From contig NZ_QLLK01000017.1 of assembly GCF_003259505.1 (NCBI RefSeq), forward strand, positions 1-64,000: a stretch of DNA of 64,000 bases, given 5' to 3'. The notes beneath the pieces were generated by a model. That model worked only from the letters and a program-made list of their open reading frames with translations. It was not told the origin of the DNA and ran no database searches. This document shows, piece after piece, positions 1 through 64,000 of the stretch (position 1 is the first letter of the stretch; each line of letters begins with the position of its first letter). The translations under genes were made by a program, and so were the position numbers. This DNA comes from Algoriphagus yeomjeoni. Its GTDB lineage: Bacteria > Bacteroidota > Bacteroidia > Cytophagales > Cyclobacteriaceae.

Positions 1-348
1 AACCTGGAGGCGAAAACGGCACAGCATTTAATCAAAGATTACATTGATTCAAACGCTGTACTTCAAACAGATAAGAGCACCACCTTCTCAGACCTGAGTA
101 ATTGTATTGATGTTCATGTCAGAGAAATCTCTGGAACCAAAGAAGGCAATTTTAACCTCAAATGGGTTCATATTGCCATTAGTAACTTAAAGAAACACCT
201 GCAGACATATCATATGATCAGCGAAAGAATGATGCAGAACTACCTAGATGAGTTTTGTTACAAGCTCAACAGAAGATACTTCGGTCAAAAACTCTTTGAC
301 AGACTCATCATTGCTTCAATTTATCCATACTGGTATGATTGCGGATAA
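1..348 (+). CDS. IS1595-type (ISXO2-like) transposase, C-terminal part
   Basis: An open frame runs from the first base of the window to a TAA at 346-348, so the start lies outside. The translation holds the end of a DDE transposase of the ISXO2/IS1595 group: a 'KWVHIAISNLK' stretch, then 'TYHMISERMMQNYLDEFCY' and 'NRRYFGQKLFDRL'. These match the conserved C-terminal part of that family, where the last catalytic acidic residue lies in the YLDEF segment. The last ten or so codons ('ASIYPYWYDCG') do not look like the family and overlap the 3' end of hsdS on the other strand. The insertion sequence boundary is therefore probably near position 310-320, with the frame reading out of the element. 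Terminal inverted repeats could not be identified from one end alone. Confidence 0.75.
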   Translation, partial: NLEAKTAQHLIKDYIDSNAVLQTDKSTTFSDLSNCIDVHVREISGTKEGNFNLKWVHIAISNLKKHLQTYHMISERMMQNYLDEFCYKLNRRYFGQKLFDRLIIASIYPYWYDCG

Positions 349-1504
349 TCATATTTATTATTCTTTGAATGATTGGCTCCACTTTTTCATAAAACAATGT
401 AAGAACTTCTTGGCCTGGAATCACAAAAGGAGAACAATCGACAATCTCCTTATTAATGTGAGGTTGTTGTGCCCCTGTTCTTAGGCTCATTAATCGATCA
501 ATGTCGCTTAAAACTGAAAAATAGATATATGAATTTTTGAATTGCTCATTCTCCTTTATCCCAACTACGGACTGATTAAAACATGCATCAATTCCTAAAA
601 TACTAACTCGCAAATGCCTAGTTATTGAAAGTAAAACACTTCCTTTTTCTAAAAAAGAAGTCGGGGAGTTTTTGATTGCCTTCTTCGAGATCTTTTTCTC
701 AGAACTAATTATTGGAAAGTCAGAAATCTCCCCAGAGTTTAACCATGGTACATCACCATTCCAATACTCCTCAATTTTGGTTGAAGGTGTTCCACCTAAA
801 TAGGTTTTAAGGACTCGACCTAACTCTTTCACCTCCCACCCCTCAGGAATCTCCCGCTTCAGCTCCTTATTCCAGACCATTTTCCCGCCTGAGCTTTTAT
901 AGGGCTTACCGTCGGAATCGGGCTTGCCCTGAGCGAAGTCGAAGGGGAAATCAAACTGCACAAACCAATACTCATAAATCAACTTCGCCATCGCCTCCAG
1001 CTCAGCATTGATACGGTTGTTGAGTTCTATTTTATCGTCTAGGGCTGAAAGAATTGATGCGATTTTTTTTTGACGAACTAAGTTAGGAATCTGGACAGGT
1101 AAACTCTCCATGAAACCTTTAGTAATATGAAGCATTATACTTCCATGGGTTGAACCAATCATCGAATTGGTTCTTTGAAAAAGGTAATAGTAAAGAAATA
1201 TTTTATTTATTTTATTGGTATTTGGAAGAAGTTTCCAAATGTGATAATGGTAAATAACTTTCTCTCCTTTCCATATTTTGGGACCAAAAGAGGCTGACCA
1301 TGCAAATAACAAATCTCCATTTTCACAATATTTATCTTCATCCAATTCAAGATTGGAATAATACCATGAATTGTTCGAAAAAAAATTTCCAACTCTCAAT
1401 ACACGGTATTTACCTTGTTTCAAAAGTTCCTCTTGCTTGTAAGCTCTTCCATTTATTACTTTACAAACCTCCCCTAATATTTGATATTCAAATGCTTTAC
1501 TCAT
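308..1504 (-). CDS. hsdS: Type I restriction enzyme specificity subunit HsdS (3' end altered)
   Basis: HsdS recognises the target DNA sequence for the type I restriction-modification complex. The 398 residues show two target-recognition domains (about 1-145 and 225-370). Between them is the conserved coiled-coil spacer with 'KIASILSALDDKIELNN' (about 147-163) and 'YEYWFVQFDFP', followed by 'GKPYKSSGGKMVWN'. The start ATG overlaps the end of hsdM by 8 bp, which indicates translational coupling. Two oddities are visible. First, residues about 188-195 (FDFAQGKP) look like an in-frame insertion into the spacer and coincide with a dispersed repeat core at 928-945. Second, the protein stops at 'SMDKLKQ', where relatives usually continue with a short helix (LRDTLLPKLMSG-like). 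The missing end coincides with the transposase tail. Function may be retained, because both recognition domains are complete. Confidence 0.9.
   Translation of the reverse strand: MSKAFEYQILGEVCKVINGRAYKQEELLKQGKYRVLRVGNFFSNNSWYYSNLELDEDKYCENGDLLFAWSASFGPKIWKGEKVIYHYHIWKLLPNTNKINKIFLYYYLFQRTNSMIGSTHGSIMLHITKGFMESLPVQIPNLVRQKKIASILSALDDKIELNNRINAELEAMAKLIYEYWFVQFDFPFDFAQGKPDSDGKPYKSSGGKMVWNKELKREIPEGWEVKELGRVLKTYLGGTPSTKIEEYWNGDVPWLNSGEISDFPIISSEKKISKKAIKNSPTSFLEKGSVLLSITRHLRVSILGIDACFNQSVVGIKENEQFKNSYIYFSVLSDIDRLMSLRTGAQQPHINKEIVDCSPFVIPGQEVLTLFYEKVEPIIQRIINMIIRNHTSMDKLKQ
920..945. repeat. Dispersed CTGAGCGAAGTCGAAG repeat inside hsdS
   Basis: Positions 928-945 read CCTGAGCGAAGTCGAAGG. The same core, in either orientation, forms the tandem arrays at 23491-23574 and 24167-24250 and the inverted pair at 23619-23690. 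Here it lies in the coding strand of the HsdS spacer and adds about eight codons (FDFAQGKP) without shifting the frame. Confidence 0.7.
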
Positions 1505-3095
1505 AACTCAACCCTTTCAATTGCTTTTGAATTACCCCATCCAATCGCTTTCCCTCCGCAAACAAGCCACTCAGCCGCTCCTCAAAGCCACTAAGTTTTT
1601 CTTGAAATTCTTCAGCGGTGATATCCACATACTCGATTTTCACCTCAAAATATTGCCCAGCTGAGAAGGAATAGTTTTTCTCCTGAATTTCGGTTTTAGT
1701 AACCACCACAGAGAGATCTTCTTCAGCTTCTTTGGAATTGAATACTTCGATAATCTGTCTCTCTTCTTCTCGGGAAAGTACAGTCCGTTGATTCTTGCCC
1801 TCTTTTACTGTTTTCCCCAGTTTGGAAGCATCCATTAGTACGATTTGCTCTGTACCTGCTTTCTTGTCTATAATGATTACAGACACATTGGTTCCAGTAC
1901 TTGCGAAAATATTGCTCGGCATACTGACCACGCCCCGAAGCCAGCCTTTATCAATCAATCGCTGCCGTATCTTCTTCTCTATCCCACTCTGGGCAGTAAT
2001 AAATCCTGTAGGCACCACAATGGCCGCCTTACCGGAATCATTTAGACTACCCATTATATGCTGGATAAAGAGCAGGTAGATCGCCATGGATTCTTTCTTG
2101 GCCTTTGGCACCTTTGGAATGCCTGCAAAGAAGCGTTCTTTGAAGGTATCCTTTTCCAGATCATCCCTAAAATCAGAAAAATCCAGCTTGAAAGGCGGAT
2201 TAGAAACGATATAATCGAAAGACTGCTTTTCCCAATAAAAGGGTTGTGCAATGGTATTAGTCTTGATCACATTGGGAATACTATGAGTCAAATTATTCAG
2301 GATCAGATTCAGTCGTAGCATGGTGCTGGACTTTTGGGAAATATCCTCCGAATAGATGGTACACTTATCCTCGCCGATTTGATGCGCCAAAGACATCAAA
2401 AGTGAGCCTGAGCCCACACTTGGGTCATAGCATTTACCCTTACCGATATTTTCAGGATCTACCAGAATATTGGCAATAATCCTTGCTACGGCATTCGGGG
2501 TATAGTACTCGGCATATTTCCCTCCTGAATCGGAGTTGTAGTCTTTGATCAGATACTCAAAGATGTCCTTGAAGAAATCGTACTTCTCCGCAAAGTAATC
2601 CTCAAAACTCTCCTCAAAACTAAATTCAAAGAGCTTATTAATCAAAGCCCTGCAAAAATCATCCCGTTGGGAAGAATCTGAGATATATTGACTCAGCTCA
2701 TCAAACAACTTATCCTTTGCTCCGGAAAAGGATTTGATGGAGAAAATACCTGTATTTTCCACCGAGATATCCCGTAAGGTATCGTCAAAAGTTTTGGCGA
2801 AATCATCGGTATTCTGGGTATTGTGCAGGTGGGCAATCAGTTGATGAGGTTTCAATTTAGGAACATTCTCATCCAGCAAATCCATCAACAAATCCTCATC
2901 TACCTCCTTACCAAGCTGTTGCTTTTTCTTCTTTACTTCATATCGGAATTTGTCATTCAGGAATTTGTATAAAAACACCTGAGAGATAATCTTAAATTCA
3001 TTGCCATCATTTCCCAAGCCGTAGTTAGCACAGACACTCTTCAGATTATCGATGAGTTGCTTGGTTTTGGTGGTATAGGTAATATCCTGAGTCAT
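1497..3095 (-). CDS. hsdM: Type I restriction-modification DNA adenine methyltransferase HsdM
   Basis: HsdM transfers a methyl group from S-adenosylmethionine to adenine N6 in the HsdS-defined target, as part of M2S or R2M2S complexes. The 532-residue protein has the N-terminal helical HsdM domain (about 10-150), the SAM-binding motif I 'CYDPSVGSGSLLM' (about 222-234) and the catalytic motif IV 'NPPF' (299-302). Length and motif order are normal. The start lies 3 bp from the end of hsdR and the stop overlaps hsdS by 8 bp, so hsdR-hsdM-hsdS form one tight operon. Confidence 0.96.
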   Translation of the reverse strand: MTQDITYTTKTKQLIDNLKSVCANYGLGNDGNEFKIISQVFLYKFLNDKFRYEVKKKKQQLGKEVDEDLLMDLLDENVPKLKPHQLIAHLHNTQNTDDFAKTFDDTLRDISVENTGIFSIKSFSGAKDKLFDELSQYISDSSQRDDFCRALINKLFEFSFEESFEDYFAEKYDFFKDIFEYLIKDYNSDSGGKYAEYYTPNAVARIIANILVDPENIGKGKCYDPSVGSGSLLMSLAHQIGEDKCTIYSEDISQKSSTMLRLNLILNNLTHSIPNVIKTNTIAQPFYWEKQSFDYIVSNPPFKLDFSDFRDDLEKDTFKERFFAGIPKVPKAKKESMAIYLLFIQHIMGSLNDSGKAAIVVPTGFITAQSGIEKKIRQRLIDKGWLRGVVSMPSNIFASTGTNVSVIIIDKKAGTEQIVLMDASKLGKTVKEGKNQRTVLSREEERQIIEVFNSKEAEEDLSVVVTKTEIQEKNYSFSAGQYFEVKIEYVDITAEEFQEKLSGFEERLSGLFAEGKRLDGVIQKQLKGLSYE

Positions 3096-3098
3096 TTT

Positions 3099-6000
3099 TT
3101 ATATTCTAGCTTGGTACAATTGAAAATATTCCTTCCCGATCAGGGTGCTGATATTTCTTCTTGTCCCGGTATCTAAATTCAATTTTTCATCCACAACAAA
3201 CTTTTCTGAGACGAGACGAACCAGGTAGCGATCAAACAATTCTTCATTGTGCAAATAGTCCTCCTGCCCTTCCAGCCTATCGTCCACCTCTTTTTTCACC
3301 AGCATTAAGGCTCTATGCAATTGCATCTCTTTGGCACTGAGACTTCCCTTTTCTGTCAGTCTCTTATGGATTCGGGCATATTTCTCATCATTGCCGTATT
3401 TGGCTTTGAGTAAAGCATTCTTTCGGTTCAGTTCTTTGGCCTGCTCATGAATTTTGCGCAGCAAAGGTAAGTTTTCTACCAGATCTGCCTGAGTGGTTTC
3501 TGTTAAATTTTTCTTCTTAAAAATCCGCTCTAATTCCTCTCTAAGATTCACAAAAATAGGATCACTTTGATCAAAATTGTTTTGTAAGGCTTCACGGGTT
3601 TTTCGGAGTTGCTCCTTGAGTTCATCCGCTAGCTTCAACTCTTCTTCCCCTACTTTGATAAACTGAAAAACGATCTCCTCCAAAGCTGCATTAAGCAAGT
3701 TTTGATTAGCTTCTTCGTTTCCAATATTTTCTATAAAGTTGAGATTATCCAATCTATTTTGAGCTTCGATCAATAGGCGATTGAGCACCTCAAAGTCCAC
3801 CAGTTCCCCAAGTCCCTCATAGCCCTGAAGGGCAATCAAATTTTTCAGCTCTTTGGCAGTGCGTAAGGCTTTGACCAAAGCGAGCAATTCTTTTTTGTCG
3901 GTAATTTGGCTGATCTGTTGGGAAAAGAGCTCACGGTTTTGAGTATCAAAATGAAATAGAGTCTCTTGTATTTCATTAATCTCAGTTCGAATTTCCTCTT
4001 CAGATTTGAATAAATTGGAATACATTTCCATTTCATCTCCCAACTGATCCTGAAGTTCCTCGAAATAAAGCCGATTTGTTCTGTCAAAAGCAGAGGAGAT
4101 ATCAGCAAAGTCAACTACATATCCATAGTGGTATTTTTTATAAGGTCGATTGACCCTTGTCAAAGTTTGCAACAAGTTGTGATCTTGAATAACTCTTGCC
4201 AAATAAAGCTTCTTCAACCGCTTGGCATCAAAACCAGTCAATAGCATGTTGTAAACAAACAGAATATCAACCCGGCCAAACTTATAGGCTTTGATCAAAT
4301 CCTTTCGAATATTCTTGTCATTCTCATCATGTAGGATTAAGGCAGCATTCAGTTTTTTCCGCTTTCTTTTTCCGTAAGGAAGAGAGGGTTCAGCAGCCAC
4401 AGGTAGATTTTCTACACTTATTTCCTGTTCTCCATATTGCTCCTCAAATAACTGGAACAACATTTTAGCTTGCTTGGAGGAATCACAAACCACCAATCCT
4501 CCCAACGTCTCATCTTGCCAGAAATCCCTAAAGTCGATCAGATCCTTAGTAATGTAATCCAGCAAACCTTTTGCAAATTTCGGTTGAGCATAAACATCCG
4601 AAGCTTTAATATCACCTTTGAGAAGTTTGATCTCCTCCATCATCTCCTTCATCTCTAGCTTGAAACTTCCCTCGATTTCCTCCCGAATCAATCTCAACGT
4701 ATAGCCATCAGCGATGGAGCGGTTGTAATAATATTTGTGGATATAGTTACCAAACAACAATCTGGAATCATACTCTTTTGCTACTTCTCGAAGCAATGGA
4801 GTTCCAGTCAAAGCAATGATAACTGCCTTTCGATCTGAATTCATCAAATTGGCTAGGTAATTCCCTTTGGGATTATAGCTTCGGTGTGCTTCATCCAGGA
4901 AGAATACCCTTTGGGTCTGTATATCGTAATCCGGTATAGCTACAGCAGTAGCACTCTCTGTGAATTTTTGAATATTGACTACAGTGATTTCAGGTCTACC
5001 ACTATCATTGTGCAGAGCTCCAACTACCTGAAGATCCTTAATAAAATCCTGACGGGAATTCACTGGATTTACTTTCAGGCCTCGGTTTGAAAATTCAGCA
5101 GTCGCTTGAATCAATAAATCTATTCGGTCTACAATGAAGTAAAATTTAGGAATCACATTTTGCTTTTGATAATAATCCCTCAGATGTTTCACATTGAAAT
5201 ATGCTAAGGCTGTCTTTCCAGAACCCTGTGTATGCCAGATAATCCCTTTTTGTTTGCCTTCATCCAATCTTGCTGCAATGGCCTTAGTAGCAAAGATTTG
5301 AGGATATCGCATGATATGCTTTTCCAACCCTTTTTCCTCCTCCACATAAGCGATAGCGTAGCGCAAAATAAAAGCTAGTCGCTCTTTGCTAAACAAAGAA
5401 CTTAAAATCCTATTTGTAGGAGAATTTTCGCTCCTATTGGTTTTGAACTCGGGACTATGTTTTACAACTAGCAAATTGTTGTCTTTCAGGACAAAATTTT
5501 CTTGCTCTTCCGAAATATCTACCAGTTTTTGTCTGACAGGGTAATCCTCATCCTCCCTGAAGTAGTTGAATTTCAAATCCGAATATGCAGCAGTAGCATA
5601 GAAAGCTCCAAATACAGGTTCTACAATTCCGTCTTCATACTCCATGTTATTGGAGAAAATCATCAACTGGGTAATATTGGCAAAGCGGCGAAAATATTTA
5701 TTCTTAAAACGGGAATTAATCCGGCTTCTTTCCGCGATTACCCCATCTTTATTATGAGGCTTTTTCACTTCCACAAAGGCAAGCGGCATTCCATTGATCA
5801 GGACTGTAATATCAGGCCGAAACTCTTCCTCATTATTTTTGCAAGTAAGCTCAGTAGTAACATGAAAGCTGTTATTATCAAAGTTTTTGAAGTCTATGAG
5901 CTTGATCCCTGAAGTAGCAGTTAGCCTTTGATAAAATTTTCTCCCCAAATCCTCATAATCTAATTCCAAAGTCAATTCATCCAATAAGCGAATGATATCA

Positions 6001-6170
6001 TCTTCGGATATCCCAGGATTGATTCGAAGTAGACTTTCAATAAAAATCGGTTCAAAAATATTGGTCTCTTCCCTTCGATTTTGCTGACTTTGAGGAATAT
6101 AAGTATATCCCAATCGTATAAAATGTAAAATAGCAGGGATTTTGACCCTAGAATCTTCGTTAAAAGCCAT
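3099..6170 (-). CDS. hsdR: Type I restriction endonuclease subunit HsdR
   Basis: HsdR is the motor and nuclease subunit of the type I system: it translocates unmodified DNA using ATP and then cuts it. The 1023 residues show a RecB-like nuclease domain with D120 in 'FRPDITVLI' and 'FVEVKK' (E134, K136). Next comes a superfamily 2 helicase core with Walker A 'HTQGSGKT' (313-320), a DEAH-type box 'FFLDEAHRSY', motif III 'ALTGTPL', and the motif VI-like 'QTLTRVNRPYKKYHYGYVVDF'-type region. A long helical C-terminal part presumably binds the methylase. It is first in the hsdR-hsdM-hsdS operon. No catalytic residue appears to be lost. Confidence 0.95.
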   Translation of the reverse strand: MAFNEDSRVKIPAILHFIRLGYTYIPQSQQNRREETNIFEPIFIESLLRINPGISEDDIIRLLDELTLELDYEDLGRKFYQRLTATSGIKLIDFKNFDNNSFHVTTELTCKNNEEEFRPDITVLINGMPLAFVEVKKPHNKDGVIAERSRINSRFKNKYFRRFANITQLMIFSNNMEYEDGIVEPVFGAFYATAAYSDLKFNYFREDEDYPVRQKLVDISEEQENFVLKDNNLLVVKHSPEFKTNRSENSPTNRILSSLFSKERLAFILRYAIAYVEEEKGLEKHIMRYPQIFATKAIAARLDEGKQKGIIWHTQGSGKTALAYFNVKHLRDYYQKQNVIPKFYFIVDRIDLLIQATAEFSNRGLKVNPVNSRQDFIKDLQVVGALHNDSGRPEITVVNIQKFTESATAVAIPDYDIQTQRVFFLDEAHRSYNPKGNYLANLMNSDRKAVIIALTGTPLLREVAKEYDSRLLFGNYIHKYYYNRSIADGYTLRLIREEIEGSFKLEMKEMMEEIKLLKGDIKASDVYAQPKFAKGLLDYITKDLIDFRDFWQDETLGGLVVCDSSKQAKMLFQLFEEQYGEQEISVENLPVAAEPSLPYGKRKRKKLNAALILHDENDKNIRKDLIKAYKFGRVDILFVYNMLLTGFDAKRLKKLYLARVIQDHNLLQTLTRVNRPYKKYHYGYVVDFADISSAFDRTNRLYFEELQDQLGDEMEMYSNLFKSEEEIRTEINEIQETLFHFDTQNRELFSQQISQITDKKELLALVKALRTAKELKNLIALQGYEGLGELVDFEVLNRLLIEAQNRLDNLNFIENIGNEEANQNLLNAALEEIVFQFIKVGEEELKLADELKEQLRKTREALQNNFDQSDPIFVNLREELERIFKKKNLTETTQADLVENLPLLRKIHEQAKELNRKNALLKAKYGNDEKYARIHKRLTEKGSLSAKEMQLHRALMLVKKEVDDRLEGQEDYLHNEELFDRYLVRLVSEKFVVDEKLNLDTGTRRNISTLIGKEYFQLYQARI

Positions 6171-6370
6171 TTAAAATAAAACTGTAAAAAGTAAGAATGC
6201 TTCAATATGGGGAATTCCAGCAATTTTGACAAGGTCAATTTTGCAGAAAGATGTATTGAATAATAGGTGATGCTATAACTTATAGTCTTCTGGTATTTTA
6301 CCCTCTTCCAGAATACTTTAGAACCTAGAAATTGAAAAACTTAAAGTCATAAATCAAAAAAAGAAAAAAC

Positions 6371-6625
6371 ATGACTTTAATTATATCCAGCATAAACAAC
6401 TCCTACATCTCAATTGGAGGAGATATCAAGGCAAGTTATATAAACAGTGATGCCAGAGTTTTTGAACTCTTACTGAAATCTCTGGAAATCAACAGAAATT
6501 TAATCGCTGGTATTACTACCGCATGGGAATCAGAAACTGAAATGATAGAGCATCTAAATGGGATAATGGATGCTCAGCGTAAACTGGAGTTGGAAGTTTC
6601 AGAGCAGGCTCCCACTGAGGAATAA
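6371..6625 (+). CDS. Small hypothetical protein (84 aa)
   Basis: An 84-residue frame begins with an ATG after an A-rich leader typical of Bacteroidota. I do not recognise a family. The N-terminus is mixed beta-like (MTLIISSINNSYISIGGDIK) and the C-terminal half is acidic and helical (LNGIMDAQRKLELEVSEQ). There is no signal peptide or membrane segment. It sits alone on the plus strand between two minus-strand genes. If the DUF3024 gene next door is read in its corrected frame it ends at 6642, so the two genes would no longer overlap, which supports this frame being real. Confidence 0.45.
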   Translation: MTLIISSINNSYISIGGDIKASYINSDARVFELLLKSLEINRNLIAGITTAWESETEMIEHLNGIMDAQRKLELEVSEQAPTEE

Positions 6626-6988
6626 AACAGGCTTTATACATCTACCCAAAAAAACAATGATGGGGTCATTCACAATCTCTTCTAATGCTAATTCAAGTTT
6701 AACGACCTCTGCTTTTGGCTCATAAGCAGCCCATTTCAGATTTCCTCGCATCCAGTAGATTTTCCAGAGATCAGTGCTCTTTTCATATTTGATCTTTGCA
6801 AACGGGTTTCTCATACTCTCAGAAGGCTTATTCCAAATAGGTCTGACTTCCTCCAAGAAAATATCCTGACCTTTGATCGTATAGCCCAAATCAAGTTTGT
6901 TCCGTATCTCCTCATCCGGTCGACGCAAAGCCAGCCAAATAGTCAAGGATGATTCTATATCTCGAAGATGTTCTTTTGAAAATGCCAT
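6599..6988 (-). CDS. DUF3024 family protein with a probable frameshift near its C-terminus
   Basis: The 129 residues match the DUF3024 pattern: 'RRPDEEIRNKLDLGYTIKGQ', 'FLEEVRPIW', then 'KIYWMRGNLKWAAYEP', a small family of unknown function common in Bacteroidota and Proteobacteria. Family members normally end with a short '(D)P-x-x-CFFG' tail. Here the frame reads 'NDPIIVFLGRCIKP...' instead, but the neighbouring frame at 6642-6665 encodes PHHCFFG followed by a stop. One extra C in the four-C run (plus-strand G run at 6662-6665) would restore the canonical end, giving a gene of 6642-6988. This is either a real lesion or a homopolymer sequencing error. Confidence 0.8.
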   Translation of the reverse strand: MAFSKEHLRDIESSLTIWLALRRPDEEIRNKLDLGYTIKGQDIFLEEVRPIWNKPSESMRNPFAKIKYEKSTDLWKIYWMRGNLKWAAYEPKAEVVKLELALEEIVNDPIIVFLGRCIKPVLFLSGSLL

Positions 6989-7330
6989 GGGCTCAAAAAT
7001 AGTTGATACAACTGAATTTTTAGCAGTGCCTAACCATCACTATTTCCACTTCAAATGAGGTATTAACAACATTTCTAGCTTATCATCTGCCTCCCTAAGC
7101 CATAGATTACAGCCAAATCCTTAGCTGCTTAGCGATAGTAGAGTTTCATATCAGGAAATTTTAAACCATATCTAAACCATAGCTAAACCATTTTATACCC
7201 TTATAAAAACCAATTTTTTAATGGTTTTATCTAGCTTATAATTTGTGAATAGTAAAATTTATACAACTGATTACTAGTTATTTAACCACACAAAGCCTAT
7301 ATTCAACTAGGACTTTAAACACATGGATGT
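6989..7330. other. Intergenic region with three 11-bp direct repeats
   Basis: No gene is visible. Positions 7163-7192 hold three adjacent copies of AAACCATAnCT (11-bp period), the last one partial. At 7206-7229 there is an inverted pair AAAACCA/TGGTTTT that reuses the same ACCAT core. The group lies 100-170 bp upstream of the DUF6266 gene and could be a regulator binding site. The rest is AT-rich spacer. Confidence 0.5.
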
Positions 7331-7993
7331 ATGGCACGAGTAGCAAACAGCTCCCTAGCAGGACTAAATGGTAATATGGGAGATATGATTTTTTACCAAA
7401 TCAATGGTATAACCTACGTAAGACGTAAACCCACAAAAAGAAGCAATGCACAGAAAAAGAGAATGAAAAAATCCCCGATCAACGAACGATCTCAAGGGAA
7501 ATTTTCAATGGTGCACAAATACCTAAAAGGGTTAAAATATGTGATTAGATTCGGGTTTCAAGAGGAAATCAAAGGAGCCAGGCACGCCTATCATGCCTGT
7601 GGTTCCTATACCCGATTGAACTGCTTTTCCCAAGATGGGCAGGACTACCAAATCGATCCCTCTCTTTTCAAAGTAAGCCGGGGTACACTTATGGAAGCAG
7701 AAGATGGCAAAGCTTTAAGAACTGATGAAGGCATCTTATTTACCTGGAAAGACAATTCCGGAACTTCCAGTGCACAAGCATGGGACGAAGCTTTCTTAGT
7801 AATCCATAATCCTACCCAACAAACTTCAGTATGGGAAGAAATAGGGAGCCACAGGAATAAGGGAGAACACTTCCTCAAACACTCATTTGGAACTTCTGGC
7901 GGAGATTGGCATGGTTATTTAGCATTCAGTCAAGTAAATCGCAGAACCAACAAAAGAAAACTTTCAGATTCTGTTTATTTGGGAATTATTTAG
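7331..7993 (+). CDS. DUF6266 family protein
   Basis: A 220-residue protein whose N-terminus 'NSSLAGLNGNMGDMIFYQINGITYVRRKP' carries the pattern of the Bacteroidota DUF6266 family (a glycine-rich 'G-x-x-G-N-x-G...Y...G..V.R..P' segment followed by a basic linker with several lysines). The remainder is beta-rich with conserved tryptophans and has no signal peptide or membrane helix. The function of the family is unknown; members often occur as variable, laterally spread single genes. It starts at the ATG at 7331, just after an overlapping out-of-frame ATG, and is not in an operon with the secreted amidase-like gene that follows. Confidence 0.75.
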   Translation: MARVANSSLAGLNGNMGDMIFYQINGITYVRRKPTKRSNAQKKRMKKSPINERSQGKFSMVHKYLKGLKYVIRFGFQEEIKGARHAYHACGSYTRLNCFSQDGQDYQIDPSLFKVSRGTLMEAEDGKALRTDEGILFTWKDNSGTSSAQAWDEAFLVIHNPTQQTSVWEEIGSHRNKGEHFLKHSFGTSGGDWHGYLAFSQVNRRTNKRKLSDSVYLGII

Positions 7994-8042
7994 TTTTTAT
8001 GTGATAGGAGTTGAATACTGCTTATCCTATATGATTCCCTTT

Positions 8043-8885
8043 ATGAACAAGATTATTGCATTAGTCCTCTTCCTCATCCTCCCATTCATCTCCACTGCCC
8101 AAACGGTCTGCACTTTGGAAAGTAGGGAAAAGCTTGAAGAGATGCTGAGCAAACTTGAGCAGAAAGACCTTGAAAATAGAACTTCAAATGAGCTGGTCAT
8201 AGAGATTGGAAAGCTCTTCCTTGAAACTCCCTACGTAGAAAAAACGCTAGAGCTTCCAGGCAGCGAAAAACTTGTTATTAATCTCACAGGCCTCGATTGT
8301 ACTACTTTTTTGGAAACAGTAGTAACGATGACAAGACTTACTCAAGAAGGTAAATTCACTTTTGAAGCATTCGAAAAGGAGCTGGAAATGCTACGCTATC
8401 GAGATGGAATCAACAGCGGATACTCTTCACGATTACACTATTTTTCCGACTGGATTTATGAAAATGAGCAAAAGAGAATTTTGAAGGATGTGACCAAGGA
8501 AGTTGGTGGATCTCCATACGGGAACACTCCTTCCTTTATGTCTGAAAACCCAAAGTTCTATGCACAGTTGAATAATTCAAGCAACCTAGTTCAGATCAAG
8601 GCATCTGAAGCTCTCATCAAAGGAAGAAGCTATTTCTATATCCCGAAAGCTGATATAAAAAAGCTGGAGAAAAACATCCAATCAGGTGACATCATCGCTA
8701 TCACCACTTCAATGAATAATCTGGATATCGTACACACAGGTTTTGCAATTGAGAAAAACGGCAGAATGCATTTGCTTCATGCAAGTTCCAAAAACATGAA
8801 AGTGGAAATTTCCGAAAAACCTCTGAGTGAGTACCTGGCAGGAAACAAATCCCAATCAGGAATTATGGTGGCTAGGTTAAGGTAA
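8043..8885 (+). CDS. DUF1460 family secreted amidase-like protein
   Basis: DUF1460 proteins have an NlpC/P60-like papain fold and are thought to act on amide bonds of cell-wall peptides. The frame is open from a GTG at 8001, but the ATG at 8043 gives a clean signal peptide (MNKIIALVLFLILPFISTAQ) and is preferred; the protein is then 280 residues. The probable catalytic cysteine is in 'LDCTTFLETVV' and the histidine in 'DIVHTGFAI', followed by 'LLHASS'. A hairpin terminator follows directly. It is likely periplasmic. Confidence 0.85.
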   Translation: MNKIIALVLFLILPFISTAQTVCTLESREKLEEMLSKLEQKDLENRTSNELVIEIGKLFLETPYVEKTLELPGSEKLVINLTGLDCTTFLETVVTMTRLTQEGKFTFEAFEKELEMLRYRDGINSGYSSRLHYFSDWIYENEQKRILKDVTKEVGGSPYGNTPSFMSENPKFYAQLNNSSNLVQIKASEALIKGRSYFYIPKADIKKLEKNIQSGDIIAITTSMNNLDIVHTGFAIEKNGRMHLLHASSKNMKVEISEKPLSEYLAGNKSQSGIMVARLR

Positions 8886-8886
8886 A

Positions 8887-8912
8887 CCTCGGCTCAAAAT
8901 TTTGAACCGAGG
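8887..8912. terminator. Hairpin between convergent genes
   Basis: CCTCGG at 8887-8892 pairs with CCGAGG at 8907-8912, with an inner TCAAAATTTTGA palindrome. It lies between the convergent DUF1460 and ExbB-like genes and could end both transcripts, although the following T-rich stretch is weak. Confidence 0.5.
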
Positions 8913-8921
8913 CGAATTTCG

Positions 8922-9251
8922 TTAGGCAGCAATATTAAAAATCACCTTCTTATTTATTAATCTTCCCAGAAGGGAGACGATAAAGATAATTACTCCATAA
9001 ATCATTGTAATCATACTGATTTTAAGTCCACCGACAATCATTGCCTGCCCGACATTTCCTCCCATAGATTCTATTCCTTCAAATATCCCATAGAGCCCTA
9101 CGACCTGGCCCAAAATCCCTACGGCTAGGGCTAATAAACCTATTTCCTTTGTCCATTTTGGGAATTTAAATATTGAGAGTATCACCGTCAATAAAAGGAT
9201 AGTGAGGATGCTCATATAAATTGGCCCTCCTGCATTAAATAAATGTATCAT
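8922..9251 (-). CDS. Small MotA/TolQ/ExbB-like membrane protein
   Basis: A 109-residue protein with three predicted membrane helices (about 12-30, 36-56 and 76-98). The segment 'LGQVVGLYGIFEGIESMGG' followed by 'GGLKISMITMIYGVIIFIVS' resembles the last two helices of MotA/TolQ/ExbB proton-channel subunits, which in Bacteroidota also occur as short stand-alone proteins. No partner ExbD/TolR gene is adjacent. It is divergent from the LytTR regulator gene, with a 149-bp shared upstream region. Confidence 0.6.
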   Translation of the reverse strand: MIHLFNAGGPIYMSILTILLLTVILSIFKFPKWTKEIGLLALAVGILGQVVGLYGIFEGIESMGGNVGQAMIVGGLKISMITMIYGVIIFIVSLLGRLINKKVIFNIAA

Positions 9252-9273
9252 AATTTTGTGTTTTGGTTTGATA

Positions 9274-9281
9274 CAAATTTA
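9274..9281 (-). promoter_or_regulatory. Candidate -7 box for the ExbB-like gene
   Basis: On the minus strand the octamer TAAATTTG fits the Bacteroidota -7 consensus TAnnTTTG and lies 23 nt upstream of the start codon. No clear TTTG -33 element was found at the usual distance. Confidence 0.35.
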
Positions 9282-9400
9282 CCCTGAGATAGGGTTAGTA
9301 AGGTAAGTTAAAAGCAGCTGTTGAATAGTAAAAAACCCATTTAAAGGTATTCACAATTTGCCGAAAAGGTTATTAATACTGTTTTTACGTATTTTCGAAA

Positions 9401-10102
9401 ATGCTTTATCAATTCATACGCAAGACCATTTTTTGGTTAGCGACGGCTATTTTACTCAGCTTCCTGGTGAAAGATGCTTTCTCCAATATGAGTGGAAGTT
9501 GGCTAGCAGGCACCTTACTTTTATTGCCAACTGGCACACTTCTTCTTGGGATTAAATGGTCCTTAAAATTCGATTCATTTAAGCGTATTATTCGACTTTT
9601 GCTAAGTGGTATCCTTTCGCTCAACTTAGCTTACCTCGTTATTGCATTTGTTTATTGGTACTTCCTGAATTTCAACCCAAACTACTTTGAAAAGTCTATT
9701 ATCAACCCCATTCTTTTGTGGGTAATTATGGGTTTTTTTGTAGGGCTTTATTTTTTCCTATTTCAAAAACAACGGTCTGAGGAAGAAGAGGGAGAAAAAA
9801 CTATTAGCTTTTTCAGCGAGAGAAAAATAACCACCGTACAGATAAAGGATATCTTGATGGTAGAGAGTCTATCTGATCATACTTCGGTTCGACTTTCAAA
9901 TGGCCAATCGTTGAAAAACAGCATTAAAATAAGCGAATGGGAAAATCGGCTGCCTAATTTCTTGAGAGTTCACCGATCTTTTCTGATCAATCCAACCTTT
10001 GCTATCTACAAAGGAAATGAGATTGAAATGGATGGAAAGCAGCTAGTTCCAATCTCACGAAAATTTAAAGAAATCACTCGACGACATTTTTTAGAATCCT
10101 GA
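9401..10102 (+). CDS. Membrane-anchored LytTR-domain transcriptional regulator
   Basis: A 233-residue protein with four predicted membrane helices in the first 125 residues and a C-terminal LytTR DNA-binding domain (about 135-232). The domain shows 'ILMVESLSDHTSVRLSNG', 'FLRVHRSFLINP' and 'VPISRKF', all hallmarks of LytTR. There is no receiver domain, so regulation would come from the membrane part sensing a ligand or lipid state; this architecture is common in Bacteroidota and its signals are unknown. It is divergent from the ExbB-like gene, which is a plausible target. Confidence 0.88.
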   Translation: MLYQFIRKTIFWLATAILLSFLVKDAFSNMSGSWLAGTLLLLPTGTLLLGIKWSLKFDSFKRIIRLLLSGILSLNLAYLVIAFVYWYFLNFNPNYFEKSIINPILLWVIMGFFVGLYFFLFQKQRSEEEEGEKTISFFSERKITTVQIKDILMVESLSDHTSVRLSNGQSLKNSIKISEWENRLPNFLRVHRSFLINPTFAIYKGNEIEMDGKQLVPISRKFKEITRRHFLES

Positions 10103-10247
10103 TTTACCTCAAACTAAAGTCCTATTTCCTGCTCGTATTATCAATTTGAAATAAAAAATGTCAGCAAGAATTGATTTTTGTGAAGTCTTGTCTGCATTTG
10201 TAAAGTCAACTTTTGCTAGCCATGGTTATTAATACAAAACGCTTCAA

Positions 10248-10439
10248 ATGAAAAATCGCGTCAGAGATTTTCGCACAACAAATGGAATAACTCAGGAAGA
10301 TTTAGCAGAAATCATCGGTGTATCAAGGCAAACCATAAATGCCATCGAAAAAGGAAAATTTGATACGAGTTTACCTACAGCTTTTAAGATGTTTAGGTTA
10401 TTTGAAAAACCCATAGAAGAGATTTTTCAATTTGAGTGA
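10248..10439 (+). CDS. Xre-family helix-turn-helix regulator
   Basis: A 63-residue protein made almost entirely of a Cro/C1-type helix-turn-helix: 'RDFRTTNGITQEDLAEIIGVSRQTINAIEKGKF'. It is of the YozG kind, which usually controls a neighbouring membrane-protein gene. Here the next gene (amt) is 155 bp downstream and not obviously co-transcribed, so the target is unknown. Confidence 0.88.
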   Translation: MKNRVRDFRTTNGITQEDLAEIIGVSRQTINAIEKGKFDTSLPTAFKMFRLFEKPIEEIFQFE

Positions 10440-10581
10440 ATCACAAAAGATCGGCTATAAAAACCTGTATTTTAAGTATTTATAATTTCAACCTAACCCC
10501 TACTTTCCCTTAGCAAATTGAGAAAATGTGATTTTTTATTCTGAATTACCATTCAAATACAGAATAAAAAATTAAAACTGT

Positions 10582-10589
10582 TACTTTTG
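10582..10589 (+). promoter_or_regulatory. Candidate -7 box just upstream of amt
   Basis: TACTTTTG fits TAnnTTTG and ends 4 nt before the first ATG of amt at 10594. Transcription would begin at about that ATG, giving either a leaderless message or translation from the second ATG at 10609. Confidence 0.4.
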
Positions 10590-10593
10590 ACCC

Positions 10594-11937
10594 ATGGAAA
10601 AAAGTGGAATGAAATTCAAGTGGAAAGTAGCTTTTCTAATCACAATTGCTGCTCCTGTACTAGGACTTTTTTGGAAGCATAGCCAACCTATTATTGAAAA
10701 TTTTGGGACTGAGAGTGATTTGAACTATGCAGATATTGCCTGGCTACTTACTGCTTCCTGCCTGGTTTTGCTGATGACACCTGGACTTTCACTTTTTTAT
10801 GGTGGCATGGTGAACAAGAAAAACCTCATTTCCACCATGCTCCAAAGTTTTATTTCACTTGGTGTAATCACCATGCTTTGGGTGGTTGTTGGCTTCAGCC
10901 TTTCCTTTGGCGATTCGATTGGGTTCACTATCGACGGCGTGAAATACGGAATCATTGGAAACCCACTGCAGTACCTCTTCTTTGATCAGGTTGCGGAGTT
11001 GCCTCACAATACGCTGGGAAGTACTATCCCCTTTATTCTTTTTGCCTTATTCCAGATGAAATTCGCCGTGATCACACCGGCGATTATTACCGGATCCTTT
11101 GCAGAGCGTGTGAGATTCATTGGGTATCTATTCTTTATCGGGATTTTCTCTCTAGTTGTCTATGCTCCACTTTGCCACATGGTCTGGCATCCAAACGGAC
11201 TGATAGGATCCTATTTTGGAGTATTGGATTTCGCTGGCGGTACAGTCGTGCACATCAGTGCCGGGATGGCTGCCTTGGCTGGAGCTTTGTTTTTGGGAAA
11301 AAGAAACAAACCTCACCACGAACCTTCGAACATCACTTATGTGCTTCTTGGAACTGGAATGCTCTGGTTTGGCTGGTTTGGCTTCAATGCGGGATCCTCA
11401 TTTGGAGCAAATGCTACTGCGGCTTTAGCTTTTGCCACTACAACGATCAGTTCTGCCACAGCGATGATGACTTGGGTGCTTTTTGACAGAATTCAGGGAA
11501 GAAAGATTTCCGCTTTGCAAGCCTGTATCGGAGCAGTTGTTGGATTGGTAGTGATCACTCCGGCTGCTGGCTACATCACGGTTCCCGAGAGTTTCTTCTT
11601 CGGAGCTGTTGGCGCGATCGTTTCCAATTTAGCGATGAATGCCAAGTTCTTAAAAAAAATTGATGATACGCTGGACGTTTTTGCCTGTCACGGAATTGGG
11701 GGAATCATGGGAATGATTTTAACAGCAATCTTTGCAGGAAAAGAAGGATCAAGCTTGCTTCATGGAGGAATTGGCGTATTCGGATCTCACATGCTGGTTT
11801 TGATAGGCGTGTGCATTTTTTCCTTTGCTATGTCTTATGCCATTTTCTTTATCCTAAATAAGTTTGTCACCCTTCGTGTACGCGAGGAATACGAAGAAGT
11901 AGGATTGGATATTTCCCAGCATGGAGAGTCTATCTAG
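10594..11937 (+). CDS. amt: Ammonium transporter
   Basis: Amt proteins are trimeric inner-membrane channels that move ammonium or ammonia into the cell. The 447 residues (or 442 from the ATG at 10609) have about eleven membrane helices, 'FYGGMVNKKN' near the outer gate, the family signature 'DFAGGTVVHISAGMAALAG', and the twin pore histidines in 'LCHMVWH' and 'FACHGIGG'. No PII (glnK) gene is next to it, unlike the usual glnK-amtB pair, so control must come from elsewhere. A terminator follows at 11972. Confidence 0.95.
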   Translation: MEKSGMKFKWKVAFLITIAAPVLGLFWKHSQPIIENFGTESDLNYADIAWLLTASCLVLLMTPGLSLFYGGMVNKKNLISTMLQSFISLGVITMLWVVVGFSLSFGDSIGFTIDGVKYGIIGNPLQYLFFDQVAELPHNTLGSTIPFILFALFQMKFAVITPAIITGSFAERVRFIGYLFFIGIFSLVVYAPLCHMVWHPNGLIGSYFGVLDFAGGTVVHISAGMAALAGALFLGKRNKPHHEPSNITYVLLGTGMLWFGWFGFNAGSSFGANATAALAFATTTISSATAMMTWVLFDRIQGRKISALQACIGAVVGLVVITPAAGYITVPESFFFGAVGAIVSNLAMNAKFLKKIDDTLDVFACHGIGGIMGMILTAIFAGKEGSSLLHGGIGVFGSHMLVLIGVCIFSFAMSYAIFFILNKFVTLRVREEYEEVGLDISQHGESI

Positions 11938-11971
11938 TAAGAGGATAGAATTCCAGCATTTCACTCTAATG

Positions 11972-12009
11972 AATCAGCCGTTTTTGGAAACAAAGGCGGC
12001 TGATTTTTT
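11972..12009 (+). terminator. Rho-independent terminator after amt
   Basis: AATCAGCCG (11972-11980) pairs with CGGCTGATT (11997-12005), followed by a T run. Confidence 0.8.
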
Positions 12010-12072
12010 AGTTAATAAACTGGCAGTTGGAATATGTAGTCTTCACGCTCTAAAATTTCTTCAGTAAATAAT

Positions 12073-12780
12073 TCAGAAATACCAGTAGTTAATTAGTAGG
12101 ATAGCTGTTGAATTCCAGGCGGCATGAGCAATCATGGGAGCTGTTAATCTGCCCGTATATAGGAAAAGGGAGGTATAAATTATACTTGCGACGAGAATGT
12201 CATACCAAAGTAAATTACTACTTGGCAAATGCCCTACGGAAAAAAACAGAATTGATAGGACAGAAGAAATCCAGAGCCCCACAGTTTCGTTTTTGAACAG
12301 ATCCTTCATGATGTTGATAAAGAAGCCACGATTATAAATCTCTTCAGTAATCCCGCCACCAACTACTCCCAGGATTAATAGTGAAATCAGGCCAGTTGTA
12401 GTTCCATCCAAGGAATTAATTACCTCCAGCACGTCTGCTCTGTTTGCCCCTCCAGTATTTGGTATGATGAAACCAAAATCGACTACAACTCTCACAAGTG
12501 TCACACCTAAGCCATTTGATAAATCTCTTTTCCAGTGGTTAAAATTCAAACCAATATAGGTCATGTCTTTTTTCAAATACTTGAGAGAAAAGTAGATAAG
12601 AGAGGTAACCATCACAAATTGAGAAATCCCAATAATTGCCAAATTGGTACCTATTAAGCCATCATTGATTTTAAAAATCCCAAAAAATAGGTTTGGAACT
12701 GCAAAGAATAAAAATCCGAAAATGATTGTAGCCACGAATACTACTGCGGTTTTTAATTTGCTTGTCGTCTCTTGAGTCAA
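12073..12780 (-). CDS. CPBP family intramembrane metalloprotease
   Basis: The CPBP (CAAX-protease/bacteriocin-processing, formerly Abi) family contains membrane metalloproteases. The 235 residues have about seven membrane helices and the motif 'ITEEIYNRGFF' (EExxxR). The second motif histidine is in 'FSVGHLP' and a third in 'MIAHAAWNS', matching the family order. The frame opens with TTG at 12778-12780, because an in-frame stop lies six codons upstream and no ATG is near, so the start is provisional. The substrate is unknown. Confidence 0.85.
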   Translation of the reverse strand: MTQETTSKLKTAVVFVATIIFGFLFFAVPNLFFGIFKINDGLIGTNLAIIGISQFVMVTSLIYFSLKYLKKDMTYIGLNFNHWKRDLSNGLGVTLVRVVVDFGFIIPNTGGANRADVLEVINSLDGTTTGLISLLILGVVGGGITEEIYNRGFFINIMKDLFKNETVGLWISSVLSILFFSVGHLPSSNLLWYDILVASIIYTSLFLYTGRLTAPMIAHAAWNSTAILLINYWYF

Positions 12781-13096
12781 CTTTCTGTTAGTTCATGATG
12801 TATTGAATCTCTCAACAATTCATATTCCAATCGAAAAAACGCTACTTAAATGACAATAGACGGGGGTTATTAAAAGTTACGTATCCAATTTCGAACACTG
12901 TTTTGCTAAAATGAACACCCTTTTTCTGCCATGCGGCATGTTTGGCCATAGTTTTACATTTACTACTCCACCTACCAATTACATCTATTTCGCAAGTTTC
13001 AATTGGCGTATGAGATTTACTAAATTCACAGTAATCATTTGCGACTTTAGCTTAAATCTAGGAGAATATTAAAGTCAAGTACCTCAAATTGAGAAA
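12781..13096. other. Intergenic region, no gene seen
   Basis: No convincing coding frame, hairpin or repeat was found between the CPBP protease gene and the four-helix membrane protein gene. Confidence 0.4.
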
Positions 13097-13543
13097 TCAA
13101 TTCACTATTTTCCTCCTCATGGCAAGACCTACAATTGGGCCTATTATCATAGCAGGAATGATGGCAACGATTCCACCACTTAGCAGAATACCCCAAGTTA
13201 ATTCTGGCAATGCTGCCAAACTTGAAAAAAGTAAACAAGGAGCTGACCAACAGATTATCAGGCTTTTGACACCTATAAAAACCCCATTCCTTCCTTGACT
13301 AATAGCCTGAACAGCATGTGGCCCGATAAAATACGCTATTGAAAGTGAGCAAAAGATTAACAGTCCAATCATAAATATTTCCACAGGCTCAATAGCTAAG
13401 CCAATTGCTAATCCTCCACTGCTTTCTCCAATGGTTCCCACCATAATTAAGATCAGCAAGACGATTGCGATAATGGTCACAGTACCTGTAATCAGCAGAT
13501 ACTTTAAGAGGAGGAATTTTAAATTGCTATGGATCTGCGTCAT
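13097..13543 (-). CDS. Hypothetical four-helix membrane protein
   Basis: A 148-residue protein with four strongly hydrophobic segments (about 9-35, 43-75, 90-112 and 114-140) and a short basic tail 'MRRKIVN'. I do not recognise the family. Its ATG overlaps the corrected reading frame of the upstream parD-like gene by 17 nt, so the two were probably translated together before the frameshift. It occupies the place where a ParE toxin would normally follow. Confidence 0.6.
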   Translation of the reverse strand: MTQIHSNLKFLLLKYLLITGTVTIIAIVLLILIMVGTIGESSGGLAIGLAIEPVEIFMIGLLIFCSLSIAYFIGPHAVQAISQGRNGVFIGVKSLIICWSAPCLLFSSLAALPELTWGILLSGGIVAIIPAMIIGPIVGLAMRRKIVN

Positions 13544-13570
13544 TATTTGACTTTTTGGCTTTTAATAATT

Positions 13571-13807
13571 TTAAATGTTTTTTGGGTCAAAATCCTCTTC
13601 ACTGCCACTTTCTATTCCTTCTTGAATCGCATTACTTAATACTATCACCTTGTTTTCTGCCTCTTCCAGAAGTCTCAATCCAGCACGTATAACTTCGCTT
13701 ATATTGTTAAATCGACCACCATTTATTCTATTTTGAACAACTTCGTCTAAAAAACTTCCGAGTAATATTGATGTGTTTTTATTTATAGGAACTCTGTTTG
13801 ATTCCAA
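13571..13807 (-). CDS. Orphan ParD-type antitoxin with frameshifted C-terminus
   Basis: The 78-residue frame has the ribbon-helix-helix core of ParD antitoxins: 'NTSILLGSFLDEVVQNRINGGRF' and 'NISEVIRAGLRLLEEAE', then an acidic linker 'GIESGSEEDFDP'. ParD proteins normally continue with a basic toxin-binding tail. That tail is encoded here in the next frame (KKHLKLLKAKKSNNDADP, stop at 13527). One missing base at the CCC-AAAAAA run near 13577-13585 explains it. No ParE toxin gene follows; a membrane protein gene does. The start codon is a TTG and is uncertain. A palindrome right at the start codon may be its operator. Confidence 0.75.
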   Translation of the reverse strand: MESNRVPINKNTSILLGSFLDEVVQNRINGGRFNNISEVIRAGLRLLEEAENKVIVLSNAIQEGIESGSEEDFDPKNI

Positions 13808-13808
13808 T

Positions 13809-13825
13809 ATACCAAAAATTGGTAT
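13809..13825. promoter_or_regulatory. Palindromic operator candidate for the ParD-like protein
   Basis: ATACCAA-AAA-TTGGTAT is a perfect 7-bp inverted repeat with a 3-nt spacer, directly upstream of the parD-like start codon. ParD proteins repress their own promoters through ribbon-helix-helix binding to such palindromes. Confidence 0.5.
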
Positions 13826-14006
13826 GCTTAATTAATGCTCTATTTTTCCAGGTTCGTTAAAATTCCTAAACCCCTCCCTCACTAATTCCCAGAAATTCAG
13901 ATATTGAACCCAGTACTTTTTGAAAAACGATTATGTATAAAAATCCCCAAAATGGATTAGAATTAATAACTCATGTCCAGCTTCTGGAGAAGCAGGACAA
14001 CTGCGA

Positions 14007-14040
14007 CCTTTGCGCGACCTTTGTGTACTCTGTGGTTAAA
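14007..14040. repeat. 34-bp dispersed repeat, copy 1
   Basis: A 34-bp sequence ending CTTTGTGTACTCTGTGGTTA recurs at 24256-24289 with about 30 of 34 bases identical. This copy ends 5 nt before the ABC ATPase start codon, so it forms that gene's leader. Confidence 0.65.
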
Positions 14041-14045
14041 ATCCT

Positions 14046-14678
14046 ATGTTAGAAATCCAGCACTTCCGTAAATCCTACCCAACTGGTTTTCAGATAGAGA
14101 TTAACTCACTAAAATTGGACAAGGGAATTCATCTTATCAAAGGTGAAAATGGTTCTGGAAAATCCACACTGCTGAAGGCGATTGCTGGAATTCACGACTT
14201 TGAGGGTGACGTTATTCTCGATGGCATTTCTCTTAAAAAAGAACCTATCTCTTTTCGCCACAAAGTCAACTATTCTGAAGCAGAACCTCTTTTTCCTGAC
14301 TTTCTGAGTATGGACGAGCTGATAGCCTTTGTAGCTAAAACCAAAGGTGCGGATAAAACTCAGATCACATCTCTTAAAGAGATTTTGGCAATCGGAGACT
14401 TTTCCAAAAATGCCATTGCTACCTATTCCTCGGGAATGTTGAAAAAGACTGGATTGATCTTAGCTTTTCTAGGAAAGCCCAGCATGATCATTCTGGACGA
14501 ACCTTATACTACAATTGATCTGGGAACTCAGAAAAGACTAACTGAGCTGATCAATCGCGAATTGTACAAAGGAGTCAGTTTTCTGCTTACCTCCCATATC
14601 GCAGATTTCGAAGGGTTTTTCGATTATAATTCAGTATTGAATATCTCCAATGGAAGCCTTCTCCAAAACCATGAGTGA
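14046..14678 (+). CDS. ABC transporter ATP-binding protein
   Basis: A 210-residue ABC ATPase with Walker A 'GENGSGKST' (about 34-42), a signature loop 'YSSGMLKK', Walker B 'MIILDEPYTTID' and the switch histidine in 'LTSHIADF'. The short length and single domain fit an exporter or small ABC-2-like system. The stop overlaps the start of the following membrane protein by 8 bp (ATGAGTGA), so the two encode one transporter. The substrate is unknown. Confidence 0.9.
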   Translation: MLEIQHFRKSYPTGFQIEINSLKLDKGIHLIKGENGSGKSTLLKAIAGIHDFEGDVILDGISLKKEPISFRHKVNYSEAEPLFPDFLSMDELIAFVAKTKGADKTQITSLKEILAIGDFSKNAIATYSSGMLKKTGLILAFLGKPSMIILDEPYTTIDLGTQKRLTELINRELYKGVSFLLTSHIADFEGFFDYNSVLNISNGSLLQNHE

Positions 14679-15732
14679 GCTGTTTTTTAAAAGTTTTGCA
14701 ATTCCATTTTACAAGGCTTTTCTGGGTTTTTTCATCTTGATTATCCTCGTATTTGGAGTTTTTATGGAGCTGAAGCAGCACCTGATGATTGCTGAGCGAT
14801 TGCTTCAAAATACCATCGGATTTTATTCTATACTACTGATCTTCCTTGCATTTGCCATAGCCCAACAGCGGTTTCAGCTCCGGCTTATGAATGACAAGCG
14901 CTATAGAATTTTTCATCATTTGGGTTTCTTGACTTGGCGGCAACTCGCTTGGAGCTTCCTTCCTGTTTGGGTTTCAAATCATCTGCTTATTCTGCTTTAT
15001 GGAGCACTTCTGAGCTTTGTAGCAATTGGGATCAATACTGGTGGAAAACTAGTCCTGCTTTGGATATTTATCGCTGGGATTTTTCTAGCTGATCTCACCT
15101 TAACCTATCTCAAACTCAAAAAACCTTTTCCTGATTTCATACGAGTCAGATCGACAATCTTCAAAAAGCTCAAATTCCAGTTTTGGTTTCTGATGCATTT
15201 GAGAGAAAAAAGAACCTTATTAATTCTTGGAGTAAAGCTCTTCAGCATCATCTTACTGAACGGATTTTTCTATGCTTTTTCAACTGGGAGATACGACCTT
15301 AGATGGCTTGAGTTTGGACTGCTTTGCGCTAGCTTTGCCCATTTTCCTATCTGGCTTGACAAGCATGCTTTTGAGTCTGGGCAACTCAGCTATTTTTACG
15401 CAATGCCACTCCGATTTGGCTGGAAATTCAAACAGCATAGTACCACGATCTTGCTGATACTTTTACCTGAATTCATGTTGTTGATTTACAAAATTGGGAG
15501 TATAGAAAACCTTGCAAATCTGTTGTTTTTGCTCTTTTTATTCCAGGGGTTGAATATGGGAATATATGGACTGATCAAAGGTAGAAAAGCTCTCAGCGAG
15601 TCCCTAACCTCAGGATACCTAGCCTTCTTTATCCTTTTCCTATTGGTGATTTTTAATCTTCAACCTCTGATCATAGCAGCAATTTGCTTGGTTCCTTTTG
15701 TTTTGGCAGTGAGATCAAGGTATTCGGTTTGA
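14671..15732 (+). CDS. ABC transporter membrane subunit (unassigned family)
   Basis: A 353-residue membrane protein with about eight hydrophobic segments. It is judged the permease partner of the ATPase because of the ATGAGTGA overlap and its membrane topology; I see no named family motif. An in-frame ATG at 14650 exists, but the coupled ATG at 14671 is more likely. Positively charged loops between helices (for example 'LREKRTLL' and 'YLKLKKPF') suggest cytoplasmic sides. Confidence 0.72.
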   Translation: MSELFFKSFAIPFYKAFLGFFILIILVFGVFMELKQHLMIAERLLQNTIGFYSILLIFLAFAIAQQRFQLRLMNDKRYRIFHHLGFLTWRQLAWSFLPVWVSNHLLILLYGALLSFVAIGINTGGKLVLLWIFIAGIFLADLTLTYLKLKKPFPDFIRVRSTIFKKLKFQFWFLMHLREKRTLLILGVKLFSIILLNGFFYAFSTGRYDLRWLEFGLLCASFAHFPIWLDKHAFESGQLSYFYAMPLRFGWKFKQHSTTILLILLPEFMLLIYKIGSIENLANLLFLLFLFQGLNMGIYGLIKGRKALSESLTSGYLAFFILFLLVIFNLQPLIIAAICLVPFVLAVRSRYSV

Positions 15733-15836
15733 TCACCACACTACTTCTATCGACCTTTTCCTGAGATCAAGTTTTCCTTCATCATAATTCCTCCTATTCT
15801 ACCCTGAACATCTTGCTTTTCCAATAAGCTCCCCCC

Positions 15837-16868
15837 TTATAACCCAGCTTTCACCCTCGGAATCACTTCTTTTCCTATCAATTCGATTGCATTTTTCAAT
15901 TGAGTATGACTCAGATTAGCGTTATCCATCTGGAAAGTGAATCGGTCGATGCCTCCAAGAGATTCGCTGTGACGTAGGATTTTTTCTGCCACATCCTCAA
16001 CTCCACCAACTACCAACGCTCCGAAAGGTCCCGTCTGCGCATTGAAGTGATTTCTGGTAACTGGCGGCCAACCTCGCTCCCTGCCGATTCGGGTAAATGT
16101 CTCGGCATAGCCTGGATAGTATGCTTCCACTGCTTGCTCGGTAGACTCTGCCACATAGCCCAAAGAATGCAATCCAACTTTCAATTTTTCCGGTGCGTGC
16201 CCAGCTTTGGCCCCAGCTTCCCTATACAGATCCACCAGCGGACGGAATCTATGCGTCTCCCCGCCTATCACTGCCACCATCAGAGGCAAACCCAGCGTAC
16301 CTGCTCTTGCAAAAGAAGCCGGGGTTCCGCCCACACCTTGCCAAATAGGAAGCGATTCCTGAACTGGTCGGGGATAGATTGCCTGCTGATTTAATGCAGG
16401 ACGAAACTGACCTCTCCAAGTCACGATCTCCTCATCTCGGATCTTCAGAAGTAATTCCAGTTTTTCGGAGAAAAGCGCATCATAATCATTCAATCTCAGG
16501 CCAAAAAGTGGAAATGCCTCCGTAAAAGAGCCCCTTCCTGCGATGATTTCCGCACGTCCATTGGAGATCAAATCTATGGTCGCAAACTCCTGAAAAACCC
16601 GAACAGGATCGGCTGCACTCAGTACAGTAACCGCCGAGGTAAGTTTGATTCTGGAAGTTCGAGCTGCAGCTGCAGCCAAAATAATCGCAGTCGCAGAATC
16701 CAAAAATTCCTTTCGGTGGTGCTCCCCAATTCCAAAAACATCCAAACCCATCTCATCTGCATAGACGATCCTATCTATGAGCTCAGTTAATGATTTTCTA
16801 CGGTTTTCAGTTTGGCTATCTGTTCCTGCAGGCGCTGCTGCTGCAAAACTATCTATTCCTATTTCCAT
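15837..16868 (-). CDS. LLM class flavin-dependent oxidoreductase
   Basis: A 343-residue luciferase-like monooxygenase fold (TIM barrel). Markers are 'YADEMGLDVFGIGEHHRKEF', 'TSRIKLTSAVTVLSAADPVR', 'FATIDLISNGRAEIIAGRGS' and 'LPIWQGVGGTPASFARAG'. The family uses FMN (or F420) and oxidises varied small molecules; the substrate cannot be read from the sequence. It stands alone. Confidence 0.9.
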   Translation of the reverse strand: MEIGIDSFAAAAPAGTDSQTENRRKSLTELIDRIVYADEMGLDVFGIGEHHRKEFLDSATAIILAAAAARTSRIKLTSAVTVLSAADPVRVFQEFATIDLISNGRAEIIAGRGSFTEAFPLFGLRLNDYDALFSEKLELLLKIRDEEIVTWRGQFRPALNQQAIYPRPVQESLPIWQGVGGTPASFARAGTLGLPLMVAVIGGETHRFRPLVDLYREAGAKAGHAPEKLKVGLHSLGYVAESTEQAVEAYYPGYAETFTRIGRERGWPPVTRNHFNAQTGPFGALVVGGVEDVAEKILRHSESLGGIDRFTFQMDNANLSHTQLKNAIELIGKEVIPRVKAGL

Positions 16869-17387
16869 GGCATGACGGGATTATTTTTCTCTTAACCAAA
16901 GGCAAGCTTTTTCAATTCCATTTTATAGGTCTAGACATTCAAAAGTTTTCCGCTTTGGAGTCTCTTCGGCCATTTCCTTGATTCATAAAAACCAGCCCCC
17001 TAACTCTTAATTCTGTTGCTTCCTAATTCTTTTGGATGTGAAAAAGGAAAATTGGCAATTATCTCGGAAGGCAGGGAAATATCAGAAAGATTAGGCTGCC
17101 ATATTCGGGAAGGAAAGCATAATTTGACCCGAGTGGACTGTTCTCATTTTCAGGACTTCGTCCAAAAGAATCTCGAATGAAAGTAGACAATTGTTGATTG
17201 CTTTAGTCCCGCTTTCTATTCGGAAATAGTATTTCCGCTTTTGTGCCAGTATGGCGTCAAAAGCAGAAATAGATATGGTAAACTTAAGAATTGAGGCCGC
17301 TTCGGTCTTCGGTCATCGGTCTTCCGTCCAGATAAGCAAAGAATCTAAGGTGACTGGCATCATTGCGGATAATCCTATTAGGTCAAA
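16869..17387. other. Intergenic region with a CT-rich heptad tract
   Basis: No gene was recognised in these 519 bp. A minus-strand frame at about 17093-17300 is open but matches nothing I know. Positions 17300-17328 carry degenerate tandem heptads (CTTCGGT, CTTCCGT) that recur in other intergenic spaces of the window. Confidence 0.45.
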
Positions 17388-18791
17388 TCACCCCACCAAT
17401 TCCTTCTCAATCTCTTCCAAGGACTTACCCTTCGTCTCTGGCAGCACAAAGTAAATCACCAGGAACCCGAAGGCACAGATCCCTCCATAAAGCCAGAAGT
17501 TATTGGCCCAGCCGAGATTCTCGCGGATCGCAGGGAAAAAGTAAGTCAGGGTAAAATTCCCAACCCAGTGTGCCAGCGCTCCGATGGAAATCGCTGCTCC
17601 TCGGATTCTGGTGGGAAAAATCTCCGAAAGCACCACCCAAAGCAGCGGAGCTAAAGTGAAGGAATAGAACATAACATTGGTTAGTACTGCCAAAACAACA
17701 GCATTTCCGCCAAGGTCAATCAAGAAAAAATATCCGATCAACCCGTATAGAATCGCCATCGCAGCAGTCCCGATCAGCAGGAGTTTCTTTCTGCCAAATC
17801 TATCCACCGTAGCCAAGGTGATAAACACGGAAAGTACCATCACTCCACCAATCACGACGATATTCAGCATCATTTGCTTGAGATTGTAGCCTGCTGCCTG
17901 GAAGATATCTGCGGCGTAATAAATCACCACATTGATCCCAGACCACTGCTGTAGGAAGGCTAGGAAAACACCGATTCCGAGCAATTTGACCACTCTTTTC
18001 TGCAAGAGATCTTTGAAATGGACTTGCCCGAAATCTCCTTCTTTCAGGGTGGTTTTCACTTCTGCAATGGTATCCTTTGCATAGTTCTCCCCTCCGATTC
18101 GCAGCAAGATCTTTCTTGCTTGTTCTACTTGCTTGTTCTTGATTAGCCAAGGCACGGACTCGGGCACAAAAAACATCAACACAAAGAACAAAAGCGCAGG
18201 AATAGCCTCAGCGGCAAACATCCATCTCCAGCCATTTTGCCCAGACCAACTCGCAGCAATCATCTCAAAACTTGCTTCATCCGCCAACAAGGTATCCGCA
18301 AGCGAAATCTGCCAATTGACCAACTGGGCCAGTAAAACTCCGATCATAATCAGCAGCTGATTGATCGTGACCATTTTCCCCCGTTTCTCTGGAGGTGAAA
18401 GTTCGGCGATATAAAGCGGGGAGAGATTTAGCGCAACTCCCATCGCCACGCCACCTATGATTCTATAGAAATTGAATGCCCAGAAGGTACCCGCCATGGC
18501 AGTTCCTATGGCCGAAATGGAAAACAGCAAACCTGAAGCAATCAGCAGTCTTTTTCGCCCCAGTTTATCCGAAATGAGAATACATAAACCCGCCCCGATC
18601 ATGCAGCCGATCAGCGCAGAACTCGTCCCCCAACCTTGGTCTGCTGCAGAAGTGATGTTGAAAAAAGGCTCGTAAAATGGTTTGGCCCCTCCTATTACCA
18701 CCCAATCGTACCCAAACAAAAATCCTCCCAAAGCTGCGGTAAGGCTAATCAGCCAAATATAAGTTTGGTTGTAAGTATAGGTAGGCTTCAT
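17388..18791 (-). CDS. Sugar porter family MFS transporter
   Basis: A 467-residue twelve-helix sugar:proton symporter of the XylE/GLUT type. Signature motifs are 'DKLGRKRL' after helix 2, 'PESVPWLIKNKQ' after helix 6, 'QQWSGINVVIYYA' in helix 7, 'VDRFGRKKLL' after helix 8 and 'PETKGKSLEEIE' at the end. It imports a monosaccharide across the inner membrane, but which one cannot be told. The gene stands alone and has no sugar kinase or isomerase beside it. Confidence 0.93.
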   Translation of the reverse strand: MKPTYTYNQTYIWLISLTAALGGFLFGYDWVVIGGAKPFYEPFFNITSAADQGWGTSSALIGCMIGAGLCILISDKLGRKRLLIASGLLFSISAIGTAMAGTFWAFNFYRIIGGVAMGVALNLSPLYIAELSPPEKRGKMVTINQLLIMIGVLLAQLVNWQISLADTLLADEASFEMIAASWSGQNGWRWMFAAEAIPALLFFVLMFFVPESVPWLIKNKQVEQARKILLRIGGENYAKDTIAEVKTTLKEGDFGQVHFKDLLQKRVVKLLGIGVFLAFLQQWSGINVVIYYAADIFQAAGYNLKQMMLNIVVIGGVMVLSVFITLATVDRFGRKKLLLIGTAAMAILYGLIGYFFLIDLGGNAVVLAVLTNVMFYSFTLAPLLWVVLSEIFPTRIRGAAISIGALAHWVGNFTLTYFFPAIRENLGWANNFWLYGGICAFGFLVIYFVLPETKGKSLEEIEKELVG

Positions 18792-18969
18792 GGGATCAGG
18801 TTAGGGGTTTGGGAAAAACGAAACCATAAAATAGGGCTTTTTGGGATTTTGGCAATCCTGTTCAACAGGTAGTTGTTAGTCTTAAATCCCCCTATTTGAA
18901 ATAGGCTAAATCATAGACTCCTAAATCAAGATTAGCAAGTATATTAGTCTGTCATTCACAGAGAAAACT

Positions 18970-19971
18970 ATGAGTCAAATTTCTAACTCTTGTATTGATA
19001 GTATCCGGCAAATTATTTCGCAGGCACAGACAAATGCAGCTCGCGCAATAAATCAGGAGCGGGTTTTAATGTATTGGGAAATCGGTCGGCACATCGTAGA
19101 AGAAGAGCAAAACGGAAAAGAGCGTGCAGATTATGGGACATTTCTCCTAAAAAACTTGGCTACAGCCCTTGAAAAGGACTTTGGAAGCGGTTTTTCTTTC
19201 AGGCAACTTAATTTTTGTAGACAGTTTTATATCACATTCCCAATAATGAACGCACTGCGTTCACAATTAAACTGGACTCAATATCGGCTGTTGATCCGCA
19301 TTGATGATTCAGACAAAAGAACCTATTATATAGAGGAGACCTGTAATAACAATTGGAGTGCACGGCAATTGGAAAGACAGATTAATAGCCAATTATACGA
19401 ACGCCTTTTGCTAAGTAACGAGAAAGAGAAGGTTTTAGCTGTGGCTAAAAAAGAAGCTCAACCTGAAAATCCCAGAGAAATAATTAAAGACCCAATGGTG
19501 TTGGAATTTTTAGGGTTAAAACCACAAGCATCGTACTACGAAAAAGACTTGGAGAATGCTCTAATTACCAATATGCAATCCTTTTTATTGGAGTTAGGTA
19601 ATGGCTTTTCATTTGTAGCTAGGCAAAAAAGAATTCAACTGGAAGATGATGCTTATTTCATTGACTTAGTCTTCTACAATCGTCTGCTTAGGTGTTTCGT
19701 TTTGATAGAAATCAAAACCCATAAGCTCACTCATCAAGACTTGGGACAATTACTGATGTACGTAAATTATTATGATCGAACTGAAAAACAAGCTGATGAA
19801 AATCCCACTATTGGAATAATACTCTGTGCCGATAAAAACAATACCATGGTAGAATTTGCCTTGCCTAAACACAACACTAATATCCTCGCAAGTAAATACC
19901 AGTTATATCTCCCTAAGAAGGATCAGTTGGAGAAAGAATTCAAGAAAATAGTGCAAGACAAATTAGCCTAA
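18970..19971 (+). CDS. YhcG/DUF1016 family PD-(D/E)XK nuclease protein
   Basis: The 333 residues have the DUF1016 N-terminal helical domain (about 10-150, with 'LMYWEIGRHIVEEEQ' and 'FSFRQLNFCRQFY') and the C-terminal YhcG PD-(D/E)XK nuclease domain. The putative active site is D237-type in 'YFIDLVFYNRLL' with 'FVLIEIKTHKLTHQDLGQL' supplying E and K. YhcG proteins are often near type I restriction genes or mobile elements; the cellular role is not settled. It is the left-most gene of the accessory island. Confidence 0.9.
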   Translation: MSQISNSCIDSIRQIISQAQTNAARAINQERVLMYWEIGRHIVEEEQNGKERADYGTFLLKNLATALEKDFGSGFSFRQLNFCRQFYITFPIMNALRSQLNWTQYRLLIRIDDSDKRTYYIEETCNNNWSARQLERQINSQLYERLLLSNEKEKVLAVAKKEAQPENPREIIKDPMVLEFLGLKPQASYYEKDLENALITNMQSFLLELGNGFSFVARQKRIQLEDDAYFIDLVFYNRLLRCFVLIEIKTHKLTHQDLGQLLMYVNYYDRTEKQADENPTIGIILCADKNNTMVEFALPKHNTNILASKYQLYLPKKDQLEKEFKKIVQDKLA

Positions 19972-20007
19972 AATAGGAGAAATTCATCTACTCAACTTTC
20001 TACTAAA

Positions 20008-20103
20008 TCACCCCGCCACAGGATTCAACTCCGTATCGATCACCTCACCTATCTTCGCTCCCGGGCATCAGGTATTCCAGTCATGGATCTGATTAGCATA
20101 CTA
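20008..20103 (-). pseudogene. 3' fragment 1 of a phytanoyl-CoA dioxygenase gene
   Basis: About 95 bp, read on the minus strand, match the last 30 or so codons of the intact dioxygenase at 22529-23326 (ending in the NPVAG-stop region) with scattered substitutions. The homology with fragment 2 extends a further 22 bp past the stop (from 19986), which the intact gene lacks. Confidence 0.8.
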
Positions 20104-20302
20104 TTTGGCTTGTTGGAATGAAAATCCAAATTAGAATAAAACATCATCTATAGGGCGTGAAGTCGATCCTAAAACTCACTTTCTGGAAAAACTAACTCTT
20201 CAAGGTGCAAAAATTAAAGTTTGGAGGAGAATGATATAAAAGAAAGGCAGGAAGTATACGTCCCTGGTTGGGTATGCAGCGTTGTTATGCTTAATTTATA
20301 AA

Positions 20303-20393
20303 ATGAAATCGAGCATGTCGAAAAGGACACACAAAGGGATAATTATAAGCCTTGCGAGATTCCATCTGACCGCTAAAAAACAATTATAAACAG
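20303..20393 (+). promoter_or_regulatory. Leader element copy A, directly upstream of the PRMT-like gene
   Basis: GAAATCGAGCA (20305-20315) pairs with TGCGAGATTCC (20353-20363), leaving a symmetric GA/GA internal loop. Inside, TGTC (20316-20319) pairs with GACA (20326-20329). TGCGAG is followed 41 nt later by ATGAAA, the gene start. Copies B (34671), C (44507) and D (21591) share this layout. It also contains a short frame beginning ATGAAATCGAGC (MKSS...) that stops 5 nt before the gene. It could be a structured mRNA leader, a mobile repeat, or both. Confidence 0.7.
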
Positions 20394-21398
20394 ATGAAAA
20401 CACTTGAGAAAATAGCCTTCGTTTTGCGAAAAGACCAGACAGATTATTTGGAGTTGGCTCAAGCAATCCAAGACTATGAAAGTTTGGTTTTCGCGTTATC
20501 AACTATTGAAATCGAAAATGAATCAAACAGGGAGGACATTCATTTTGATACCGGAAAAGCATTGGGCACCACTTGGGCAGCTCTATGCATAAGAGATCTG
20601 ATTCGCACAAAAATTTTTATAAAAGGGCTTTTTAATGCTATAGAACAGGTTAAAAAAACAAAACAAGGTACTGTAAATGTTCTATATGCAGGAACTGGCC
20701 CCTTTGCCACATTGATCTTACCAATAATGGCTACCTACTCGGAAGCGGAAGTACAGTTCACACTATTGGAAGTGAATAAGGTAAGTTTTGACACTGTCAA
20801 TCAAGTGATCAATAAATTAGGATTTGGCGGTTACATTAAAGCTTCGACAAACGAAGACGCAACAAAATATGTAGTCAATTCTGACCATCAAATTGACATT
20901 GTAGTAAGCGAGACGATGCAGCACGGATTGAAACGAGAACAACAAGTTCCAATAGTGTTGAATATAATGCGTCAAGTGAAGGAAGAAGTAATTTTAATTC
21001 CTGAAAAGATCACACTTAATGTTTGCCAAATGAACTTTACAAAACTTCATGCAAGAGAGAAAAACACAGAAGAGGAGTATTGCATTCGGTTGGGTGCTTT
21101 TTTTGAACTAAGCCGTGAGAAAATAAAAGAGTATGAGCTGAGCAGTCATCTGGAGAATGGGAAATTACTGTTCCCGCAAAAGTCGATTAATCTAAAAATG
21201 GAAGACTTAAAGGAATTCAACCAGTTGGCAGTCCTTACTGAGATTCAGGTGTTCGGTGAAAATAAAATCAGTATCAATGAAAGTGGGCTAACCATGCCAC
21301 TGATATTAGAAGACCTTTCAGCTCATCAAAAAGGATTAACCTTAAACATTAGATACACGGTTAGTGAAGAGCCGGGAATTGAGTACTCATGGATTTAG
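20394..21398 (+). CDS. PRMT-like class I SAM-dependent methyltransferase
   Basis: A 334-residue protein with a SAM-binding motif I 'VLYAGTGPFATL' (96-107), an acidic residue after strand 2 in 'LLEVN' (E126) and 'DIVVSETMQHGLKREQ' (168-183). The last aligns with the double-glutamate loop of protein arginine methyltransferases (SE-x-M-x-x-x-L-x-x-E), with both glutamates kept. 'RDLIRTKIFIKGLFNAI' before motif I resembles the PRMT helix X/Y region, and 'LIPEKITL' follows as in PRMTs before their beta barrel. The C-terminal 130 residues could be a divergent barrel. The substrate is unknown. The gene follows leader copy A and is framed by two dioxygenase gene fragments. Confidence 0.65.
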   Translation: MKTLEKIAFVLRKDQTDYLELAQAIQDYESLVFALSTIEIENESNREDIHFDTGKALGTTWAALCIRDLIRTKIFIKGLFNAIEQVKKTKQGTVNVLYAGTGPFATLILPIMATYSEAEVQFTLLEVNKVSFDTVNQVINKLGFGGYIKASTNEDATKYVVNSDHQIDIVVSETMQHGLKREQQVPIVLNIMRQVKEEVILIPEKITLNVCQMNFTKLHAREKNTEEEYCIRLGAFFELSREKIKEYELSSHLENGKLLFPQKSINLKMEDLKEFNQLAVLTEIQVFGENKISINESGLTMPLILEDLSAHQKGLTLNIRYTVSEEPGIEYSWI

Positions 21399-21437
21399 TG
21401 TAAAACAGGGAGAATAGATCTACTCAACTTTCTACTA

Positions 21438-21853
21438 AATCCCCGCCACAGGATTCAATTCCGTATCAATCACCTCTCCGATCTTCGCTCCAGGGCACCA
21501 GGTATTCCAATCGTTAATCTGATTATCATTTTCAGGATTTTTGAGCTTAGCAGTAGCATCCATATAGATCACTGTCATCACCTTTCGCATTTCATGTGTT
21601 TATATTTTGATTTTAATTGGCCACATGGAATCTCGCATCATTTTAAACATCCTCTGTGTGACGCTTGAGTCATGCCTGTCTGCCTCAGGCAGGCTCGATT
21701 TGATCTGTTTGATTTGCTCCGGCACGATGAAAAACCCAGCCTGAGTGGAAACTCACTTCTCCCAAATCAAAGGCTTCGATCACATGCTCAAAGTTGTTGA
21801 TGCGGAGATTCTGCTTGATTTTCTATTCGGGCTCAGCCCCTATCTATAGATCT
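21438..21853 (-). pseudogene. 3' fragment 2 of a phytanoyl-CoA dioxygenase gene, interrupted
   Basis: Read on the minus strand, about 300 bp match the C-terminal third of the intact dioxygenase gene (from the 'IGDDSEAKIKDN' region through 'SFHSGW', 'HRAGANQT' and 'RKVMTVIYMD' to the stop). The copy is split at the codon after 'NQTDQ' by a leader element of about 110 bp at 21591-21701 and has many substitutions. The upstream two thirds of the gene are missing. Confidence 0.82.
21591..21701 (-). repeat. Leader element copy D, inserted in dioxygenase fragment 2
   Basis: The plus strand shows GGAATCTCGCA (21627-21637), an inner hairpin TGAC/GTCA (21659-21672), a further palindrome CTGCCT-C-AGGCAG (21680-21692) not found in the other copies, and the end GGCTCGATTT. 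Read on the minus strand, TGCGAG is followed after 42 nt by ATGAAA, as in copies A-C. Dioxygenase-coding sequence flanks it on both sides, which shows insertion. Confidence 0.7.
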
Positions 21854-21923
21854 CTTCATAATAAAAATTTTTGATTCTGGTTCGATTTTGATGTAAATTA
21901 GCACCAAATCAAAAAACATTAGT

Positions 21924-22160
21924 ATGGCAAGGCAGAGCATTTCATTTACAGAACCAAATGATAAATGGTTAAATGAGCAAGTTGACAATCAGGAATATTC
22001 CAGCAAAAGTGAAGTTGTGAATGACTTAATAAGACAAGCGAGAAATCAGCAAATCGAAATAGACTGGATTAAAGCCAAATTAGAAAAAGCAGAAAAAAGT
22101 GGCTTTACTAATGATAGTAAAGAGCAAATTTTAGCTCAAGCCAAATCTCTAAATGAGTAG
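21924..22160 (+). CDS. parD: ParD-type antitoxin
   Basis: A 78-residue ribbon-helix-helix protein: 'QSISFTEPNDKWLNEQVDNQEYSSKSEVVNDLIRQ' is the dimerising DNA-binding half and the remainder is a charged helix that would cover the toxin. It overlaps the toxin gene by 8 bp. The upstream region has TAAATTAG, one base off the TAnnTTTG -7 consensus, with TTTTTG about 20 nt further upstream, so a local promoter is likely. The pair probably stabilises the surrounding accessory DNA. Confidence 0.85.
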   Translation: MARQSISFTEPNDKWLNEQVDNQEYSSKSEVVNDLIRQARNQQIEIDWIKAKLEKAEKSGFTNDSKEQILAQAKSLNE

Positions 22161-22440
22161 TTACAAGCTTAGTAATGTTGCTAAGGAGGACCTAATACGC
22201 ATTCACAGCTACGGGGTCAAGCAAATTGGAATGACCCAAGCCGACAAATATTTTAATACTTTTTTCGAATATTTTGAGCTTATAGCACAAAGCCCTTATT
22301 CCTTCGAATCGGTGGATTTCATAAAGGAGGGGTATCGCCGATGTGTTTGTGGTTCTGACAGTATTTATTACAGGATAACCAATAATACGGTTGAAATAAT
22401 GGCAATCGTTGGAAGACAGGATTTGAAAAACATACTGTAA
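22153..22440 (+). CDS. parE: ParE/RelE superfamily toxin
   Basis: A 95-residue toxin with the ParE pattern: 'YKLSNVAKEDLIRIHSYGVKQIG' N-terminal helical hairpin, 'YFELIAQSPYSF', 'GYRRCVCGSDSIYYRI' and the C-terminal 'VEIMAIVGRQDL'. ParE toxins act on DNA gyrase; related RelE toxins cut mRNA at the ribosome, and sequence alone does not settle which applies. It is translationally coupled to the antitoxin through an ATGAGTAG overlap. Confidence 0.86.
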   Translation: MSSYKLSNVAKEDLIRIHSYGVKQIGMTQADKYFNTFFEYFELIAQSPYSFESVDFIKEGYRRCVCGSDSIYYRITNNTVEIMAIVGRQDLKNIL

Positions 22441-22528
22441 ACATTCCGGACAAAATGCTATTGCCAAAAAAGGCCTTAACAAATAGGTCATAAATTGAAC
22501 CCGAAGGCTTGAGCGTACTTTATCCGAA

Positions 22529-23326
22529 TTACCCCGCCACCGGATTCAATTTCGTATCGATTACCTCGCCGATCTTCGCTCCCGGGCACCAAGTATTCCA
22601 ATCGTTAATCTGATTATCATTTTCAGGATTCTTGAGTTTGGCGGTAGCATCCATATAGATCACTGTCATCACCTTTCTCATCTGATCCGTTTGATTAGCG
22701 CCAGCACGATGAAAAATCCAACCCGAGTGGAAGCTCACTTCACCCAGATCAAAGGCTTCGATCACATGCTCGAAGTTGTTGATTCGTAGGTTGTCCTTGA
22801 TCTTCGCCTCAGAATCATCCCCTATTTCCAAATCCCTTCCGAAGACAATTTGCTGACTTTTGGCAGAAAACTCCAGCGGCCCCATCTCCAGCGGAGTAGC
22901 CTGAAGTGGAATCCAAGCCGTAATAGTTTTATCAGTATCTATTGGCCAGTAATACTGATCCGCATGCCAAGGTGTGATGCCTCCACCAGCTTCTTTGAAT
23001 AAGGCCTGATCATGGTAAATCCTCACCCGCTCACACCCCATCAAATCTGCAGCGATTTGCGCCAAGCGCTTGCTCATCACCAGTTTTTTGACTTCCTCAG
23101 ATTCCGTCCATAGATTGAAAATCTGCAAAAATGCTTTGCTATAAGTATCCCGTTGTTCCAAAGGTTTGGCTTGCGTGTTTTTCCGCTTGACTTCTGCCGA
23201 AATCACTTCATTGAAATGAGCTACTTCTGCAGGGCTGAGCACCTGCTTCAGTTTGATGAAGTTATTCTCCTGGTAAAATGCTTTAGCCTCAGGAGAGATC
23301 GGATAGTGTTGGGATAGGTTATTCAT
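22529..23326 (-). CDS. Phytanoyl-CoA dioxygenase family protein
   Basis: A 265-residue Fe(II)/2-oxoglutarate-dependent oxygenase. The iron ligands are in 'TPWHADQYYW' (HxD) and the distal histidine in 'WIFHRAGAN'; an arginine for 2-oxoglutarate follows nearby ('RKVMTV'). Members hydroxylate small molecules, for example phytanoyl-CoA, ectoine or natural-product intermediates; the substrate here is unknown. Two degenerate 3' fragments of this gene lie to its left, at 20008 and 21438, in the same orientation and separated by cargo genes. Confidence 0.9.
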   Translation of the reverse strand: MNNLSQHYPISPEAKAFYQENNFIKLKQVLSPAEVAHFNEVISAEVKRKNTQAKPLEQRDTYSKAFLQIFNLWTESEEVKKLVMSKRLAQIAADLMGCERVRIYHDQALFKEAGGGITPWHADQYYWPIDTDKTITAWIPLQATPLEMGPLEFSAKSQQIVFGRDLEIGDDSEAKIKDNLRINNFEHVIEAFDLGEVSFHSGWIFHRAGANQTDQMRKVMTVIYMDATAKLKNPENDNQINDWNTWCPGAKIGEVIDTKLNPVAG

Positions 23327-23425
23327 GGGTTGGGTTATTTGTAGTTAAAGTAGGAAGCTCAAATGGGTAATAAAATAGATTTTAATAAAAAGTGATTTTA
23401 ACCTCATACTCTGTCAGTCCGAGTA

Positions 23426-23449
23426 CTCGGAAGACGGAAGTCTGAAGGC
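23426..23449. repeat. Heptad-type GA-rich tract
   Basis: The sequence CGGAAGACGGAAGTCTGAAG is the complement of the CTTCCGT/CTTCGGT heptads found at 17300, 26258 and 27405. A CCGAGTACTCGG palindrome (23419-23430) abuts it. Confidence 0.5.
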
Positions 23450-23490
23450 ATGAGGACAATTACTTTACTCACATTAAAAGAGGGGGCTTC

Positions 23491-23574
23491 GACTTCGCTC
23501 AGCCTGACAACGACTTCGCTCAGTCTGACAACTACTTCGCTCATACTACCACCAACTTCATTCAACCTGATAAC
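23491..23574. repeat. 21-bp tandem repeats, left array (4 units)
   Basis: Four consecutive 21-bp units begin at 23491, 23512, 23533 and 23554. The first two are nearly identical (core ACTTCGCTCAGCCTGACAA) and the last two are increasingly diverged. The array lies upstream of the GIY-YIG gene and matches the right array at 24167. Confidence 0.8.
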
Positions 23575-23618
23575 AAATTAGTTACCAATATAGATTGATT
23601 TTTGAAAACGGAGAGTGT

Positions 23619-23690
23619 GTCAGTCCGAGCGAAGTCGAGGACATTTTTTTATCAAAATTTAAAAGAGGCTTCGACTTCGCTCAGCCTGAC
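23619..23690. repeat. Inverted pair of the same repeat
   Basis: A left arm at 23619-23642 and a right arm at 23667-23690 match in inverted orientation at about 20 of 24 positions (core GAGCGAAGTCGA / TCGACTTCGCTC). They could form a long hairpin with a 24-nt AT-rich loop. Confidence 0.7.
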
Positions 23691-23798
23691 AACTACGGAC
23701 AGATTAATTGTAGTTTAATTCAACTTTGATATCTACATTATATCCTACTAATTAACACCTTATAATCGTAAGACTCCTTTTTTTAAAATTAAAATTGT

Positions 23799-24149
23799 AT
23801 GAAAATATACTTCGTTTACATTCTGAAATGTTCCGATAACACTTTCTCTACAGGAGTTACAAATAATGTGGAAAGGAGATTAGCTGAACATTCTGAAGGC
23901 CTAGATCCTTTTTGCTATACTGCAAAAAGAAGGCCTTTGCAGATAGTGTTTGTTCAGGAGTTTCAAGAAATCAAAGAGGCTATTGCCTTTGAAAAACAAA
24001 TCAAAGGATGGAGTAAGAAGAAAAAACTCGCAATGATCAATGACGAGTGGGATAAATTGAAAGATTTAGCTGAATGTAAGAATGAGACTTCTCATAAAAA
24101 TTTCAATGAGAAATTATTGACCTCTAAAACTGATGAAAAATCCTCCTAG
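23799..24149 (+). CDS. GIY-YIG nuclease family protein flanked by repeats
   Basis: A 116-residue stand-alone GIY-YIG domain: 'YFVYILKCSDNTFSTGVTNNVERRLAEH' supplies the GIY-like 'VYI' and the arginine. 'AIAFEKQIKGWSKKKKLAMIN' holds the glutamate and the basic 'GWSKKKK' motif of the URI-like subfamily. The second motif, usually YTG in this subfamily, reads STG, so a catalytic tyrosine seems replaced by serine (codon TCT instead of TAT, one base). The charged C-terminal tail is not conserved. The gene is bracketed by arrays of the same 21-bp repeat, the right one starting 18 bp after the stop codon. Confidence 0.85.
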   Translation: MKIYFVYILKCSDNTFSTGVTNNVERRLAEHSEGLDPFCYTAKRRPLQIVFVQEFQEIKEAIAFEKQIKGWSKKKKLAMINDEWDKLKDLAECKNETSHKNFNEKLLTSKTDEKSS

Positions 24150-24166
24150 GTTGAAGGTGGGGCTTC

Positions 24167-24250
24167 GACTTCGCTCAGCCTGACAACAACTTCGCTCAGC
24201 CTGACAACGACTTCGCTCAGCCTGAAAGCGACCTAGCTCAGCCTGACAAT
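24167..24250. repeat. 21-bp tandem repeats, right array (4 units)
   Basis: Units start at 24167, 24188, 24209 and 24230, with the core ACTTCGCTCAGCCTGACAA in the first two and single changes in the others. It has the same orientation, period and unit number as the left array. Confidence 0.8.
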
Positions 24251-24255
24251 GGTGC

Positions 24256-24289
24256 CCTTTGCGAAAACTTTGTGTACTCTGCGGTTAAA
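24256..24289. repeat. 34-bp dispersed repeat, copy 2
   Basis: This matches the sequence at 14007-14040 at about 30 of 34 positions (core CTTTGTGTACTCTGCGGTTA) and joins the right repeat array to the sulfatase terminator. Confidence 0.65.
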
Positions 24290-24292
24290 AAC

Positions 24293-24326
24293 AAAAAAGC
24301 CTCAGTATATCAATCTACTGAGGCTT
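24293..24326 (-). terminator. Terminator of sulfatase 1
   Basis: AAGCCTCAGTA (24297-24307) pairs with TACTGAGGCTT (24316-24326). On the minus strand the hairpin is followed by a T run. Confidence 0.85.
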
Positions 24327-24347
24327 TATCTAAAACCATATTCAGGT

Positions 24348-26039
24348 TTACTTCTTCTTTCTATCCTCGAAAATCCTATCGATCAACTCGGTGTTTTTCC
24401 CACCGTTATATGAGTTATTCTCCTGAATGTAGTCTAGGTATTTTTCAATGTATTCCTGACTGAGCTCTGAACTGTCCCCATATTTCTCACGCAAGCCATC
24501 CAGCTGCTTATGTAAATCCGCTCTGATCTCTGCATAGGCAGGATCATCATAGACATTGGTCAATTCCATTGGATCCTTCTTGCGATCTATCAATTCCCAC
24601 TCGTCATTATCGAAATAGTAATGCACCAACTTATATTCCTTGGTGATGATCGCATAATGCCTCTTCACCATGTGAACCGAAGGGTATTCGTAATAGTGAT
24701 AGTAAACCGCATCCCGAGTCCATTTATCCGTGTCGCCAGTGAGCAAAGGCAATAAGCTTTCACCTTGCATATCTGAAGGGGCTTCTATCCCGGCAGCAGC
24801 TAGGAAAGTCTGCGCAAAATCAAGATTCTGAACCATCTCATCTGACTTCGTTCCCCCCTGCACTTTACCAGGCCAAGCCATTAATAAAGGAGTTTTAAAT
24901 GACTCATTGTACACGAATCGCTTGTCAAACCAGCCATGCTCACCTAGGTAAAACCCTTGATCGGAAGTATAAACGATGATGGTGTTTTCCATCAGGTTAT
25001 TTGCTTCCAAGTAATCCAAAACTCTGCCCACGTTCTCATCTACTGCCTTGATCGTCCCCAAGTAATCCTGCATATAGCGCTGATACCGCCACTTCATTTT
25101 GTCTTCCTCCGTCATGGTTGGGTAAGCTTTTTTGAAGTCCTCATTCACTTTCATGTAGGCTTTATCCCAATTCGCGCGCTGAGCTTCATTCATTCGGCCA
25201 ACCTCCCTATCAAAGGCTCCTTTGTCCCAGCCTGAGTTCTCTTCTATCCCCAGTTCATCCATCACCTCAGGATAAACTTTGGAATCTCCAGCCCAATGCA
25301 TATCAGTGAGCAAATTCATTTCTGCTTCTTTTGCAGCTCTACCTCTTCCCGAGTAATCATCGAAAAGCGTCGCAGGTTCTTTGAATGTTCGTTGAGTAAA
25401 CTCATCCACATGTCGCTCTGCAGGAAGCCACTCTCGGTGAGGAGCTTTATGCAAATACATCAACATAAACGGCTGATCTGCCTTGCGCTCATTTTGCAAC
25501 CAATCCAAGGTCATGTCAGTGATGATATCCGTCACATAACCTTCCACCTTGATATTTCCTTCATTTTTGGTGATAAAATCAGGATTGTAATACGCTCCCT
25601 GGCCTGGTAAAATCTTAAATTGATCAAAGCCTTTTGGATTGTTACCAAAGTGAAGCTTACCGAACATGGCGGTCTGATATCCTGCGTCATGAAGAATCTG
25701 AGGGAAAGTCACATTCGTGGTATCAAAAGGAAAGTGATTGTCCACCTTGCCGTTGATATGTGAGTGCTTGCCTGTCAAAATAGTCGCTCTCGAAGGCGCA
25801 CAGATTGAATTGGTGACTGAGGCATTGGTGAAAAGCATCCCCATTTTCGCAATTCGATCAATATTCGGAGTTTCGATCAGGGTATTGTCATAAGCGGAAA
25901 TCGCTTGATACGCATGATCATCTGACATGATAAACACGATATTTGGCCGCTCGGCTGTCTTTGCCGCTTCTTCAGTCTTGCAGGAAAAAGCAAGAACAGC
26001 CAAGGAGCCTAATAAAATGGATTTTAAAATATGCTTCAT
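24348..26039 (-). CDS. S1-family sulfatase 1 (lipoprotein)
   Basis: A type I sulfatase that would remove sulfate esters from a sugar in the periplasm or at the outer membrane. The 563 residues start with a lipoprotein signal (cysteine 20 in 'LAFSC'), then 'RPNIVFIMSDDHAYQ' metal ligands and the maturation motif 'CAPSRATILTG' (C80, converted to formylglycine). 'GKHSHINGK', 'GYQTAMFGKLH' and 'PGQGAYYNPDF' follow, then 'YTSDQGFYLGEHGWFDKR'. The pattern resembles N-acetylglucosamine-6-O-sulfatase-like subfamilies (S1_11), though the substrate is not proven. It is a paralogue of the sulfatase at 27428. Confidence 0.93.
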   Translation of the reverse strand: MKHILKSILLGSLAVLAFSCKTEEAAKTAERPNIVFIMSDDHAYQAISAYDNTLIETPNIDRIAKMGMLFTNASVTNSICAPSRATILTGKHSHINGKVDNHFPFDTTNVTFPQILHDAGYQTAMFGKLHFGNNPKGFDQFKILPGQGAYYNPDFITKNEGNIKVEGYVTDIITDMTLDWLQNERKADQPFMLMYLHKAPHREWLPAERHVDEFTQRTFKEPATLFDDYSGRGRAAKEAEMNLLTDMHWAGDSKVYPEVMDELGIEENSGWDKGAFDREVGRMNEAQRANWDKAYMKVNEDFKKAYPTMTEEDKMKWRYQRYMQDYLGTIKAVDENVGRVLDYLEANNLMENTIIVYTSDQGFYLGEHGWFDKRFVYNESFKTPLLMAWPGKVQGGTKSDEMVQNLDFAQTFLAAAGIEAPSDMQGESLLPLLTGDTDKWTRDAVYYHYYEYPSVHMVKRHYAIITKEYKLVHYYFDNDEWELIDRKKDPMELTNVYDDPAYAEIRADLHKQLDGLREKYGDSSELSQEYIEKYLDYIQENNSYNGGKNTELIDRIFEDRKKK

Positions 26040-26325
26040 TTTTGGGGTGGTTTTTTGGGTATAAATGTTTGTCTTTAAAGATGTCAGTCGTAGAATTTTC
26101 TTTGGTTTGCTGGATGTCGGATGTCCGATGCCCGAAGTAGCATCAGTTATAGCTTTTACCTCTTCTTTTCTTCTCTTATTGCTTGAATTTTCATGCTAGC
26201 AGCAAAGCAAAGAGACAAAAACATCGTAAGAAATACTTAACTCTAGACTTCAGCCTACTTCCGTCTTCCGTCTCCCGTCTTCGGTCTTCGGTCAACTAAC
26301 ATCGGACATCGGACATCAATCCTCC
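26040..26325. repeat. Intergenic space with heptad and GGACATC tracts
   Basis: Three low-complexity tracts are visible: 26111-26137 (GGATGTCGGATGTCCGATG), 26258-26296 (tandem CTTCCGT then CTTCGGT heptads) and 26298-26320 (ATCGGACATCGGACATC). The unit matches tracts at 17300, 23426 and 27382. No gene is present. Confidence 0.6.
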
Positions 26326-26826
26326 TCATTCTTTGATAAAACTATCCTCAAACCTCAGAAAGTGGCAAGTATACCCATTCGGGTTTTTCACCAAATAATC
26401 CTGATGGTAATCCTCAGCCACCCAAAAAGGAGCAAAAGGCTCTAAAGTAGTCACCACCTTATCCGGCCATTTTCCAGATTCGTTGACCAAAGCAATCATT
26501 TCTTCAGCCTCGGCTTTTTCCTTCTCATTTTGGTAGAAAATAGCAGATCGATAGCTCGAACCCCTATCATTGCCCTGCTGGTCTACCGTAGTTGGATTAT
26601 GCATTCTGAAGAAGTAATCTAAGATCTCCTTGAAGGAAGTGACCTTAGGATCGTAGGTCAATTCAATTCCTTCCGCATGACCGGGATGATTTCTGTATGT
26701 CGGGTTTTCATTTTCTCCGCCTTGGTAACCCACTTCTGTATCAACGATTCCTGGGCGTGTTCTGAAGAGATCTTCCATTCCCCAAAAGCAGCCTCCAGCG
26801 ATGTATGCTTTTTTATAATTACTCAT
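26326..26826 (-). CDS. msrA: Peptide methionine sulfoxide reductase A
   Basis: MsrA reduces the S-epimer of methionine sulfoxide in proteins. The 166 residues carry the catalytic '[12 protein letters not shown]' near the N-terminus, 'GYQGG', '[20 protein letters not shown]' and '[11 protein letters not shown]', all typical. There is no signal peptide, so it is probably cytoplasmic. It is a single-domain form and no msrB is adjacent. It lies 32 bp downstream of the phosphatase gene on the same strand and may be co-transcribed with it. Confidence 0.95.
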
Positions 26827-26858
26827 TGTGTTTTGGTTTAGCGTTAATGCATTTTGGT

Positions 26859-27176
26859 TTACAAATACTGATCAACAGAAACTCTAATCATATCAATTAG
26901 TTCATTATCCATATACTGATAATCATCTTCAATATCCAGAATCACTAAAGTCTTATCTTCAATCTCATGTCTAAATTTTTGCAACAATCTTTGTTTATGC
27001 TTTTTCTCCATCACAAAAATTATGTCCGCCCACGAAATATTCTTTGCAGAAACTTTAATCCTTGCAGAGGGCTCTGTACCAGCTGATCTGACATTGAGAT
27101 CTTTCCTGTTTTTATAAATTGCTTCTGCAGTCGGACTTCTCCAAATATTTCTACTGCAAACGAATAGTATGTTCAT
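26859..27176 (-). CDS. Low molecular weight protein tyrosine phosphatase-like protein
   Basis: A 105-residue member of the low molecular weight phosphatase superfamily. The P-loop is '[14 protein letters not shown]' (Cx5RS) at the N-terminus, and '[13 protein letters not shown]' and '[16 protein letters not shown]' match family positions. The general-acid region is '[12 protein letters not shown]', somewhat different from the usual DP-loop and typical of a short Bacteroidota form. The protein is about 40 residues shorter than classical LMW phosphatases. Confidence 0.85.
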
Positions 27177-27381
27177 CTTTCAAGCCTTAGATAAATTCAA
27201 ATTGTGTTGGATTATCAATTCTGAAAATTAACATTCTCGATTGTCAGATTTCATTTTCAAACTAAATAATTGCACAGTTGACCTGTTTTATTCCCTTTCC
27301 TGCAATACTTATTTTGACCTTCTGTACTATTTGATAAAAGCATCATAGGATTTGGCAGATGCTAAGTTCAAGGCTACTTAG

Positions 27382-27424
27382 GTCTCCCGATAGCTATCAG
27401 GACGTCTCCTGTCTCCCGTCTTCC
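27382..27424. repeat. CCCGATAGCTATC palindrome and heptad tract
   Basis: CCCGATAGCTATCAGGA (27386-27402) is close to the palindrome at 52626-52638. It is followed by GTCTCCTGTCTCCCGTCTTC, a degenerate heptad tract like those at 17300 and 26258. Confidence 0.55.
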
Positions 27425-27427
27425 AGC

Positions 27428-29056
27428 TTACCCCCCATTCCTCTTATTATACACCTCCATGTACTCATCCAGGAATCGCTTATCATTAGCATCAGAGTCA
27501 CCGTACTTTTCACGAACCTCCACAAATTTCTTGTGCATCATTTCCCGCACTTCCGCATATGTTGGATCATCGTACACATTATTCATTTCGCTTGGATCTT
27601 TTTCCAAATCATACAATTCCCACTCATCGATGTCGTAATAGAAGTGAATCAATTTGTAGCGATCTGTGGCCACTCCGTTGTGACGTTTCACACTGTGTTC
27701 AGCTGGGTATTCGTAATAGGTATAGTAAACTGCATCACGCCATTCCTCGCTTTCTCCACTTACCAACTTGCGGAAAGATTCTCCCTGCATTTCAGCCGGA
27801 GCTTTGATTCCAGCATAGTCTAGGAAAGTTGGCGCAAAATCAAGATTCTGAACCAACCTTTTGATGCTGGTTCCTGGCTTGATTTCCTTAGGATATTTCA
27901 CCAAAAGAGGCGTACGGAAAGATTCCTCGTACATAAAGCGCTTGTCAAACCAGCCATGCTCACCCAAGTAAAACCCTTGGTCCGAAGTGTAAACCACGAT
28001 GGTGTTTTCCGCCAAACCATTTGCCTCTAAGTAATCCAGCACCTCGCCTACTCCATCATCAACAGACTTGATCGTGCGTAAGTAATTTTTGATGTAACGA
28101 TTATACTTCCAAAGTGCAATCTCCCTCTTCTTCTCTACGCTTAGCGCCTTCTCATCCAATTGCCCATAAGCCTTCAGAAAAGCGGCATTCTTTGGGTCAA
28201 AAGCCTCTCTCCAAGCTTTCAACTGCTCAGGATTGAATCTCTTTAAATCTCCAGCCAAGCCAGTGCTATCTCCATAGGGATTTACTTCCAACATCAAGTC
28301 ACGTCCCCAGCGCATGATTTCGTCTATTTCCATTTCCTGCTCTTTGGCAGCAGTTCCTCTCCCCTGATAGTTTGTCTCCTCGTCAAAGAAGTTAGCCGGC
28401 GGTGTGAACTCCATGTCATCATATAAGGTCAGATATTCCGGTGCCGGTTTCCAATTTCTATGAGGAGCCTTTTGGTGATAAAGCAACACAAAAGGCTTTT
28501 CCTTATCTCTTCCATTTTCCAACCAGTCCAGAGCCAAATCGGTAGTAATATCGGTGACGTAGCCTTCTATTCTTTTGGTCTCACCATTGATCAAAAAATC
28601 TGGGTTATAGTAATTTCCTTGTCCAGGAAGTACCATGGAATAATCAAAACCCTGAGGCTGTCCATCTAAGTGAATCTTACCGATCAATGCTGTGGTATAC
28701 CCATTGGCTTGCATGAGTTTAGGGAAATTATCCTGATCCCAATTGAATGGCTGGATGTTATCAACTTTCCCATTCATAAAGCTATGTTTGCCTGTTAGCA
28801 ACACAGCACGACTTGGTGCGCAAATTGAATTGGTTACCGTAGCTCTGGTGAAAATCGCCCCTTCTTTTGCTATTCGGTCAATATTTGGCGTCTCGTTGAG
28901 CCCACTTCCATAGGCACTGATTGCCTGATAGGCATGATCATCGGCCATGATAAAAATGATATTGGGCCGCTCGGCTGGCTTTTGTTCTTCTTTTGGGCTA
29001 CAGCTCAAAGCTATAGCAGCAAAGAGGAATAGGATATTGACCGATTTCCAAGTCAT
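27428..29056 (-). CDS. S1-family sulfatase 2 (lipoprotein)
   Basis: A close paralogue of sulfatase 1: 542 residues, lipobox cysteine 19 ('ALSC'), 'RPNIIFIMADDHAYQ', maturation motif 'CAPSRAVLLTG' (C79), 'GYTTALIGKIHLDG', 'PGQGNYYNPDF' and 'YTSDQGFYLGEHGWFDKR'. It shares the 'LPGQG-YYNPDF' substrate-loop region with sulfatase 1, so both probably attack similar sulfated sugars. The conversion of C79 needs an anaerobic sulfatase-maturating enzyme or FGE, neither of which is in the window. Confidence 0.93.
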   Translation of the reverse strand: MTWKSVNILFLFAAIALSCSPKEEQKPAERPNIIFIMADDHAYQAISAYGSGLNETPNIDRIAKEGAIFTRATVTNSICAPSRAVLLTGKHSFMNGKVDNIQPFNWDQDNFPKLMQANGYTTALIGKIHLDGQPQGFDYSMVLPGQGNYYNPDFLINGETKRIEGYVTDITTDLALDWLENGRDKEKPFVLLYHQKAPHRNWKPAPEYLTLYDDMEFTPPANFFDEETNYQGRGTAAKEQEMEIDEIMRWGRDLMLEVNPYGDSTGLAGDLKRFNPEQLKAWREAFDPKNAAFLKAYGQLDEKALSVEKKREIALWKYNRYIKNYLRTIKSVDDGVGEVLDYLEANGLAENTIVVYTSDQGFYLGEHGWFDKRFMYEESFRTPLLVKYPKEIKPGTSIKRLVQNLDFAPTFLDYAGIKAPAEMQGESFRKLVSGESEEWRDAVYYTYYEYPAEHSVKRHNGVATDRYKLIHFYYDIDEWELYDLEKDPSEMNNVYDDPTYAEVREMMHKKFVEVREKYGDSDANDKRFLDEYMEVYNKRNGG

Positions 29057-29241
29057 AGTTTGGTGGTTTATTGAATTTTGAAATTAAAGCAATTTGATCA
29101 AAACCAGCAGGTTTATAGTATAACTATATCTGAATTATGGCGCCGATCATTCATCAAATTTAAGAATCATAGCTTATCTTAGGCCAATCGACCTACAATT
29201 GTTGCAATTCCCATTTTGCGGTTGATTTTAGATAATAAAAA

Positions 29242-30675
29242 ATGAAAAAGTCATTACTACTCGCTCTAGCTCTTATTGCCACGACCTCATTTGCGCAGCA
29301 AAAAAAGAAGCCGAACATTCTCTTCATTATTTCAGATGATTTGACTACTACGGCACTAGGAGCATATGGTAATGAAAATGCTCATACGCCAGCTATTGAT
29401 CAACTGGCAAAAGAGAGTACTGTTTTCACGCGTGCTTACACGCAATATCCTGTTTGCGGACCTTCGAGGGCATCTTTCATGTTTGGGTATTATCCAAATG
29501 CAACACAGACTTATGGCTATGTGAGTGGACGGGAAAATGTAGGAGAAAACAGACCTTCGATAGCCGAGCTTTTTAAGCAAAACGGCTATTTCTCCGCCCG
29601 GGTGAGCAAAATCTATCATATGGGCGTCCCTATAGATATTGAGAATGGCGCTGACGGCCAAGATGATCCAGCCTCTTGGACTGAGAAATACAATTCTCAA
29701 GGCCCAGAATGGCTGGCAGAAGGAGAGGCAGAATTGGTACAAAATAATCCTGACGGAAGCATAGAGCGAAAAGGTGGAAATGTGATGACAATCGTAAAAG
29801 CTGCTGGAGGAGATTTAGCTCATTCGGATGGAAAAACGGCTGAAAAAGCATCCGAATTGATCCGTGCTCATAAGGATGAACCCTTCTTTTTAGCTGTTGG
29901 GTTTGTGAGACCGCACGTGCCTTTTGTGGCTCCGGCAAATTACTTTGAGCCTTTTCCCTACCAAGGAATCAAGCTTCCTAAGCAAATTGAAAATGACTGG
30001 AATGATATTCCCGAAAGGGGAATCAATTACGTGACTAGTGTGAATGCAGAAATGAATTCAGTGCAAAAGCAGAAAGCTATTGCTGCCTATTATGCTTCCG
30101 TTTCTTATATGGATGCTCAGGTAGCGAAGGTTTTGTCCACCTTGAAAGAAGAAGGATTAGAGGACAATACCATTGTGATTTTCACTTCAGATCATGGCTT
30201 TCATTTGAACGAGCATGAATTCTGGATGAAAGTAAGTCTTCATGAAGAATCAGTCCTTGTGCCTATGATGATTAAGGTTCCTGGGAAAAAGCCTGCAACT
30301 TCCAACTCATTCGTTGAGTTATTAGATCTTTACCCTACGATTGCAGAATTGGCTGGATTGGACTACTCTAAAGTGATTCAAGGTAAAAGTCTAGTTCCAC
30401 TATTGAAAAATCCTGCCAAGAAAGTACGGGACTATGCTTTCTCGGTATCTCAAGGTGGAAAGTCATTTCTGATTCGAACAGAAGATTTTGCGTTCATACA
30501 ATACGATGAGGATGCAGGTTCAGGAATTGAGCTTTATGACATGAAAAAAGATCCAGAACAGTTCACAAATCTGGCAACGAACGCTTCATATAAAGCTATT
30601 GTAACAGATTTTCAACAGAAGCTAAGTGAAAAGCTCTTAGAAATTAGAACAAATGATTTGGGAATTGCTTATTAG
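29242..30675 (+). CDS. S1-family sulfatase 3, iduronate-2-sulfatase-like
   Basis: A 477-residue sulfatase with a cleavable signal peptide (MKKSLLLALALIATTSFAQ). The motifs are 'PNILFIISDDLTTTALGAYG', the maturation site 'CGPSRASFMFG' (C72), 'FVRPHVPFVAPANYFEPF' and 'FTSDHGFHLNEHEFWMKVSL'. The CGPSR site and the RPHxPF loop fit the iduronate-2-sulfatase-like branch (S1_7). It is divergent from sulfatase 2, with 185 bp between them. Confidence 0.92.
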   Translation: MKKSLLLALALIATTSFAQQKKKPNILFIISDDLTTTALGAYGNENAHTPAIDQLAKESTVFTRAYTQYPVCGPSRASFMFGYYPNATQTYGYVSGRENVGENRPSIAELFKQNGYFSARVSKIYHMGVPIDIENGADGQDDPASWTEKYNSQGPEWLAEGEAELVQNNPDGSIERKGGNVMTIVKAAGGDLAHSDGKTAEKASELIRAHKDEPFFLAVGFVRPHVPFVAPANYFEPFPYQGIKLPKQIENDWNDIPERGINYVTSVNAEMNSVQKQKAIAAYYASVSYMDAQVAKVLSTLKEEGLEDNTIVIFTSDHGFHLNEHEFWMKVSLHEESVLVPMMIKVPGKKPATSNSFVELLDLYPTIAELAGLDYSKVIQGKSLVPLLKNPAKKVRDYAFSVSQGGKSFLIRTEDFAFIQYDEDAGSGIELYDMKKDPEQFTNLATNASYKAIVTDFQQKLSEKLLEIRTNDLGIAY

Positions 30676-30889
30676 GTATAGGATCATTTCAATTTCCATT
30701 CAGCTATAAGCAAAGTTGCATTCCTATTCGTTGATAAACTTACCAATAACAAAAGGACTCTGATTGAATAAAAATGCTAATGATTTAAAAATAAATTGGC
30801 TTGGTGGCTTTACAAAAGGGGTTTTAGTCCTCTTTTTAGTATTTAGGCTATATTAATGATTCAATTTTTTAAACTCTGAAACCTATACA

Positions 30890-31534
30890 ATGAAAAAAAC
30901 AATAAAGACCAAAGAGAAAATACTCCTGAATGCCATTGAACAATACAATGAATTTGGGGTACAGAGTATCACGAGCAGACACATTGCCAGTAAAATCGGT
31001 ATAAGTCACGGCAATCTGGACTATCATTACAAAACTAAAGAAGACATTATACTGGCAATCTATGATAAAATGAGAGCTGAAATGTCGGACTATTTTGTTG
31101 CCAGAAAGGAAAATTCCTCTTCAATAGAACATGTTCATTTACTATTGATACGTTTGGAAGAATTCCAATATAAATATCGATTTATCAACTTGGATGTTTT
31201 GGAAATCAGCAGAGCCTACCCACAAATCGCCACGCTATTCCAACAAACTTCTGAATACAGAAAATTACAGATGGATTCTCTTTTCCAAGAGTTTCGGTCG
31301 AATGAATACATGATACAAATTGAGCCTGAGATCTTTGAGCAAACTCAACATATCATCCGGATCATCATTACCTTTTGGCTCTCTCAACGAGAAGTATTAG
31401 GCACAGCAAAATTTGCGGAAAAAGGTGCTATGGTCAAAAGTATATGGGCGATAATAAGTCCCTATTTAACAGAAAAAGGAAAAGAAGAACAGCAAAAAAC
31501 AATTGCCAAATACGGATATACCCAAATAACCTAA
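30890..31534 (+). CDS. TetR/AcrR family transcriptional regulator
   Basis: A 214-residue regulator with the N-terminal TetR helix-turn-helix 'ILLNAIEQYNEFGVQSITSRHIASKIGISHGNLDYHYKTKEDI' split over residues 10-52. The helical C-terminal half would bind a ligand. Its stop codon overlaps the start of sulfatase 4 by one base (TAATG), so both are one transcript and the regulator probably controls the sulfatase operon. Confidence 0.9.
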   Translation: MKKTIKTKEKILLNAIEQYNEFGVQSITSRHIASKIGISHGNLDYHYKTKEDIILAIYDKMRAEMSDYFVARKENSSSIEHVHLLLIRLEEFQYKYRFINLDVLEISRAYPQIATLFQQTSEYRKLQMDSLFQEFRSNEYMIQIEPEIFEQTQHIIRIIITFWLSQREVLGTAKFAEKGAMVKSIWAIISPYLTEKGKEEQQKTIAKYGYTQIT

Positions 31535-33021
31535 TGATCTCTAAACCTAGAACAATCGGATTAATCATAACCCTGCTTCTGTCACTTGTTGTTCAGCTAA
31601 CCTCAGCCCAGCAAAAAGCTATCAAACCTAACGTACTTTTTCTCTTTGCTGATGATCAGCGAGCCGATGCACTGGGAGCTTCCGGCAATCCTTACATTCA
31701 AACACCTAACCTGGACCAGCTGGCCTCAGAAGGTAGTCGCTTTGCAAATGCTTACGTCATGGGTGGAAATCACGGAGCTGTCTGTGCCGCCAGTCGGGCA
31801 ATGCTATTAAGTGGTAAAAGCCTATTTCATGTCTACGACAAACTCAAAGACGAGCGCACCATGCCAATGGATTTTGCTGAGGCGGGCTATTCAACTTTTG
31901 GCACCGGCAAATGGCATAATGAAAAAGAAGCATTCGAAGCAAGTTTTCAGCAAGCAAAAAATGTTTACTTGGGCGGGATGGCTGATCACTATAGTGTCGC
32001 TATGCGAGATTATGATGATAATGGTAAACTGGGCGAGCCAACTTTCAAAAGCTATTCAACAGAGGTTTTTGCCGAAGGCGCAATCGACTTCATCAATGCT
32101 CATGTGAAGTCAGGAACTGATAAGCCTTTCTTTGCCTATGTAGCTTTTACGGCGCCGCACGATCCTTATTCACCGGAAGCTGCATACATCAATCATTATC
32201 CAGATGGTTCTTTGCCTTTGCCTGGAAATTACAAACCCTTTCACCCATTTGAATTTGATAACTTAATGGTTCGAGATGAGCTACTTACTGGCTGGCCAAG
32301 ACAACCTGAGGTTATTCAGATGATCTTGTCTGACTATTATGCTTTGGTGACGCATTTGGATTCTCAGATTGGCAAAATTATCCAAACACTAAAAGACAAT
32401 GACTTATATGACAACACCATAATCGTCTATGCAGCAGATAATGGGCTGGCAGCAGGAAGTCATGGCTTGCTTGGAAAGCAAAGTCTCTACGAGCACAGCA
32501 CCAATGTTCCGATGATTATCAAAGGTCCTGGAGTTCCCAAGAATGAGACCTTCGATGCGATGGTTTATCTTTATGACCTTTACCCTACACTCTCAGAACT
32601 GGCTGGTTTGCCCAAGCCAAATCAGGTAGATGGAAAGAGCTTGGTTCCTATTTTGGGAGGAAAAGAAAAAGAAGTAAGAAGTAGTCTATTCACAGCTTAC
32701 CGCCATACTGTGCGAGCCGTGAGAACTCCCGAATGGAAGCTCATCCGCTATCCAGAGCGAGATTATTTTCAGCTGTTCAATCTGAAAAATGATCCTTTGG
32801 AACTGAATAATCTAGCGGAAAACAAGGATTACACTGCTACGAAAGATGAGTTGATTACCTTGCTAAAAGACTGGCAAAAAATCTCGGATGATAGTGCAGC
32901 ATTTACGACCAAAGAAATCAAGCCTCTCGAGTACGATCCTGCAACTCTTACTAGAAAACCAGATCGCTGGCAGCCAGAGTATACGTTGAAGCGATATTTT
33001 AAGGGAATTGAGAAACAGTAA
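31534..33021 (+). CDS. S1-family sulfatase 4
   Basis: A 495-residue sulfatase beginning at the ATG at 31534 (coupled to the TetR gene); the longer frame from 31375 is an overlap artefact. It has a signal peptide ending 'QLTSAQ', 'KPNVLFLFADDQRADALG', the maturation site 'CAASRAMLLSG' (C84; an alanine replaces the usual proline, as known for some subfamilies), 'TGKWHNEKEAF', 'TAPHDPYSP' and 'YAADNGLAAGSHGLLGKQSLYEH'. This resembles choline-sulfatase/S1_16-like enzymes. The substrate is unproven. Confidence 0.9.
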   Translation: MISKPRTIGLIITLLLSLVVQLTSAQQKAIKPNVLFLFADDQRADALGASGNPYIQTPNLDQLASEGSRFANAYVMGGNHGAVCAASRAMLLSGKSLFHVYDKLKDERTMPMDFAEAGYSTFGTGKWHNEKEAFEASFQQAKNVYLGGMADHYSVAMRDYDDNGKLGEPTFKSYSTEVFAEGAIDFINAHVKSGTDKPFFAYVAFTAPHDPYSPEAAYINHYPDGSLPLPGNYKPFHPFEFDNLMVRDELLTGWPRQPEVIQMILSDYYALVTHLDSQIGKIIQTLKDNDLYDNTIIVYAADNGLAAGSHGLLGKQSLYEHSTNVPMIIKGPGVPKNETFDAMVYLYDLYPTLSELAGLPKPNQVDGKSLVPILGGKEKEVRSSLFTAYRHTVRAVRTPEWKLIRYPERDYFQLFNLKNDPLELNNLAENKDYTATKDELITLLKDWQKISDDSAAFTTKEIKPLEYDPATLTRKPDRWQPEYTLKRYFKGIEKQ

Positions 33022-33054
33022 TTGTAATTAATACTGAATTTATTTGTAGAAACA

Positions 33055-33087
33055 GTAAAAAAGGACTCCAAAATTGGAGTCCTTTTT
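33055..33087. terminator. Bidirectional terminator, sulfatase 4 / susD
   Basis: AAGGACTCCA and its complement TGGAGTCCTT (33061-33084) form a hairpin with A runs before and T runs after, serving both convergent genes. Confidence 0.85.
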
Positions 33088-33113
33088 CATTGATCAAATT
33101 CTAAAACACATAC

Positions 33114-34670
33114 TTAATATCCTGGATTCTGAGGCATTAGATTCGGATTATTCTGCATTTCTGGAAGCGGGTAAGGCATTAAGTAATGCTTGGCTTGTAA
33201 GGTCTGATTAGAGCTTGGATTAGTATGTCCTTCAAAATTATCAAATCCATTCGTGGCTTCATTGTATACTTTGCGTAAGCGAAGCATATCAAACCAGGTA
33301 ATCTGCTCATAGCAGAGCTCATGCCATCTCTCTCTCAAAACTGCATCTCTGAATGTATCTGAGGTAAATCCGCCCATGCTTGGAGTGGTTAACCCAGCTC
33401 TGTCACGTATTCTTTTCAAACTCTCAACAGCTAAAGCATTTGGTCCACCAACTTCGTTTTGAGCCTCTGCATAGATCAGCAATACCTCTGCAAATCTGAT
33501 TAAAGGAACATTCAGGTTGTTTGCCCTTGTGCCTGGCTGGTCCTTTGTGCCTAGTGCTTGCTGATTGAAATGTTTGAAAATATAAGGCGCACCCAGATCA
33601 AATTCCTCACCGCTACCATTTGTGTAGTAAGTAGTGTAAAAGAATCCTTCCTGATTAACTGCTCGCTTATCTCCAGGCTCATAGGAATTGTAGAAATCTT
33701 CCGTTGGAACAGTACTACCAGTTCCTGATGGACCCGCAAAGGTCACAGGCTTAAAGTTCGGAAACATATTGTTCATAGGATTTCCAGCCACAATCACATT
33801 ATACTGTAGCATAAAGATATGCTCTAGTCTATTGTCATTGTTCTCATTATGAATTGCCTTGTAGGTTGGAAACAAGTTGATTGAAAGCGGATTACTAGTA
33901 GCATAGTCAATCACTTCCTTCGACTTGTCAGCAGCCAATTGATAATGAGACGCTCCCTTGCTCAGAGGAAATCCCGCCATAGTCAAATAGACCTTCGCCA
34001 ACATTGATTTGGTAGCCGCCAAGGATGCTCTACCGCTATTGTCCATCCAAGGCAATCCTGCTGCTTCAGCTGCTTTCAAATCCTCCAAGATTAAAGCATA
34101 AACTGCGTCTTGCGAAGCTGGCGCAGGTCTGAAATTTTCAGAACTAGCCGTCTGTGGCATGGTAATCAATGGTACATCGCCCCATAGCCTCACAGCATAG
34201 AAATATGCCCAAGCTCTTAGGAATCTTGCTTCACCAAGAATTTTCGTCTTTTGTGCCGCATCCATTGGTGTAATAGCTGGTACCTTATCCAGTACTAGAT
34301 TTGCTTGTGCTATTACTTTATACAATCCATTCCACCAATTGATCACATGCTGAGTTCTTCCATCATAAATGAGCCCGTACAGGTTATTCAAATCGGAATT
34401 CTGGGCTGTCTCGGTAGTAGATGTTCCCGTTGGAGCTTCTAGTAATTGCCAAGTTGAAGAAAAGATTCCCCCATCTCCCCCAATAAATCGTGTATCGGCA
34501 TACACTGAAGCAAGTGCTGCTTCGGCATGGTCAGGAATAGTATAGAAACTTTCAGGTGTCAAATTGGAAGGGTCTTTTTCTTCCAAGAAACTTGAACAAC
34601 CTACAAATCCTGCTACCAACGCACCAAAAAGGAGCAACCTGCCTGCTTTGTTATATATGTTATTTTTCAT
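33114..34670 (-). CDS. SusD/RagB family nutrient-binding lipoprotein, pair 1
   Basis: SusD proteins sit on the cell surface and hand glycan to the SusC channel. The 518 residues carry a lipoprotein signal (cysteine 25, 'GFVGCSSFLEEKDPSNLTPESF'), tetratricopeptide-like helices with 'LGEARFLRAWAYFYAVRLWGDVPLI' and the C-terminal 'RIRDRAGL...RERWHELCYEQITWFDMLRLRK' area. It follows susC but is separated by 119 bp that contain leader element copy B, more than the 44 bp in the second pair. Confidence 0.95.
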   Translation of the reverse strand: MKNNIYNKAGRLLLFGALVAGFVGCSSFLEEKDPSNLTPESFYTIPDHAEAALASVYADTRFIGGDGGIFSSTWQLLEAPTGTSTTETAQNSDLNNLYGLIYDGRTQHVINWWNGLYKVIAQANLVLDKVPAITPMDAAQKTKILGEARFLRAWAYFYAVRLWGDVPLITMPQTASSENFRPAPASQDAVYALILEDLKAAEAAGLPWMDNSGRASLAATKSMLAKVYLTMAGFPLSKGASHYQLAADKSKEVIDYATSNPLSINLFPTYKAIHNENNDNRLEHIFMLQYNVIVAGNPMNNMFPNFKPVTFAGPSGTGSTVPTEDFYNSYEPGDKRAVNQEGFFYTTYYTNGSGEEFDLGAPYIFKHFNQQALGTKDQPGTRANNLNVPLIRFAEVLLIYAEAQNEVGGPNALAVESLKRIRDRAGLTTPSMGGFTSDTFRDAVLRERWHELCYEQITWFDMLRLRKVYNEATNGFDNFEGHTNPSSNQTLQAKHYLMPYPLPEMQNNPNLMPQNPGY

Positions 34671-34760
34671 ATGAATATATTTTTTTTAAAGGTCACATGT
34701 AATCTCGCATGGAGATAAAACCAGACTTCTTTGTCCAGCCTTTGTCTTGCTCGATTTCAT
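34671..34760 (-). promoter_or_regulatory. Leader element copy B, in the susC-susD gap
   Basis: On the minus strand ATGAAATCGAGCA (ends at 34748) and TGCGAGATTAC (34709-34699) form the outer hairpin, with AGAC/GTCT inside. ATGAAA, the susD start, comes 39 nt after TGCGAG. The short internal frame MKSSKTKAGQ... ends in TAA before susD. It starts about 30 bp after the susC stop, so it is the 5' context of susD only. Confidence 0.7.
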
Positions 34761-34789
34761 GCATTACATCGCTTTAAGTAAAAAGTGGA

Positions 34790-37700
34790 TTAAAGAGTCA
34801 CCTGCAGACCGAACATGAAAATTGTCGGTCTCGGATAACTGTGCCAGTTCATACCTTGTGAGAAAACATTACTTCCGGTACCACCACGAATAGGTGTTGT
34901 TTCTGGATCACCATTGATATCTTTTCCTGTCAATAGGAAGAAATTCTGAGCTGAGGCATATGCTCTCAATCTGCTTAGTTTGATAGCGCTAGTTACATTG
35001 GTTGGAAAACTATATCCCAGTAATAGGTTTCTGCCACGAAGGAAAGAACCATCTTTAACCCAGTGAGAATCCACATTAGTCACATATCCTGCTCGAGTAT
35101 CTCGGATCTCTGCAATCATTGTGTTTTGGTTCTGAGGTGTCCATGCATTCAGCACTGAAGTATAGCTATTTGCCAAAGCTTGACGGTCTTCACTTGGGTG
35201 CAAAGTCATGTCTAGCACATCATTTCCTACACTATATTGAAGCTCAACAGTTAGATCAAAATTGTACATTCTGAAACTGTTGGAAATTGCTCCCCAGAAA
35301 TCAGGGCTACCATTACCAATGATCATTCTATCCGAATCGTTGATTGCTTTATCTCCATTGACATCCAAGTATTTGATATCACCTGGAAGAATTGTAAGTC
35401 CATTTCTATAACTCACAAATTCAGCTGCTTCTGCTCTTTCTGCTTCACTCCAAGTACCCAATCGTACCAATCCCCAGAAAGAACCTACCGGTTCACCAAC
35501 TCTGATGATGTTGGTCTGGTTGGTGAAATTAGGACCACCAACTCCGAAAATATCGGCCGGAGTTGCTAGTGACAACACCTTATTTCTGTTTAGTGAGAGG
35601 TTAAAAGAGGTGTTCCAACTGAAATTCTCCGAATCAAAATTCACAGAATTAAGCGTGAATTCAACTCCCTTATTTTCCATAGAACCTACATTGCTTCGGA
35701 TGGTCGCATATCCACTTGTTCTTGGTACAGGCGAATCCAATAGCATGTCTGTAGTTTTTCTATAATAAAGGTCAACTTCCAAATTCAGGCGATTATTGAA
35801 CAATCCCAATTCAACTCCAAAATCAGTCTGAGCTGTTTTCTCCCATCTCAAATCTGGGTTTGCCAGTCTATTGATACCTGTTCCACCCACTTGATTTTCG
35901 TTATAAATCGCAGAATAATTAGAACTCAACAGAGAAAGGGAAGAATAAGGAGGTATCTCTGAGTTACCTGTCAAACCGTAACTCGTTCTCAACTTTAGGT
36001 TTGAAATAGTTGAATTGCCTTTCAAAAATCCTTCTTCAGAAACCCTCCAAGCCAGCGCTGCTGAAGGGAAAAAGGCATATTTGTTATTATCACCGAATTT
36101 TGACGAACCATCGGCACGACCTGTTGCGGTAAACAAATACTTATCATCAAGGATATAATTGATTCTGGCAAAGTAGGAATTCAATGCTTCACGGTCAGCT
36201 CCCGAACCTACTCTTGGCAGCTGGCTCCCAGCACCGAGATTATTGTACAAGAAGTAATCCGTAGAGAAATTTTGGATACTTGCACTCATAGATGAGGAAT
36301 TACTTTCCTGCCATGAAATACCAAGTAGTCCTTCTACAGCATGTCTTTCAGCAAATACTTTATTATAAGTCAAGTAATTCTCCAGAGACCAAAATGTGTT
36401 TTTGTTCAAACTTTTGGACGCAGTTCCACTCTGCCCAATAGCTAATGTTCTGGTCTCAGACCTGTCATTTTCCTGCGTCAGGATATTTACACCCAATGCG
36501 GTTCTCATTTGGAGTGCATCAGAAAACTTGATGTTAGTGTACGCACTTCCCAAGGTAGTTTGAGTATTAAGGATATACCTTCTTCCAGACAACCTGTGCA
36601 TAGAACTCATTGTACCTTCCGCAAAAGGATAATCTCTGTTATTAGCAAAGGTTCCATCCTCATATTTCACAGGAAGGAATGGGAAATCTTCTACCATCTG
36701 TCTGGCAACAGCATCAGACACATCGACTAGATTTTCTGACTGATTGTTATAGCTAAGGCTACCACCTACTGTCAACCAAGATTTCACTTTATCTTCTATA
36801 GTGAAACGAGTAGAATATCTTTTCAAATAGGATGTTTTTACAAGTCCTTGATCATCCCTATATCCCAATGAAAGCGAGTAAGAAGTACGCTCATTACCTC
36901 CAGTAAAGCCTAACTGATGGTTTTGGGAAAGCTTGTTTTGAGTGGTTTCCTGTAGCCAATCAGTATCATAAAGAGGATTACCCTGGCTGTCAAAAATACG
37001 GGGATCGGTTCTTCTAAGGGCTGGGTTTAGGTAGGCCCACTTGCCAGCATTCCATCCTTCTGGATCGTATTTAGCCATATTAGCCCAAGCTAAATCCTCA
37101 ACATCCAAATATTGCTGGGCATTTAACACCTCAGGTCTATTTGGACCTATGATAGGAACACTTAAATCCACATTGTATGTTACGCTACCTTCGCCTGATT
37201 TACCTTTTTTGGTGGTGATTAGAATAACGCCATTCGCACCTCTAGAACCATAAATCGCAGTAGATGATGCGTCTTTCAACACCTCCACAGATACAATATC
37301 GTTCGGGTTGATATAATCTATTGCACTACTTTGTTGATCCAAAGTACCCATTGGCATCTGAACACCATCTATAACATATAGTGGATTATTTGATGAGTTG
37401 ATGGAGCTGAATCCTCTGATCCTAACAGTGGTTCTTCCTCCTGGACGTCCTGAGTTGTTATTTACTTGAACTCCAGACACTCTTCCTGCCAAAGCTTGAT
37501 TTAAAGATGCTGCCGGACGCTCTCGCAGTGCTTCTGCACCAACTGAGCCTACAGAACCAGTTAAATCACTTCTTTTGGTAGTTCCATAACCAATCACCAC
37601 TACCTCGTCAAGAGCTGTGGCATCAGGTCTTAGTGTTATGTTAATTACACTTTGCGAACCCACTGTAACTCGCTGTGGCTCATATCCTATATAAGAAAAT

Positions 37701-37981
37701 ATTAACTCAGCATTGTCAGAAACAGTAATCGTGTACATCCCATCTATGTCGGTAATAGTACCAGAAGTAGTACCTGCTACAGACACCGTTGCACCAGGAA
37801 GAGGCAATCCAGTTTCATCCAGAACTTTCCCAGTTACAGTTACATCTTTCAGTATATTTTTTATAAGGGGAGCTACGTTTGCACTTGCCATTATAATAGT
37901 GCTAAACATAAGTTGGATTAAGAATCCATATAGAATTCTTTTAGACACCCATAAAAGCCGTCTATGTAATTTTGATTTCAT
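34790..37981 (-). CDS. SusC/RagA family TonB-linked outer membrane protein, pair 1
   Basis: A 1063-residue TonB-dependent outer membrane importer. After the signal region come a carboxypeptidase-regulatory-like domain ('VTGKVLDETGLPLPGATVSV', about 48-125) and the TonB box region 'LDEVVVIGYGTTKRSDLTGS'. A plug domain follows with 'RIRGFSSINSSNNPLYVIDG' and 'VLKDASSTAIYGSRGANGV', then the 22-strand barrel ending 'IFMFGLQVTL'. It is the partner of the adjacent SusD. A long 5' region of about 970 bp precedes it, which leaves room for regulation. The substrate is unknown. Confidence 0.96.
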   Translation of the reverse strand: MKSKLHRRLLWVSKRILYGFLIQLMFSTIIMASANVAPLIKNILKDVTVTGKVLDETGLPLPGATVSVAGTTSGTITDIDGMYTITVSDNAELIFSYIGYEPQRVTVGSQSVINITLRPDATALDEVVVIGYGTTKRSDLTGSVGSVGAEALRERPAASLNQALAGRVSGVQVNNNSGRPGGRTTVRIRGFSSINSSNNPLYVIDGVQMPMGTLDQQSSAIDYINPNDIVSVEVLKDASSTAIYGSRGANGVILITTKKGKSGEGSVTYNVDLSVPIIGPNRPEVLNAQQYLDVEDLAWANMAKYDPEGWNAGKWAYLNPALRRTDPRIFDSQGNPLYDTDWLQETTQNKLSQNHQLGFTGGNERTSYSLSLGYRDDQGLVKTSYLKRYSTRFTIEDKVKSWLTVGGSLSYNNQSENLVDVSDAVARQMVEDFPFLPVKYEDGTFANNRDYPFAEGTMSSMHRLSGRRYILNTQTTLGSAYTNIKFSDALQMRTALGVNILTQENDRSETRTLAIGQSGTASKSLNKNTFWSLENYLTYNKVFAERHAVEGLLGISWQESNSSSMSASIQNFSTDYFLYNNLGAGSQLPRVGSGADREALNSYFARINYILDDKYLFTATGRADGSSKFGDNNKYAFFPSAALAWRVSEEGFLKGNSTISNLKLRTSYGLTGNSEIPPYSSLSLLSSNYSAIYNENQVGGTGINRLANPDLRWEKTAQTDFGVELGLFNNRLNLEVDLYYRKTTDMLLDSPVPRTSGYATIRSNVGSMENKGVEFTLNSVNFDSENFSWNTSFNLSLNRNKVLSLATPADIFGVGGPNFTNQTNIIRVGEPVGSFWGLVRLGTWSEAERAEAAEFVSYRNGLTILPGDIKYLDVNGDKAINDSDRMIIGNGSPDFWGAISNSFRMYNFDLTVELQYSVGNDVLDMTLHPSEDRQALANSYTSVLNAWTPQNQNTMIAEIRDTRAGYVTNVDSHWVKDGSFLRGRNLLLGYSFPTNVTSAIKLSRLRAYASAQNFFLLTGKDINGDPETTPIRGGTGSNVFSQGMNWHSYPRPTIFMFGLQVTL

Positions 37982-38949
37982 AGTATAAGAGGTTTATTTT
38001 AATGGTTACTAAAAATATTTCTGTAATTATAATTTATAACACAGAGGATCGAATATTGCGCAGCGAGGGATCTTCTTAAATTTCGACTGCTCCTTCCAAA
38101 GGTCTCTTTGATCAGTTCATTGGCAATCTGTTTTTTTTAAAATAAAAATTATGTAAAAATTAGTTGATACCTAGTACATTAATCAGAACAAGCTGGAAAA
38201 ACCTGAACACTTTCACCCATCACAAAAATGAAAACAAAATCAAGCAGGAGTTAATTATTTGAAATTCAATTATTTGAAAAATCTCAATTGAAATCAATCC
38301 CCTCACACTATTTTTATAAAAACACTTCTTTTAGCTATTCATATAATAAAAAATGAATCTGACATCTAATTTAAGACTCATCTTTTAGCTCATTCTTATT
38401 AAGAAAAATCCAAGGGATATTATTAATTCAATATGTTTCTTAAACATCTTTTAAATTAATTGAACAAAACCTTCTTTAAATGTAAATAAATCCATTTACC
38501 GAAGCCCTCCTTCCAAATACCCTCAGATCTAATTTAGAAAAAAATTTTAATTGTTAGGTCTATTCTAAAAAAATTTTAGAAACTACTATAGTCAAAAGAA
38601 GTAACCTATTATTTCATTTTTAACAATAATATTAGCACAAATAGCTTATCAAAAACCCTTCAATTCCAATTCAACACAAAAATATCAATCTCAACGGAAT
38701 CATGAACCCTAATTATCCAAATTCAACAAGAATATAAATTTTCAACTATCTAAAAATTTGCTTTCACAAGCCACTGGTAATCCTCGCGCATTTCGGTTAA
38801 AATTATATTGTACTAGTCAAATTGTCCGAATCCTAGCTAATTATGTTCGATTTCGTTACACAAATTTCATATGAACTGATCGTCCCGGCTACAACAAGAC
38901 TTTTTTTAAATTGGAACAAGTATTGAAGATATTAACCTAAAAACTCCTT
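37982..38949. other. Long AT-rich intergenic region upstream of susC
   Basis: No gene was found in these 968 bp. The sequence is strongly AT-rich, especially 38100-38900, with no copies of the repeats seen elsewhere. It must hold the promoters for susC (minus) and the small membrane protein (plus), but no exact TAnnTTTG box was found near susC. Confidence 0.5.
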
Positions 38950-39141
38950 ATGCTGAGCTTCCTTCTTTGGTGCATCCTTTTTATCCTATGTTGGCCACTA
39001 GCGATTATTGCGCTGTTTCTCTACCCTATTGTGTGGCTTTTACTTTTACCTTTTAGGCTACTGGGATTCGCAGTGGATCTCTCTTTTGAACTAGTCAGAA
39101 ATATCTTTATGCTTCCCTTCACACTTGTTGGTAAGCGATAG
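38950..39141 (+). CDS. Small hydrophobic membrane protein (63 aa)
   Basis: Two hydrophobic helices (about 3-28 and 29-43) followed by an amphipathic tail 'LLPFRLLGFAVDLSFELVRN'. Short proteins of this composition are common in Cytophagales, but I know no function. It ends 8 bp before the stop codon of the convergent phosphatase gene. Confidence 0.55.
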   Translation: MLSFLLWCILFILCWPLAIIALFLYPIVWLLLLPFRLLGFAVDLSFELVRNIFMLPFTLVGKR

Positions 39142-39149
39142 CAAGCAAA

Positions 39150-40967
39150 TTACTTCTGGTGATATTCCTTCAGCAGCTTCATGATTTTATGAAATACCTC
39201 TGTATTCTCATACACCCCTCTGAAATCACCGGAATGAGCTCCATAAGCAAAAATCGGAACCATAATCCCTGTGTGATCATCTGAGTGATAGGCTAGCTCT
39301 ACAGTTTGAGATGCTATATCTCCCTGAGGAATAGATACTCCTCCCGTCTCATGATCTGCTGTAATAAGCACTAAAGTTCCAGGATTCTCATCTGCAAATC
39401 GTATCACTTCCCCTATCACCTGATCAAAATCAAGCATCTCGGAAACGATCATAGAAGTGCTATTAGAGTGCCCTCCCGAGTCTATATTCGCAGCCTCCAC
39501 CATCAGGAAAAAAGGGCTCTTTTTCTTCTCAAAAAACTTCAGCGCAGCATTTGTGCTTTTCAATAAATAATCCCCTCGACCGTCCAAAACTTTTGGCAAT
39601 GAGTATTCAGCAGCAAAGTAACCTACCCTTTCTCCTTTCAGATCCTCCAGACTCTCCACCAAAGTAAATTCTGCATTTCTGAGGTTTACCATCTCCTTTT
39701 CAAATCTAGATTTACCTCCACCTACGAAAAGATCAAGCTTACTTTTAGACAAATAGGCTGCAATGTGATCCGAATCATCGCGCTCCGGATAATGCGCATA
39801 GAAGGATGCCGGCGTAGCTCCAGTGAGCTGATCGGTAGTAATAATCCCACTGGAGAATCCGTAGCTATCCAAAATATCAGGAAGATTTGCCAACTCCTTT
39901 CCCGAAGGATCCACGCCCAAAGCTCGGTTATTGGTCTTCTCGCCAGTTGCATAAGCTGTGGCTCCGGCAGCGGAATCCGTAGTAAAATCATCCGCAGCCT
40001 GGGTTTTGACCATGCCCATATTTTTCAGTTGGGTAAGATTCAGCTGATTGTCATTGGCGAATAAAGCAGCCGAAATCTGCGCCAATCCATTTCCATCGCC
40101 TATCATCAGAATCACATTCTTCACAGGTGTAGCTGCTCCATCCACGTCAAATTTTGGATAGTACACCTCATGAAAATTTGTGTTTTGATAAACATTTTGG
40201 CCAAGCTTACTTAAGTACTCAGCTGCGGCTATCGGATGATCGGTATTGATATAATCCTCACCCATTTCATAAAAAGCCTTCCAGGCCGACTTGCTGTCCG
40301 GCGAACCCCAAAAGCGAACAGGCTTATCAAAACTGTGGACTAGATCAATAAAATCCTGCACAGCTTTTCGTTGCTCTTCCACCATTCTCCCCTTTCCATT
40401 CCACACCGAGAACTGACGAAAGCTCATACTCACCATTCCTATTTTCTCCCATGGCAAACCCTTGCCTAACTCCTTACTTTGATAATCAAAAAACATCCAT
40501 TCAGGATACTTAGAATAGTCTTCTGGATTAGGTCTATTGCCTGAAATGATCAGTTTCAATCCACCAGGATTTCCAGAACTATAAAGCATATACTCATAAT
40601 CTTTCATGATCTCCAATAGTACCTCTAGGGAAGCATATGCCTCAGTCTTTAGGTCCACCAATAGATGAAAGTCGATTTTAGAGATCAGACCACTTTTGAT
40701 TCCCTTCGTTATCGGATCCAAATACAAGCTTTCAATAGTTTGATCTGAATTAATACTTGCTGCTTCGTGGGCTGCCATTAGCCTTCCTTCCTTCAAAATC
40801 ACATCCACTTCAATGGAATTAGCACCAGCACTAAATGCTGTCCAAAATGGTACGGTCTGCAAATAATCATTGTGAGAGTGAAGACTAAAATCCTTTTGTT
40901 CCTGTGCAGCTGCTCCAAAAACAGCTATGAGAGAAATGAAAAAACTGTTTATCAATATCTTATTCAT
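39150..40967 (-). CDS. GDPD/PI-PLC-like plus alkaline phosphatase fusion
   Basis: A secreted two-domain phosphohydrolase of 605 residues, taking the ATG at 40967; the frame also opens two codons earlier with TTG. The N-terminal 255 residues after a signal peptide look like the GDPD/PI-PLC-like TIM barrel ('LHSHNDYLQTVPF', 'SIEVDVILKEGRLMAAHE', 'WGSPD'). The C-terminal half is alkaline phosphatase: 'NVILMIGDGNG' metal site, nucleophile in 'TTDSAAGATAYATG', and 'LITADHETGG'. The fusion suggests cleavage of a phosphodiester followed by release of phosphate. A candidate -7 box TATTTTTG (40978-40971) lies 3 nt before the ATG. Confidence 0.9.
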   Translation of the reverse strand: MNKILINSFFISLIAVFGAAAQEQKDFSLHSHNDYLQTVPFWTAFSAGANSIEVDVILKEGRLMAAHEAASINSDQTIESLYLDPITKGIKSGLISKIDFHLLVDLKTEAYASLEVLLEIMKDYEYMLYSSGNPGGLKLIISGNRPNPEDYSKYPEWMFFDYQSKELGKGLPWEKIGMVSMSFRQFSVWNGKGRMVEEQRKAVQDFIDLVHSFDKPVRFWGSPDSKSAWKAFYEMGEDYINTDHPIAAAEYLSKLGQNVYQNTNFHEVYYPKFDVDGAATPVKNVILMIGDGNGLAQISAALFANDNQLNLTQLKNMGMVKTQAADDFTTDSAAGATAYATGEKTNNRALGVDPSGKELANLPDILDSYGFSSGIITTDQLTGATPASFYAHYPERDDSDHIAAYLSKSKLDLFVGGGKSRFEKEMVNLRNAEFTLVESLEDLKGERVGYFAAEYSLPKVLDGRGDYLLKSTNAALKFFEKKKSPFFLMVEAANIDSGGHSNSTSMIVSEMLDFDQVIGEVIRFADENPGTLVLITADHETGGVSIPQGDIASQTVELAYHSDDHTGIMVPIFAYGAHSGDFRGVYENTEVFHKIMKLLKEYHQK

Positions 40968-40970
40968 CTT

Positions 40971-40978
40971 CAAAAATA
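40971..40978 (-). promoter_or_regulatory. Candidate -7 box at the phosphatase start codon
   Basis: On the minus strand TATTTTTG fits TAnnTTTG and ends 3 nt before the ATG, an arrangement like that of amt (10582). No clear TTTG -33 element is present. Confidence 0.35.
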
Positions 40979-41257
40979 GACTTTTCCAATTTCTCTTTTA
41001 TAGTAATAAGTCACCCAACCGAATGTTTAACAAATTGATAAACTAGCAGTAGTAAACTTCTAAAGGGACAACACAAACTTCATTTGGTAATTATGTAATT
41101 GTTTGTCCAATTCATTTTTTTGAGCCAATTCTAGGAGTTTTAAGCGACTTGTTTAATCACTTCCCTCTCCTACTTTTTTAGAATTTGTTCCAGAGAATGC
41201 AACCTCTACCTCACTTTTCCAATCCTCAATAAAATTTAATTCTAAACCAACAAAAAA

Positions 41258-43579
41258 ATGAAAAATCTAAAATTTTTATGGTTTCTATTTTCAATTGCAT
41301 TTCTGACTTGGTCATGTGAGGGAAAATTTGATGAACCTAACAATCCTTTAACTGCAAATGCAGGAGAAGAGCAAGAAATTACCACTGGAGCGATGGCCGT
41401 ACTTGATGGTAGTAAATCCACAAATGCTGCTGGAAAGCCTATGGAGTACTCCTGGAAGCTTTTGGAAAAACCAACCGGAGCTAACCCAACCCTTTCGGTA
41501 TTGAACTCTATTGCAGTACAATTTACCACCGATACTGAGGGAGCCTACACATTCGAATTGACTGTCTCTTACAATGCTTGGACAGATAAAGCGGAAGTAA
41601 CTATTGTGGTATCTGAAGGAGATGAAAATTTTTTAGAAGCTAGAGGAGGAGATGATCAATCGCAAAATCTAGGAACCATGATTCAATTGGATGGGACACT
41701 TTCCCTCAATGAAACTGGAGAAGATCTTATTTTTCTTTGGGAATTTGTTTCAAAGCCAGAAGGTAGTACTGTACAGTTTTCACCTAGCAATGCTGGCATC
41801 ACCAATTTCCAGCCTGATAAACCCGGCGAATACCTAATTAAAATGACCATAAAGGCGGGCAATCACCAATCTTCAGACTTGATAAAAGTTACAATTTTAG
41901 ATGGAGTAAATGGTGAAGGTCCAGTTATCCTAAATTCAGATATTCTAGCAGATAAAATGTTACCAGACGTTTTTGTCAACAACCCGGAAAAATTAGATTA
42001 TTTAGTAACCAAAGACATCGCAGTAAAAGGCGCAAAGCTTACAGTAGATCCAGGAGTAAGAATTGGTTTTGAAGAAGGAACGGGATTTACAATTGATGCC
42101 AATGGAAGTTTGAGAGTTTATACCATGGATGTGACGAACAAACCAATTATTTTCCAAGGTAAGGAAGCAAACAAAGGTTTTTGGGATGGAATTACTATTT
42201 TCTCCACTCAAGCTCCTGAGTACATTGTTGGTCTAGAGTTAAGAGATGCCGGAAAACTTGGTTACGGTATTAAATATACTAATGGATCAAAAGCTCACTT
42301 AAACAGAACCACAGTTCACAATAATTTAGGTGTTGGAATTTGGCTTGATGAAAGCTCTAGTTTGGAAGAATTCAAATACAATCATCTCCATGACAATGAA
42401 GTTTCTCCATTAAAAATACCTGCAAGATTGATTTCTGAGCTATTTATTGAGAATCAGATTCTAGATAAAAACATTCATGTCACTGAAGGGAAAATCTTAA
42501 GTGGATTAGAGCATATCTGGCCAAACTTTACTGTAGGATTTGACATCCTAACTGATCTGGTTGTATACAATGGTTCCTCCTTGGTACTTTCTGAAGGAGC
42601 CAGAATTAACATGAATGATGATAAAGCTATTCGGGTAATTAACGGATCTGTTTTGAAAATTCTTGGAAGTAACACTGTACCAGTGAAAATAGAAGGTATA
42701 TCCAAGCAAAAAGGGGCATGGAGAGGGATTTATATTGAAAATTCCAAAGATCGACCAAGCAGTATCTATTTAACTGAAATCCGTCATGCGGGAAGTAATG
42801 CAATAGCTGGACAGACACCTGCAACCATTAAGCTTGGAAATGGAGCTAAGTTCAAACTTTATAAAACGGTTTTGGATCAAGGAAAAGGTGATGGTTTTGA
42901 GGCTGTAGGTAGTAATATAGGGTTAGCATTTGAAGAGAATAAAATCATAAACCATACAGGTCACCCGGTATCAGTTGCGGCAGATTTGGTGGAACACTTG
43001 GATTACCTCACTCAGATGGAAAATAACGGCATCAATGAAGTTGCTGTAGATGGGTTTAAAACACTAGCTAAAGATGGTGGGGAAATAGTCTGGAAAGGCT
43101 TTGCTACAAGAACTCCATATGTAATCAAAGGCCTTGGTAAGGACCTGACTATCCAATCAGGCATGAGAATCAAAGATGGAGTAACCATCAAAATGCAGCC
43201 AGGTTCTAGAATTGATGTTCAAAATGCCAACGGACGTTTAGGGTATTTAACTGTGGAAGGTTTTGAAGGAAATCCAGTAATCATCCAAGGCACTACTGAA
43301 TCTGCGGGCTCTTGGTATGGAATTACTTATTCTACCAGTAATCAGCAAAACGTGATTAGACATGCACTAATCAAGCATGCAGGCAAGACAATGAGCAATA
43401 ATTTCTCAGCTGCAGTTACTGTTGACAATGTTCCCCAAGGATCACTGATGGTTCAAAATACCAAGATCACACATTCAGGTCAGCATGGTATCGCTGTCAC
43501 CAAGCAATTCGCGCACTTATTACTTGCTTCTGATTTAAGCTTTGAAGAGATAAAAGGAGAACAGATCTTCACTTGGTAA
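41258..43579 (+). CDS. PKD-domain and parallel beta-helix lipoprotein
   Basis: A 773-residue surface protein with a lipoprotein signal (cysteine 20 in 'LTWSCEGKFDEP'). Two PKD/REJ-like beta-sandwich repeats follow ('ANAGEEQEITTGAMAVLDGSKS...' and 'ARGGDDQSQNLGTMIQLDGTLS...', about 31-120 and 127-220), then a long repetitive right-handed parallel beta-helix (about 230-770). The helix has recurring 'G-W-x-G-I-x-I' strands such as 'KGFWDGITIFS', 'KGAWRGIYIEN' and 'AGSWYGITYS'. Such proteins bind or cleave polysaccharide, but no lyase active site could be assigned. It is convergent with the ECF sigma gene. Confidence 0.8.
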   Translation: MKNLKFLWFLFSIAFLTWSCEGKFDEPNNPLTANAGEEQEITTGAMAVLDGSKSTNAAGKPMEYSWKLLEKPTGANPTLSVLNSIAVQFTTDTEGAYTFELTVSYNAWTDKAEVTIVVSEGDENFLEARGGDDQSQNLGTMIQLDGTLSLNETGEDLIFLWEFVSKPEGSTVQFSPSNAGITNFQPDKPGEYLIKMTIKAGNHQSSDLIKVTILDGVNGEGPVILNSDILADKMLPDVFVNNPEKLDYLVTKDIAVKGAKLTVDPGVRIGFEEGTGFTIDANGSLRVYTMDVTNKPIIFQGKEANKGFWDGITIFSTQAPEYIVGLELRDAGKLGYGIKYTNGSKAHLNRTTVHNNLGVGIWLDESSSLEEFKYNHLHDNEVSPLKIPARLISELFIENQILDKNIHVTEGKILSGLEHIWPNFTVGFDILTDLVVYNGSSLVLSEGARINMNDDKAIRVINGSVLKILGSNTVPVKIEGISKQKGAWRGIYIENSKDRPSSIYLTEIRHAGSNAIAGQTPATIKLGNGAKFKLYKTVLDQGKGDGFEAVGSNIGLAFEENKIINHTGHPVSVAADLVEHLDYLTQMENNGINEVAVDGFKTLAKDGGEIVWKGFATRTPYVIKGLGKDLTIQSGMRIKDGVTIKMQPGSRIDVQNANGRLGYLTVEGFEGNPVIIQGTTESAGSWYGITYSTSNQQNVIRHALIKHAGKTMSNNFSAAVTVDNVPQGSLMVQNTKITHSGQHGIAVTKQFAHLLLASDLSFEEIKGEQIFTW

Positions 43580-43604
43580 AATAGAAAGTATCAATCAAAA
43601 AGTA

Positions 43605-43634
43605 AAGCCTCTGGGGATTTCCAGAGGCTTTTTT
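43605..43634 (+). terminator. Terminator after the beta-helix lipoprotein gene
   Basis: AAGCCTCTGG (43605-43614) pairs with CCAGAGGCTT (43621-43630), followed by a T run. Confidence 0.85.
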
Positions 43635-43684
43635 CGTTCCAAATAATTAAAAGTAAACGCTAAAAATTTAACTAGAAAAGTGGC

Positions 43685-44266
43685 TTAGTTTTTCCTTTCT
43701 GGTAGATTTAAAAGCTTCTGAAGCCGAATCCTAGCTCGACACAGCTGCGATTTTGAGGTGCTTTCAGAGATGTGAAGGTGTTTTGAGATTTCTTCATGGC
43801 TAAGTCCTTTTAAGGCAAAAAGTTCGAAGACAGCTTTGTATCCCTTAGGTAGTTTTTCCACCATAATAGACAGGTCTTCCCATTCCAAAGAATTATCGGG
43901 AGAGATTACTGTCATTTGGCTACCCAGTTGCTCTATGTTTATTGCTCTGAATTTCGCCTTTTGCTTTCCCAAATACATCAGGCATTCATTGACGACGATT
44001 CTTCTCACCCAGCCCTCAAAGCTGGCCTCTTGGCTGAATTGCCTTATTTTGCTAAAAACTTTACCAAAAGCGACTAGTAAAGCGTCCTCAGCGGCGGCCG
44101 TCTCCTTGATGTATCTGAGGCAAATAGATAGCATCTTGGGTGACAGCCTTTCAAATAGTTCCCGCTGAGCTTTTGGATTCTGGGCTAAGCAACCCAAGTA
44201 AAGTTGATCAATAGATTGTGGTAACGGCATAAAAGTACTTGCCGCATCTACCAATGATTTTTTCAT
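43685..44266 (-). CDS. ECF-type RNA polymerase sigma-70 family factor
   Basis: A 193-residue group 4 sigma factor. Region 2 is 'AQRELFERLSPKMLSICLRYI...AEDALLVAFGKVFSKIRQF' and region 4 is 'LPKGYKAVFELFALKGLSHEEISKHLHISESTSKSQLCRARIRLQ' (motifs split to stay short). No anti-sigma factor gene lies next to it, unlike the usual sigma/anti-sigma/SusCD order. It may direct a neighbouring catabolic unit. Confidence 0.92.
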   Translation of the reverse strand: MKKSLVDAASTFMPLPQSIDQLYLGCLAQNPKAQRELFERLSPKMLSICLRYIKETAAAEDALLVAFGKVFSKIRQFSQEASFEGWVRRIVVNECLMYLGKQKAKFRAINIEQLGSQMTVISPDNSLEWEDLSIMVEKLPKGYKAVFELFALKGLSHEEISKHLHISESTSKSQLCRARIRLQKLLNLPERKN

Positions 44267-44305
44267 TCGATTTAAATAAGTTAGAATAAGTAGTTGGTCT
44301 AATTC

Positions 44306-44506
44306 TCAAAAAGTTTCATTGGTTGATGACAATAAATACGTAACAGTGTATCCAAGAGATTGCTCTGAAACATCACATGTTTGGGTGATTTTTGGAGCAA
44401 CTTGCCGAAAATGTGAAAAGGAAGAAATAGCCTGCTGATCAGCATCCAAGTAATTATTGAATGTTATTCCCCACAGGACACAGGTGATTTTAAAAAAAAA
44501 TTTCAT
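44306..44506 (-). CDS. Possible small exported peptide (66 aa), doubtful
   Basis: A 66-residue frame starts at the ATG that ends leader element copy C, at the same spacing seen for the PRMT-like gene and susD. The N-terminus 'MKFFFKITCVLWGITF' is hydrophobic with a basic start, like a signal peptide; the rest is not recognised. The frame has no family match I know. It is listed because of the leader element and its place between the response regulator and sigma factor genes. Confidence 0.35.
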   Translation of the reverse strand: MKFFFKITCVLWGITFNNYLDADQQAISSFSHFRQVAPKITQTCDVSEQSLGYTVTYLLSSTNETF

Positions 44507-44598
44507 ATGTCTATAATTGTTTTTTAGCGGTCATATGGAATCTCGCAGGATTTATAATCATCCCAGTGTTTGACGTTATTCGTCATGCTCGATTTCAT
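44507..44598 (-). promoter_or_regulatory. Leader element copy C
   Basis: On the minus strand ATGAAATCGAGCA (44598-44586) and TGCGAGATTCC (44547-44537) form the outer stem. TGACG/CGTCA (44571-44585) is the inner stem. ATGAAA follows 41 nt after TGCGAG. The 3' half is almost identical to copy A, including the A run and CAATTATA before the ATG. Confidence 0.7.
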
Positions 44599-44712
44599 GT
44601 CAAGAATCAATTATTTTACTTGACAAAGTTGCGTCATTTTAAAGCCCTAAAAAATCACATAAATGAATGAAAAAGAAGTGGTTGAATCTTAAAAAACCAT
44701 ATTTCATGTGAT

Positions 44713-44740
44713 AAAAAAAGCTTCCCTATTTAGGAAGCTT
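44713..44740 (-). terminator. Terminator of the response regulator gene
   Basis: AAGCTTCC (44718-44725) pairs with GGAAGCTT (44733-44740). On the minus strand a T run follows. Confidence 0.85.
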
Positions 44741-44763
44741 GCATAGTAATAATTTCAGTTTCT

Positions 44764-45396
44764 TTAAATCAGATTATCTCTAAAAGCTTTTGCAACTGCC
44801 TCGCTTTTAGAATTGACATGGAGCTTTTCGTAGATCTTCTTGATGTGGGAACGAACTGTATCTATAGCAATGAACATCTCAGCAGCGATCATTTTATAGG
44901 AATACCCTTTGACTAACCATTGAAGCACTTCATTTTCCCTTTCCGAAAGATTATAATCATTCACGCCAGCAACATTTAATTGGGCAAACATTTTTAACAC
45001 TTGGGTGGCGACAGAAGCTGTCATCGGAGCTCCACCCGAAGAAGCTTCTTCAATGTATTCCAACAATCTAGCTGGAGGAGTTTTTTTGAGTATATACCCA
45101 TTTGCTCCATTCTTTAAAGCCTCAAAAATATTCTGATGATCGTCAAACACAGTCAACATAAGTACTTTGACATGATCATTGTTTTGGCGAATGATTTTCA
45201 ACCCTTGCAAACCATTGACTACTGGCATATCTATATCCATTAGAATCACATCTGGCTGATACGTTTTGATTTCAAAAGCCACATTCGAACAGTTCTTAAA
45301 TGCTGCCAAAACGCTAAATCCTTCACTCCCATCAATCAACATGGTGAGCCCCTCTCTCAGCTGAGGATTATCTTCATATATCAGTAGCTTTATCAT
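44764..45396 (-). CDS. NarL/FixJ-type response regulator
   Basis: A 210-residue two-domain regulator. The receiver (1-120) has acidic residues 'YEDN', the phosphoacceptor aspartate in 'DVILMDIDMPVVNG' and lysine in 'ILKKTPP'. The LuxR helix-turn-helix (about 147-205) has 'LSERENEVLQWLVKGYSYKMIAAEMFI' and 'TVRSHIKKIYEKLHVNSKSEAV' (quoted in parts). It lies 68 bp downstream of the sensor kinase gene, so it is the likely cognate regulator. Confidence 0.93.
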   Translation of the reverse strand: MIKLLIYEDNPQLREGLTMLIDGSEGFSVLAAFKNCSNVAFEIKTYQPDVILMDIDMPVVNGLQGLKIIRQNNDHVKVLMLTVFDDHQNIFEALKNGANGYILKKTPPARLLEYIEEASSGGAPMTASVATQVLKMFAQLNVAGVNDYNLSERENEVLQWLVKGYSYKMIAAEMFIAIDTVRSHIKKIYEKLHVNSKSEAVAKAFRDNLI

Positions 45397-45463
45397 TTCC
45401 CTCCAATTTAAACTTAAAATTACTTGGCTCTTCCTTCTGATTCAATCATATGTATGTGTGGAA

Positions 45464-48457
45464 TTAAACACTTAACTGGAGGTAAATCTCGGCACCTTCG
45501 CCTAGCTGTGAAGTGATAGTAAGTTCACCATTCAAACTTGCTGCGCGCTTTTTCATATTTCCCATTCCATTACCTTCATCCACTTGTTTAGGATTAAATC
45601 CCTTCCCATTGTCTTTGATTTTCATTTTAAAATGATTCTTTTCCAAACCAAAATGAATGAATACCTCATCAGCCATGGAGTATTTAGCGACATTGTTTAT
45701 ACCCTCTTTAAAGATCAAGAATAAGTCTCTAATCGTGTCCATACTTAATTTCATGCCCAAGATTTTCTCCTCCACCTCAAATTGAATCCTGATATCTTTG
45801 GACTCCAAAGCCTGATTAGCAAATTCCCTCATCCTGGCAATCAGTTTTTCCATTGAATCATTTTGAGGTTTAATACTCCAAACAATATCATCCATAGAAT
45901 CCATCATACGTTGACTATTTTCTGATATTTTACTGATATACTCACTCGTCTTTGCTGGATCAGTTCCTAGTTTTGTTTTGGCCATGGAACTAAGAATATT
46001 AATGGTACTAAGCGTGGAGCCCATATCATCATGAAGGTCTCTTGCTAAGCGAGCCCTGATTTTACCAATCGCCAGCACCCTATTCAGGTTTAAGCGATAA
46101 ATCAAAACCACAATTCCCAAGAATAGGAATACCAATAGTGTTTTAAACCACCCACTTTGAATCAAACTAGGTTGTATCTCGAAATCATAACTGGCAATTC
46201 CTGACAAAATCCCTGCTTCATTGACACTTCTTACTTCAAACCTGTATTCACCAGGCGGTAATAAAGAATAAACTGCTCTGTAATTTTGCTGTGATTCCAC
46301 CCACTTTTCCTCTGCACCGACTAATCTATAATAATAGGAAAACCTATCCTGCAGCGGGAAATTGAGAATGTTAAAATCAAAACTTATACTATTCTCTTGG
46401 GAGGAAAATTTCCGTCGAGGATCTGGAATTGATGCATCTCCTACATAATGTCCAAACAATTCCACGTTGGTAATCATGGGTACAATAGGAACTAAATTTC
46501 GATCAAATTGAAGTGGATCGAAGATTAAAATCGCATTATTACTCAAAAAGGCCAGATCTCCGTTTGAGAATCGACTACCACCACGCCCATCACTGGGAAT
46601 TTGCGCAAAAAAATGATTCGTTCCAAAAGATGAAAAAGTATTGGTTTTGGCATCAAAACGGGTTAATCCATTGGGGGTGTAAATCCAGACTAATTGATTT
46701 TGATCGACTTCCAAATGAAGAATGCCATTGCTCAGCAAACCTTCTGAAAAGGAAAAGATCTCATTCTTACCAGAATTGACATTGTATTTATTGAGTAACT
46801 CCGTTCCCATCAAAAAAATACTATCATTCAACTGCACAATTCTTTCTATGATGTTGGAGTTAAGAATTGTATTGTCCAGATGCCTAATCACTGAAGCATC
46901 TTTAGGATTGAGAACATAAACCCCATCGTTTGTAGATGTTACCCATAGGTTTTGATTCTTGCTTACAAGGATTTTTGGAATCCTACCTTGAAACTTTCTG
47001 AACCTGCTAAAGCCATTTACCTGAAACCCTTCTCCCTCATATTTGACAACTCCTCCCGCTTGAGTACCAAACCAAACAGTTCCATCTGAGTCTTGAGCGA
47101 TGGTTCGAATGGTAGATCCATCAAATGGTTCAGGACTGAGGTAATGAGCTTTTTTTGCTTTTAAATCTGCCACCATAATAAGGCCTTTCTGCATCCCCAC
47201 CCAAACTAACCCTCTAAATTGATCGTGGTGAATATCCCAAACTTGATTGGATTCAATTGTGCCTGGAGAATTTCTTTTTATCCATTCATCATTGAGCAAT
47301 CCATTTCTAGGATGATATAACCTTAACCCTTTTCCCCAACTACCAACCCAAATATTGGTATCAGCATTATGAATCACTTCTTTGATCGCCTGAAATTCAT
47401 TATTCCCTGACTGAGACTCCATTTGGTTAAAGAAGATATTAGGAGTGTCAAAGTGTATAAAAAACAAACCCGAATCAGTAGCAAGCCAAAGTCCACCTGA
47501 CTTATCCCAGATTATTTTACTTATTCTATCATATATCAAATCACTTTGAATAATTCGATTGTATCTGAAATTAGTATAATCAAAATCAGCTAGGGTTTGA
47601 ACTCCATACCTCCAAAGCTTACCTCCTGGCAATGCAATCAGTCCATAAGCTTCCTGGTAATTATCATGTGGAGCTTTGATTTGGTCCATATGATCCTTCC
47701 ACATGTTGGATTTAGTATCATAGGAAACCAAATGTTCATTTGGCGCCCAATAATTTATCCAATAAATTCCATGGCCATCCTTAAATATATTTGAGACCTC
47801 TTTGAAATCCGGCCCGTTCAAAATCGGTAAATTGAGAGGATTGAAAGTGGAAGTATAGATTAGGTCTTTATGGGAATCATATACTGCTATCCCATCCATA
47901 CTACTGATCCAAAAGAATCCTTTTTCTTCTTCAAAAATGGATCTCACCCTCCATCCATCCGGGACTTTGATCGGTACTTTTAGGTCTGTAATAATACCTT
48001 TGTCAAGATTGATCAATAGAATTTTATTGTTCCTAAGCACCACATACATCCTACCTTCACTATCCATCCAAAGGTGCTCTCCTTGATATCTTTCTTCAGG
48101 TTTTTCAAAAGGAATTTTCGTAAATAACTCTTTTTCAGGTATGTAATACCCATAATCATCACCTACTCTAAGCCACATCAAACCTGACTGGTCTATCAAG
48201 ATTTCTGAAACTGATTTTGCTGATTGGTGACCTGGGGTTTTGATTCGATAGTTCATGAATTTCCGACCATCAAACCGTTGAAGCCCATTTGGCGTCCCGA
48301 CCCATATAAAACCACTTTTATCTTGATGTATTGTCAATACCTGATTGGAGGAAAGACCTTCTGCTAAACCGAACTTATTGATAAAAAATCTTTTGGTTTC
48401 AGCCTCCGAAGACTGAAAAAATAATATGAAAAGAAAAAGGGCTAGGTACCGCTTCAT
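45464..48457 (-). CDS. Two-component regulator propeller sensor histidine kinase
   Basis: A 997-residue periplasmic-sensor kinase. A signal segment is followed by about fourteen propeller repeats (two seven-bladed domains, with recurring '[16 protein letters not shown]' and '[15 protein letters not shown]'-like strands). Next come a Y_Y_Y domain ('[14 protein letters not shown]', '[17 protein letters not shown]'), one membrane helix ('[17 protein letters not shown]'), a HisKA_3 dimerisation domain with H in '[15 protein letters not shown]', and a HATPase ('[10 protein letters not shown]', 'DNGKGFNP', 'GNGMGNM'). This is the separate-kinase version of hybrid glycan-sensing systems. The frame also opens at TTG 48469, but the ATG at 48457 is preferred. 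Confidence 0.92.
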
Positions 48458-48652
48458 ATTTGGCTCCAAATTAGGTGAAAATCATAATATTTTCACCCAA
48501 TAAATATTTCAATTCACACGTTTATGTGGTCTTTATCTTTCAGCATATCACTCAACTTTTTCATGGAATTTAAAATGCCATTCTATGAATAAAATGAGGT
48601 AAAAAAATCCACCTCATTTTATAAGCCCAGCTACTCAAAAAATAATTGATAC

Positions 48653-49345
48653 TCAATCAAAGAGACAATAATTATTATACAAGAGGATGTGGTTTTCCAA
48701 ATCCCTGAATTTTGGTTTCCTGATTTCCATTACGCCTTCACAGTTTCCAAAAAGCTGGTGAAATGACTTTTTATATTTCCCTTTTTTTACTTTCATCAAT
48801 TCTCCACCATTTTTTGAAATAAAAAATGCGCGATGTTTCTCACCAGTCCAGGTAATATACTTCCCTTCTAAGGCAGTGGTTTTTCTTGCAAATGGATCAT
48901 AATAAACTTCAAAAACCTCATCAAAATCAGGATTCAACACTTGCAAGAGCATTTCCTTCTTCCCGTTAATACTGGTATTTCTGAAAAGGATATAATCCTG
49001 TGGCATTCCAGTTGGCTGATCTTTGGAAAGCAGTTTCTTAAGTGAAGAACCTCTTTCATTTAGATATTGAAGTCTGGTAGCTCCATTCAAAGCAATCGCA
49101 AACTCTTCCATCTCTTCCGCAGATATTATATGACGTGCTCCAGTCAGATCTTCTAAATTTACTTGGGTAATCCCTCTGCTACTTGAGCTAGAAAGGATTT
49201 TCCCTTCTAGTACTTGCCCTGATTTTAGCAATGCATAGCCTTTATTTGACATGGGAAGTTCCTCCAAAGGCTGTTGCAGTTTTTGCGCAGACACACCGAG
49301 AGCGACCCCAAAAAGTGCCAGAAAAATTAAATTCACTTTCTTCAT
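48653..49345 (-). CDS. Hypothetical secreted protein (230 aa)
   Basis: A signal peptide (MKKVNLIFLALFGVALGVSAQ) is followed by a beta-rich protein with 'KGYALLKSGQVLEGKIL', 'KEMLLQVLNPDFDEVFEVYYDP' and a cysteine-containing end 'FGNCEGVMEIRKPKFRDLENHI'. I do not recognise the family; proteins of this kind occur widely in Bacteroidota. It is upstream of the sensor kinase gene on the same strand, with 183 bp between them, and may be separate. Confidence 0.7.
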   Translation of the reverse strand: MKKVNLIFLALFGVALGVSAQKLQQPLEELPMSNKGYALLKSGQVLEGKILSSSSSRGITQVNLEDLTGARHIISAEEMEEFAIALNGATRLQYLNERGSSLKKLLSKDQPTGMPQDYILFRNTSINGKKEMLLQVLNPDFDEVFEVYYDPFARKTTALEGKYITWTGEKHRAFFISKNGGELMKVKKGKYKKSFHQLFGNCEGVMEIRKPKFRDLENHILLYNNYCLFD

Positions 49346-49624
49346 TGTTCGTTAGTTTTTGTTTTAATAATGTTTGAAGATTATTTTATTTAATCCCCCT
49401 TATTCCAGATGATGGAAAAACAATACGTGGGGTTGCATCAAAAACTTAACAAACACTTAAAATCCGTTTTTCTTATAATCCACTTTATCCAAAGAAAACA
49501 TTCAACAAGCTATAGTTGAAAGGTTTACAAATGAATTCAACAAACAAATTCATAACAAAATGGTGAAATGATTTATCAGGATTTTAAGGTTTAAAAATGA
49601 ACCTTGCCAACTAATCCCAATCGT

Positions 49625-50698
49625 ATGAAATCCATTAGAATTATTCTTATTACACTTTTCAGTTTGTTTCTCACTTTACAGCTTTCTGCCCAAAAGCTTA
49701 ACGAAATCCAGGTAATCGGAAGTCACAATAGCTACAAAAGTCAAATGGCTCCAGAACTTGTGGCTTATTTGGCCAAAGTGAATCCGCCTGCTGCCCAGAG
49801 TTTAGAATATGCCCATATCCCTTTAGAAGCTCAATTGGAATTAGGTTTAAGAAACTTGGAATTAGATGTTTTTCACGATCCAGAAGGAGGAAGGTATTCA
49901 AACCCAAAAGGATTGGAAATCATCAAAGCCAGCGGAGGAGACATACCTAATTATGATCCAACTGATGCACTTTCCAAACCTGGCTTGAAGCTTTTTCATG
50001 TGCAGGACTTAGATTTTCAATCTCACCACCTGCTGTTTGCAGATGCTTTGACCGCACTCAAAAAATGGAGCAATAATAACCCTGAGCATTATCCCATCTT
50101 TATTTTAATCAATGCAAAAGATGGAAATATCCCTGGCACTCGCCCTGTTCTGCCTTTTACAGCCACGGCTTTGGACAGCATTGATTTGGAAATCAGAACG
50201 CATTTGGGCATGAATAAGCTAATCACTCCAGATATGGTAAAAGGGGATTATACTGATTTGGAATCAGCAGTGCTTGCTGGAAACTGGCCTAGTTTGGAAG
50301 ATGCGCGTGGCAAATTCCTTTTTGTTTTGGATGAGAGTGAGGAGAAAATTGACCGATATCTGACTGCAAAACCTGAACTTAAAAATGCGGTACTTTTTGT
50401 CAACAAAAAAGAAGGGAATTCAACTGCTGGATTTAGGATTATCAATAATGCGGTGAAGGATGAGTCGTACATTAGAGAACTTGTTAAAAAGGGATATATG
50501 ATCCGAACGCGGGCTGATTCAGATACTAAGCAGGCCAGAACGAATGATTATTCTACTTTCGAAAAAGCTAAAGCATCTGGAGCTCAGGTAATTTCCACGG
50601 ATTATTATATCCCATCAACCTTCTTCAAATCGGATTACAAAGTTAATTTCGAAGGGGATCTGTACCAAAGACCTAATCCAGTGTTGGTCAACAAATAG
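49625..50698 (+). CDS. PI-PLC-like phosphodiesterase (Ca2+-dependent type)
   Basis: A 357-residue secreted enzyme with a signal peptide after the ATG at 49625; the frame extends to a TTG at 49604 but that is less likely. The catalytic domain of phosphatidylinositol-specific phospholipase C begins 'EIQVIGSHNSYKSQM' (active-site histidine), 'AQLELGLRNLELDVFHDPEG' (metal ligands E and D) and 'GLKLFHVQDLDFQS' (second histidine). These eukaryotic-type Ca2+-dependent enzymes occur in Bacteroidota; the substrate may be a phosphoinositol or glycerophosphodiester. It lies 15 bp before the metallophosphoesterase gene. Confidence 0.87.
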   Translation: MKSIRIILITLFSLFLTLQLSAQKLNEIQVIGSHNSYKSQMAPELVAYLAKVNPPAAQSLEYAHIPLEAQLELGLRNLELDVFHDPEGGRYSNPKGLEIIKASGGDIPNYDPTDALSKPGLKLFHVQDLDFQSHHLLFADALTALKKWSNNNPEHYPIFILINAKDGNIPGTRPVLPFTATALDSIDLEIRTHLGMNKLITPDMVKGDYTDLESAVLAGNWPSLEDARGKFLFVLDESEEKIDRYLTAKPELKNAVLFVNKKEGNSTAGFRIINNAVKDESYIRELVKKGYMIRTRADSDTKQARTNDYSTFEKAKASGAQVISTDYYIPSTFFKSDYKVNFEGDLYQRPNPVLVNK

Positions 50699-50713
50699 AC
50701 ACATCTTAACATT

Positions 50714-52555
50714 TTGAACAGAAAATATATTCTTCCTAGCATCCTTGGCGCAGCAATACACCTAATCAGCCCAAACCCACAGCTTTTTGCTCAATCATCA
50801 ACTGAAATAAAAATCGCGTTTCTCTCAGACATCCACCTGCAAGATGTCTATGCAGATTTGCAGTCACCTGATTTTCGCGGATTGTTTAATCCAAAAACTG
50901 GCAAATACGCGACTATTCGAACCATGAAAAGCCAACTAAATTCTACCCGGCTTTTCAATGAAAACTATTTTGCTTTCATCAGCGCATTGGAAGACCTAAA
51001 GAAAAAAGAAATTCAACTCGTGGTACTTCCGGGCGACTTTACCGATGACGGTCAGCCGATGAATGTTTTGGCATTTCAGAAAATTCTTAACCATTACGCT
51101 AAAAATTTCGGAATGCGATTTTATGTGACTACTGGAAATCATGATCCAGTCAAACCATTTGGAGGAATTGCCGGGAAAAGAGATTTTTTGGGAGTGGATG
51201 GTTCCGAGCAAGCAATCGCAGGGACAGCTGATTTATATAAAAATACGGACGCAGCAACCTCAGATCAGATCAATTATTGGGGTTATCCAGAGATCACACA
51301 AGCATTAGCCGCTTATGGCTTTTTCCCAAGCCCACAGGATGTTTTCTGGGCGCATCCATTTGAAGAGCTGGATTATGATTCTTACAGCTTTGATCAGGCC
51401 ATAGCTTCCTCCAACCTTGAAAACAGAGTTTATTCAGATGCAGATTCGGGGCTTTTCCTGCCTGATGCCAGCTATCTCGTGGAACCTATAGCTGGAATTT
51501 GGCTACTTGCGCTTGATGGAAATGTATACACACACTCTGAAGAGGATAATTGGAGCGGCTCCTCTGTTGGGTTCAATCAGGCTGTGAATCACAAAAATCA
51601 CCAACTCGACTGGATCAGAAAAGTTAGTACTGAAGCTGAAAATAGAGGTAAAACCCTGATTTCTTTCAGTCACTACCCTCTGGTAGAATTCCATGACGGA
51701 GCATCAGCCGAGATGAAATCACTTTTTGGACCGAATAAATTTCAACTCGAACGCGTGCCTTCTTCGGAGACCAGCGAACTATATGCTGCTGCAGGAATCA
51801 ACATCCATTTCGCGGGACACATGCACATCAATGATACCGGAATTTATCAAGACCAATCAACCACCCATACCATGTATAACATCCAAGTTCCTTCCTTGGC
51901 GGCCTTTCCGCCTGCCTATAAGACTGCCACAATCACTTCGCAAGACAATTTTGAAATAGAGACTATCCCTTTGACAGAAGTAGGTCATATGAATGAATTC
52001 TTTGATCTCTATCGAATGGAGCATAGGTGGTTACTTGAAAACCAAGATCCCGGAATTTGGGATACCACCATTCTGGCTTCCAAAGACTATCTCGAATACA
52101 CCAGAAATCACCTTCGGGAATTAACAAAATCCAGATTTATCCCATCGGATTGGCCAGAAAATCTGGCTATTCTGCTAGAAAATCTCAGTCCTAAAGAGCT
52201 TATCCTATGGAGTAAAATGGACGAAATCAAAAGTGATAGATTTCTACAAGAGAAATTAAGAACACTACAAATCAATCCAGGAGGTATGAATCCCAAACAT
52301 TCTATTATCGATGATTTTTACTTGTTGAAAAACGGCGATGAACTGGGAAAAAACCTCATTCCTGAAGATAGACTTAGTTTTTATGAGGAATTGATTACTT
52401 CACTCAGCAAAAAAACCTTCTCCTCTTCGGTTCAGAACCTGAACCGTGAATTGATTCAGTTTTTTGGGATTTTTGAGAAGCTCTATCAGTCGAATCCTTC
52501 AGACCATTTTTCCATTGACCTGAAAAACAATACGATAAAGAAAATTCAGGATTGA
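50714..52555 (+). CDS. Secreted metallophosphoesterase (TTG start)
   Basis: A 613-residue calcineurin-like phosphoesterase. The motifs are 'AFLSDIHLQD', 'VVLPGDFTDDG', 'VTTGNHDPVKPF', 'ISFSHYPL' and 'FAGHMHINDTG', which supply the two-metal site. A signal peptide is visible from TTG at 50714 onwards ('ILPSILGAAIHLISPNPQLFAQ'); no ATG is near, so TTG is taken as the start. The gap to the PI-PLC-like gene is 15 bp, so they are one operon, perhaps releasing phosphate from phosphodiesters. A hairpin terminator follows at 52618. Confidence 0.88.
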   Translation: MNRKYILPSILGAAIHLISPNPQLFAQSSTEIKIAFLSDIHLQDVYADLQSPDFRGLFNPKTGKYATIRTMKSQLNSTRLFNENYFAFISALEDLKKKEIQLVVLPGDFTDDGQPMNVLAFQKILNHYAKNFGMRFYVTTGNHDPVKPFGGIAGKRDFLGVDGSEQAIAGTADLYKNTDAATSDQINYWGYPEITQALAAYGFFPSPQDVFWAHPFEELDYDSYSFDQAIASSNLENRVYSDADSGLFLPDASYLVEPIAGIWLLALDGNVYTHSEEDNWSGSSVGFNQAVNHKNHQLDWIRKVSTEAENRGKTLISFSHYPLVEFHDGASAEMKSLFGPNKFQLERVPSSETSELYAAAGINIHFAGHMHINDTGIYQDQSTTHTMYNIQVPSLAAFPPAYKTATITSQDNFEIETIPLTEVGHMNEFFDLYRMEHRWLLENQDPGIWDTTILASKDYLEYTRNHLRELTKSRFIPSDWPENLAILLENLSPKELILWSKMDEIKSDRFLQEKLRTLQINPGGMNPKHSIIDDFYLLKNGDELGKNLIPEDRLSFYEELITSLSKKTFSSSVQNLNRELIQFFGIFEKLYQSNPSDHFSIDLKNNTIKKIQD

Positions 52556-52617
52556 GGCAAAGTCAATCATATTGGTCGTGCCGTTGGCACTCTCCTGTGT
52601 CATAAATCCGCTAGTAA

Positions 52618-52656
52618 CCCAGAATCCCGATAGCTATCGCGGACATTCTGGGCTTT
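52618..52656 (+). terminator. Hairpin terminator after the metallophosphoesterase gene
   Basis: CCCAGAAT (52618-52625) pairs with ATTCTGGG (52645-52652) around an inner CGATAGCTATCG palindrome, followed by CTTTT. Confidence 0.7.
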
Positions 52657-52942
52657 TACTGGCCTTGCCGTTGGCAAGGGAAATCCTGCCGAGATTCTAA
52701 AAACGGGATAATGAGCCTATTTCTAGGTTATAATAGCAGACCCAATAAATTCAACTGACGTAAGTACTTAAAAACCTTTTAATTATTCAATTGGCCAATA
52801 GACATTCTATATGAAGAATGCCAAGGGCATTCACAATACCAGCCCCGAATACAGCGCAGCGAAATTCGGGGTAGAAAAATCATTATTGAATTTATGAGTG
52901 CCAAAGGCACGATCAGTAACACAAAAACCTAAAAAAACAGCA

Positions 52943-52971
52943 AAAGCCGACGAGAAATTCTCATCGGCTTT
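52943..52971 (-). terminator. Terminator of the second susD gene
   Basis: AAAGCCGA-CGAGA and TCTC-ATCGGCTTT pair with one mismatch. The stem sits 26 bp after the susD stop codon. Confidence 0.7.
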
Positions 52972-52996
52972 ACTATTACATTATGATATTTAAGTC

Positions 52997-54742
52997 TTAA
53001 TAACCAGGGTTTTGAACCAAGAAACCTTCTATATTGGAAGCTCCGTCAATCGCTCGTTGGGGGATCGGGAATAGTCTTTTGTTGGGATCACTATCGGTCT
53101 TTTCTGTCCAGCTATCTTCATATTTACCAAATCTGATTTGATTGGTTCTTCTCAAACCTTCCCAGTACAACTCAAAGCCTGATTCACGAAATAAAATATC
53201 CAAATCTATTGAAGATAAAGGAGCAGGTGTTTGCGCTGGACGTGCTGTTCTCGAAGTTCTGAGCATATTGACATCTGCAAGAGCACCTGCATTGTCACCT
53301 TTTCGCAACTTAGCCTCAGCGCGCATCAAATAGATCTCACCCAATCTCAATAAAACGATATCCACACTGCTATTTGAACAGCAATTTGGCGCGGTACGGC
53401 TAAACTGATATTTGGAGAATCTATGACCGGTGTTATGCAAGCTACCCTCACTGGTGAAATCTACTTGGAAGGTGTGATCTACGTAGCGAATATTTGCTCC
53501 GCTGCTTCTTCTATTAATCACAGGATATATTCTCACTTTTCCGTCAGCATCACGGATAATAGCACCAGTTTCATCTTTACGAGGTCCCCAGATAATATTT
53601 CGCAGGATACCTCGGTCCATTTCAAACTGGGTATCTTCTACTGAATAATAGTGATCCGCATCATTTGTAGGATTTACACCTGTCAAGTCCTGAAGATTTT
53701 CTGGAACCAAAGTATTGCGCTTGAAGAAACGAGCATCTGCATCTGCAGGATCTACATTACCGTACGCGTCATACCAGCTTTGGATGAAATCCGGCGTAGC
53801 AGCTACTGCATCTGTGCCTCTTGTGCTCGGGTATTCAGGTCTCGGCACCTGATCCCCTGAAATAGACCAATACTGCCATCTGCTATGCTCAGTCTGCAAA
53901 ACACCTCTCTGATCAAGAGAGAAGATAATTTCCTTATTAGTATTGTTGTCGTCATTAAACAAATCGAAATATTCAGGAGATAAAGTGTAAGGTCCGTTGA
54001 TGATATTACTTGTGTATTCGATGACCTTATCCATATCTTCAGTCCTGAAATCAGGCGTACCATATGGGTCACGATATACCGCAGCATTCAAATACAATCG
54101 AGCCAATAGTCCCTCAACTGCAGATTTATTCATACGACCAGGACCATTGCTGCTACTGATCACATTGACTACAGAGAGTAGCTCATTTTCAATGTATTCC
54201 AGTGCTTCCTCACCACGTAAAATGATAGACTGTTCGTCAGAAGCGTCTTTTCTAAAAACCAGCCCCCAGTTGTCCAATGCTAGCATATTCAAGTACGCCT
54301 TCATGGCTACCATTTCATACAAAGGATTTTGCGCGTTGGTATTGCCATTTTCCACCTCGAGAGTCAATTGCTCCTCTGCTGCCACAGCTCTGGAAAGCGT
54401 CAAGGTAATGTAAGTCCAAGCGTCTCCAACTAAGCTATTGCCAGGAGTCATCAAATGCTGGTGAATAGCGATAAACTTACCTCCATCAAACCAATCTGTA
54501 CCACCACGGTAAGGAAGAATCCCTTCATCTGAAGCTACTTCCTGAAGTCCAAAATTCACGGTGTGAAGCCATACCTGACGAAGCATGCCATACACCGGAG
54601 CAATGGAACCACTAACGATTTCCGCTTCGCCTGTGCCTGTAAGCGACTCATCGAGGATTTCTTCGTCGAGCGTGGTACAGCTGATAAAAGCCAGCAAAAA
54701 TGCAGCAATTGGAAGTATTATGTTATACTTTATATTTTTCAT
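52997..54742 (-). CDS. SusD/RagB family lipoprotein, pair 2
   Basis: A 581-residue surface glycan-binding lipoprotein with cysteine 22 in 'AFISCTTLDEEILDESLTG', helical repeats ('YEMVAMKAYLNMLALDNWGLVF'), and the SusD C-terminus 'ILFRESGFELYWEGLRRTNQIRFGKY...LFPIPQRAI'. It is paired with SusC 2 (gap of 44 bp, no leader element). The long divergent region between this pair and the hydrolase operon probably holds promoters for both. Confidence 0.95.
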   Translation of the reverse strand: MKNIKYNIILPIAAFLLAFISCTTLDEEILDESLTGTGEAEIVSGSIAPVYGMLRQVWLHTVNFGLQEVASDEGILPYRGGTDWFDGGKFIAIHQHLMTPGNSLVGDAWTYITLTLSRAVAAEEQLTLEVENGNTNAQNPLYEMVAMKAYLNMLALDNWGLVFRKDASDEQSIILRGEEALEYIENELLSVVNVISSSNGPGRMNKSAVEGLLARLYLNAAVYRDPYGTPDFRTEDMDKVIEYTSNIINGPYTLSPEYFDLFNDDNNTNKEIIFSLDQRGVLQTEHSRWQYWSISGDQVPRPEYPSTRGTDAVAATPDFIQSWYDAYGNVDPADADARFFKRNTLVPENLQDLTGVNPTNDADHYYSVEDTQFEMDRGILRNIIWGPRKDETGAIIRDADGKVRIYPVINRRSSGANIRYVDHTFQVDFTSEGSLHNTGHRFSKYQFSRTAPNCCSNSSVDIVLLRLGEIYLMRAEAKLRKGDNAGALADVNMLRTSRTARPAQTPAPLSSIDLDILFRESGFELYWEGLRRTNQIRFGKYEDSWTEKTDSDPNKRLFPIPQRAIDGASNIEGFLVQNPGY

Positions 54743-54786
54743 TTCTTTAAGATTTTCTGGAAGATTAACTAGTGATCTATTCGTGT

Positions 54787-57700
54787 TTAAAAGGTGACAT
54801 TCAAGTTAATAGTGAATGTCCTAGCTCTTGGGTAGGTGAATCTGTCGATTCCGAAAGTCTGTATACCAGCAGAAGTAGAGCCTGTATTTACTTCAGGATC
54901 AAATCCGGAGTAATCCGTGATTACGAAGAGATTTTGACCAGTGACTGAGAGGCGGATATTTTGGAAAGTATTGCCCATTCCAAAGCTTGTCGGATTCACA
55001 TTGTAGCCCAAAGTGGCATTGTTCAGTCTAAAGAAAGAGCCGCTCTCCAAGAATCTTGTAGAAACAGTATTGGAGTTGTTGAAAGATTCTTCTGGAAATT
55101 GTACGGCAAAATCTGTTGTGTTATTCGATCTGGAAAGTTGGGCTTTGGTAAACAAAGACATAGTGGTGTGATTGTAAATCTTGTTTCCAGCAGCCCCATT
55201 AAAGTTTAGTCCTAGGTCGAAATTATCAAATCGAAAATTTGTGTTGAATCCGTAGATAACCTTTGGAATAGCGCTTCCCACTACACTTCTGTCATTGTCC
55301 AGGATCTGTCCATCATTGTTGATGTCTACGAATCTATTGAGGCCATCCTCTCCGATTCCATCAAACTCAAGCATATAGAAAGCTCCAATTGGCTGGTTGT
55401 TGATGTATCCGTTGATAGTTGCGCCAGTTTGTCCGGCACCCTGAGCTGCTCCAGTAGTCAAGACCGCATAAGGAGAGTCTCTTACTTCGTTTTGAATAAA
55501 TGTGATGTTACCGCCAATTTCATAGGAAAAAGACTTTGTTTCTTTACTGGCATAATTCAAGGTAAGCTCAACTCCACTGTTGTGGATTTCCATATTGTCG
55601 ATATTATCCCAAAAAGTGGAAGTCGGTTGCACCGGATCCGCCGGAACTACCTCAAGGAGGATATTTGAAGATACTTTGTTGAAATAATCCAAAGTACCTG
55701 TCAATCTGTAATCCCTCAAGGCAAAATCAATCCCGAAATCGATTTGAGTGGAGACTTCCCATTGCAAATTCGGATTTGCCAATCTCGTGAATACAATGCC
55801 GTATGGATAGCTATCTAAGGTCGTTCCGTCTGTGTCTATAGGATATGTATTCAAACTGCCTGAACCAGTGGCCAATCGATCTTCGGAATAGCTGGCTTTG
55901 GTGATTTTGGATGGAATCTCCTGATTTCCAGTTTGTCCCCAGCTCGCACGTACTTTTAGGTTGTTGAAAACGGAATTGGCCATGAAAGCTTCTTTGCTCA
56001 AATTCCAACCCAAAGCAAATGAAGGGAAGTATCCGTATTTGTTGTTCTCCCCGAATTTAGAAGAACCGTCTGCACGGAAAGTGGCCGTGAACAAATATTT
56101 ATCTGCATACACATAATTCAATCTACCGAAGAAGGACTGTAATTCATTTCGGGTCGCAGAGGCATTGACCGTTGTAGGAAACTCGCTCGTGCTATTATGA
56201 TCCTGATATCTTGGCTCTATATTATTGGCTGCGAATCCTCGGTAAGAAGTACCTCTAAACTGGTCTAGAAAAGTCTGGTAAGAATGGCCCGCTAATACCG
56301 TGAAATTGTGTTTGTAATTGTTCCAATTGTACGTCAACGTGTTTTCTACAAGACTATTGGTATTCGAAGAAATAAGCTCATCCAAGGTACCGTCGGACAC
56401 ATTGGATTCATTGATTACCTCAGTATATGGCTTGTATTGTACGTATCGATTTGTATTGGAATAATCCACACCTAAATTCAACTTATAAGTCAGGCCATCA
56501 AAAATCTCAAAGGATGGAGAGATAGTCCCTAAAATCCGGTTGTTTGCTGCATCATCACTGTACAAATCATATCTCTTAATTGGATTCAGTGCATTGGTAT
56601 TCAAAAGAGTAGGCTCACCATCTGTGAAAGCTGGAATTGTGGGATTAAGACCCAGCATATCGCTAATCGTGCCTGTAATTACTGGTCGAAGGTTTTCAGT
56701 ATAGGCAGCAGTAAGATTGTAATCAATATTCATCCTGCCATCAAAAGCCTTCTGATTTACGTTCAGTTTACCTGAATAGCGCTTCAAATCACTGTTTTTC
56801 AAAATACCTTCTTGCTCTTGATAACCTAGAGATGCGAAGTAGGAAAACCGCTCTGTATTGGCTCCACTCATAGATAAACTATAATCCTGAGAGAACCCTA
56901 CCTGAGTCAATTCCTCTTGCCAATTGGTGTTGCCTCCGAAATCTTCCAGATTACCTCCTACAGCTACTACTTGCTCTCTAAACTCATCTGCTCCAAAAAC
57001 ATCGATTTGCTTTGCCATTTTAGACCAGGATGCTCCAGCAGAGAAGTTAACTTGAGAACTTCCCATTTTGCCCTTTTTGGTGGTAATCACCACAACCCCA
57101 TTTGAGGCACGAGAACCATAAAGCGCAGTTGCACTAGCGTCCTTCAGCACATCTATGCTGGCGATATCATTGGGATTTAGAAAGTTGAGCGGATTAGAAG
57201 CTACGCCAGTTCCGGAATTGTCCAATAAAAACCCGTCCAAGACATAAAGTGGCTGCGTACCTGAGCGTAAACTTCCGATTCCCCGGATAATCACATTTTG
57301 GTTTGCTCCAGGCTCTCCACTGGTAGAAGTAATATTTACTCCAGCCATTTTGCCCTGCAACAGATCAACTGGATTTGTGATCACGCCTCTATTGAAATCT
57401 TCACTTTTAACAGAGCTTATCGCTCCAGTTACATCCGATCTTTTTTGGGTACCGTAGCCGATTACAACCAATTCATCCAGTTGAGTAGCATCTGGCTGCA
57501 ATTGCACATCAATGATAGATTTCCCATTTACAGAGATTTCCTGAAGGATATACCCTACATATGAAATCTGAAGGATGGCATCTTCACCCACCTCAATAGA
57601 AAATTTACCATCAAGATCTGTTACGGTTCCATTCACAGTTCCCTTGATCTGAACAGTTGCGCCTGGTAGTGGTTGACCGGTTTCATCTGTGATTGTTCCA

Positions 57701-57858
57701 GTCACTGACTGCTCAGCCGAAATCAAACCAGAGGTCGGAAGACTGGCGCCTATCTCTAGCCCATTCGCGAATACTTGCGAAGAACTGTCGAAAGTTGTCC
57801 ACATCAACACAAATGCGGACCCATAAATAATTTTAGATAATTGTAATTTTGTATTCAT
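54787..57858 (-). CDS. SusC/RagA family TonB-linked outer membrane protein, pair 2
   Basis: A 1023-residue TonB-dependent importer with a signal region, a carboxypeptidase-regulatory-like domain ('VTGTITDETGQPLPGATVQI', about 49-125) and the TonB box 'DELVVIGYGTQKRSDVTGA'. A plug domain follows ('GEPGANQNVIIRGIGSL', 'VLKDASATALYGSRASNG'), then the barrel ending 'ARTFTINLNVTF'. It probably imports an oligosaccharide released by the neighbouring enzymes. Confidence 0.96.
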   Translation of the reverse strand: MNTKLQLSKIIYGSAFVLMWTTFDSSSQVFANGLEIGASLPTSGLISAEQSVTGTITDETGQPLPGATVQIKGTVNGTVTDLDGKFSIEVGEDAILQISYVGYILQEISVNGKSIIDVQLQPDATQLDELVVIGYGTQKRSDVTGAISSVKSEDFNRGVITNPVDLLQGKMAGVNITSTSGEPGANQNVIIRGIGSLRSGTQPLYVLDGFLLDNSGTGVASNPLNFLNPNDIASIDVLKDASATALYGSRASNGVVVITTKKGKMGSSQVNFSAGASWSKMAKQIDVFGADEFREQVVAVGGNLEDFGGNTNWQEELTQVGFSQDYSLSMSGANTERFSYFASLGYQEQEGILKNSDLKRYSGKLNVNQKAFDGRMNIDYNLTAAYTENLRPVITGTISDMLGLNPTIPAFTDGEPTLLNTNALNPIKRYDLYSDDAANNRILGTISPSFEIFDGLTYKLNLGVDYSNTNRYVQYKPYTEVINESNVSDGTLDELISSNTNSLVENTLTYNWNNYKHNFTVLAGHSYQTFLDQFRGTSYRGFAANNIEPRYQDHNSTSEFPTTVNASATRNELQSFFGRLNYVYADKYLFTATFRADGSSKFGENNKYGYFPSFALGWNLSKEAFMANSVFNNLKVRASWGQTGNQEIPSKITKASYSEDRLATGSGSLNTYPIDTDGTTLDSYPYGIVFTRLANPNLQWEVSTQIDFGIDFALRDYRLTGTLDYFNKVSSNILLEVVPADPVQPTSTFWDNIDNMEIHNSGVELTLNYASKETKSFSYEIGGNITFIQNEVRDSPYAVLTTGAAQGAGQTGATINGYINNQPIGAFYMLEFDGIGEDGLNRFVDINNDGQILDNDRSVVGSAIPKVIYGFNTNFRFDNFDLGLNFNGAAGNKIYNHTTMSLFTKAQLSRSNNTTDFAVQFPEESFNNSNTVSTRFLESGSFFRLNNATLGYNVNPTSFGMGNTFQNIRLSVTGQNLFVITDYSGFDPEVNTGSTSAGIQTFGIDRFTYPRARTFTINLNVTF

Positions 57859-58480
57859 AAAATTTATTGTGTATAAAAAGAGAACAATCCGAACAGAATA
57901 ACTAACCCGATTGAATTAGCTTAGCCAATAGTTAAACACAAAAGTATTATACAAATAACACAGTCCTGTTAAGGGAATTTTAGGCCTATATTAAATATAT
58001 CCCTCAATTTTCAGATCTATTTTTCAATCAGTAATCATTTCCTCTCATAGAGTTTGAAAAAATTAGAAAGGAGAGTAAGCATTGACAAAAGCGGACCAAA
58101 ACGTCTTCCTGAGCCTCAATGAAGAGAAAAATTAATGTTCTGTAAAAAAAATAAACTTTATTAAATTATTTTTATGTTAAAAAATTATTCTCTTTTGACA
58201 CGACAAAATTACTTATATTAATTCAATATTATATAGACGATATTTTTGATCACTAAGGATCATATTTTCAATTTATAAAATTTATAATAATTTAATAAAA
58301 CAAATGAAACATATAGTAAAATAAATAGCCTGATTCTTTCCCGAATTACTCAGAAAATAAACTCTTCCAACCTGAGGACGGATTGATGATTGTCGTGAGA
58401 ATTCCTTCGCTTTCAAAATCAAGTTGCCGAATAGCTATTAATTAATTAGCTTTTAGCTACTAACAAAAACCCAATTCCAA
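57859..58480. other. Divergent AT-rich promoter region
   Basis: No gene is visible in these 622 bp between susC 2 and the hydrolase operon. A candidate -7 box for susC, TACTTTTG on the minus strand, is at 57939-57946, about 80 nt upstream of the start codon; no convincing TTTG -33 element was seen. The remainder is strongly AT-rich. Confidence 0.45.
57939..57946 (-). promoter_or_regulatory. Candidate -7 box of susC 2
   Basis: TACTTTTG on the minus strand fits TAnnTTTG and is identical to the box before amt. It would give a 5' leader of roughly 75 nt. Confidence 0.35.
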
Positions 58481-59935
58481 ATGCAACTACTTTTTCCTCG
58501 TCCCACACTGGTTTTTACCTGTGCCTATTTTTCTATCTGCCTTGTTTTCTCCTCCTGCCAAAAGCCAGAAGAAAAAATAATAGCTGAAGAAATCCTGTCA
58601 GAAAACCTATTGAAAGACTATGTAATGGCTCCTGATTCTGCGTTCAAATTTGAGATTGTCCGTACGGTCACTGGAACTGATTATGACTATCACGTTCTGA
58701 AGATGACCTCTCAGAATTGGCTAACCTCTGATTTGGTAGATAAGACAGAATGGTGGCATTGGGTGTCCATAGTGGTACCGAGAGATACTCCTTTTGAAAC
58801 CGGCATGATGTGGATTGGCGGAGGGAGCACCAACACCAAAATGCCGGAAAATCCTGATGAATTTATCCTAGCTGCGGCAATGCAGACAAATTCCATTGTT
58901 GCACAGGTTCATAATATTCCATTTCAGCCCTTAACCTTTGCCAATGATCCCGAAGGAGAGAGGTATGAAGATGCCATTATTGCTTATGGTTGGAGGAAGT
59001 TTCTGGAAGGAGGAGCCAAAGACGAAGATGCGATTTGGTTGGCTCGCCTGCCAATGACCAAAGCGGTAAAACTTGCAATGGATGCAACCTCGGAGGTAGT
59101 AAAAACTCTTTATGAAAAAAACCTTAACAACTACGTCGTAGCTGGAGCATCGAAACGTGGTTGGACCACTTGGACGATTGCAGCTATGGATGATAGGGTT
59201 GTTGCGATTATTCCAATCGTCATAGACATGCTAAACTTAGAACCTTCATTTAACCATCACTGGAAAAACTATGGATTCTGGGCTCCAGCCGTAGATAATT
59301 ATGTAAATGAAGGAGTAATGAAATGGATGGGAACTCCAGAATTTGATCGACTTTTAGAAATTACAGAACCCTATACTTTTGCAACGGAAATGGAACTGCC
59401 CAAGCTTCTGATAAATGCAGCAGGAGACCAATTCTTTCAGCCAGATAGCTGGGAATTTTATTGGGATGATTTGCCCGGGGAAAAGCATATTCAATATGTG
59501 CCGAATTTCGGCCATGACATAGGAGACTCTGATGCAGTACCCAATATGATCTCCTTTTATTCCGCTGTTTTAAACCAAAACCCTAGACCTAAATACGAAT
59601 GGAAAATTGAAGGAGACCTCATTTCATTTCAAGCAGATCCTGCCGATAAACCTATTTCAGTCAAAGTATGGAGCGCATATAATGATAAAGCAAGAGATTT
59701 TAGAGTGGATGTTTTTGGACCTAATTGGCAAGCAACTGAGCTAGAATCAGCAGCAGATGGAAATTATGAATTCAAAATGACAGAGCCAGAGAGCGGCTAT
59801 AGAGGGTATTTTATGGAGGTGACTTTTGCGGGACAAGCGCCTATGAAAGTGACAAGTGGCGTGGAAGTTTTGCCTAGGTCCTATCCATTTGACGAATTCA
59901 TTCCTGAGCATTTAGAATCTTCTAGCTCCAATTAA
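58481..59935 (+). CDS. PhoPQ-activated pathogenicity-related (PqaA-like) hydrolase
   Basis: A 484-residue lipoprotein (cysteine 26 in 'CLVFSSCQKPEEK') of the PhoPQ_related family, an alpha/beta-hydrolase group of unclear substrate. The nucleophile elbow is 'GASKRGWTTWT', the acid region 'LPKLLINAAGDQFFQPDSW' and the histidine 'VPNFGHDIG'; 'TEWWHWVSIVVP' near the N-terminus is typical. It is coupled to the next gene (TAATG overlap) and lies in a putative glycan degradation operon. Confidence 0.9.
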   Translation: MQLLFPRPTLVFTCAYFSICLVFSSCQKPEEKIIAEEILSENLLKDYVMAPDSAFKFEIVRTVTGTDYDYHVLKMTSQNWLTSDLVDKTEWWHWVSIVVPRDTPFETGMMWIGGGSTNTKMPENPDEFILAAAMQTNSIVAQVHNIPFQPLTFANDPEGERYEDAIIAYGWRKFLEGGAKDEDAIWLARLPMTKAVKLAMDATSEVVKTLYEKNLNNYVVAGASKRGWTTWTIAAMDDRVVAIIPIVIDMLNLEPSFNHHWKNYGFWAPAVDNYVNEGVMKWMGTPEFDRLLEITEPYTFATEMELPKLLINAAGDQFFQPDSWEFYWDDLPGEKHIQYVPNFGHDIGDSDAVPNMISFYSAVLNQNPRPKYEWKIEGDLISFQADPADKPISVKVWSAYNDKARDFRVDVFGPNWQATELESAADGNYEFKMTEPESGYRGYFMEVTFAGQAPMKVTSGVEVLPRSYPFDEFIPEHLESSSSN

Positions 59936-61134
59936 TGATGAAAAAACTAATCCTATTTATAGCGTCTATTTTCGTTTCAATTAACTCTTTTGTTATGGCT
60001 CAGCGGGCAGCAAATTATGATGAGGCTAAAGTCCCACCACTAGTTCTTCCAGATCCCTTTATCAGTGAATCTGGGCAATTGATTCAAAGTATTTCAGACT
60101 GGGAAAACATCCGAAGACCAGAGTTATTGAAATTATTCACAGAGGAGGTTTACGGTCCAATTAGAACTGATTTCGATGAGATTTCTTTCAAAGAAGTCTC
60201 AGAAAGCACCAACCCTTATCCAGACCAGGCGATTTTCAAAGAGTTGGATATTACAGTTGCAAGAAATGGAAAATCTCATACCATGAGATTAAATGTATTC
60301 CTTCCAAAATCTAGTGAACGGGAAGTTCCAATAATTTTATTGATCAATCATAGACCAAAATTTAGTGATGGCAGAATTGCTGAAGAAGGTTATTGGCCAG
60401 TTGAGGCACTTGTTAATAGAGGCTTTGCAACTGCCTCTTTTCATGGAGAAACGGTAGCTCCTGATGATGCAGAAAAATTCTCCGAAGGTATACTTTCCAC
60501 GCTATATCCTGAGGAACTAAGTAAAGCCGATGGCATGCGAACATTCGGAGCATGGGGATGGGCTGCTATGAGAGCTATGGATTATTTCGAACAGCAACCG
60601 ATGATAGATGTCACAAAATCAGTTTTGGTCGGGCACTCCAGAGCTGGGAAAACAGCACTTTGGACTGGCATAAATGATAATCGCTGGGCAGTGGTGATCC
60701 CTAATGAATCCGGTTGCGGTGGAGCAGCACTTTCCAGGCGAAAGTTTGGTGAAACAGTGAAAATTATAAATACGTCCTTCCCACACTGGTTCAATGACAA
60801 TTTCAAAAAATACAATGATCAGGAGAACTCCTTACCGATTGATCAACATATGCTAGCTATGATGGTGGCACCAAGAGCAATTTATTATTCTAGTGCCCGA
60901 GAGGATTTGTGGGCAGATCCAAAGGGTGAATTTCTATCCATGCAATTGGGAAGTAGAGTTTACAGGGATATTTATAAAAAATCTGTAGAATTCCCCTCAG
61001 CTTTTGAAGAACTAGAGGGGCCCATTATTCAAAGCTTTGCCGGATATCATATTAGAGATGGAAAGCATGGGTTAACCTTGGAAGACTGGCGCCATTTCAT
61101 GGATTTTGCAGAATTCAATTTTCAGAATAAATAA
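59935..61134 (+). CDS. CE15-like glucuronoyl esterase family hydrolase
   Basis: A 399-residue secreted alpha/beta hydrolase (signal MMKKLILFIASIFVSINSF). 'VLVGHSRAGKTALWTG' holds the nucleophile serine, with the 'GCSRxGK'-type surroundings of carbohydrate esterase family 15. 'NESGCGGAALSRRKFGE' and 'FPHWFNDNFKKYND' are also typical of CE15, and the histidine is in 'GYHIRDGKHGLTLEDW'. CE15 enzymes cleave ester bonds of glucuronic acid, so uronate-containing glycan is a likely target. It is coupled to the PqaA-like gene. Confidence 0.87.
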   Translation: MMKKLILFIASIFVSINSFVMAQRAANYDEAKVPPLVLPDPFISESGQLIQSISDWENIRRPELLKLFTEEVYGPIRTDFDEISFKEVSESTNPYPDQAIFKELDITVARNGKSHTMRLNVFLPKSSEREVPIILLINHRPKFSDGRIAEEGYWPVEALVNRGFATASFHGETVAPDDAEKFSEGILSTLYPEELSKADGMRTFGAWGWAAMRAMDYFEQQPMIDVTKSVLVGHSRAGKTALWTGINDNRWAVVIPNESGCGGAALSRRKFGETVKIINTSFPHWFNDNFKKYNDQENSLPIDQHMLAMMVAPRAIYYSSAREDLWADPKGEFLSMQLGSRVYRDIYKKSVEFPSAFEELEGPIIQSFAGYHIRDGKHGLTLEDWRHFMDFAEFNFQNK

Positions 61135-61225
61135 TCATTCAGGTGAGTACAAGACAGTAAATCGAACTATTGGCTGCTTTTTGTTAATTTAAACCTGAAT
61201 TACACCTTTACAATTCAAAACTAAT

Positions 61226-62236
61226 ATGTTTCAAGTCTCTACTATTTTTATCGCATTGATTCTAGGCTTTTTAAACAATGAGGTTGAAAAACCAACAGTT
61301 AAAATCCTAAAATCAGAATTTATCTACGAGACAGCACCTTTCCCTTCCTGTCATGCTTCAACTTTAATTGAGACTGAACGAGGGATATTGGCGGCTTGGT
61401 TTGGAGGGACCTACGAAAGGCATCCTGACGTCAGTATTTACACTTCTCTTTTAGCAAATGGCGAATGGTCAAAACCAGAAATGGTCGCCGATGGAGTAGA
61501 AAACAAAGACTTTAGAAATCCTACTTGGAATCCAGTTTTATACAAAAGTCCTGCTGGGAATATCTTCCTTTTTTACAAAGAAGGACCAAACCCAAGAGAA
61601 TGGTGGGGGTTGTACAAAACCTCAGACGATGAGGGAAAAACCTGGTCAAAGGCAATTCAAATTCCACCCGGAATGCTTGGCCCAGTTAAAAACAAAGCAG
61701 TGCTTTTAGAAGATGGTACACTCCTCCACCCATCTAGCTTCGAAACCAACGGCGTTTGGAGCATGCATGTGGAAACTACCAATGCAGAAGGCCAGAATTG
61801 GAAAAAAACCGAAATTGACAATGGTGAATTTCATGCGATTCAACCGACTATTTTGCAATACCCAAACAACAAGCTACAAATGCTAGCCCGAACTCAAGAA
61901 GATGTAATCGGCTCAACCTGGTCTATGGATGGAGGCAAAACCTGGTCTAAAGTAGAATCAACAGGCTTGATTCACAATAACTCTGGAATTGATGCGGTGA
62001 CTTTGCAAAATGGAACGCAACTTTTGCTTTGCAATCCAATCAAGGATGGAAGAAACAAGCTTTCTCTCATGATGTCTATTGATGGAGTGAATTGGGATGA
62101 GATTTATGTCTTGGAAGATCAGCCCAAAGGTGAGTTCAGCTATCCGGCAATCATTCAGGCAGAGGACGGCACCGTTCATCTGACTTACACTTATAATAGA
62201 GAGAAGATAAAATATGTGTCTCTCTCACTAGAATAA
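61226..62236 (+). CDS. BNR/sialidase-fold exo-enzyme
   Basis: A 336-residue six-bladed propeller of the sialidase (BNR_2) type with a signal segment. Asp-box motifs are 'SDDEGKTWSK', 'TNAEGQNWKK' and 'SMDGGKTWSK'. 'GILAAWFGGTYERHPDVS' matches a conserved region of the family, and 'RNPTWNPVLYKS' and 'FLFYKEGPNPREWWG' follow. The fold is used by neuraminidases and by other exo-glycosidases or lyases, so the activity is open. It sits between the CE15-like and DapA-like genes. Confidence 0.85.
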   Translation: MFQVSTIFIALILGFLNNEVEKPTVKILKSEFIYETAPFPSCHASTLIETERGILAAWFGGTYERHPDVSIYTSLLANGEWSKPEMVADGVENKDFRNPTWNPVLYKSPAGNIFLFYKEGPNPREWWGLYKTSDDEGKTWSKAIQIPPGMLGPVKNKAVLLEDGTLLHPSSFETNGVWSMHVETTNAEGQNWKKTEIDNGEFHAIQPTILQYPNNKLQMLARTQEDVIGSTWSMDGGKTWSKVESTGLIHNNSGIDAVTLQNGTQLLLCNPIKDGRNKLSLMMSIDGVNWDEIYVLEDQPKGEFSYPAIIQAEDGTVHLTYTYNREKIKYVSLSLE

Positions 62237-62254
62237 CCTTTTCTAACATATTTT

Positions 62255-63181
62255 ATGTCTTTTTCGCAACCTTTTAGAGGTATAATTCCTCCAATGATAA
62301 CGCCGTTAAACCCGGATTTTTCTTTAGATAAAAAAAGTTTAGACCTCATCTTAGAGCACATGATAGCTGGCGGCGTTCATGGTGTTTTTATTCTGGGAAC
62401 CACCGGAGAGTTCGCGAGCTTGAGTTCAAGAGTGAAGAAACAGCTGATTGAATTGACCTGTAAAAAAGTAGATCAGCGAATTCCAGTTTTAGTAGGGATT
62501 TCAGATTGCTCTTTTGAAGAAAGTTTGGATCTAGCTAAATGTGCCAGAGATGCTGGAGCGGATATTTTGGTGGCGACCAATCCCTTCTATATGAATATCG
62601 GGCAGGAGGAATTGATTTTCTATTTTTCTAAGTTGGCTGATCAGGTAGAACTCCCAGTCTTTCTATACAATATGCCATCGCATACAGGAATAAATATTGA
62701 TTTGGAGACAGTTAAAGTTCTTGTTGAACATCCTAATATCATTGGAATCAAAGACAGTTCTGGGGATAAAAAATACTTTGAAAGCCTATGTGACACTTTC
62801 CGTGAACACCCAGAATTCACCATTTTGGTTGGCCCAGAAGAGATTTTGATGGAGACTATGAATATGGGAGGACATGGCGGAGTCTCAGGCGGTGCAAATT
62901 TATTCCCCGCACTTTATGTCAAACTTTTTGAAGCTACAGAATATCAAGACCTGGAAAGAATGAAAGTCCTGAATGAAACTGTCCAATTTCTTAGCAAGAA
63001 TCTATATAGCCATGGCACATACAAATCGAATTACCTGAAAGGGTTGAAGGCTTCCATGGCCTTTGAAGGCTTGTGCCAGGGAGTTTTAGCAATGCCACTG
63101 AGTGCCTTCGATGAATCTGAAATAGCAGATTTAAGGGAAAAATATGAAGCAGTCAAAGAGGCTGTCACAAAGGCTGTCTAA
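62255..63181 (+). CDS. DHDPS/N-acetylneuraminate lyase/KDG aldolase family protein
   Basis: A 308-residue class I aldolase of the DapA family. Schiff-base lysine K166 lies in 'IIGIKDSSG', tyrosine Y138 in 'VFLYNMPSHTG', and the carboxylate-binding 'GTTGEF' at 48-53. Family members make dihydrodipicolinate, cleave N-acetylneuraminate, or split 2-keto-3-deoxy sugar acids. The operon context with a CE15-like esterase favours a sugar-acid aldolase, and the sialidase-fold neighbour leaves N-acetylneuraminate lyase open. It lacks a signal peptide, so it is cytoplasmic. Confidence 0.88.
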   Translation: MSFSQPFRGIIPPMITPLNPDFSLDKKSLDLILEHMIAGGVHGVFILGTTGEFASLSSRVKKQLIELTCKKVDQRIPVLVGISDCSFEESLDLAKCARDAGADILVATNPFYMNIGQEELIFYFSKLADQVELPVFLYNMPSHTGINIDLETVKVLVEHPNIIGIKDSSGDKKYFESLCDTFREHPEFTILVGPEEILMETMNMGGHGGVSGGANLFPALYVKLFEATEYQDLERMKVLNETVQFLSKNLYSHGTYKSNYLKGLKASMAFEGLCQGVLAMPLSAFDESEIADLREKYEAVKEAVTKAV

Positions 63182-63187
63182 AAATAA

Positions 63188-63219
63188 AAGGGCTATCTAA
63201 TTATTTTCAGATAGCCCTT
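63188..63219. terminator. Bidirectional terminator
   Basis: AAGGGCTATCT and AGATAGCCCTT form an 11-bp stem with a 10-nt loop between the aldolase-family gene and pntB, both of which end here. Confidence 0.85.
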
Positions 63220-63249
63220 ATTATATATAGGTTTGAGATAAATAGGCAA

Positions 63250-64000
63250 TTACATTTCTTTCATTTCTGAGACTACTTTGGTAATTGTTTGCTTTGCGTC
63301 TCCAAAAAGCATCAGGCAATTTGGATAGCCAAATAGCTCATTTTCAACTCCTGCATAGCCTTTACCCATACTTCGCTTAGAGACAATTACCGTTCTTGCT
63401 TTATCAGCATTCAAGATCGGCATGCCGTAGATCGGGCTTTGTGGATTATTTCTAGCGGCTGGATTTACTACGTCATTTGCTCCTACGATAAGCACCAAGT
63501 CAGTATTCGGGAATTCATCGTTGATATCATCCATTTCGATTAGCTTGTCATAGGAAATATTTGCCTCTGCCAAAAGCACATTCATGTGGCCCGGCATTCT
63601 ACCCGCAACTGGGTGGATAGCAAACTTGAAGTCTATCTTACGCTTCTCGCATTGCTCCATGAGTTCACGGATCACGTGCTGAGCTTGCGCCACAGCCATT
63701 CCATAACCAGGAACTACAATCACGGATGAAACCCCATCAAACAACATAGCTGTTTCCTCCACCCCTATTTCTTTCACCGTAATGGATGGACCATCTCCTT
63801 GGGCCTCATTCACCGTCTGTCCAAATCCTCCAAGCAACACATTGATCAAGGATCGGTTCATGGCTTTGCACATGATCTGGGTAAGGATAATTCCTGAAGC
63901 TCCCACCAAAGAACCAGCGACAATCAGCACATTATTATTTAGGATAAAACCAGTAGCACAAGCTGCCATTCCTGAATAAGAATTCAGCAGAGAAATCACT
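63250..64000 (-). CDS. pntB: NAD(P) transhydrogenase subunit beta, C-terminal part
   Basis: PntB is the membrane and NADP-binding subunit of the proton-translocating transhydrogenase that makes NADPH from NADH. The 250 codons in the window include the end of the membrane part ('NNNVLIVAGSLVGASGIILTQIMC'), the linker and the NADP(H)-binding domain III with 'VIVVPGYGMAVAQAQH', 'IHPVAGRMPGHMNVLLAEA', 'GANDVVNPAARN' and 'SMGKGYAGVENELF'. The 5' end is outside the window and the protein ends normally. Confidence 0.94.
   Translation of the reverse strand, partial: VISLLNSYSGMAACATGFILNNNVLIVAGSLVGASGIILTQIMCKAMNRSLINVLLGGFGQTVNEAQGDGPSITVKEIGVEETAMLFDGVSSVIVVPGYGMAVAQAQHVIRELMEQCEKRKIDFKFAIHPVAGRMPGHMNVLLAEANISYDKLIEMDDINDEFPNTDLVLIVGANDVVNPAARNNPQSPIYGMPILNADKARTVIVSKRSMGKGYAGVENELFGYPNCLMLFGDAKQTITKVVSEMKEM

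Follow-up and report, generated by a model that had tools for sequence, protein, structure and literature searches.

A start-codon-rebuilding repeat of Algoriphagus, almost certainly mobile, and its possible movement as single-stranded DNA

Four copies of a short structured element, each running into an ATGAAA, lie in a 64,000-nucleotide stretch of the Algoriphagus yeomjeoni genome (the window), and they raise the question of what kind of element this is. An earlier note on this DNA had offered two options, a cis-acting RNA leader or a mobile repeat that delivers a leader together with a start codon. The mobile repeat has held up, whereas the RNA leader has not as the reason for the family. 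Evidence for mobility comes from empty and occupied alleles at three genes, from tandem arrays and from near-identical dispersed copies in two relatives, that is, from other copies of the genome and genus and not from the window's own. We regard it as almost certain that the element is mobile and rebuilds start codons, and an HUH/Y1 mechanism as a substantial but tentative possibility; the full statement, a start-codon-rebuilding mobile DNA repeat moved as single-stranded DNA by HUH/Y1, is probably correct.

All four copies exist where they had been placed (20303, plus strand; 21591-21701, 34671-34760 and 44507-44598, all minus strand), with covariance-model scores of 108.6, 104.4, 65.0 and 64.7 bits; the training set of the model (A3) contained two of the four (L027 and L029), L028 being the third. 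Their parts are as follows.

20304 to 20308, plus strand: left TGAAA of copy 1, which with 20303 forms the old ATG
20309 to 20394, plus strand: body of copy 1 (TCGAGC...CAGA, 86 bp), its last base being the A of the gene's ATG
20395 to 20399, plus strand: right TGAAA of copy 1, with the start codon at 20394-20396
20394 to 21398, plus strand: 334-aa ORF behind copy 1
20307 to 20361, plus strand: stem P1 of copy 1, AATC GA GCA (20307-20315) with TGC GA GATT (20353-20361)
20363 to 20396, plus strand: stem P4 of copy 1, CATCTG (20363-20368) with CAGATG (20391-20396), which holds the start codon
21595 to 21698, minus strand: body of copy 2; an extra palindrome (about 18 bp) follows GAGC, and the left flank has TCAAA in place of TGAAA
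34670 to 34754, minus strand: body of copy 3 (85 bp), lying between the end of susC at 34790 and the start of susD at 34670
34755 to 34759, minus strand: left TGAAA of copy 3
34665 to 34669, minus strand: right TGAAA of copy 3, which with 34670 gives the ATGAAA of susD
44506 to 44592, minus strand: body of copy 4 (87 bp), its last base being the A in the ATG that starts the 66-aa ORF (44306-44506)
44593 to 44597, minus strand: left TGAAA of copy 4
44501 to 44505, minus strand: right TGAAA of copy 4

The start-to-start spacing from TGCGAG to ATGAAA is 41, 42, 39 and 41 nt, as claimed, and in three copies this ATG does open a frame (the 334-aa ORF, a SusD protein with PF07980, and the 66-aa ORF). 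The description of the 334-aa protein as PRMT-like was not borne out, there being no Pfam match at E<=0.01. In copy 2 the ATGAAA opens 5 codons only, and a 51-codon frame begins 5 nt further on; this copy (minus strand, about 21698-21595) starts CAAATCGAGC and carries the extra palindrome. The two outer-stem motifs had been given for every copy: TGCGAGATT is present in all four, but GAAATCGAGCA is exact in three only. The inner hairpin AGAC/GTCT of the copy at 34.7 kb lies off the position of stem P2, whose pairs are unpaired there, and has to be struck out as a fourth covarying case. Overlooked altogether was the stem CATnTG...CAnATG (P4), which contains the start codon. The left TGAAA of copy 1 is read as a target because of empty alleles at other genes; the 334-aa gene has no close ortholog (distant matches in 4 of 48 other genomes) and so provides no ortholog-based empty site.

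Several neighbouring features of the window were recorded on the way. What may be a fifth copy, very decayed, lies at 38739-38858 on the minus strand (21.6 bits, E 0.069; left end GAAATCGAACA). Judged by eye, two similar stretches on the minus strand, 20000-20110 and 21434-21560, resemble repeated gene 3' ends (...CPGAKIGEVIDTELNPVAGI and stop), the second of them lying directly behind copy 2. A YhcG_C/DUF1016_N nuclease-like gene (PF06250, PF17761) occupies 18970-19971 on the plus strand.

The window copies belong to a large family. A covariance model built from 40 copies gave at least 86 matches in this Algoriphagus genome (E<=0.01), and with 150 of 2315 first-look candidates scored this figure may be a lower bound; two pattern copies (L002 and L026) fall outside the model list and five more decayed copies were found via their left ends, so that the genome holds roughly 90. 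The strict pattern GAAATCGAGCA N28-58 TGCGAGATT matched 30 times in the 4.97-Mb genome (30 contigs) and its reversed control not once. It was present in 20 of the 58 genomes searched, source included, which were 20 of 36 within the genus and 0 of 22 outside it. Among the matches listed (80 of at least 118 stretches), the named genomes are Algoriphagus, Lunatimonas, Lunatibacter, Cyclobacterium, Pararhodonellum, Pleomorphovibrio, Anditalea and Cyclobacteriaceae, and Algoriphagus accounts for most of the exact matches listed; the NCBI taxonomy assigns Lunatibacter and Pleomorphovibrio to Cyclobacteriaceae and Anditalea to Cytophagaceae. Four single hits in other phyla among the matches listed (L204, L214, L266 and L275) resemble chance, and were excluded from the site-preference, pairing and reading-frame counts given below while being retained in the left-flank base count. 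Identical copies were counted once. No match was found in viral contigs, a set that possibly leaves out records near this genome, and searches of the PMC literature, in which subscription papers are mostly uncovered, returned no description of a start-codon-inserted repeat or of this family.

Copies are both clustered and dispersed. Tandem units overlap by ATGAAATCG, and five of them lie head to tail before one gene of this genome, G000 (locus L108, C2:78032-78503). A dispersed near-identical partner exists for 10 of 17 copies in genome G016 and 9 of 14 in G004, which marks recent spread in these two, for 3 of 30 in G000, and for none of the 30 copies compared out of 44 in G014.

Movement is seen at dnaN, aroQ and the aspartokinase gene, where occupied and exactly empty sites coexist among 49 genus genomes: dnaN is occupied in 17 when decayed remnants are counted by eye (in 11 when a motif regex is used) and empty in 32, aroQ is occupied in 8 and empty in 41, and the aspartokinase gene is occupied in 11 and empty in 38. 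The empty dnaN allele reads ...agccctacgat followed at once by ATGAAATTTATTGTT; in the occupied allele ...agccctacgat is followed by ATGAAATCGAGC...AATCAT and then by ATGAAATTTATTGTT. Empty aroQ alleles start with TTG in 37 cases (TTGAAA in 30) and GTG in 4 (GTGAAA), with no ATG among the 41, whereas the right start of the occupied alleles is ATGAAA in 8 of 8 and the left is TTGAAA in all 7 with a recognisable left motif, so that the element ends in its own A before the right TGAAA. Comparison of the alleles shows that a given site carries the element in some species and is exactly empty in others, that the element sits between two TGAAA pentamers, that its last base makes the right TGAAA into ATGAAA and so converts a TTG start to ATG, that the old NTG remains upstream, and that an A-rich stretch (about AAATTATAAACAnATGAAA) is placed before the new start. 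Several of the starts supplied by the element agree with familiar protein N-termini, namely MKILIINGPNLN of AroQ, MKFIVSSSALL of DnaN and MKIIKFGGSSV of aspartokinase.

On a tree of 21 genomes each of the three loci needs at least 4 changes. The aspartokinase copies of G000, G059, G077, G086 and G020 have common letters that are absent from the compared dnaN and aroQ copies, and G018, G082, G072, G061 and G027, within the aspartokinase-occupied clade, are exactly empty; one gain and four exact losses would be the simplest reading of this pattern, with re-insertion also possible. Overall identity is 0.64 for two copies at one gene (61 pairs) and 0.61 for two copies at different genes (129 pairs), only a slight difference.

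Inserts occur within the element itself. Three different ones are found at one place in the aspartokinase copies of G000, G059 and G077, and none in G086 and G020. Short palindromes of genome-wide repeat types (TCCCGATAG..CTATCGGGA; CCTGCCT..AGGCAGG) sit at fixed places, directly after TGCGAGATTC in many copies (e.g. L002, L004, L014, L030 and L058) and after GAGC in the window (about 21675-21692). The usual CATnTG directly after GATTC is missing from 53 of 207 copies, 41 of which have such a palindrome.

The sites of insertion are strongly skewed towards gene starts. Right ends of the 86 copies fall on an ORF of at least 60 codons in 67 cases, on the next copy of a tandem in 8 and on a shorter ORF in 7, with 4 lacking NTGAA; an ORF of 60 codons or more therefore starts at 67 of the 74 resolvable non-tandem right ends. 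In a site-preference count over 111 loci (0.88 Mb, crude ORF calling, tandem copies excluded), right ends divide 69:22:4 between starts, other non-coding positions and coding interiors, as against 138:177:840 for other ATGAAA sites, so that 22 of 95 lie at neither a start nor a gene interior. The scarcity of copies in coding interiors is expected from selection. Selection alone does not explain why starts are in fourfold excess over the remaining non-coding sites (p=6e-8), and a true targeting preference for start codons is possible. The base before the left TGAAA is A in 90%, T in 6%, G in 2% and C in 1% of 147 copies with no element upstream, which fits start codons and also pairing with the guide proposed below.

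The other option was that the element acts as RNA. On that account P1 and P2 fold in the transcript, and the CAU that follows P1 forms pairs with the old start, extending P1, or else with the gene's start in P4, with translation regulated or the old start masked as the outcome. It gains from the constant sense orientation of the element before its gene, although this orientation also follows from insertion at TGAAA. The predicted RNA fold likewise pairs the gene's start codon in window copies 1, 2 and 4 and leaves it open in copy 3. The four window copies fold with modest z-scores (-1.25 to -2.78), the genes behind the copies are unrelated, occupancy is patchy even among close relatives, and decayed remnants without stems persist before dnaN in six genomes (G032, G079, G010, G071, G062 and G085). 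Within the window no Rfam family matches at the gathering threshold. Three weak matches, in loci L001, L003 and L027, lie off the element.

Covariation bears on both options. It holds in P1, P2 and the start-codon stem, all by Watson-Crick pairs, in counts that are not independent events since the copies share ancestry. The pattern itself fixes P1, with its GA/GA internal loop, in the exact copies; among the 69 copies that carry 1-4 substitutions in the two motifs, P1 has 9 compensated cells (three of them in one tandem array), 9 G-U, 10 A-C and 32 other mismatches. For P2, counted over all 111 cores of 57 nt and not restricted to the 152 of 200 copies in which 3 or more Watson-Crick pairs form, 416 Watson-Crick pairs compare with 345 expected from column composition, 28 G-U with 36 and 22 A-C with 28. 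The middle pair of P4 (CATnTG/CAnATG), counted in the 147 of 200 copies that have no insert and a resolvable right end, is G-C in 53, C-G in 42 and A-T in 28, giving 123 Watson-Crick pairs where 50 are expected, 6 G-U where 14.5 are expected and 3 A-C where 16 are expected. A further helix, P3 (GG..CC), drawn by eye and put into model R1, was dropped, as it shows no covariation (176 Watson-Crick cells against 173 expected). RNAalifold on 20 copies returned the invariant P1 and no compensatory pair.

In none of P1, P2 and P4 is G-U in excess over A-C or over expectation. RNA helices normally tolerate G-U well, and Watson-Crick covariation without a G-U excess favours a structure in DNA over an RNA leader. 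The G-U and A-C counts thus speak against RNA as the primary nature of the element, and we consider a cis-acting RNA leader, whether regulating translation or masking the old start, improbable as the explanation of the family. A secondary effect of the inserted element on translation may nevertheless exist.

The main evidence for a role as RNA lies in the slow change of the P1 motifs in place. In six sets comprising 19 copies judged orthologous, chosen by eye and with pooled pairs that are not independent, the left motif differs at 14 of 288 positions compared (4.9%) and the right motif at 35 of 312 (11.2%), against 213 of 882 (24.1%) in the inner part, 98 of 516 (19.0%) in the spacer, 144 of 941 (15.3%) in the upstream 40 bp and 46 of 720 (6.4%) in the first 30 coding bases; one set (G079 and G014) has equal differences in motif and inner part. 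Such slow change in P1 is not expected of a neutral insertion, and the arms seem to be retained while the element is inserted. This could mean that P1 masks the old start, a translational role, or that the loci are renewed.

A third account, a conserved upstream reading frame (MKSSMTKKSHTGMI...INT and stop) coupled to the gene through an ATGA overlap, we consider highly improbable. In 150 of 200 copies the length of the core is divisible by 3, which can be explained by the two common lengths of 57 and 54. The frame set by the left start continues without a stop as far as the right ATG in 71 of 193 copies (0 and 35 for the other frames) and its TGA overlaps the right ATG in 59 of 193, but a stop precedes the right ATG in 122 of 193, and in the variable part the three codon positions vary equally (mean entropy 1.12, 1.09 and 1.14 bits). 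A conserved upstream peptide was rejected for want of any codon-position signal.

We return to the mobile DNA repeat and to how it might move. On this reading the element is a non-autonomous repeat whose body measures about 86 bp (TCGAGC...CAnA) and whose site of insertion is NTGAAA, above all where NTGAAA is the start codon and second codon of a gene. We infer that its antisense strand is moved as single-stranded DNA, in trans, by an HUH (Y1) transposase of the IS200/IS605 or REP type. The antisense order is TTTCA and TnTG, with the putative cleavage site between them, about 21 nt, the putative guide CAnATGG, the hairpin formed by P1 and P2, and a second TTTCA with its putative cut. There is only one hairpin unit (P1 and P2) rather than hairpins at both ends, and one hairpin and one guide would serve both ends by pairings of 6 bp and 3 bp. 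In the putative guide the 6-bp pairing CATnTG/CAnATG covaries and the 3-bp pairing at the left end is invariant. Start codons would be over-represented because insertion there rebuilds the split start, while insertions within genes are purged.

Candidates for the enzyme were sought as PF01797, which is present in 21 of 22 genomes searched, with 7 matches in G016, 5 in G004, 9 in G000 (of several subfamilies) and none in G014, which has 44 exact copies. The spread of copies and these counts agree with a Y1 mobiliser lost from G014. Over the 22 genomes, however, the number of PF01797 matches does not track copy number (2 each in G027 and G030 with more than 40 copies, 3 each in G021 and G025 with none) and is therefore not evidence for a particular gene. 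Around the nine PF01797 loci of G000, about 1.5 kb on each side holds one intact and one degenerate copy, neither adjacent, and the nearest intact copy is more than 1 kb from any PF01797 gene. Y1_Tnp as the proven mobiliser is unsupported by proximity or copy number. An autonomous parent was also dismissed in G000, where the eight unlisted of 63 exact left ends, read for up to about 5 kb beyond, turned out to be five decayed copies and three coding coincidences. A bias in replication strand, sought in two single-contig genomes, appeared against all genes (p=1.3e-4 and 0.008) and weakened with matched controls: 63:69 compares with 46:36 for ATGAAA starts with free upstream sequence (p=0.26), and against all ATGAAA starts p=0.016.

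The same mobile element might instead be served by another enzyme, such as a DDE transposase with a 5-bp duplication, a tyrosine recombinase acting on a folded site, or an RNA and reverse-transcriptase route. A 5-bp target duplication would account equally well for the flanking TGAAA pentamers, G014 carries copies although PF01797 gives no match there, and in G000 the element does not closely flank any Y1 gene; the two ends are, however, not inverted repeats of each other in the A3 consensus, and among the 63 left ends, eight of them read over up to about 5 kb, no longer element with an internal gene was found. On balance we think another enzyme rather unlikely.

The single-stranded DNA reading can be set beside known systems. 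IS200/IS605 ends and REPs carry the guide 5' of the hairpin foot, and the REP tag at that foot is GTAG or GTGG, according to PMC6006769. Like REPs and REPINs (TnpA-REP, RAYT), the element is short, multi-copy, non-coding and intergenic, with nested or clustered copies, an antisense hairpin with a possible guide 5' of the foot and no internal gene. It differs in sitting at a start codon, in a 6-bp pairing that includes the element end, in the foot CAnATGG (antisense) where REPs have GTAG or GTGG, and in the lack of a TnpA-REP gene flanked by the element in G000, the genome scanned. With IS200/IS605 (IS608, ISDra2 and non-autonomous derivatives) it has in common a fixed short target beside the element, exact empty sites, no terminal inverted repeats, a subterminal hairpin and guide-like complementarity to both ends; in contrast, it has one hairpin rather than two, no internal tnpA or tnpB, and a target TTTCA (antisense) at start codons. 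DDE-type MITEs resemble it in being small, non-autonomous and repeated with a direct repeat (here TGAAA) on both sides, but the element lacks terminal inverted repeats, its left end being TCGAGCAT and the reverse complement of its right end TnTGTTTA. A structured 5' leader RNA (riboswitch or RNA thermometer) also lies directly before a start codon and can pair with it, unlike which the element is patchy with exact empty alleles, precedes unrelated genes, and has no G-U preference and, in the window, no Rfam match.

The refuting tests named in the earlier note leave its observation standing: related genomes carry further copies, most of these lie at start codons, and the covariation holds in P1, P2 and the start-codon stem. 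That insertion rebuilds the split start explains how the repeat can settle in the starts of dnaN, aroQ and aspartokinase without destroying the gene. Tentatively, and with less assurance than we attach to the HUH/Y1 route, we suggest a class of mobile DNA that inserts at the very codon where translation starts: one hairpin and one guide would recognise NTGAAA at both ends, the old start would be left upstream, and the gene would receive a new ATG and initiation region (TTG or GTG becoming ATG), dozens of times per genome, also before essential genes such as dnaN, and in an exactly reversible manner. Across the genus the element turns TTG starts into ATG and places extra starts upstream, so that it may tune expression, and it can lead annotation to the wrong start site. 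If the single-guide reading is true, this would be a minimal system of DNA mobility directed by a guide, and the slow change of its P1 arms would offer a testable case of a mobile repeat with a host role.
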